From a virus, in IMG/VR virus record IMGVR_UViG_3300003937_000077, positions 1 to 26,245 of that record: 26,245 nt of DNA; one strand, given 5' to 3'. Shown piece after piece: positions 1 through 26,245 of this stretch. Under the pieces are notes generated by a model. It saw only the letters and a list, made by a program, of their open reading frames with translations. It was not told where the DNA came from and made no database searches. A program made the translations under genes and the position numbers. Within the stretch, counting starts at the first letter, position 1; each line of letters starts with the position of its first letter.

Positions 1-249
1 ATGAATAGAGCAGATATAAAAGAGTTACTACGTGACAACGTAGCTGAAATAATGTTTACAAAAAAAGATGGCACTGAACGTGTTATGAATTGCACACTTA
101 AATCTAAGCTTATACCCGAGGAACATACACCTAAAGGTACAAGCACAGCTAAAGAAAATTTAGATGTGGTCAATGTATTTGATTTAGATAAAATAGGTTG
201 GCGTTCTTTTTTAGTGGATAACGTGCAATATGTCAAAACCACCCACTAA
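1..249 (+). CDS. DUF2693-like small phage protein (SH3-like barrel)
   Basis: An 82-residue protein with a lysine/glutamate-rich N-terminus, a beta-prone middle (IMFTKKDGTERVMNCTL) and a C-terminal 'GWRSFLVDNVQYV' strand. This pattern is what I know from the small SH3-barrel/DUF2693 proteins common in T4-like phages, where they sit among replication genes; their biochemical role is not established. The ATG is the first base of the window, so an earlier start cannot be excluded, but the length fits the family. The stop overlaps the next gene by 20 bases, consistent with translational coupling. Confidence 0.7.
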   Translation: MNRADIKELLRDNVAEIMFTKKDGTERVMNCTLKSKLIPEEHTPKGTSTAKENLDVVNVFDLDKIGWRSFLVDNVQYVKTTH

Positions 250-826
250 GAATGAAAACAAAGTCATTGACTTTTTTACCAGAAAGCCGTATGACATAGA
301 CCACTTTAATAACCATGACAGCTCAGGCATAGCATTGGCTGACTTTGTAAATGGAGTAAAGCCTAATGGTTTGGTTATTGACGCTGGTTGTGGTATTAAT
401 CCATTTAAAGAAAAGATTAATAACCTTATAGGATTTGACGCAGCTCCGTATGAAGGAGCAGACTTCCAAGCAACTTTTAATCAAGCACATCATATATTTA
501 ATAGAGATTTTGCTGATGTTGTATTAGCTCTAGGTTCATGCAACTTCGGCACCCTTAATGAGAACCTATATCATTTTGATAAATTTTATTCATGGTTAAA
601 AAAAGGTGGACTATGTATTGTAAGAGTTCATCTTAATAGAGCAGAGATTCATATGGAACCTGATACAGAATATGCGCATTGGACAATAGAGAGTGCTGAC
701 CATTGTGCTTTTAAATGGTTCAAAGATAAATTTAAAGTATTAGATATGCATATTGAAACAATGATATCTATTAAAGATGGCACAACACCAGTTCAACTTG
801 CTGTATGGGTATGGAAAAAAATATGA
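230..826 (+). CDS. class I SAM-dependent methyltransferase-like protein
   Basis: 198 residues with a Rossmann methyltransferase signature: motif I at about 49-58 (VIDAGCGINP, glycine-rich loop), an acidic residue ending the next strand at about 70 (IGFD), a motif-IV-like strand at about 96-104 (DVVLALGSC) and a later 'LKKGGLCIVRVHL' strand typical of the post-motif region. Substrate is not readable; free methyltransferases of this type in phages may act on small molecules, proteins or nucleic acids. Only the core domain is present, with no target-recognition domain. It overlaps the DUF2693-like gene upstream and gp62 downstream (ATGA), so it belongs to the clamp-loader operon. The fold is fairly sure, the function unknown. 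Confidence 0.75.
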   Translation: MSKPPTKNENKVIDFFTRKPYDIDHFNNHDSSGIALADFVNGVKPNGLVIDAGCGINPFKEKINNLIGFDAAPYEGADFQATFNQAHHIFNRDFADVVLALGSCNFGTLNENLYHFDKFYSWLKKGGLCIVRVHLNRAEIHMEPDTEYAHWTIESADHCAFKWFKDKFKVLDMHIETMISIKDGTTPVQLAVWVWKKI

Positions 827-1203
827 ATCCATTTGAATTAATAAAATCAATATCCAATACTAAAAAAAATATACTTGAAAATGAGAAAGACTATAATGCC
901 TTTATGGTAAACCGTGGTCTATCTTATTTTCCAGATACTGTCTTATACGCCAATGAAATGAACAAGTTTCATCATCTCGGAGGTCGATTACAATACTCAT
1001 TTCTTATAAATATCATAAGGAAACGTAATCGTTTTTCCAAGTGGAACAAATCTATTGAATCTGAAAATATCAATGCTATAAAAAGATATTATGGTTATAG
1101 CAACGAAAAAGCTCGTGATGTACTTCCGCTTTTAAGTAATGAAACCCTTAAAATTATAAGAGGAAGAATAAATCATGGCGGAACACAAAGACAATCTAGT
1201 TAG
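823..1203 (+). CDS. 62: DNA polymerase clamp loader small subunit (gp62)
   Basis: About 126 residues from ATG 823, whose ATGA overlaps the preceding stop; in-frame ATGs at 805 and 811 lie inside the upstream gene and are less likely. The segment KDYNAFMVNRGLSYFPDT followed by 'ANEMN' aligns with the T4 gp62 block 'KDYSKFMVENALSQFPE...AMN'. In T4, gp62 forms the clamp loader with four gp44 ATPase subunits and loads the gp45 sliding clamp. It is shorter than T4 gp62 (187 residues), as is usual in marine relatives. regA follows directly, as in T4 (62-regA); genes 44 and 45 would be expected just upstream, outside the window. Confidence 0.88.
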   Translation: MNPFELIKSISNTKKNILENEKDYNAFMVNRGLSYFPDTVLYANEMNKFHHLGGRLQYSFLINIIRKRNRFSKWNKSIESENINAIKRYYGYSNEKARDVLPLLSNETLKIIRGRINHGGTQRQSS

Positions 1204-1585
1204 CTGGACACCAGACATGATGCTGGAAGTAACTCTAGCTGAGCCGGATGACTTTTTAAAAATCAGAGAAACATTAACACGTATGGGCGTAGCGTCCAAA
1301 AGAGATTCTCAACTATTTCAATCATGCCATATCCTTCATAAGCAAGGTAGGTATTTTATAACTCACTTTAAAGAGTTATTCTTATTAGATGGCAAACCAT
1401 CTAATCTAACAGAGAATGACCTCCAAAGACGTAACACAATTGTTACACTCATGTCTGATTGGGGATTATTAGAAACTGTTAAACCAGTAGGAGAAACAGC
1501 TCCATTAAATCAAATTAAAATAATATCACATAAAGAAAAAGGAGATTGGGAACTTTGTCCCAAGTATAATATTGGAATAAAGTAA
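1175..1585 (+). CDS. regA: RegA translational repressor
   Basis: 136 residues. From residue 17 it follows T4 RegA closely: LEVTLAEPDDFLKIRETLTRMG, then 'QSCHILHKQGRYFITHFKE', 'DWGLLE' and the C-terminal 'CPKYNIGI'. RegA is a small RNA-binding protein that represses translation of many early phage mRNAs by covering their initiation regions. The start at 1175 is backed by a good ribosome site, AGAGGAAG, eight bases upstream; it adds about 15 residues compared with T4 RegA, and ATG 1217/1220 would give a T4-like N-terminus but has no clear ribosome site. It overlaps gp62. In T4 the polymerase gene follows immediately; here about 4.2 kb of other genes intervene. Confidence 0.93.
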   Translation: MAEHKDNLVSWTPDMMLEVTLAEPDDFLKIRETLTRMGVASKRDSQLFQSCHILHKQGRYFITHFKELFLLDGKPSNLTENDLQRRNTIVTLMSDWGLLETVKPVGETAPLNQIKIISHKEKGDWELCPKYNIGIK

Positions 1586-1594
1586 AATTATATT

Positions 1595-3016
1595 ATGATT
1601 TTAGCATTGTTATTAGGCACATTGTATGGTCTTATAATTGGATTGATACCAGCAGCAGGAGCCACCACAGGTCTTGTAGTTCTATTTGGTTTTATGTCTT
1701 ATTTCTCAGACCCGTACTTAGGAGTTGTATTCTGTATGGCTGTAGTAGCAGCCTCTACCACAGGTGATACATACTCCGGAATCTTATTAGGTATCCCAGG
1801 TGCTAACTCAGCCGCTGCCACAATGGTCGACGGTCACCCTCTAGCCAAGCAAGGCAAAGCAACCTATGCTCTTACAGCAGCAATAACAACCTCAACTGTC
1901 AATGGTCTCCTATGGGGAACACTTACATTTGCCTTACTCCCTTGGTATACAAAGCTTATGATGGTCTTTGGCGTCCCAGAGATGTGGGCTTTTGTTATGT
2001 TAGCTCTTGCCTGTGTTGGATTTGTATCTAATAAATTCTGGATTAGAAGCTTAATGGCTATATTAATTGGATTATTCTTAGGAAGTATAGGTACTAACCC
2101 AGTGACAAATGCTGATAGGTGGACATTCGGTTGGGAATATCTAGGAGCTGGTATTCAAATTATGCCAATGGTTGCTGGTCTATTTGCCTTCCCTGAAATA
2201 TTAGATGGTTGGAGAAAAGGAGATAAAACTACCATATCACATAATACCAAAGGTCAAACCTTAGATGGAATTAAAGCCGCATGGAAATATAGATGGGATT
2301 CAATAAGAGGCGGAGCAATAGGAGCCTTTATTGGTTTCCTTCCAGGACTTGGTGGTGCTATGGGAGATTGGATGGCGTATGGTTCAGCCGTTGCTGCCAA
2401 TCCTAATGAAGAATTTGGTAAAGGAAATATAAGAGGTGTTATAGGTTCAGAAGGAGCTAACAATTCTCAAAAGGCTACATCAATGATTCCCACAGTTTTA
2501 TTTGGAATCCCTGGTGCTTCTTTTGCTGCAGTATTAATGGCTTTATTTATGACATTAGGATTTGAATTAGGAACACCTGACCTTGCTTATGATACAAGAT
2601 TTTTTGATAGTCTCACATTTGGATTTATGTGGGCTACGGTTTTAGTAGGTATATTATGCATTGTGTTTAATAGATACATTTCAAAGATATCCTCATGGCC
2701 ATATAAATATTATTTCCCAATCCTTGTAGTGTTTATCACTTGGGCTTGTGCTCAATACACTGGTGGTTGGGAGGACTATGCTATATTGATATTATGCTCG
2801 GCTCTTGGAGTCTTTTGTAAAGCATATAAATATAGTAGACCGGCTTTGTTGATGGCATTCATCTTAGCCATAAAGGTAGAAACATTGACTCTACAATTAA
2901 GTGCTTTATATACTATAGATACTCTTATGACTAGGCCAATATTTATTATTTTAATTATAACAATTATAGCAATGGCAACATTATCTATAAGAAAAAACAA
3001 ACTGGAGTATGCATGA
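1595..3016 (+). CDS. TctA-family tripartite tricarboxylate transporter permease
   Basis: 473 residues, almost wholly hydrophobic with about a dozen predicted membrane spans. It has the two TctA-type repeats, visible as GLIIGLIPAAGATTG near the N-terminus and 'GAFIGFLPGLGGAMGDW' mid-protein, plus 'GIPGANSAAATMVDGHP' and 'GIPGASFAAVL'. TctA is the large inner-membrane subunit of carboxylate transporters that use a periplasmic TctC receptor and the small TctB. The N-terminus begins inside the first conserved block, so it lacks roughly 20 residues seen in bacterial proteins; no upstream start exists because the RegA stop lies three codons upstream in the same frame. No clear ribosome site precedes it. 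TctC follows (4-base overlap). A likely host-derived metabolic gene; substrate unknown. Confidence 0.9.
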   Translation: MILALLLGTLYGLIIGLIPAAGATTGLVVLFGFMSYFSDPYLGVVFCMAVVAASTTGDTYSGILLGIPGANSAAATMVDGHPLAKQGKATYALTAAITTSTVNGLLWGTLTFALLPWYTKLMMVFGVPEMWAFVMLALACVGFVSNKFWIRSLMAILIGLFLGSIGTNPVTNADRWTFGWEYLGAGIQIMPMVAGLFAFPEILDGWRKGDKTTISHNTKGQTLDGIKAAWKYRWDSIRGGAIGAFIGFLPGLGGAMGDWMAYGSAVAANPNEEFGKGNIRGVIGSEGANNSQKATSMIPTVLFGIPGASFAAVLMALFMTLGFELGTPDLAYDTRFFDSLTFGFMWATVLVGILCIVFNRYISKISSWPYKYYFPILVVFITWACAQYTGGWEDYAILILCSALGVFCKAYKYSRPALLMAFILAIKVETLTLQLSALYTIDTLMTRPIFIILIITIIAMATLSIRKNKLEYA

Positions 3017-4098
3017 AAAAATTAATCGCACTTTGCCTTATAGCATTCACAACATCAGCCTTAGCTGATTATGTCTTTGTTGTACCACAAAAACCTGGAG
3101 CTGGAACAAGCCAATGGGCTGCAATTATTGCAGAACAACTTGAGCCATTCTTAGGAGAAAAGATACACATTAAACATATACCAGGAGCAAGAGATATTCC
3201 TGGCTTTAATGAATTCCATAACTCTTTAAGAGTATCTGATAAGATTGTTATGGTTTCACATGGTGGTAATGGAGTTAGCTTCTTACAAGAGAATGTTGAC
3301 TATGACTATAATGATTATGACTCTATTGGTCTTATGAATTTAAATATTATAGCTGGTAAAGCTATTGGAGCAGATATGACGCATCCAATTTTTGCTGCTG
3401 GTTCGGGTATGGTTCCCGAAGCTTTTGCTATGGCCCTATTAATATGTGGTAATAAATCTACATCAATAGATTATTATATTGCTTGCTTTGGTGAGCATGT
3501 GACTTGGGTTAATGGAATGTCAGGTGGTGAACGTAGACTTGCATTTAAACGTGGTGAACTAAATGGTACAAGGGAAAACCCAGCTGCATATAAAAAACAT
3601 GTTGAACCAAATGACAAAGCAGAAATATGGTTCCATCATGGTATACTCCAAGCAGATGGAAGTCATGCTGATGACCCTAACTATCCTGGGTTCCAATTAG
3701 AAATTTTATTTGAAGAGCTTTGGGATGCACCACCAAGTGGAGAATTTTATGATGCTTATAAGCTTGTCAAATCATTTAGAGATGGTATGCAAAAAGCCTT
3801 ATGGGTAAATAAAGGAAATCAAAATACATTTGCTTTAAGGAATGCTTTACATCAAATGAGTTTAGACCCAGATGCAGTAGCTGCTATTGAAGCTAAAGTT
3901 GGTAAATATGAATGGAAGATTGGTGATGAAGGTAATGCACATAGAGATACCCTTATGTCATTCATTACTGAAGATGCTCTTAGGAATTTAATTCGTTTTA
4001 ATACAGAAGCATTAGGATTAGCAAGCATATTTAAAGACCATCTTGTAATAGAAGTTGAGGTACCAACACAGCTTGAAGGAACTGATTTGAGAGGATGA
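3013..4098 (+). CDS. TctC/Bug-family periplasmic solute-binding protein
   Basis: 361 residues. The N-terminus is a classic signal peptide: MKK, a hydrophobic core (LIALCLIAFTTS) and an ALA cleavage site at about residue 18, so the protein should be exported to the host periplasm. The mature part begins with the receptor pattern 'VVPQKPGAGTSQWAAIIAEQL', an 'IPGA' block and 'SHGGNGVSFL', matching the Bug/TctC fold that delivers carboxylates to TctA. It is somewhat longer than usual TctC proteins (about 320-330). It overlaps tctA (ATGA), giving order A-C, unlike the common bacterial C-B-A, and no TctB lies nearby. The pair could supplement host uptake during infection. Ligand not deducible. Confidence 0.82.
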   Translation: MKKLIALCLIAFTTSALADYVFVVPQKPGAGTSQWAAIIAEQLEPFLGEKIHIKHIPGARDIPGFNEFHNSLRVSDKIVMVSHGGNGVSFLQENVDYDYNDYDSIGLMNLNIIAGKAIGADMTHPIFAAGSGMVPEAFAMALLICGNKSTSIDYYIACFGEHVTWVNGMSGGERRLAFKRGELNGTRENPAAYKKHVEPNDKAEIWFHHGILQADGSHADDPNYPGFQLEILFEELWDAPPSGEFYDAYKLVKSFRDGMQKALWVNKGNQNTFALRNALHQMSLDPDAVAAIEAKVGKYEWKIGDEGNAHRDTLMSFITEDALRNLIRFNTEALGLASIFKDHLVIEVEVPTQLEGTDLRG

Positions 4099-4483
4099 AG
4101 AATTATATATTTGTAACAGGTGCTCCAGGAAGTATGTGGAGTGGTATCTCTCAAAAAATTAGAGAGGAGCATAATGCAGATATGACTGATTATACTCCTG
4201 ACAAAATATATAAACATCATAAATATGCTGGTCATAAAGGAAATTACTATGGACCAAAGATGCAATATGTGTAGAGTTATTTCCAGAAAGTAAAATTGTT
4301 GCAGTAGTTAGAGATAATGATGAATGTTTTAATTGGTGGCAAGAAGCAGGTGGCTGGAATATAACATACCCAAATTATGAATGGTATATAGATGATATAC
4401 AAATGATGGAAGAAATAAAAGAGCAAAATAAATTAATAAAACGGTTTACAATTACACCAAACTGTGATATAATATATGTATAA
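4095..4483 (+). pseudogene. broken P-loop (sulfotransferase-like) gene
   Basis: ATG 4095 overlaps the tctC stop and encodes 59 residues beginning MKNYIFVTGAPGSMWSG, a P-loop-like start seen in sulfotransferase-like proteins of marine phages, and ends at TAG 4274. Another frame, open from 4238 to TAA 4483, continues with typical protein sequence: 'ELFPESKIVAVVRDNDECFNWW' in part, then an aromatic/acidic 'GGWNITYPNYEWYIDD' segment. The two pieces read as N- and C-terminal parts of one gene, joined out of frame and apparently lacking a middle section. I infer a deletion plus frameshift; two small genes or programmed frameshifting are less likely. Assignment to sulfotransferases rests on memory of the family, not on a search. 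Confidence 0.65.
4445..4473 (+). promoter_or_regulatory. sigma70-like early promoter upstream of hsp20
   Basis: TTTACA at 4445-4450 and a perfect TATAAT at 4468-4473, 17 bases apart, with TGTGA directly before the -10. It lies in the 3' end of the broken P-loop gene. Predicted start is near 4480, giving a leader of about 88 bases for hsp20. Confidence 0.75.
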
Positions 4484-4486
4484 ATA
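4479..4486 (+). promoter_or_regulatory. T4-type late promoter TATAAATA upstream of hsp20
   Basis: Exact match to the T4 late promoter consensus, which is read by host RNA polymerase with phage gp55. It sits 5 bases after the sigma70-like -10 and about 80 bases before the hsp20 start, in sequence that contains no intact gene. Its start point would be near 4492-4494, inside the first leader hairpin. Confidence 0.55.
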
Positions 4487-4567
4487 GATTTGACAGATGC
4501 GAAAGGTCTGTCAATAACCGTAGCATTTTGCTACAATTTTAACCTTGCTATTTAATAGGAGGACATT
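4487..4567 (+). promoter_or_regulatory. ROSE-like RNA thermometer in the hsp20 leader
   Basis: Three hairpins in a row. Hairpin 1: TTGACAGA (4490-4497) with TCTGTCAA (4507-4514), 8 perfect pairs. Hairpin 2: GTAGCA (4520-4525) with TGCTAC (4529-4534), 6 pairs. Hairpin 3: 4544-4551 with 4555-4562 around a UUA loop; UUGCU (4545-4549) pairs with AGGAG (4557-4561), giving U-A, C-G, a G-G mismatch, U-A and U-G, and covers the ribosome site AGGAGG (4557-4562), five bases before the ATG. A UUGCU/AGGA helix with a G-G mismatch in front of a small heat-shock gene is the hallmark of ROSE elements, which melt on warming and release the ribosome site. Function is inferred. Confidence 0.7.
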
Positions 4568-5023
4568 ATGTCAAACTTAGCATTTAACTTCCCAAGAGAT
4601 ACATTCCTGGGATTTGATTCTCTCTTTAACACACTATCTGAAATGAATGTCGAACGCGCTAGAGGCGTTGGATATCCACCATATAATGTTATTAAAAGAG
4701 ATGATGGTCATTTTTTAATTGAAATCGCTGTTGCGGGATTTAAAAAAGAAGACATTGACCTAACACTTGAGAAAAGTGTTTTAACTATCACTGGTAAACA
4801 TAAAGGTGGTAGCGATGTACGAGATTATACCCATAGGGGTATTTCTCAAAGAGCGTTTGAGCGTTCATTCACATTAAGCGAGACCATTAAGGTCGTTGGA
4901 GCTGACATTGTTGATGGATTGCTTGTAGTTATTTTGGAGAACGATATTCCAGAAGAGGACAAGCCTCAAACAATTAATTTAGGTGACCTACCTAAGCACG
5001 CTAAAAAGCTATTGCTTGGGTAA
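4568..5023 (+). CDS. hsp20: Hsp20 small heat-shock protein
   Basis: 151 residues with an alpha-crystallin domain at about 35-130: PPYNVIKRDDGHFLIEIAVAG at its start, 'VLTITGKH', the 'FERSFTL' strand and 'GLLVVILEND' near the end. Such proteins bind unfolding proteins in the cytoplasm without ATP; homologues are widespread in marine T4-like phages, where a role in capsid or host protein stability has been suggested. The C-terminal IXI anchor used for assembly is not obvious ('TINLGDLP' is the nearest). It has strong expression signals: early and late promoters and a perfect AGGAGG site held in a leader hairpin. It heads a unit with iscU and the gene at 5428. Confidence 0.93.
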   Translation: MSNLAFNFPRDTFLGFDSLFNTLSEMNVERARGVGYPPYNVIKRDDGHFLIEIAVAGFKKEDIDLTLEKSVLTITGKHKGGSDVRDYTHRGISQRAFERSFTLSETIKVVGADIVDGLLVVILENDIPEEDKPQTINLGDLPKHAKKLLLG

Positions 5024-5043
5024 ATAAATACTAAGGAGCACTT

Positions 5044-5424
5044 ATGGCATATTCAGACGCAGTATTAGACCACTATAATCATCCACGCAATGTGGGTAAA
5101 ATGGATTTGAGTGATAAGAATGTTGGGACTGGTATGGTAGGTGCTCCATCTTGCGGTGACGTTATGAAGCTGCAAATTAAAGTAGAGAAAGATATTATAC
5201 AGGATGCAGTATTTAAATGTTATGGCTGTGGTTCTGCAATAGCTTCCTCTTCTATTATTACTGAAATGCTTAAGGGTATGACACTCGACCAAGCAGAAGA
5301 AATAAAAAATACAGAGGTGGTTAGCCAGCTTGACCTACCCCCAGTTAAAATACACTGCTCCGTTTTAGCTGAAGATTCAATTAGAGCAGCAATCAAAGAT
5401 TATAAATCAAAACAACACAGGTAA
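5044..5424 (+). CDS. iscU: IscU-type iron-sulfur cluster scaffold
   Basis: 126 residues, the full length of bacterial IscU. The cluster ligands are present: C37 in GAPSCGDVM with D39, C62 in 'YGCGSAIASSS', H104 and C105 in 'KIHCSVLAED'. The LPPVK motif (98-102), which HscA chaperones recognise in IscU, is intact. The phage protein should therefore accept sulfur from host IscS and hand clusters on using host HscA/HscB. C59 replaces the residue usually found two places before YGCG. A ribosome site (AAGGAG) lies ahead of ATG 5044, 20 bases after hsp20. Its placement with a chaperone suggests a protein or cofactor maintenance unit. Confidence 0.92.
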   Translation: MAYSDAVLDHYNHPRNVGKMDLSDKNVGTGMVGAPSCGDVMKLQIKVEKDIIQDAVFKCYGCGSAIASSSIITEMLKGMTLDQAEEIKNTEVVSQLDLPPVKIHCSVLAEDSIRAAIKDYKSKQHR

Positions 5425-5427
5425 ATT

Positions 5428-5733
5428 ATGAATGAATTAATTAGATTAATCCGGCTTACGTCGGGTGAGGAAATATTGGTTGGTATTAAAGATATGAATG
5501 AAAAACAAACAGTTGTAACAGACCCAGTAATATTAATCCCTGAACCAGGAGGTACTGGCAGAATAAGTTTTATGCCTTATTTGTCTTATTGCGAAATGGA
5601 CGAATTAGTTATTAAAGAAGAACATATTATGTTTATATGCGAGCCTGAAGCAGGCCTCCAAACAAAATATGAAGATATGATTAAAGGCAAAATCAAATTA
5701 ATAGAACCAACACAAGCAGAAATATTTACATAA
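5428..5733 (+). CDS. conserved marine-phage protein, probable small beta barrel
   Basis: 101 residues. The opening MNELIRLIRLTSGEEILVGI and the following alternation of charged and hydrophobic strands ('VVTDPVILIPE', 'ISFMPYLSY', 'HIMFICEPE') suggest a small beta barrel, possibly Sm-like. I recall similar proteins in cyanomyoviruses but no function. It starts three bases after iscU and is the last gene before the polymerase promoter, so it is probably cotranscribed with hsp20 and iscU. Sm-like RNA binding is only a structural guess. Confidence 0.65.
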   Translation: MNELIRLIRLTSGEEILVGIKDMNEKQTVVTDPVILIPEPGGTGRISFMPYLSYCEMDELVIKEEHIMFICEPEAGLQTKYEDMIKGKIKLIEPTQAEIFT

Positions 5734-5738
5734 ATCTA

Positions 5739-5767
5739 TTTACTTTTAATGCGATTTATGGTATAAT
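5739..5767 (+). promoter_or_regulatory. sigma70-like promoter of DNA polymerase gene, near-leaderless
   Basis: TTTACT (5739-5744), 17-base spacer, TATAAT (5762-5767). The usual start point, seven bases after the -10, falls on the A of the polymerase ATG (5774). A perfect 10-base palindrome, ATGGTACCAT (5766-5775), covers the end of the -10 and the start codon and could be an operator. Confidence 0.8.
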
Positions 5768-5773
5768 GGTACC

Positions 5774-8296
5774 ATGAATAATACTTTTTACACTAACGCT
5801 TTTCGTCACGGAAAAGTAATCAAATATACTGGTTATAAGAATGGTAAAAAAGTAAGCTATACTGTTCCATTTGCACCAACCCTATTCGTCCCAAGCAAAG
5901 AAGATAAAACACTGACTCTAGTCAGCTGGACTGCACTTGATGGCACACCAGTAGAACCAGTTGTGTTTGGAAGTATGAGTGAGTCTACTGATTTTATAAA
6001 ACAATATAAAGATGTTCCTAACTTTAAAGTGTATGGCAATACTAATTTTGTTGCGCAATTTCTTAATGAGAAATTCCCTGGGAATATAGAATGGGATAGA
6101 AATATTATTAATGTTACTTCACTTGATATTGAAGTAAAATATGGAGAGGGTTTCCCTGACCCAGATATAGCTGACCAAGAAGTTACAGCCATCACAATGA
6201 AAAACAATATAGATGATGTCTATTATACATTTGGTTGTGGCGATTATGACAAGAGTAAATCCCTTATGCAAACTCATGAGGTAAGATATATTAAATGTCA
6301 GAACGAGAGAGAATTACTCCACAAGTTTGTATTTCATATGAATCACACTTCCCCTGATGTTCTTACTGGTTGGAATATAGAATTTTTTGATATCCCGTAC
6401 TTAGTTAATAGAATAGCAAAAGTCAATGGTGGGAATAAAGAGAAATTGTTATCTCCTTGGAGAATGATAGACAAAAGAGAAATCAATACAGGCTACGGGC
6501 AAGTCCGTACTAGATATGAATTAAAAGGTATTACTATTCTTGACTATATGCCTATCTTTAAAAAGTTTAGTTATCAACATGGTCCACAAGAATCTTATAA
6601 GTTAGACCATATTGCTAATATAGTTCTTGGTGAAAAGAAACTTGACTTCGGTGAGGCTTCTAATTTAAATGAATTATATACAAATGACTATCAAAAGTTT
6701 ATTGATTATAATATAAAAGACGTTGAGCTTATAGACCGTATGGAAGATAAGCTTGGACTTATTACTTTATGTTTGACAATGGCATATAAAGGTGGTGTCA
6801 ATTATGATTCAGTTCTAGGGACTGTTGCTATTTGGGATTCATTAATTTATAGACATCTATATGAATATAAAATAACAATACCACAAAATGAGGAATCGTT
6901 TAAAAGCGCATATCCTGGTGGATATGTTAAAGAACCTCAAGTGGGAATGCATGATTGGGTATGTTCATTTGACTTGAACTCTCTATACCCATCAATTATT
7001 ATGCAATACAATATGTCACCTGAGACTATATTACTTGATGATGAGCCTGGTACTAATGTTGAATCTGTTCTTAATAATAAAATTAAAAATACACATTACT
7101 ATACAGGATTAGCTGTTAATGGTACCCGCTTTGATTGTAAAAAGCGTGGTGTATTCCCACAAGTAATCCAAAAAATCTATGATGAACGGGTTAAATTCAA
7201 ACAAAAACAAATTAAAGCTGAACAAGAATTAGAATTGTCCGGCAGTAAATCAGAGCAATATGATATTGAAAAGCGTATTGCCTTAGCTAAAAATCAGCAA
7301 ATGGCTCTTAAGATTCTTCTTAATAGTTTATATGGCGCTATAGGTAATAAATGGTTTAGGTATTTTGATATGAGAATTGCTGAAGCTATTACTCTAACTG
7401 GCCAAGCAACTATCAAATGGGCAGAGAAATATTTGAATGAATATCTTAATAAGACTTTAAAAACTGACAAAGACTATGTGATTGCTATTGATACTGATTC
7501 AGTGTATGTCACCCTTGATGAATTTATTAAACGTTTTAAACCAGCAAACCCTATTAACTTTTTAGATAAATTATGTTCCACCGCAATAGAAGACGCTCTT
7601 AAAGAAGCTTTTAATGAGCTATATATTTCACTTGGTGGTTATGAAAACAAAATGGTTATGGGACGAGAAGTAATTGCTAATAGAGGTATATGGACAGCAA
7701 AGAAAAGATACATATTAAACGTATATGACAATGAAGGAGTTCGTTATACAAATCCACATTTAAAAATTATGGGTATTGAAGCTATCAAGTCAAGTACTCC
7801 AGCAATATGCAGGGAAGCATTAAAAGATATGTTTAAAAGAATTATTGAGACTGATGAGATAACAGTTCAAGCCGATATACAAAATTTTAAGAAAGTATTC
7901 TCTCAAGCGGCAGCTGAGGAAGTTAGTTTTCCTCGGTCCGTCCAGAATATTCGCAAATGGATAGACAAAGAATCTATATATAAAAAGGGTACACCTATTC
8001 ATGTGAGGGGAGCAATATTACATAATGAATTAATTAGAGATAAAAAACTAAATAATAAAATAGAAAAAATACATGGTGGCGATAAGGTTAAATTCACATA
8101 CCTTGTTATGCCAAATCCTATAAAAGAGAATGTCATTTCATTTATTGATTTTTTACCAAAGCAATTTAAGCTTGAGGATTATATAGATTATAACCTCCAA
8201 TTTGAAAAGACATTTATTAGTGCGATTGAACCAGTATTAGATGCAGTTGGATGGAAAAGTGAAAAGACTATTTCTTTAGAATCTTTTTTCGTTTAA
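5774..8296 (+). CDS. 43: family B DNA polymerase (gp43)
   Basis: 840 residues (T4 gp43: 898). Proofreading exonuclease motifs: D118-I-E120, 'GWNIEFFD' ending at D206, and Y312-x-x-x-D316. Polymerase motifs: A at D400 (DLNSLYPS), B at K513-N517-SLYG, C at D573-T-D575-S, and a later KKRY. It is the replicative polymerase with 3'-5' proofreading. The last residues, SLESFFV, resemble the C-terminal clamp-binding peptide of T4/RB69 polymerases. The N-terminus 'MNNTFYTNAF' aligns with T4 'MKEFYISI', supporting ATG 5774 although no ribosome site precedes it. It has its own promoter. Unlike in T4, gene 43 is separated from regA by a cargo block. Confidence 0.97.
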   Translation: MNNTFYTNAFRHGKVIKYTGYKNGKKVSYTVPFAPTLFVPSKEDKTLTLVSWTALDGTPVEPVVFGSMSESTDFIKQYKDVPNFKVYGNTNFVAQFLNEKFPGNIEWDRNIINVTSLDIEVKYGEGFPDPDIADQEVTAITMKNNIDDVYYTFGCGDYDKSKSLMQTHEVRYIKCQNERELLHKFVFHMNHTSPDVLTGWNIEFFDIPYLVNRIAKVNGGNKEKLLSPWRMIDKREINTGYGQVRTRYELKGITILDYMPIFKKFSYQHGPQESYKLDHIANIVLGEKKLDFGEASNLNELYTNDYQKFIDYNIKDVELIDRMEDKLGLITLCLTMAYKGGVNYDSVLGTVAIWDSLIYRHLYEYKITIPQNEESFKSAYPGGYVKEPQVGMHDWVCSFDLNSLYPSIIMQYNMSPETILLDDEPGTNVESVLNNKIKNTHYYTGLAVNGTRFDCKKRGVFPQVIQKIYDERVKFKQKQIKAEQELELSGSKSEQYDIEKRIALAKNQQMALKILLNSLYGAIGNKWFRYFDMRIAEAITLTGQATIKWAEKYLNEYLNKTLKTDKDYVIAIDTDSVYVTLDEFIKRFKPANPINFLDKLCSTAIEDALKEAFNELYISLGGYENKMVMGREVIANRGIWTAKKRYILNVYDNEGVRYTNPHLKIMGIEAIKSSTPAICREALKDMFKRIIETDEITVQADIQNFKKVFSQAAAEEVSFPRSVQNIRKWIDKESIYKKGTPIHVRGAILHNELIRDKKLNNKIEKIHGGDKVKFTYLVMPNPIKENVISFIDFLPKQFKLEDYIDYNLQFEKTFISAIEPVLDAVGWKSEKTISLESFFV

Positions 8297-8299
8297 CTA

Positions 8300-8328
8300 T
8301 GTACATTCAATACTAATTGTGATATAAT
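8300..8328 (+). promoter_or_regulatory. sigma70-like promoter upstream of mazG-like gene
   Basis: TGTACA (8300-8305), 17-base spacer, TATAAT (8323-8328), with the TTGTGA before the -10 that is also seen at the hsp20 promoter. Predicted start near 8335, just ahead of the ribosome site AAAGGAG that serves ATG 8348. The -35 is the weakest of the five. Confidence 0.65.
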
Positions 8329-8347
8329 ATACCAAAAGGAGAAATTT

Positions 8348-8962
8348 ATGAGTGCAGATTGGGTAAATGATATTAATAGAATGCAAACCAAATTTGGCGT
8401 ACGTGATTGGATAGCAAATGCTAGTCCTTTTATGTTGCGTAAGTATATAAAATTTAGATATGATTTCCTTAAAGAGGAAATGGAAGAAACACGTGAGGCA
8501 ATTATTTATGAGGATTCTGAAGAACTTGTTGATGGTCTTATTGATATTTGTGTTGTGGCTATTGGAACTTTAGATGCTATGGGTGTTAATCCACACAAAG
8601 CATGGGATACAGTTTTAAAAGCTAACATGGCAAAGGACCTTGGAGAAAATAAAACAAGACCAAATCCATTGGGAATTCCAGATATGGTTAAACCTGAAGG
8701 TTGGAAAAATCCAAGTCATGAAGGTAATCACGGTCTTATACCTCAATCCCATAAGGGTAATGTCCAAGAAGAAATTTGGACAGATGAACAAGAGGCAGCA
8801 TTAGAAAAAATGATACATGACAAAGAGCTACTAAAAAAAGCAATGAAAGCAAATAAAGCTAGAACTGAAATTAGTGGTAAGTATAATACTAAGTGGACAC
8901 CAGATGCTATTGAAAAATATGGTAGAGCAGTTGAAACTATTAGAAAAGATGAGGTAAAATAA
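8348..8962 (+). CDS. MazG-like nucleotide pyrophosphohydrolase
   Basis: 204 residues. The all-alpha NTP pyrophosphatase signature is visible: EEMEE at 43-47 and, on the next helix, E59-L-V-D62 with D66. These acidic residues bind magnesium in MazG/phosphoribosyl-ATP pyrophosphohydrolase relatives, which cut (d)NTPs to (d)NMP and PPi. Residues beyond about 130 ('NPLGIPDMVKPEGWKNP') form an extension with a charged helix that I do not recognise. Related proteins are frequent in marine T4-like phages. In a phage making hydroxymethyl-dCMP it could act as a dCTPase supplying dCMP, as T4 gp56 does, but specificity cannot be read from sequence. Confidence 0.85.
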   Translation: MSADWVNDINRMQTKFGVRDWIANASPFMLRKYIKFRYDFLKEEMEETREAIIYEDSEELVDGLIDICVVAIGTLDAMGVNPHKAWDTVLKANMAKDLGENKTRPNPLGIPDMVKPEGWKNPSHEGNHGLIPQSHKGNVQEEIWTDEQEAALEKMIHDKELLKKAMKANKARTEISGKYNTKWTPDAIEKYGRAVETIRKDEVK

Positions 8963-9156
8963 TGGATGAGTTATATGAAGAGTATGAAAAATTAACAATA
9001 AATCATGAGCCGTTAATGGCTGCAGGAATAATGATGGCACAAGCAATGAAAATTTATAAAGCCATGTTATCTGAAGATGAATTTAAATTAATGACTGAAC
9101 ATATATTAAAAAGTCGGGATGATATTCCAACATCTGAAATACCAAAGGTACATTAA
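8962..9156 (+). CDS. small conserved phage protein
   Basis: 64 residues, one-base overlap with the preceding gene (TAATG). Predicted mostly helical with a hydrophobic stretch, 'PLMAAGIMMAQAMKIYKAML', followed by an acidic tail. Similar small proteins occur in marine myoviruses next to replication genes; no function is known to me. The overlap and the codon use of its neighbours support a real gene. Confidence 0.65.
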   Translation: MDELYEEYEKLTINHEPLMAAGIMMAQAMKIYKAMLSEDEFKLMTEHILKSRDDIPTSEIPKVH

Positions 9157-9158
9157 TT

Positions 9159-9329
9159 ATGGCTAAGCAATCTTGGAACGATTTTATATTTTCTAAAACA
9201 CATACTTATGACTTATGGTTGCAAAGGTATAAAGGTAAAACTGTTCATGACCTTACTGTTAATGAACATACTAAATTTTCAACAGAATATAAAAGATGGA
9301 AACAGGGAAACATTGAGAAAGTAACTTGA
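9159..9329 (+). CDS. small protein of unknown function (56 aa)
   Basis: ATG 9159 opens two bases after the preceding stop and runs to TGA 9329, overlapping the TTG start of the next gene by four bases. The 56-residue product is basic and aromatic-rich (SWNDFIFSKTHTYDLWLQRY, then 'YKRWKQGN') with no domain I recognise. It fills what would otherwise be the only non-coding gap in this operon, which supports it as a gene. Confidence 0.6.
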   Translation: MAKQSWNDFIFSKTHTYDLWLQRYKGKTVHDLTVNEHTKFSTEYKRWKQGNIEKVT

Positions 9330-10255
9330 ATTATTCACTTACAATATTTAAATCAATATATGATAATAAGACGCATAAGCGTTTAAACTTTAGCTCTTAT
9401 ATGTCTTTTGAAAAAATGTTTTTTGATTTAGCAGAAGAGCCTCGTAAAGATAAAAAATCAGCTCCTTTAATATCACCCGCCATATATACAGAAAAAACAA
9501 CAAGGGCAAACGATAATGTTTTAGGTTGGGCTGGTTGGTGTGCAGTAGATATAGATGAAGGTAATTGGCATGGTAAGACCCTCACAAAAGATATAATTGA
9601 AAAGTATAGTAAATGGAACTATATATGTTATAGCACAGCATCATCTACATATAAAAAACCAAAATTTAGAATGGTCTTTCCATTATCAAAAGCCATAGGA
9701 AAAAATTCAATTAAACATTTTTGGTATGCTCTCAATAAAGAGTTAGGAGATGTTGGTGACCCTCAAACAAAAGATTTAAGTCGTATGTATTATATCCCTG
9801 GGAAATATGAAGGTGCATATAATTTTATATACAATAATTTTAATGGTGTTGATATGGACCCACTTGAAATCATAAGCAAACATGATTATGTGGAGAGGTC
9901 TGGTTCTTTATTAGATAACCTACCACCAAAAATGAGAACACAAGTACTCGCTCACCGTAAAAATTCAATGACAAATACAAGTGTGACATGGAATAATTAT
10001 AGAGATTGTCCATTTGTTAATAAAAAGTTAGTTAAAGAATACAATGAAATAACTGACACAGGCTGGTATGCAAAGATGTATGCCATTATGGTTTCAATTG
10101 CGGGTAACGCGATACGTAAAAAATATCCAATCACCGCACAGGAAATCACCACATTATGCAAGGAAATAGATTATGAGAATGGAAACTGGTATAAATCAAG
10201 ACCCTTTGATAAAGAGGCCGATAGAGCAATTGAATTTGTCTACTCTAATAACTGA
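9326..10255 (+). CDS. archaeo-eukaryotic primase-like protein
   Basis: 309 residues from a TTG start within TTGA, overlapping the previous stop. The N-terminal half looks like the AEP/prim-pol family: AVDIDEG at about 87-93 supplies a D-x-D metal motif, followed by 'ICYSTASSTYKKPKFRMVFPL' in part (a conserved serine and arginine block) and 'DPQTKDLSRMYYIPG', a pattern seen in plasmid and phage primase-like replication proteins. I recall close relatives in cyanomyoviruses annotated as hypothetical. No helicase domain is fused to it. Its place between gp43 and gp41 fits priming, but T4-like phages normally use a DnaG-type gp61, so it may do something else. Confidence 0.6.
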   Translation: MNYSLTIFKSIYDNKTHKRLNFSSYMSFEKMFFDLAEEPRKDKKSAPLISPAIYTEKTTRANDNVLGWAGWCAVDIDEGNWHGKTLTKDIIEKYSKWNYICYSTASSTYKKPKFRMVFPLSKAIGKNSIKHFWYALNKELGDVGDPQTKDLSRMYYIPGKYEGAYNFIYNNFNGVDMDPLEIISKHDYVERSGSLLDNLPPKMRTQVLAHRKNSMTNTSVTWNNYRDCPFVNKKLVKEYNEITDTGWYAKMYAIMVSIAGNAIRKKYPITAQEITTLCKEIDYENGNWYKSRPFDKEADRAIEFVYSNN

Positions 10256-10802
10256 TACGGCTGCCTTAAAGGACCATCAAAAATTAAAAGCTTTATCACA
10301 AGCATTTTCAGTATTTACAAATAAAACTTTTGTAATTCCTGAAGAATTTGTAAAAGAACAAAATGAAAGATGGTTAGACCCAACAATAAATTATGATAGC
10401 CGTAAGGGAATGGATTATGAATTTCTTGAATGGCATTTCCTTAAAGAGGGATTAGTAGATAAAAAAGATACTACATTTGAAACTGATGGAAAGCTAGCTA
10501 AATATTGGCCTGACTATAATGTTGATTGGAGAAGATTTGATAATAAAGTAATTGCTTCTAAATGGTTTGAAATTAGTCCACAAATGATTCATGCAATTGA
10601 AAAAAAAGTGGTTACGCATTTTAATTTTATTAAATCTGATGAAGATGGCGATGAAATTTTAAAAGGAAATGACAAAGTTACATATAAGCATATAGGCTGT
10701 GCAACTGCTAAACTAACACTTGAAATGGCTGGGGACAGCCAATTTAAACCTGGATATAAAGTTGTAGATGTCTATTTACTTTGCGCTAAAACTATGTTAT
10801 AA
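10173..10802 (+). CDS. unknown protein overlapping the primase-like gene
   Basis: 209 residues if it starts at ATG 10173, supported by AAGGAA seven bases upstream; this overlaps the preceding gene by 83 bases. A TTG at 10236 would give a 188-residue protein starting inside the last codons of that gene, so the start is uncertain. The protein is soluble, rich in charged and aromatic residues ('RWLDPTINYDSRKGMDYEF', 'YWPDYNVDWRRFDNK'), with no motif I recognise. Its last codons contain the promoter of the next gene. Position in a replication and nucleotide operon is the only hint of role. Confidence 0.6.
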   Translation: MRMETGINQDPLIKRPIEQLNLSTLITDTAALKDHQKLKALSQAFSVFTNKTFVIPEEFVKEQNERWLDPTINYDSRKGMDYEFLEWHFLKEGLVDKKDTTFETDGKLAKYWPDYNVDWRRFDNKVIASKWFEISPQMIHAIEKKVVTHFNFIKSDEDGDEILKGNDKVTYKHIGCATAKLTLEMAGDSQFKPGYKVVDVYLLCAKTML

Positions 10803-10803
10803 T
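10775..10803 (+). promoter_or_regulatory. sigma70-like promoter upstream of the diphosphohydrolase-like gene
   Basis: TTTACT (10775-10780), 17-base spacer, TATAAT (10798-10803), embedded in the end of the preceding gene. Predicted start near 10810, only about two bases before ATG 10812, so the transcript would be almost leaderless. It would drive the DNA-modification genes. Confidence 0.78.
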
Positions 10804-10811
10804 ATAAGTAT

Positions 10812-11129
10812 ATGAAATTTGATAAAGAAAAGCCACCTATGGCTCTAATTCCACCTGAACCTCTTTATGAAGTAGCCGATGTATTTCGGTTTGGTGCTGA
10901 AAAATATGGTATGAATAATTGGCGAGATGATGGTGACAAAACAGAATGGGCTCGCACTTATTCTTCTATTCAACGTCACCTAAATAAATTTTGGGAAGGT
11001 GAAGATATTGACCCTGAATCTGGCAAATCTCATTTAGCACATGCTACAACTCAAATGTTAATTTTAATGGTACACCAAATGGAGCATCCAGAAATGGATG
11101 ATAGATATAATGCTAGTAAGACCATATAA
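10812..11129 (+). CDS. dATP/dGTP diphosphohydrolase N-terminal-domain protein (DUF5664-like)
   Basis: 105 residues opening MKFDKEKPPMALIPPEPLYE and continuing 'VFRFGAEKYGMNNWRDD', the pattern of the DUF5664 family, named from a phage dATP/dGTP diphosphohydrolase. A helix with 'SIQRHLNKFWEGEDID' and 'SHLAHATTQMLIL' follows, as in other small members. Such proteins are thought to hydrolyse dNTPs and shape the nucleotide pool. It is the first gene after a promoter and overlaps the hydroxymethylase gene by 32 bases, placing it with nucleotide modification. Activity and base specificity are not shown by the sequence. Confidence 0.8.
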   Translation: MKFDKEKPPMALIPPEPLYEVADVFRFGAEKYGMNNWRDDGDKTEWARTYSSIQRHLNKFWEGEDIDPESGKSHLAHATTQMLILMVHQMEHPEMDDRYNASKTI

Positions 11130-11799
11130 AGTATCAGATGTTCGTGACTATTTTATTGGCGCCAAACAAGGTGGCAATTATGGTCAAACAATAGATAAGA
11201 CAGGTGTTAAGTGTATTGAATTAATTGGTGCAAGTTTTGAAGCAGATGAACCTGCAATATTTGGTACACCCAATATAGAATACATTAAAAAAGAAATTGA
11301 TTGGTATCAATCTATGTCTTTAAACATTAATGACATATATGGATTTGGTAAGAATCCACCAGAGGCATGGAAATATGCTGCATCTCCAGAAGGTTGGATT
11401 CATTCTAATTATGGTTATTTAATTTGGCACCAAGATAATTATGACCAATATGAAAATTGTTTAAAAGAATTAAAAGCTAATCCTAATTCCAGAAGAGCTA
11501 TGATGATTTATAATAGACCAGAAATTTGGAATGAATATGATATGGATGGATGTTCAGATTTTATATGTACCAATTCAGTAGCTTATTATATTCGTAATGA
11601 CAAATTACATTGCTCAGTGTCAATGCGCAGTAATGACGTTGTGTATGGATATAAAAATGATTATGCATGGCAACAATATGTATTACATGAATTAGCAAAT
11701 GACTTAAGTGTAGAAGTAGGAACAATGATTTGGCAGGTTCAAAACCTCCATGTATATGAAAAACATTTTGACTTAGTTAAACCAAAGGTATACATATGA
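11098..11799 (+). CDS. 42: dCMP 5-hydroxymethylase (gp42)
   Basis: 233 residues (T4 gp42: 246). It follows T4 gp42 rather than thymidylate synthase: 'DKTGVKCIELIGASFEADEP' (33-52), 'NSRRAMMIYNRPE', 'DGCSDFICTN' and 'MRSNDVVYGYKNDYAWQ'. The nucleophile is C157. D188 in 'KNDY' takes the place of the synthase asparagine that reads uracil; the matching T4 residue, D179, selects dCMP. The general-base glutamate is E66. The enzyme uses methylene-tetrahydrofolate to convert dCMP to 5-hydroxymethyl-dCMP, which replaces dC in T4 DNA. ATG 11110 is an alternative start. As in T4, gene 42 lies between 43 and uvsX and is followed by a DNA glycosyltransferase gene. Confidence 0.92.
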   Translation: MIDIMLVRPYKVSDVRDYFIGAKQGGNYGQTIDKTGVKCIELIGASFEADEPAIFGTPNIEYIKKEIDWYQSMSLNINDIYGFGKNPPEAWKYAASPEGWIHSNYGYLIWHQDNYDQYENCLKELKANPNSRRAMMIYNRPEIWNEYDMDGCSDFICTNSVAYYIRNDKLHCSVSMRSNDVVYGYKNDYAWQQYVLHELANDLSVEVGTMIWQVQNLHVYEKHFDLVKPKVYI

Positions 11800-13166
11800 A
11801 GATAGCAATAGTATTTGGAAAAGGCTTAGACGGATGTGGCGTTGAGAAATATGGTTATGAGTGGAAACGCTATGACCCAGACAATATTGATATATTTAAT
11901 TTAGTTGAAAGAAGCTTTGTTAGGTCGGGTGGTCATATTAAAGAATCAATCTCTTTTAAACCTAGTGAGATGCTAGATGTTGCAAAGAGATTAAATGACA
12001 ACTATGATATTGTAATATTAAATAGTTATCCAAGTCCCATGCATAAAAGAGAAACCATTAAGAGTTTCTATTATGATTTAGTTCTACAAATAAAGAAACC
12101 TATATTGGTTAGTATGATGCATGAGATTAAAAGAATGAACTATGACAGAATACCAATTCACCTAGCAATATCTAATGCTGCTGATATAATATTTAATTTC
12201 TCTACAGAGACCACTTACTCACAGGATATGGCTGGTATTTTAACCAATAAAAAGCTTGGTGAAAGAATAGCAAGAATGAAATTACCTATAACGGTTTCTG
12301 ACTATGAAGAATATAGAATACCATTTAAGGACAAAAATAAATCTTGTATATACGCAAGTCGTTGGACTTCAATGAAACACCCAAGTAGATTAATTGACCT
12401 CTGGGAAATGGATAAAGATTTTCATTATGCGATTCATGGAATTGAAAGGTCTATTGGAGCTAAGTTTGATATTATAGATAGAACAGAATATCAAGCAAAG
12501 TTTAATGGATATACTTATTATGCTGGTAGAGAACTAATGGAATCATTTGGTCCTTATGAATATCAAGAGGGTATGAACCTTATAGCTAATAGTATGTTTG
12601 GATATAGTGGTTATGCTTTACCAAAAGAAAGACATAACTATGGTGATAGATTTGAATACGCTCAAATGGAAATAATTGCTGTAGGGACAGTTCCAATATT
12701 TGATATTGACTATGGATTATATAATAATGCTGAAAATGGTAAACCATTCTCTGACCATGATATAGCTATTTGGTCTGATAGAAATGATTTAGAAAATACT
12801 AAAGAGCAAATACATAGAATTTCAAAAGATGAAGGTGCCTATAATAGATATTTAGATGCTGGTATAGAATTTCTTAAAACAGAAACTGATGCTTCTAATA
12901 TAATACCACCAATGCTAGAACATATAACCAAGGTTGGCAAACAAACAGATAAGTGGGACCATGATACATTCCTAGACAATGTTTATAATACAGATGTAAA
13001 AGAACATTTTAATTATGTAATGGAAAATCATATACCAGCGTTGGGTGCAAAAGAAATTATGAATCAAACCATAAGTTATTTTGAAAAGAAAAAAAGAATA
13101 GTATATAAATCAAAACAAGAATTAAAAGATGATGGCCAAATTTCCTTAGAGGACTTTTTTACATAA
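11796..13166 (+). CDS. agt: DNA glycosyltransferase, T4 alpha-glucosyltransferase homologue
   Basis: 456 residues (T4 AGT: 400). The N-terminus 'GKGLDGCGVEKYGYEWKR' matches AGT 'ARGLEGCGVTKFSLEQRD'; then 'SFVRSGGH', 'DIVILNSYPS', 'GIERSIG' (AGT: 'GLERSPA'), 'MFGYSGYAL', 'FEYAQMEIIAVGTVPIF' (AGT: 'LEYTHLELGACGTIPVF') and 'DHDIAIWSDRNDLENT' all have AGT counterparts. AGT is a GT-B enzyme that adds glucose from UDP-glucose to 5-hydroxymethylcytosine in DNA, blocking host restriction. The C-terminus GQISLEDFFT resembles the polymerase's clamp-binding tail; T4 AGT is reported to bind the gp45 clamp. The neighbouring sugar-activation genes make the sugar uncertain: it may not be glucose. Confidence 0.85.
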   Translation: MKIAIVFGKGLDGCGVEKYGYEWKRYDPDNIDIFNLVERSFVRSGGHIKESISFKPSEMLDVAKRLNDNYDIVILNSYPSPMHKRETIKSFYYDLVLQIKKPILVSMMHEIKRMNYDRIPIHLAISNAADIIFNFSTETTYSQDMAGILTNKKLGERIARMKLPITVSDYEEYRIPFKDKNKSCIYASRWTSMKHPSRLIDLWEMDKDFHYAIHGIERSIGAKFDIIDRTEYQAKFNGYTYYAGRELMESFGPYEYQEGMNLIANSMFGYSGYALPKERHNYGDRFEYAQMEIIAVGTVPIFDIDYGLYNNAENGKPFSDHDIAIWSDRNDLENTKEQIHRISKDEGAYNRYLDAGIEFLKTETDASNIIPPMLEHITKVGKQTDKWDHDTFLDNVYNTDVKEHFNYVMENHIPALGAKEIMNQTISYFEKKKRIVYKSKQELKDDGQISLEDFFT

Positions 13167-13546
13167 TGGATTTAGTTAAGAAACAAAATAGAGAATCAGT
13201 AGTAATAGATATAGACCACACAATCTCATTTCCCAGATTGGATTTAATAAGCTCGGCTGAAAGATTTGGATTATCAACTCCAAACCATGATGTTATAAAT
13301 GGTATGAGAAGATTAAAGGAAAAAGGATTTAAAATTATTTTACTTACAGCCAGAAGGATGTTAACACATGACGGTGATGTAGAAGCAATCATAGCAGATG
13401 TAGGTGATATAACTATTAATTGGTTAAAGGAACATGACGTTCCATACGATGAAATTATATGGGGCAAACCCTATTCATCTACCTGGTATGTAGATGATAA
13501 GTCAATGAACTTAGAGGAATTTAAAGAATGGACAGATTCAATTTAG
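13166..13546 (+). CDS. HAD-family phosphatase
   Basis: 126 residues with the HAD motifs: I at D15-I-D17-H-T (nucleophile and acid), II at T61 in 'LLTARR', III at K101 and IV at D110-D111. It has no large cap, so it resembles small HAD phosphatases found in capsule and sugar-nucleotide gene clusters. Likely substrates are phosphorylated sugars or other small metabolites. It overlaps the glycosyltransferase by one base and the nucleotidyltransferase-kinase by 19, so the three are probably translated together and serve one pathway. Confidence 0.85.
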   Translation: MDLVKKQNRESVVIDIDHTISFPRLDLISSAERFGLSTPNHDVINGMRRLKEKGFKIILLTARRMLTHDGDVEAIIADVGDITINWLKEHDVPYDEIIWGKPYSSTWYVDDKSMNLEEFKEWTDSI

Positions 13547-15006
13547 TAATACCCGCAGCTGGAGCAGCAACAAGATTAAGACCGTTATCTTCCAACACGT
13601 CAAAGATTATGGTGCGTGTTAATGGTAAACCAACCCTTGATTATATAATAGAGGCTGTCAATGGCAGTGTTGATGAAGTGGTTATTATTGATGGAAAGTT
13701 TACAGATATCCGAGAGTATTGTGAGGTAAAACATCCAAATATAGAATTTGCTAATCAACCAAGTTTTGATGGACCAAGGGATGCCATTAGTATTGGTATG
13801 AATGCTTTAAAAGACCCAAGTAAACCAGTTGTTGTTTGGTTAGGTGATGCAATTATTTTAGAAAAAGATATGCCATTAGGTACAGATTTTCTTTTAACTA
13901 AAATTGTAGATGACCATAAAAATTGGTGTATGTGGGATGGTTTAGATTATTATAATAAACCAGATAAACCAATTCCAAATGGTACAGCATTAGTTGGATT
14001 ATATTCTTTTAAAGATGGTGTTCGTGCTAGAGATGCATTTCAACAAACTAAAGATTCTGATATATCAGGCGCTCTAAAAATATATGGAGAGTTCAATAAT
14101 GTAACCACTAATTTATGGTATGACATTGGTGATTTGCCTAGATATTTTAAAACCTGTGCAGCTCTTTTAAATACAAAAGCTCGCGCATTTAATAATTTGC
14201 ACTTTGATTCAGACCTTGGTACAATAAGAAAAGGTCCTGACTATCATAATGAACATAGTATAAAAACATTAAGAGATGAAAAAGCCTGGTATGATACACT
14301 CACTCCAGAGCAATCATTATTTACACCAAGAATATTACCACATAAAGTTGATTTAATTATGTCATATGAATCTGGTACATTATTAAGTGATATAATGCTA
14401 TATGAAAATATGCCTGATTCCCATTGGGATTATATAATGGATAGAATATTTCAAATTAAATTAAAGTATTTTAATAATAGAATACAAAACGTAGGTAACA
14501 TTGATAGTTTTTCAGGATTATCTAGAAAGATGTGGATTGACAAAACAGAAGAAAGACTATCTAGGATTGGTGGTTTTCCTAAAGGTATTAAAATTAAATT
14601 ATTAGATTGGGCTTATGAAGTTCATAAACACACAGCTCCAATTACTGGAATGCATGGTGATTTACACTTTGCTAATATATTATATAACCAACAGACAGAC
14701 CAGTTTAAACTCCTTGACCCAAGAGGAAACTATGGAGGAAAGGTTGGAACAATAGGAGATGATATTTATGATTGGGCTAAGTTAGCACATGACTGTTATT
14801 ATGGATATAATGCAGCTGTTGCCGATGTTCCACATAATAAATACGTAAAAGAATTATTTGTTCGCAAGTTAGATGAATATGATTTACCAAAAGATATTAT
14901 ATTAAAAGGTGGATTATTACTTGTTGCTACATGTATTCCATTACACTATGACGATTCTGGACGACAAACAAGATTTTTACAAAAGGTATTAAATGAAATG
15001 GGCTAG
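13528..15006 (+). CDS. fused sugar-1-phosphate nucleotidyltransferase and APH-type kinase
   Basis: 492 residues in two domains. Residues 5 to about 235: NTP-transferase fold with the G-x-x-T-R-L-x-P loop (12-19), K26 and 'VNGKP', plus 'VVWLGDAII' for the metal aspartate. About 255-492: an aminoglycoside/choline-kinase fold with the catalytic loop H376-G-D378-L-H and the metal-binding D397-P-R-G. A kinase plus nucleotidyltransferase on one chain could convert a free sugar (or an alcohol such as choline) to its phosphate and then to an NDP- or CDP-derivative, like the AmgK/MurU and LicA/LicC pairs. Next to a DNA glycosyltransferase, the simplest inference is synthesis of the donor for DNA modification. 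Substrate unknown. Confidence 0.85.
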   Translation: MDRFNLVIPAAGAATRLRPLSSNTSKIMVRVNGKPTLDYIIEAVNGSVDEVVIIDGKFTDIREYCEVKHPNIEFANQPSFDGPRDAISIGMNALKDPSKPVVVWLGDAIILEKDMPLGTDFLLTKIVDDHKNWCMWDGLDYYNKPDKPIPNGTALVGLYSFKDGVRARDAFQQTKDSDISGALKIYGEFNNVTTNLWYDIGDLPRYFKTCAALLNTKARAFNNLHFDSDLGTIRKGPDYHNEHSIKTLRDEKAWYDTLTPEQSLFTPRILPHKVDLIMSYESGTLLSDIMLYENMPDSHWDYIMDRIFQIKLKYFNNRIQNVGNIDSFSGLSRKMWIDKTEERLSRIGGFPKGIKIKLLDWAYEVHKHTAPITGMHGDLHFANILYNQQTDQFKLLDPRGNYGGKVGTIGDDIYDWAKLAHDCYYGYNAAVADVPHNKYVKELFVRKLDEYDLPKDIILKGGLLLVATCIPLHYDDSGRQTRFLQKVLNEMG

Positions 15007-16258
15007 TATAGTACCTCTTATTGGAGGTGGAACAATTGCAATGGAAAATGTATTTGGCAAAAGGCCAGCATACATGATGTCATATAATGAATTTGAAGCT
15101 AATGATGCTCATATAGTAGAACATTATAGAAAGCAATGTAGTGACCCTGAAGATGGTGCCAATTATGTTCCTTATTATATATTAGAAAATAAACGTAAGA
15201 ATGGATTTATCTGGCATGGTCGACAACAAGGTGAAGGTCCCGAAGGTGAGATGAATGGAAGATATGTTGATGTTGTTAATACTATATGTCCATGTGCTGG
15301 TCTTTCTTCTTTAAACGTTGCGCCATCAGGTCAGGCAGAAATAAATGATTATATGGCTAAGACTGCAGAATACATTTTAGAACAAGTAGGTCCAAAGGTA
15401 CTATGGGGAGAAAACGCTCCAAGGTTAGCTACCAATTTGGGCAAGCCGGTTGTAAAAAAATTAAGAGCCTTAGCAAAAAAGAATGGCTATACATTTTCTT
15501 TATATAAAACAAAAAGCATATTACATGGATTAAGTCAAGTACGGGATAGGTCATTTTATTTCTTTTGGAAAGGAGATGCCATACCTATGTTTGAATGGTA
15601 TGATAGACCTAATGAGAGAATAGAAGACTTAATACGTAATACTAAATTTGATATGGCTGACCCTATGTCAGAATTAACTAATCCAAATATACCAAGTAAA
15701 GATGATTTGCATTACAGATATATATTGGAAGTATTGCATAATGGTATGAGCCATTATGATTTTCAAAAGACACTAAAAAGAAGTGTTAATGTTCAAGACT
15801 ATATAGAAGTTCATAGTAATTATAATGACTATGCAGATTGGTTAGATACTATTAATGAAAATGAAAAGGCTGAAAAAGCTAGAGCTATGGGAATTAAATT
15901 ATCAGTTAAAGGCGCCAATATAATGAGAAGAGGTACTGAAATCCCATGTGATTTTATTGGAGCATTTGTTGCTCACCTACCTTTTAAATTAACTCACCCA
16001 GATGAAGATAGATACTTGACATATAGAGAGGCAATGGCTGTTATGAAATTGCCAGAAGATTTTATTATGATAAACCCAAAGAGAAATCTTAATCACTTAT
16101 GTCAAAATGTTCCAGTGACTACTGCTGAGGATATGGCATATAATATTAAAAGATTTTTAGAAGGTGGATGTGAAATGATATATGATGACTTTATAATACA
16201 AGATAATAAGTCAAAATCCCTAGAAAGTGAGCCATTAACTTTAGATAAATTTATGTAA
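14993..16258 (+). CDS. C5-cytosine-methyltransferase-fold protein
   Basis: 421 residues carrying C5-methyltransferase motifs in order: I near 8-15 ('PLIGGGTIAMENVFG'), IV with P100-C101 (CPCAGLS, candidate nucleophile), VI at E140-N141, VIII at Q182-V-R-D-R186 ('HGLSQVRDRSFYF'), then 'YREAMAVMKLPEDF' and 'QNVPVTTAEDMAYN' resembling IX-X. The stretch between VIII and IX (about 200-330) would hold target recognition. It overlaps the preceding gene by 14 bases and ends the modification operon. The tail PLTLDKFM resembles the clamp-binding tails of the polymerase and glycosyltransferase. If cytosine is already hydroxymethylated at C5, ordinary methylation is blocked, so target or chemistry may differ from a standard methylase. 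Confidence 0.78.
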   Translation: MKWASIVPLIGGGTIAMENVFGKRPAYMMSYNEFEANDAHIVEHYRKQCSDPEDGANYVPYYILENKRKNGFIWHGRQQGEGPEGEMNGRYVDVVNTICPCAGLSSLNVAPSGQAEINDYMAKTAEYILEQVGPKVLWGENAPRLATNLGKPVVKKLRALAKKNGYTFSLYKTKSILHGLSQVRDRSFYFFWKGDAIPMFEWYDRPNERIEDLIRNTKFDMADPMSELTNPNIPSKDDLHYRYILEVLHNGMSHYDFQKTLKRSVNVQDYIEVHSNYNDYADWLDTINENEKAEKARAMGIKLSVKGANIMRRGTEIPCDFIGAFVAHLPFKLTHPDEDRYLTYREAMAVMKLPEDFIMINPKRNLNHLCQNVPVTTAEDMAYNIKRFLEGGCEMIYDDFIIQDNKSKSLESEPLTLDKFM

Positions 16259-16263
16259 ATCTG

Positions 16264-16292
16264 TTTACTTTGGTTTAGATTTATGATATAAT
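16264..16292 (+). promoter_or_regulatory. sigma70-like promoter of the uvsX-41 operon
   Basis: TTTACT (16264-16269), 17-base spacer ending TTATGA, TATAAT (16287-16292). Predicted start near 16299, with a ribosome site (TAGGAG) before ATG 16324. It lies just after the stop of the methyltransferase-like gene. Confidence 0.8.
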
Positions 16293-16323
16293 AGTAGTAT
16301 ACTTGAAATAATAGGAGATATAA

Positions 16324-16488
16324 ATGACAAGTGATGAACGTATTAATATAATTAAAGTACTTCGTGGGGAAGTAGAAGTTTTAACTAAAAGACTTAAGCC
16401 TAATGGAACAGGACATTTACATACAACAATTGGAGTATTAAATTCCCGTATTGATGAATTAATTGACGAAGGTATGAGGGCTAAATAA
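16324..16488 (+). CDS. small conserved protein upstream of uvsX (54 aa)
   Basis: ATG 16324, preceded by AGGAG at a good distance, opens a 54-residue frame ending at 16488, where TAATG couples it to uvsX. The product is helical and charged ('ERINIIKVLRGEVEVLTKRL', 'GVLNSRIDELIDEG') with a central 'GTGHLHTT'. I recall a similar short protein just before uvsX in cyanomyoviruses. It is the first gene of the operon; function unknown, perhaps a coiled-coil partner of a replication protein. Confidence 0.75.
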   Translation: MTSDERINIIKVLRGEVEVLTKRLKPNGTGHLHTTIGVLNSRIDELIDEGMRAK

Positions 16489-17549
16489 TGGGTATAATGG
16501 ATAAATTGCAGAAGAATTCTAGGATTAAGGAGACTGATACTCTTGACAAATCCAAGATTTTTTCTAATCAAGAGATGGTACCAACAAAGGTTCCAATGAT
16601 TAATGTCGCTTTATCAGGCGACCCTGATGGTGGACTAACCTCAGGACTGACTGTATTGGCAGGACCATCTAAGAATTTTAAAACATCATTTGGATTATTA
16701 ATAGCCGCAGCATACTTAGACAAATATAAAGATGCTGTTCTATTATTTTATGATTCAGAATTTGGCTCACCCCAGCAATACTTTAAGTCGTTCGGTATTG
16801 ACACTTCCCGAGTACTCCATAGTCCCATTACTAATGTTGAGGAACTGAAGTTTGATTTAATTAACCAATTAGAAAATATCGAACGCAAAGATAAAGTTAT
16901 TATTATGATTGACTCTATTGGTAACTTAGCTTCTAAAAAAGAATTAGATGACACTATGAGTGAGAAATCCGTAGCAGATATGTCAAGGGCAAAAGCTCTT
17001 AAAGGTTTATTTAGAATGACCACACCATATCTCACAATGAGAGATATTCCATTACTTGCTGTCAATCACACATACCAAGAGATTGGTTTATTCCCTAAGG
17101 CTATTGTATCAGGTGGTACAGGTATTTATTACTCAAGTGATAATATTTGGATTCTTGGTAGACAACAAGAGAAAAAGGGTACAGAAATTATGGGCTATCA
17201 CTTTATTATTAATGTAGAAAAGTCTAGGTTTGTTAAAGAAAAATCTAAGATTCCTATATCTGTAACATGGGAAGGTGGCATTGAGGAATATTCTGGTCTA
17301 TTAGATGCAGCAATGGAAGGTGGTTATGTAGTTAAACCTACCATTGGTTGGTACTCTAAAGTTGATAAAAAGACAGGAGAGATAGAAGATAAAAAGGTTC
17401 GTATTGCTGAAACACTTAAGGAATCATTTTGGAAACCTGTCTTTGCTAATACAGACTTTAAAGAATTTCTAAAACGTAAGTATGAAATTGGCCATGCCGA
17501 TATGATTAAAGTCTCACACCTAGAAGAAGGTTGGGATGATGAAGATTGA
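16488..17549 (+). CDS. uvsX: UvsX RecA-like recombinase
   Basis: 353 residues, close to T4 UvsX along its length: 'VPTKVPMINVALSG', Walker A G59-P-S-K-N-F-K-T66, 'AVLLFYDSEFG', Walker B ending at D142 ('VIIMIDSIGNLASKK'), 'NHTYQE' and 'EKSRFVKEKSK'. It forms filaments on single-stranded DNA and drives strand exchange in recombination-dependent replication and repair. It is shorter than T4 UvsX (about 390), lacking the long charged tail but keeping an acidic end (WDDED). ATG 16488 has GAGGG eight bases upstream. It overlaps the small protein before it and gp41 after it. Confidence 0.96.
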   Translation: MGIMDKLQKNSRIKETDTLDKSKIFSNQEMVPTKVPMINVALSGDPDGGLTSGLTVLAGPSKNFKTSFGLLIAAAYLDKYKDAVLLFYDSEFGSPQQYFKSFGIDTSRVLHSPITNVEELKFDLINQLENIERKDKVIIMIDSIGNLASKKELDDTMSEKSVADMSRAKALKGLFRMTTPYLTMRDIPLLAVNHTYQEIGLFPKAIVSGGTGIYYSSDNIWILGRQQEKKGTEIMGYHFIINVEKSRFVKEKSKIPISVTWEGGIEEYSGLLDAAMEGGYVVKPTIGWYSKVDKKTGEIEDKKVRIAETLKESFWKPVFANTDFKEFLKRKYEIGHADMIKVSHLEEGWDDED

Positions 17550-18885
17550 GACATTAATCTTACGTAACTTAATGTTGAATGAGGATTATACTAGAAGTGT
17601 AATCCCTCATATACAACTCAGATATTTTGAAGAACCTTATAGGGCTGTCTTTAATGAGATAGTTAAATTCGTTAATAAATTTTCTAAGCTACCAAGTGCC
17701 GATGCACTATCAATTGAACTTAGAAATAATCCAAAGATTGGTTCAGATTCTTTAGCTCTTATTCCTGAAATTAGTGTTCAAAAAGGTGAGCAAACTGTTG
17801 AATGGTTAATAGAACATACAGAAAAATGGTGCCAAGATAGAGCAATTTATTTAGCAATCATGGACTCTATTAATATTATAGAGGGCAAACATGATACATT
17901 AGATAAGAATGCATTACCCGAAGTATTATCTGAAGCTCTTCAAGTTAACTTTGACTTAAGGGTTGGGCATGATTATGTTGATGATTCAGATGCTAGGTAT
18001 GAATTTTACCATAGAGCAGAGGAACATCTACCATTTGACTTAGTAAAATTTAATGAGATAACCAAAGGAGGCTTAGTTAATAAGTCACTGAACGTGGCTC
18101 TGGCAGGTACTGGTGTAGGTAAATCACTATTTATGTGTCATATAGCAGCCGGTGCTTTAACCCAAATGAAGAATGTTTTATATATTACTTTAGAAATGGC
18201 TGAGGAACGGATTGCTGAGAGAATAGATGCTAACCTTATGAACGTACCTCTTGACCAGTTAGAAAATTTGTCAAAGGATATGTTTGATAAGAAGATGCAT
18301 AAGCTAACCGATAAAGGTGTAGGCAAATTAATTGTCAAAGAGTATCCCACAGGAGCTGCAAGTGCTATTCACTTTAGGGCATTACTAAAAGAATTAAAAA
18401 TTAAAAGAGACTTTAAACCTGATATAATTTGCATAGATTATTTAAATATATGTGCAAGTTCACGTATGAAGGCTCTTGGTGGAGCAATAAATTCATATAC
18501 TTATGTGAAAGCAATTGCTGAGGAATTGCGTGGCATGGCAGTAGAGTACAATTTACCTATTGTTACTGCCACACAAACTACTAGAGGTGGATTTGCCAGT
18601 TCAGATATTGGACTTGAAGATACATCTGAATCATTTGGTCTACCAGCAACGGCAGACTTAATGTTTGCTATTATATCTACTGATGAGTTAGAAGATTTAA
18701 ATCAGTTAATGATTAAACAATTAAAGAATAGATATAATGACCCAACAGGTAAAAATAAAAAGTTTGTTGTTGGAGTTGATAGAGCTAAAATGAGATTATA
18801 TGATGTGGAAGATACCGCACAAACTTTAAATGTAAGGGATGACCCACCAGTGATAAATAAATATGAGGACTTTAAACATGAGTAA
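17536..18885 (+). CDS. 41: replicative DNA helicase (gp41, DnaB-like)
   Basis: 449 residues. N-terminal helical domain to about 140, then a RecA-type helicase domain: Walker A G191-T-G-V-G-K-S197, 'NVLYITLEMAEERIAERIDAN' in part, 'LIVKEYPTGAAS', Walker B 'DIICIDYLNIC' and 'ESFGLPATADLMFAI', all aligning with T4 gp41. It unwinds the fork 5'-3' as a hexamer and works with the primase. Two adjacent ATGs (17536, 17539) are possible starts, inside the end of uvsX. T4 places gene 40 between uvsX and 41; here nothing intervenes. Confidence 0.95.
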   Translation: MMKIETLILRNLMLNEDYTRSVIPHIQLRYFEEPYRAVFNEIVKFVNKFSKLPSADALSIELRNNPKIGSDSLALIPEISVQKGEQTVEWLIEHTEKWCQDRAIYLAIMDSINIIEGKHDTLDKNALPEVLSEALQVNFDLRVGHDYVDDSDARYEFYHRAEEHLPFDLVKFNEITKGGLVNKSLNVALAGTGVGKSLFMCHIAAGALTQMKNVLYITLEMAEERIAERIDANLMNVPLDQLENLSKDMFDKKMHKLTDKGVGKLIVKEYPTGAASAIHFRALLKELKIKRDFKPDIICIDYLNICASSRMKALGGAINSYTYVKAIAEELRGMAVEYNLPIVTATQTTRGGFASSDIGLEDTSESFGLPATADLMFAIISTDELEDLNQLMIKQLKNRYNDPTGKNKKFVVGVDRAKMRLYDVEDTAQTLNVRDDPPVINKYEDFKHE

Positions 18886-19360
18886 TTACCAAAACGTAAA
18901 TTCTATTTCACCACAAGTTTGGGGACAGCGATATAGAGATTTAGCAAAAGAAATATCCACATGGTCTAAAGACCCAAGCACTAAAGTTGGTGCAGTAGTT
19001 ATTGGTAAAAGTGGCCAAGTATTAACTCAAGGCTATAATGGTTTCCCAAGAAGGATACGTGATACTGAAGATAGATGGGCTGATAGGGAAAGAAAATATG
19101 AATTAGTTGTTCATGCAGAGATGAATGCTATATATAATGCTTCTCTTACTGGTGTATCTTTAAAAGGTTCAACATTATATGTCTATGGATTACCTATTTG
19201 TAATGAATGTGCTAAGGGTATTATTCAAGTTGGAATTAAAAAGGTCATTGCCACAAGACCACAGATATATAATTCTCAATGGGATAAATCAAATAAATTG
19301 GCTGAAGCTATTTTTGCAGAGGCTGAAGTAATGTATTTAGTAGATGTAGAAGATGAGTAA
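18878..19360 (+). CDS. cd: dCMP deaminase
   Basis: 160 residues from ATG 18878, which overlaps the gp41 stop region; an in-frame ATG at 18863 would add five residues. Zinc site: H79-A-E81 (proton-shuttling glutamate) and C108-x-x-C111. The residue before C108 is isoleucine rather than the usual proline. 'DPSTKVGAVVIGKSGQVLTQGYNGFPR' (split around 32-58) is the common deoxycytidylate deaminase start. It converts dCMP to dUMP for dTMP synthesis and shares the dCMP pool with the hydroxymethylase at 11098. Confidence 0.92.
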   Translation: MSNYQNVNSISPQVWGQRYRDLAKEISTWSKDPSTKVGAVVIGKSGQVLTQGYNGFPRRIRDTEDRWADRERKYELVVHAEMNAIYNASLTGVSLKGSTLYVYGLPICNECAKGIIQVGIKKVIATRPQIYNSQWDKSNKLAEAIFAEAEVMYLVDVEDE

Positions 19361-19529
19361 ACTATCAGACAATGCAAAATATAAAGGATATAAGTATAAG
19401 AAATTCTGGGATGGATTGCCAGAGGTTGTCCATAGTGAAGATAATCCTCATGACTATGTTGATTTATTTAAAAAATTAAATCCTGTTGACCCTAAGACAG
19501 GTCACCCAAAGGAGGATGATAATGAATGA
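19353..19529 (+). CDS. small protein of unknown function (58 aa)
   Basis: ATG 19353 lies in the last codons of the dCMP deaminase gene; the frame ends at TGA 19529 and overlaps the next gene's start (ATGAATGA). The product is polar and acidic-basic, with 'YKGYKYKKFWDGLPEVVH' and 'DPKTGHPKEDD'. No domain recognised. The overlaps on both sides and the absence of another frame here support it. Confidence 0.6.
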   Translation: MSKLSDNAKYKGYKYKKFWDGLPEVVHSEDNPHDYVDLFKKLNPVDPKTGHPKEDDNE

Positions 19530-19719
19530 ACCAAAACCAGGACCGTTAAAATCGGCATTTGAAACAAGTACCAAAGGTGTTTTATATCAAGAACTAATAA
19601 CATATAAAATTAACCTTAATGGTATGTTGACCAAAGAAACAGTTACACGAAGATTTAAGCATGATGGAAATTACCATGATACTACACATCACTTGCCTTT
19701 GGTGAAGATGGATGAGTAA
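19522..19719 (+). CDS. conserved marine-phage small protein
   Basis: 65 residues from ATG 19522, chosen because AAAGGAGG (19508-19515) lies six bases upstream; the earlier ATG 19516 touches that site. It begins MNEPKPGPLKSAFETSTKGV and continues with beta-prone 'LYQELITYKINLNG' and 'ETVTRRFKHDGNYHDT'. I recall near-identical short proteins in cyanomyoviruses, without function. Confidence 0.75.
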   Translation: MNEPKPGPLKSAFETSTKGVLYQELITYKINLNGMLTKETVTRRFKHDGNYHDTTHHLPLVKMDE

Positions 19720-19852
19720 AACATTAATACCACACGTTAAATATAAAAGGGACCATAATAAAAATATAATCTCTAAAAAACGTTTAAGTCATGGTACATT
19801 TAGATGTAAGCGTCATCCAAATTCTAAGAGGTGTATAAGTGGACATCGATGA
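19712..19852 (+). CDS. small basic protein (46 aa)
   Basis: ATG 19712 overlaps the preceding gene's end; stop at 19852. The product is strongly basic, ending 'GTFRCKRHPNSKRCISGHR'; two cysteines and two histidines in that tail could bind zinc, but this is a guess. No ribosome site is evident, so translation would rely on coupling. Low-complexity composition makes a chance frame possible. Confidence 0.45.
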   Translation: MSKTLIPHVKYKRDHNKNIISKKRLSHGTFRCKRHPNSKRCISGHR

Positions 19853-20012
19853 TACAAAGGAATGGATAGCAACAATAATAATATTACCAATATTTATAGT
19901 TGGTTTTATAGTATTGTATGTTATGATGGTAGTTACTTCTTTAGTGGCAATGGCAATTGATTGGTGGGTAGCAATACCATACCAAAGAAGGAATGGCAAA
20001 AAGAAAACCTAA
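19839..20012 (+). CDS. small single-span membrane protein (57 aa)
   Basis: A GTG start at 19839 has AAGAGG seven bases upstream and opens a 57-residue frame ending at 20012. It has a short acidic head (DIDDTKEW), one long hydrophobic segment (about 10-40, ILPIFIVGFIVLYVMMVV at its centre) and a basic tail (RRNGKKK), which predicts an inner-membrane protein with the tail in the cytoplasm. It overlaps the genes on both sides. Small membrane proteins of early T4 operons include superinfection-exclusion and lysis-inhibition factors; no specific match here. Confidence 0.6.
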   Translation: MDIDDTKEWIATIIILPIFIVGFIVLYVMMVVTSLVAMAIDWWVAIPYQRRNGKKKT

Positions 20013-20304
20013 ATTTATTCCATTTAATAGATGGACATTTGTAGACCAACATGGTAGAGATGATGACCATTGGTATATTAGATTAGAGGGTGGAGAGTAT
20101 CATGATGTGATTTATAGATATGAATCTATAAAGCTTAATGAAGAAACTCAATCTATAAATTTTGATTATGAGGTGGTAGATTATCCAACTATGGATGACC
20201 CTCATGGTAAACCCCAGTTTAATCAAGCCGTAGGAGATATATTAAAAAGCATCTTAGATGATGCTATGGAGAAACAGGACTTTATATTAGGTCCTAAAAA
20301 GTAA
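19993..20304 (+). CDS. conserved hypothetical phage protein
   Basis: 103 residues, soluble and acidic, with a basic N-terminus (MAKRKPKFIPFNRW), a beta-rich middle ('DDHWYIRLEGGEYHDVIYRYE') and a C-terminal amphipathic helix ('AVGDILKSILDDAMEK'). I do not recognise a domain. It overlaps the membrane protein gene by 20 bases and the next MazG-like gene by one base (TAATG), within the early operon that starts before uvsX. Confidence 0.7.
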   Translation: MAKRKPKFIPFNRWTFVDQHGRDDDHWYIRLEGGEYHDVIYRYESIKLNEETQSINFDYEVVDYPTMDDPHGKPQFNQAVGDILKSILDDAMEKQDFILGPKK

Positions 20305-20576
20305 TGAATATTAAAGAAACACTGACAATATTGTCAGAAGAGGCAGCTGAAGTTAGCCAAGCAACTGCAAAATTAATTAGATTTGGCCCGTATGATGAAC
20401 AAAATGTCGCTAAATTAGAAAAAGAATTAGGCGATTTAATGGCCGTAATGATGATTCTTGAATATTATGGATATGTTAAGTTTGGTAATATCCATGATAA
20501 TATAGAACCTAAGCTGCAAAAGCTGAAAAAATATAGTAAGATTAGAAATCTGAATAAAATCATTAAAAATCTTTAA
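20304..20576 (+). CDS. small MazG-like NTP pyrophosphohydrolase
   Basis: 90 residues, helical. E12-E13-x-x-E16 in 'LSEEAAEVSQATAKLIRFG' and E41-L-G-D44 form the MazG metal-binding signature. The short length is typical of phage MazG-like chains, which act as dimers or tetramers that hydrolyse NTPs to NMPs; some lower host alarmone or clear modified nucleotides. This is the third nucleotide-hydrolase-type gene in the window. It is the last gene before a hairpin and late promoter. Confidence 0.85.
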   Translation: MNIKETLTILSEEAAEVSQATAKLIRFGPYDEQNVAKLEKELGDLMAVMMILEYYGYVKFGNIHDNIEPKLQKLKKYSKIRNLNKIIKNL

Positions 20577-20598
20577 AGATATAAATAGCTTTATATCT
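20577..20598 (+). terminator. perfect 9-bp hairpin after the early operon
   Basis: AGATATAAA (20577-20585) and TTTATATCT (20590-20598) are exact inverted repeats around TAGC, starting one base after the stop of the MazG-like gene. The stem is AT-only but for one G-C pair, with no U-tract directly after it (a T-run follows at 20613-20617), so it is a weak terminator candidate; it could equally be an mRNA 3'-end stabiliser or part of the late promoter region. Confidence 0.45.
20580..20587 (+). promoter_or_regulatory. T4-type late promoter TATAAATA
   Basis: Exact T4 late consensus in the 42-base gap between the MazG-like gene and the 696-residue protein. Start would be near 20594, giving a leader of about 25 bases with AAGG before ATG 20619. 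It lies within the left arm and loop of the hairpin at 20577-20598 and marks the change from early to virion-type genes. Confidence 0.7.
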
Positions 20599-20618
20599 AA
20601 TATTATATAAGGTTTTTA

Positions 20619-22709
20619 ATGCAGTCTTTTCAAAATCACATAGATGAGGCACAAGCTCTCAAATTTTATAACCTGCTTCCTAAGAAAGTAAGGCACACTA
20701 TTAATAGAATCAAAAATAGAGATAAGTATAAAGCCGCCTTGCTTATGATAAAAGCATTAAGAAGAGACCCTGATATTATATCAAGAGGTCTAACTCCAAA
20801 TAGGATTCAAGGTATTGCTGCTGATTATTTTGGTTTAAATCATAGAGAATTATCAAAGGTATTAAATCGCCAAACCAGATATGAAGATGTAGATGAGATA
20901 GATGAGGCCTATTCAATTCAATATACAAGTCCTAAAGATATTAAACACATACCTTATTCTGCTGCACAATTAAAAGATATTGATAAGTTATATAAAAAAA
21001 CCTTACCAATGCATTCAATACCTTTAATATTTGATACCTCTTCTTCGGTTTCTAAAAAAGGTATTCCCGATGGGAAGATTAAAGTTCAGACTGCTATATT
21101 TAAAAATATTAAGCCAGCAGATTATCCTACTTTAGTAGGTCCATCAGGTAAAGGGACACTTCTTATTAAAGGTACTGGCTCAGGTAGTGATAAAAAAGCT
21201 GAAGTATTAAGAATGTTTGGTATTAAAAACAATACAGACTTTTTAGAATTCTTCCAAGCAATTGGATTATTCATACCAAATAAATTAACCCCAGCTACAT
21301 TCAAAAAAGATTTACTTGCTTTAGAAGGTACGATTTCTGGTGATTTTTCCATCCGTAGTTTTGTTCCTGATTATGAAAAATTTATTATTTACCTTGATGC
21401 AGATAAAGAAATTGGTGCTGATGTTATATCTTTAGTTAATGGAAGTTATTTTTGGCGTAAAGATGCTGGAGTTACTAGGCCTTATGTAATTTGGACAGGT
21501 ATTAAAAAATATTATGGTTTAATGAGAAGCAAAGAAGGTATAGAAGGTGTTATTAAAGAGAACACAGCAGATTGTGTTCTTATTGATGGCACATATGCAG
21601 AATTAGAGAAAGCATTGGGAAGTGATATTCAAATTGATATGAATGAAACCACTGGCAAATTGACATGCGGTGATGTGTCATGGTATCAAATATCTTTAAA
21701 ACTTGGTGAAGGTAGCGCTAGACTTGGTAAAATTACAAAGCTTCTTACAGGTGCTTACCCAGTTGATGGAGAAGTTCAAAACACTTTAACTAGAGCTGGC
21801 ATTGATGTAAAATGGTTTAAAGAAAATTTAGAATTGAATAATGAATTTGAACAATTATTACAAGAAGGATTTTTTGGAAATACTGTTAAAAGAATGCAAA
21901 AAGCTGGTGCTGAAATGTTTAATAAATTTAAAGCAGCTGCTGTTGCTGTATTAAAATATTGGAAAAAGCTTTTAGGATTTATGAAGAAGCTTGTGAAATT
22001 CCATGAAAAATCTACAATGAAAGAAATTCAAAAAATAACTAGAGGTAGCAAATTCCTTGGTGAAGGATATATTGCAGAAGATGTGATGAATGAAATGTCT
22101 CAAAATGCAATGTTTAATGCTATTGTTAATGATAAGGGTAGAAGAAACTCTCCTAATACAAAATTTACAAATCTTCTTAATACACGTTTTAATGATATTA
22201 TAAAAAATAAAGATAGTGAATATATTTCTGTAAATTTTGAAAAAGCTGCATTTGAGATTAGTGATGAAACAATTAATTTTTTAATAGGTAATTGCATATC
22301 ATTTCCAATTATTCAAGCTATTATTGATGATGTAAAAAGTAATGGTATTGAAGTTGTTAATAACTTAGCTAAAACTATGTCTATGGGAGATACTAATTTG
22401 CCGGTTGTTAAGGTATATGGTAATCCAGATAAAGCTGATACTGAAGTTATTACTGTTGGTAAACTCACTCAAAAGAATCCAATGTTAGGTGACAAACAAA
22501 TTAAAGTATTAAAAGTTGGTATAGTACCACATAGAACCCATAAAAAATATTGGGTAATTAATTGTTGGATATTTGCTGAGTTAGATGGAGAAGTAGCTAA
22601 ATACCATCAAGTAGCATTTAAAAAGAGTGGTGAAAGTTCATTCAATTTTAATATTGAAGGTACAGCCACTGTTCCAGAAAATAAAATCAAACTCTTTCCG
22701 GTATCATAA
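20619..22709 (+). CDS. large protein of unknown function with capsid-targeting-like N-terminus
   Basis: 696 residues. It begins MQSFQNHIDEAQ, which resembles the T4 internal-protein capsid-targeting peptide (MKTYQEFIAEA) cut by the gp21 protease after a glutamate. No enzyme motif is evident. Residues about 1-120 are helical and basic, about 120-420 mixed alpha/beta ('FIIYLDADKEIGADVISLV', 'TGKLTCGDVSWYQISLKLGEG'), about 435-480 a strongly basic amphipathic helix region ('LKYWKKLLGFMKKLVKFHEK'), and the end is beta-rich. It is the first gene behind a late promoter and is coupled (TAATG) to the ligase-like gene. I infer an internal or ejected virion protein. Confidence 0.7.
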   Translation: MQSFQNHIDEAQALKFYNLLPKKVRHTINRIKNRDKYKAALLMIKALRRDPDIISRGLTPNRIQGIAADYFGLNHRELSKVLNRQTRYEDVDEIDEAYSIQYTSPKDIKHIPYSAAQLKDIDKLYKKTLPMHSIPLIFDTSSSVSKKGIPDGKIKVQTAIFKNIKPADYPTLVGPSGKGTLLIKGTGSGSDKKAEVLRMFGIKNNTDFLEFFQAIGLFIPNKLTPATFKKDLLALEGTISGDFSIRSFVPDYEKFIIYLDADKEIGADVISLVNGSYFWRKDAGVTRPYVIWTGIKKYYGLMRSKEGIEGVIKENTADCVLIDGTYAELEKALGSDIQIDMNETTGKLTCGDVSWYQISLKLGEGSARLGKITKLLTGAYPVDGEVQNTLTRAGIDVKWFKENLELNNEFEQLLQEGFFGNTVKRMQKAGAEMFNKFKAAAVAVLKYWKKLLGFMKKLVKFHEKSTMKEIQKITRGSKFLGEGYIAEDVMNEMSQNAMFNAIVNDKGRRNSPNTKFTNLLNTRFNDIIKNKDSEYISVNFEKAAFEISDETINFLIGNCISFPIIQAIIDDVKSNGIEVVNNLAKTMSMGDTNLPVVKVYGNPDKADTEVITVGKLTQKNPMLGDKQIKVLKVGIVPHRTHKKYWVINCWIFAELDGEVAKYHQVAFKKSGESSFNFNIEGTATVPENKIKLFPVS

Positions 22710-23938
22710 TGAATTTAAAAAAACATATAATAGAAGCTAAGAACACACACATGGTCCATATAGAAGATATGGTTATAGATGGTGGAGTGGCTGGTGCACG
22801 TGCCGCTATATTTGCTTTAAGAGATTTAAGAGATATGTTAGGTGGTAGTGATAATGCAAATAAAGAAGTTACTGTTAAATGGGACGGTGCACCAGCTGTA
22901 TTTGCTGGTATTGACCCAAATGATAAGAAATTTTTTGTTGCAAAGAAAGGAATATTCAATAAGAATCCTAAGGTATATAAGAGCGTTAAGGATGTTAAAG
23001 CCGATACCTCTGGTGATTTAGCAGCAAAACTTACAGTAGCATTTCAAGAATTTAAAAAACTTGGTATAAGACAGGGGGTCTACCAAGGTGATATTATGTT
23101 CACTAAAAAAGACCTTAAAACACAAACAATTGATGGGAAAAAGTACACAACCTTTCACCCAAACACTATAGTATATGCAGTACCCGTTGGAGCAGATAAA
23201 GAAATTAAAGCAGCAAAGATTGGCGTAGTGTGGCATACTTATTATTCAGGAGCTGACTTTGCATCAATGAGTGCAAGCTTTGCTCCATCTATAGCAGCAT
23301 TTAAAAAACCTAGAAGTGTATGGCAGAAATCTGCTAGCTTTCCAGATATTTCTGGTGTTGCCACATTAACCAAAAAGGAAACAGATGAAATTACCACACA
23401 CATATCCAACGCAGGAAAACTCTTTCAAAAAATCTCCGCTAATGCGCTTAAAGACGTATCTACAAATACGGATATTAACCTCTTTATTAATACCTTTCGA
23501 AATACGAAGGTTAGAACGCAAAGTGAGATTAGCAACACGTCGCAACACGCTGAAGAATTAATTCAATGGATTCATGACAGATTTGATAAAGAAATAGAAA
23601 AATTAAAATCAGATGCTGGTAAAGATAGAAAAGAAGAAGCAAAAATTGCTGCACTTGAATGGTTTAATGATGATAATAAGGCTAATTTAATAACCATGTT
23701 TGACATGCAGAATGAACTTGTGTACGCTAAGAGAAAGCTATTAACACATTTAGATAGTATGGATAGTATAAATACTTTTGTAAAGACTAAAGATGGGTTT
23801 AGAGTAACAGGTGCCGAAGGATACGTTGCTATTGACCATTTAACTAACGGTGCCGTCAAAATTGTTGACCGAATGGAATTCAGTTATAATAATTTTAGTA
23901 AAAACATAATCAAAGGCTGGGAGTCCGAATCACGATGA
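22709..23938 (+). CDS. RNA/DNA-ligase-fold nucleotidyltransferase (DUF6267-like)
   Basis: 409 residues. Motif I of covalent nucleotidyltransferases is at K57-W-D-G60; Q126-G-D128 fits motif III, E370-G-Y-V motif IV and K384 ('VKIVDRMEF') motif V. These suggest a ligase-type adenylation domain, but residues about 210-345 are a long helical insertion ('HAEELIQWIHDRFDKEIEK') before motif IV, unlike standard ligases. The N-terminus MNLKKHIIEAK resembles a capsid-targeting peptide, so it may be packaged. I recall such proteins in large marine phages as DUF6267 with no proven activity. It is coupled to the genes on both sides (TAATG before, ATGA after). Confidence 0.72.
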   Translation: MNLKKHIIEAKNTHMVHIEDMVIDGGVAGARAAIFALRDLRDMLGGSDNANKEVTVKWDGAPAVFAGIDPNDKKFFVAKKGIFNKNPKVYKSVKDVKADTSGDLAAKLTVAFQEFKKLGIRQGVYQGDIMFTKKDLKTQTIDGKKYTTFHPNTIVYAVPVGADKEIKAAKIGVVWHTYYSGADFASMSASFAPSIAAFKKPRSVWQKSASFPDISGVATLTKKETDEITTHISNAGKLFQKISANALKDVSTNTDINLFINTFRNTKVRTQSEISNTSQHAEELIQWIHDRFDKEIEKLKSDAGKDRKEEAKIAALEWFNDDNKANLITMFDMQNELVYAKRKLLTHLDSMDSINTFVKTKDGFRVTGAEGYVAIDHLTNGAVKIVDRMEFSYNNFSKNIIKGWESESR

Positions 23939-24267
23939 AAGAAAAACCAATAAATATCCAACAAGCATTAGAACAAATGGGTGATAGACCCATACCATAT
24001 ACAGATGTTAATGAGGCTAAAAGGATAAGACCCATTAAAGGGCTTTGGACACCAAAACAAATGTATACACAAGTCGCAAGAACTAAAAAAGCAGCATTTG
24101 AATTAAGACAACATGCAGATTTTATATTTCAAATGGATGCAGATGTTGGTCCAAGTATGAGTAGAAATTCCGGATTATATATGGCTATCTATGACAGAAT
24201 GATAACTGCACTTGACCTATTTGACTTAGCAGTAAAAGATGCTGCAAAAATAAAACATCCAGATTAA
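23935..24267 (+). CDS. small helical protein of unknown function
   Basis: 110 residues, overlapping the ligase-like gene by four bases (ATGA). A proline-rich, basic first half ('DRPIPYTDVNEAKRIRPIKG') leads into a helical second half ('YTQVARTKKAAFELRQHADF' and 'MITALDLFDLAVKDAAK'). No domain recognised. It belongs to the late-type gene run and may be a partner of a neighbouring virion protein. Confidence 0.65.
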   Translation: MKEKPINIQQALEQMGDRPIPYTDVNEAKRIRPIKGLWTPKQMYTQVARTKKAAFELRQHADFIFQMDADVGPSMSRNSGLYMAIYDRMITALDLFDLAVKDAAKIKHPD

Positions 24268-24282
24268 AGGAGATAAAAATAT

Positions 24283-24621
24283 ATGAAATTAATAGACAAA
24301 CTGGTAAAAGAATTTACCTCAATAAACGAAAGGGTTAGCGGTAGAGATACTGTCTGGGATAGCAACCCTAAAGAAGTAATTGATTATATGCTAAAAGACC
24401 GTAGATTTGGATTGCACGCAGCTAGATTTGGTTATGAAGATGATGAAGATATCTATTTTGATGATGATGCGTTAGTGTTTAACTCTACAACAGTTGCACG
24501 TACTAAAGTAAAAACTACTGTTGATGATTTAATCAAATTAGTTTTAAAAAGAAAAAAATTGCCAAAGCATCCAGATTGGACACCAGCATTTGGTAAAATG
24601 TTAAAACAGAAATACGGTTAA
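24283..24621 (+). CDS. small acidic protein of unknown function
   Basis: 112 residues with a strong ribosome site (AAAGGAG) before ATG 24283. The N-terminal helix 'MKLIDKLVKEFTSINE' could be a variant capsid-targeting peptide. The middle is very acidic (GYEDDEDIYFDDDALVF) and the end basic ('LVLKRKKLPKHP'). I recognise no family. It sits between an unknown gene and the cytidylyltransferase. Confidence 0.65.
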   Translation: MKLIDKLVKEFTSINERVSGRDTVWDSNPKEVIDYMLKDRRFGLHAARFGYEDDEDIYFDDDALVFNSTTVARTKVKTTVDDLIKLVLKRKKLPKHPDWTPAFGKMLKQKYG

Positions 24622-24625
24622 ATAA

Positions 24626-25450
24626 ATGTCATTAAGAACCTTTAAAGAACATTTAATTAAGGAGGCCGCAGCAAAAGCGGTCACGGTAAACTTTGGCCGG
24701 TTTAATCCTCCCACTATTGGTCATGAAAAACTCTTAGATGTTAGTATGAAAAAGGGTACTGGTGAACATAGGGTTTATGCAACCCAATCACAAGATGCTA
24801 AAAAAAATCCATTAGAGTGGAAGACTAAAATTAAATATATGCGTAAGATATTTCCTAAGCATGCTAGGCATATCCTTATGGACATTAAGGTTAAGACTAT
24901 TTGGGATGTAGCAGTTACTGCATATAAAGATGGATTTACAGAATTTGAATTAGTTGTTGGTGATGATAGACACCAAGAATTTGTTAAACTTTTAGATGAT
25001 TGGAATGGTAGAAAAGGCAGACATGGATTTTATGAATTTGATGTAATAGATGTTATGAGTGCCGGTGTAAGAGACCCAGATGCTGAAGGTGCTGAAGGTA
25101 TGTCAGCCTCCAAGATGAGAGCGGCTGCTGAAGATGGTGACTTAATTGCATTTACTAGTGGTCTACCAAGAAGATTTAAAGATGCCAAAGGACTAATGAA
25201 TGCAGTTCGTTCAGGTATGGGCTTGACTGAAGAAAAATTCTTTAGGCAAGATATAAAATTAAGTCCAGTCTCAAAACTTCGTGAGAGGTATGCGGCTGGC
25301 AAACTATTTAATGTGAATGATGACATAGTAACTAATGATGGACAAGAAGGTACAATTAATAAGCTAAGAAGCAATCACGTTGAGGTGAAACTGAAAGAAT
25401 CAGATAGTTTTAAAAATTACTGGTTATCAGATGTATGTTTAAATAATTAG
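24626..25450 (+). CDS. cytidylyltransferase-like nucleotidyltransferase with targeting-like N-terminus
   Basis: 274 residues. MSLRTFKEHLIKEAAA resembles a capsid-targeting peptide; the catalytic domain then starts at about 18. G24-R-F-N-P-P-T-I-G-H33 is the nucleotide-binding T/HxGH motif, and 'MSASKMR' at about 160-166 matches the family's ISxSKxR loop. Such enzymes transfer NMP groups, for example to nicotinamide mononucleotide or phosphocholine/phosphopantetheine-type substrates; which applies is unclear. The C-terminal 'NDDIVTNDGQEGTINKLRSNH' segment looks like a small KOW/SH3 barrel. Homologues are widely annotated 'cytidylyltransferase' in marine myoviruses. Confidence 0.85.
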   Translation: MSLRTFKEHLIKEAAAKAVTVNFGRFNPPTIGHEKLLDVSMKKGTGEHRVYATQSQDAKKNPLEWKTKIKYMRKIFPKHARHILMDIKVKTIWDVAVTAYKDGFTEFELVVGDDRHQEFVKLLDDWNGRKGRHGFYEFDVIDVMSAGVRDPDAEGAEGMSASKMRAAAEDGDLIAFTSGLPRRFKDAKGLMNAVRSGMGLTEEKFFRQDIKLSPVSKLRERYAAGKLFNVNDDIVTNDGQEGTINKLRSNHVEVKLKESDSFKNYWLSDVCLNN

Positions 25451-25458
25451 GAGATATT

Positions 25459-25770
25459 ATGACAATGAATAAAGCGGCTTGGCCAGTAGGTACTGTTGCT
25501 GGGCCAGATGGTTTTTATTCACCAAGCGGTGAAATATTATCAATTGAACCACATGACCAAGCTTTTATAGATGAATGGAATGGAGTTAAGCCAAAGAAGA
25601 AAAAATCTGAAGCTGCATCATATTCCAATAGGTCCTCAAAGAATGACTTAGAAGAGTATGGTAGAACTATTGGTATTGAACTAGATAAGCGTAAAAGTAA
25701 ATCAAGTTTATTGAAACAATTAAAAGAATTTAAAAATCAATTAAAAGAAGAATTGTTTCCAAAAAAATAA
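25459..25770 (+). CDS. conserved phage protein with SAP/HeH-like C-terminus
   Basis: 103 residues behind a good ribosome site (TAGGAG). The N-terminal part ('VGTVAGPDGFYSPSGEILSI') is beta-prone; a lysine-rich linker follows; residues about 60-95 (KNDLEEYGRTIGIELDKRKS and a helical tail) resemble a helix-extended loop-helix (SAP/HeH) nucleic-acid-binding motif. I infer possible DNA binding; no other evidence. Confidence 0.68.
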   Translation: MTMNKAAWPVGTVAGPDGFYSPSGEILSIEPHDQAFIDEWNGVKPKKKKSEAASYSNRSSKNDLEEYGRTIGIELDKRKSKSSLLKQLKEFKNQLKEELFPKK

Positions 25771-25784
25771 ACATAAATAATATT

Positions 25785-26141
25785 ATGGAATTAAGTAAAA
25801 ATAACTTTGAGTTATATGCTGCGAAGCATTACCAAAGAGATAAGTGGGCAACAACTGAAGATTTTAAAGAGGATATATCTAGATTTAAATATATCAATCG
25901 CTTAATTAATAGGTATTACCGTGATGATGAATTAAAAGAACGGTTAATACTTAACCATATTATTATTTTAGGGAATGTCTTGGGACCAGAAGTGTGTGCC
26001 GAGATATTAATGTCAAAGACAGATGATACTTTACAAAGTATTGTTAAAACCTTCTTGGTATATTTAAATTATTTACCAGAAGATAGTTATGTTGATGTTC
26101 CATTAGACGACACAATTATAGATGTATTAAGGAAAATATGA
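25785..26141 (+). CDS. conserved T4-like marine phage protein
   Basis: 118 residues, mostly helical: 'NFELYAAKHYQRDKWATTED', 'RFKYINRLINRYYRDDELKE' and 'RLILNHIIILGNVLGPEVCAE' describe three helical segments, ending in an acidic loop. I recognise this pattern from a conserved hypothetical protein of cyanomyoviruses, without known function. It overlaps the next gene by four bases. Confidence 0.72.
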   Translation: MELSKNNFELYAAKHYQRDKWATTEDFKEDISRFKYINRLINRYYRDDELKERLILNHIIILGNVLGPEVCAEILMSKTDDTLQSIVKTFLVYLNYLPEDSYVDVPLDDTIIDVLRKI

Positions 26142-26245
26142 GCAAATATTTAAAAGAAGGTGCTATAGATTTATTCATAACATATAAGTTTATTAAACTA
26201 CTCACAACTCCCTGGAAAAAAACCGAGGCCTATGACGAAGGCGTG
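26138..26245 (+). CDS. partial conserved phage protein (runs off window)
   Basis: ATG 26138 overlaps the previous stop (ATGA) and the frame stays open to the window end (36 codons). The visible part, MSKYLKEGAIDLFITYKFIK followed by 'LLTTPWKKTEAYDEGV', resembles the start of a conserved T4-like phage protein that I cannot name with certainty. Being 3'-truncated, it cannot be characterised further. Confidence 0.6.
   Translation, partial: MSKYLKEGAIDLFITYKFIKLLTTPWKKTEAYDEGV

Follow-up and report, generated by a model that had tools for sequence, protein, structure and literature searches.

The motif U(U/C)GCU defines ROSE-like elements (PMC3669281). The short ROSE-like element of Pseudomonas ibpA (ROSE_3, RF02523) is composed of two hairpins, the first of which is stable and has a Y[G]CC...GGG apex, and its U(U/C)GCU motif, with a bulged G, faces the Shine-Dalgarno sequence of a gene for an IbpA-class small heat-shock protein (PMC3669281). 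ROSE of rhizobia (RF00435) and ROSE_2 of enterobacterial ibpA (RF01832) have the same U(U/C)GCU core in leaders of three to four hairpins, and a CGCC...GGG apex is likewise found in the first hairpin of Salmonella ibpA. In E. coli, Cedecea and Vibrio, IbpA acts as a repressor of its own ROSE-containing leader; it binds this leader via R93, and R93 and an aromatic residue at position 34 are essential (PMC10474464). In phages, the known RNA thermometers are the lambda cIII leader and the fourU element of SP-beta blyA (PMC10586365, PMC8917201). The former uses alternative folds and the latter four U residues; neither is a ROSE element.

Here we describe the leader of an hsp20 gene in viral DNA of 26,245 nucleotides (positions 1 to 26,245 of IMG/VR record IMGVR_UViG_3300003937_000077; hereafter the window), in which a sequence-only reading had proposed a ROSE-like RNA thermometer. 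Like the Pseudomonas element, this leader has a stable first hairpin with a bulged-G apex and a U(U/C)GCU motif opposite the Shine-Dalgarno sequence of an IbpA-class gene. It differs in that it lies in a phage genome behind a late-type promoter rather than a sigma32 promoter, contains an optional additional hairpin, has a weaker, A+T-rich last hairpin and matches no Rfam ROSE model. With the lambda cIII and blyA leaders it shares phage-encoded control of translation by temperature, which is predicted in the case of the window; the genes differ.

Results

The hsp20 gene (4568..5023, plus strand) encodes an IbpA-class small heat-shock protein of 151 amino acids (Pfam HSP20, 7e-16). By alignment, it is 42% identical to Salmonella IbpA, and its R95 and Y36 match R93 and Y34 of E. 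coli IbpA. In the protein tree, every phage Hsp20 groups with the IbpA class, apart from other Hsp20 classes. Some neighbouring genes were also noted. Directly downstream of hsp20, at 5044-5424, is a gene for a NifU-type iron-sulphur scaffold (PF01592, 2e-48). Upstream, 1595-4098 contains a gene for a TctA tricarboxylate transporter (PF01970, 3e-94) and, after it, an unnamed gene of 361 amino acids. TctA is an unusual metabolic gene for a phage, and its relatives in annotated phage records all have less than 30% identity. The ORF at 4095-4274 looks frameshifted by mutation or sequencing error, since it apparently runs on in another frame to 4484.

The leader (4479-4570, plus strand) begins with TATAAATA (4479..4486, plus strand), which we take to be a T4-late-type promoter from established knowledge of T4 late promoters; the transcript would start at or just before the first hairpin. 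A putative sigma70-like promoter, TTTACA-N17-TATAAT (4445..4473, plus strand), can be read 5' of it. The late-type promoter is present in 80/81 window-clade loci with sufficient upstream DNA, and a comparable sigma70-like promoter in 16/81 loci of the clade. Three consecutive hairpins follow on the plus strand, as the sequence-only reading had claimed. Hairpin 1 (H1, 4490..4514) has 8 bp and a GAAA loop; beyond the 8 bp, a U4498.G4506 pair, bulged G4499 and a C4500-G4505 pair give an apex of the form Y[G]C...GG. Hairpin 2 (H2, 4520..4534), with 6 bp and a UUU loop, is clade-specific and optional. A role of H2 as a terminator was set aside because it has only 6 bp and a short U run and is missing from 33/80 relatives. 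Hairpin 3 (H3, 4543..4562), CCUU[G4547]CUAU-UUA-AUAGGAGG, is assigned to the ROSE type on the basis of its fold, conservation and covariation, and occludes the Shine-Dalgarno sequence AGGAGG (4557..4562, plus strand), which ends 5 bases 5' of the ATG at 4568.

The region 4490-4570 folds at -21.7 kcal/mol, compared with -11.6 +/- 3.0 kcal/mol for shuffled sequences (z = -3.4), and none of 200 shuffles equalled it. In H3, UUGCU (4545..4549, plus strand) aligns with the U(U/C)GCU motif and opposes the AGGAG of the Shine-Dalgarno sequence, as had been proposed. The proposed central G-G mismatch, however, was not what the favoured fold contains: in the minimum-energy fold of isolated H3, G4547 is bulged and CCUUGCU pairs with AGGAGG, through C4543-G4562, C4544-G4561, U4545-A4560, U4546.G4559, C4548-G4558 and U4549-A4557, followed by A4550-U4556 and U4551-A4555. 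This bulged-G register is the classical ROSE register; in known ROSE elements, deleting the bulged G locks the structure. The same bulged-G step, Y[G]C/GG, is common to H1 (4498-4506) and H3 (4546-4559). A fourU thermometer was rejected, as the anti-Shine-Dalgarno sequence is CCUUGCU and not four consecutive U residues. Thus, the window leader contains U(U/C)GCU imperfectly paired in the last hairpin with a bulged G opposite the Shine-Dalgarno sequence, an IbpA-class gene behind it and stable hairpins upstream, and the proposal of a ROSE-type leader is borne out in these respects.

Scanning with the Rfam covariance models had been suggested as a check. ROSE, ROSE_2 and ROSE_3 gave no match in the window in either gathering or permissive scans, and these models miss most of the phage and SAR11 leaders as well. 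As positive controls, ROSE_2 scored 95 bits on Salmonella ibpA and ROSE_3 scored 69 bits on a record labelled as a Pseudomonas phage. RF00435 gave no match in three SAR11 genomes, in a search whose control itself appeared only below the cut-off. ROSE_3 matched the leader of a relative, Methylophilales phage Melnitz, with 34.1 bits (E 7e-4), which is below the gathering score of 43 and yet the best result of all 4227 families in the Melnitz leader search. Its consensus first hairpin has the same Y[G]CC...GGG apex as the phage H1. Since ROSE_3 matches the Melnitz leader and the H1 apex is shared, both sequence and structure connect the phage leaders with the short ROSE of Pseudomonas, the window itself only through its relatives.

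A resemblance was also found in SAR11 (Pelagibacteraceae). The H1 apex and UUGCU...AGGAG precede hsp20 in 33/33 SAR11 loci inspected, and the letters around the core (AACCUUGCUA...AGGAGG) are nearly identical to those of the window, which also shares H3. These hsp20 genes are chromosomal, with oligopeptidase-B-like and glutathione-synthetase-like neighbours, and a sigma32-like promoter, CTTGAAA...CCATAT, precedes their leaders where the window has the phage T4-late-type promoter. A covariance model, R1, was built from 16 consistently aligned SAR11 leaders only, an earlier alignment (A2) having misplaced the UUGCU of one subgroup. In 449 kb of mostly phage DNA, R1 found the best phage leader at E 5e-7 and relatives without H2 at values down to 1e-5. 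The window was matched at 4518-4570 (22.6 bits, E 0.011 in the 449 kb), and the alignment ran through H2 and H3 because R1 has one upstream hairpin. On 15 whole phage records, the best match lay at hsp20 in 12, and all matches below E 0.04 lay at hsp20. A class-wide scan with stricter filters gave matches in just 7/240 genomes; therefore R1 is narrow. In other alphaproteobacteria, the motif is mostly present before IbpA-class hsp20 genes and absent from non-IbpA Hsp20 genes. The phage leaders are homologous with the SAR11 hsp20 leaders. Derivation from an alphaproteobacterial host, which the sequence-only reading had considered, is supported for the pelagiphage Mosig clade, whose Hsp20 nests with SAR11 in the protein tree (100/99). 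For the window Hsp20 the origin did not follow: its clade is sister to C48C1 (97/86), and its deeper placement is not settled by the tree.

Relatives of the window were gathered through the protein, because annotated phages had given no match when searched at the DNA level with leader and gene together. Close relatives comprised 80 IMG/VR loci, giving 35-36 distinct leaders with the window. Neither the late-type promoter nor the arms of H3 (AACCTTGCTAT on the left, ATAGGAGG on the right) vary among 35 aligned window-clade leaders, whereas the loop between the arms differs in length and letters. H1 shows changes on both sides of its stem. H2, where present, has two-sided changes such as GTAGC/GCTAC to GTGGC/GCCAC. 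The DNA 5' of the promoter differs between groups of the clade; thus promoter, leader and gene have been kept together as a unit. Among distant relatives, whose Hsp20 identity is 36-46% (C48C1, Mosig, AG-345-P14, HTVC103P and S-CAM1), each leader has U(U/C)GCU opposite AGGA.

UYGCU-N2..12-AGGA was found 5' of hsp20 in 400/401 phage loci (197/198 distinct 60-nt leaders), the loci being a sample of relatives found by similarity to five Hsp20 queries and not a random draw. In the same DNA, it occurs at 5/1464 other ORF starts, and at 5/308 of those with an AGGA Shine-Dalgarno sequence. When 200 distinct phage and SAR11 leaders were anchored on the middle G and C of the motif alone, the first base was U in 200/200 and the last U in 199/200, and the second was U in 134, C in 66 and never a purine. 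This is the exact ROSE consensus U(U/C)GCU (PMC3669281). Further phage records, with Prochlorococcus, Synechococcus, Methylophilales and Pseudomonas as hosts, have the motif in 12 of 14 cases, and the other two are variants. In S-CREM2, UUGCC...GGGA (just upstream of 295 in its locus) replaces a core U-A by C-G, a natural compensatory change. The Pseudomonas jumbo phage PA5oct has UUGCG...AGGAG before hsp20 (just upstream of 250 in its locus) and the same H1 apex. Altogether, the element precedes hsp20 in five deep phage clades, which include the cultured cyanophages S-ShM2, Syn19, P-HM1 and S-RSM4, pelagiphages and a methylophage. The Hsp20 of S-ShM2 has already been studied in vitro (PMC5028025). 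Judged from these leaders, a short ROSE-type element is widespread in marine T4-like phages, including cyanophages.

Covarying changes in homologous leaders, the second check suggested, were found; all structure comparisons concern natural variants. For H3, 85 distinct cases were anchored on the motif without use of the structure, and shuffles served as control. Outer pair 1 was paired in 100% (C-G, U-G, A-U) against 87% in shuffles, outer pair 2 in 68% (A-U, C-G, U-A) against 38%, and the first inner pair in 86% (U-A, A-U) against 64%. These flanking pairs vary compensatorily across clades. At outer pair 2, the window clade has C-G, the S-CAM1 clade mostly U-A and the C48C1 clade A-U; within this last clade, the inner pair switches between A-U and U-A. 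H1 was located by a requirement of three pairs. Pairs 4 and 5, which this requirement does not select, formed in 98% and 83% of cases and in 57% and 43% of shuffles. The H1 apex is seen again in five phage clades and in SAR11. Relatedness, which shuffles leave in, inflates these counts, so that they are support rather than proof.

Discussion

Anatomy, conservation, covariation and homology with the SAR11 leaders were each observed for this leader. Taken together, these sequence comparisons make it likely that a phage promoter here drives a short ROSE-type RNA thermometer. In the mechanism that we propose, the late-type promoter, together with the host-type promoter just upstream, would drive an mRNA starting with the stable H1 and then H2. 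H1, here with H2, probably assists folding and stability. In the weak H3, UUGCU would pair with the Shine-Dalgarno sequence, with G4547 bulged. In cool cells the ribosome site would be mostly closed, and H3 would open when the infected cell warms or suffers heat stress, so that Hsp20 is made.

We infer that H3 melts within the host temperature range and that translation responds. At 25 °C, isolated H3 has a predicted energy of -6.3 kcal/mol, compared with -8.3 for Salmonella ibpA and -10.8 for Pseudomonas. By these nearest-neighbour energies, H3 is weaker by about 2 and 4.5 kcal/mol, respectively, and therefore a cooler set point may be expected. In ViennaRNA predictions for the whole leader, accessibility of the Shine-Dalgarno sequence is 0.30 at 5 °C and 0.35 at 42 °C, a small rise that does not discriminate, since established ROSE controls hardly respond in this calculation either. 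Ocean temperature seldom jumps during one infection cycle, which counts against a thermometer.

Autogenous repression by the phage Hsp20 is a serious rival or partner of the thermometer. The leader would then be mainly an operator: free Hsp20 would bind it and keep translation down until drawn off by unfolded proteins. The leader would thereby respond to chaperone demand in the infected cell and not directly to temperature, and a thermometer could coexist with it. The window Hsp20 has both R95 and Y36, the Arg is kept in S-CAM1, Mosig, HTVC103P and SAR11, and the late-type promoter detaches hsp20 from heat-shock sigma control. However, E. coli IbpA additionally requires the basic residue K98, in place of which the window Hsp20 has Ser, and C48C1 has Lys at position 93 although the window and C48C1 leaders are equally conserved. 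On balance, it is unlikely that repression by Hsp20 is the main function of the leader.

It is much less probable that the hairpins merely shield the mRNA at its 5' end, or are passengers inherited with the gene, and do not regulate translation. H1 does lie where the transcript is predicted to begin, and hairpins in that position are known to stabilise transcripts, as discussed for the Pseudomonas ROSE (PMC3669281). A passenger would drift, whereas the H3 arms are invariant around a variable loop, and H3 covaries across clades with different promoters. That H3 serves as the operator of a translational repressor encoded by the phage, such as RegA, is scarcely credible: hsp20 lies shortly 3' of regA in many cyanophages and C48C1, but regA is absent among the neighbours listed for hsp20 in Mosig and HTVC103P, and SAR11 chromosomes have the same leader away from phage genes.

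Returning to the thermometer, its RNA design is the same as that of known ROSE elements; what is new is the genomic setting and the promoter. The sequence-only reading knew of no phage ROSE element, and none was found in the literature that we searched, the coverage of which is incomplete. Neither ROSE nor hsp20 is mentioned in the main texts of structured-RNA surveys that include SAR11 or marine metagenomes. As far as this literature shows, the element would be the first ROSE reported in a phage.

In conclusion, marine phages seem to have retained a temperature switch from bacteria under a different promoter, because the same hairpin stands before hsp20 in nearly all related phages examined and in SAR11. 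We tentatively suggest, as a possibility of somewhat less than even chance, that ROSE forms a standing viral regulatory family, in which marine T4-like phages infecting bacteria of different phyla, cyanobacteria included, would keep a proteobacterial switch on hsp20 under phage promoters, and this switch would report temperature or chaperone demand within the infected cell independently of the sigma32 response of the host. Since cultured phages carry the element, this can be tested now. The leader is an example of viruses retaining a host RNA switch with its promoter replaced, and it may offer a testable route by which water temperature sets the chaperone output of phages.
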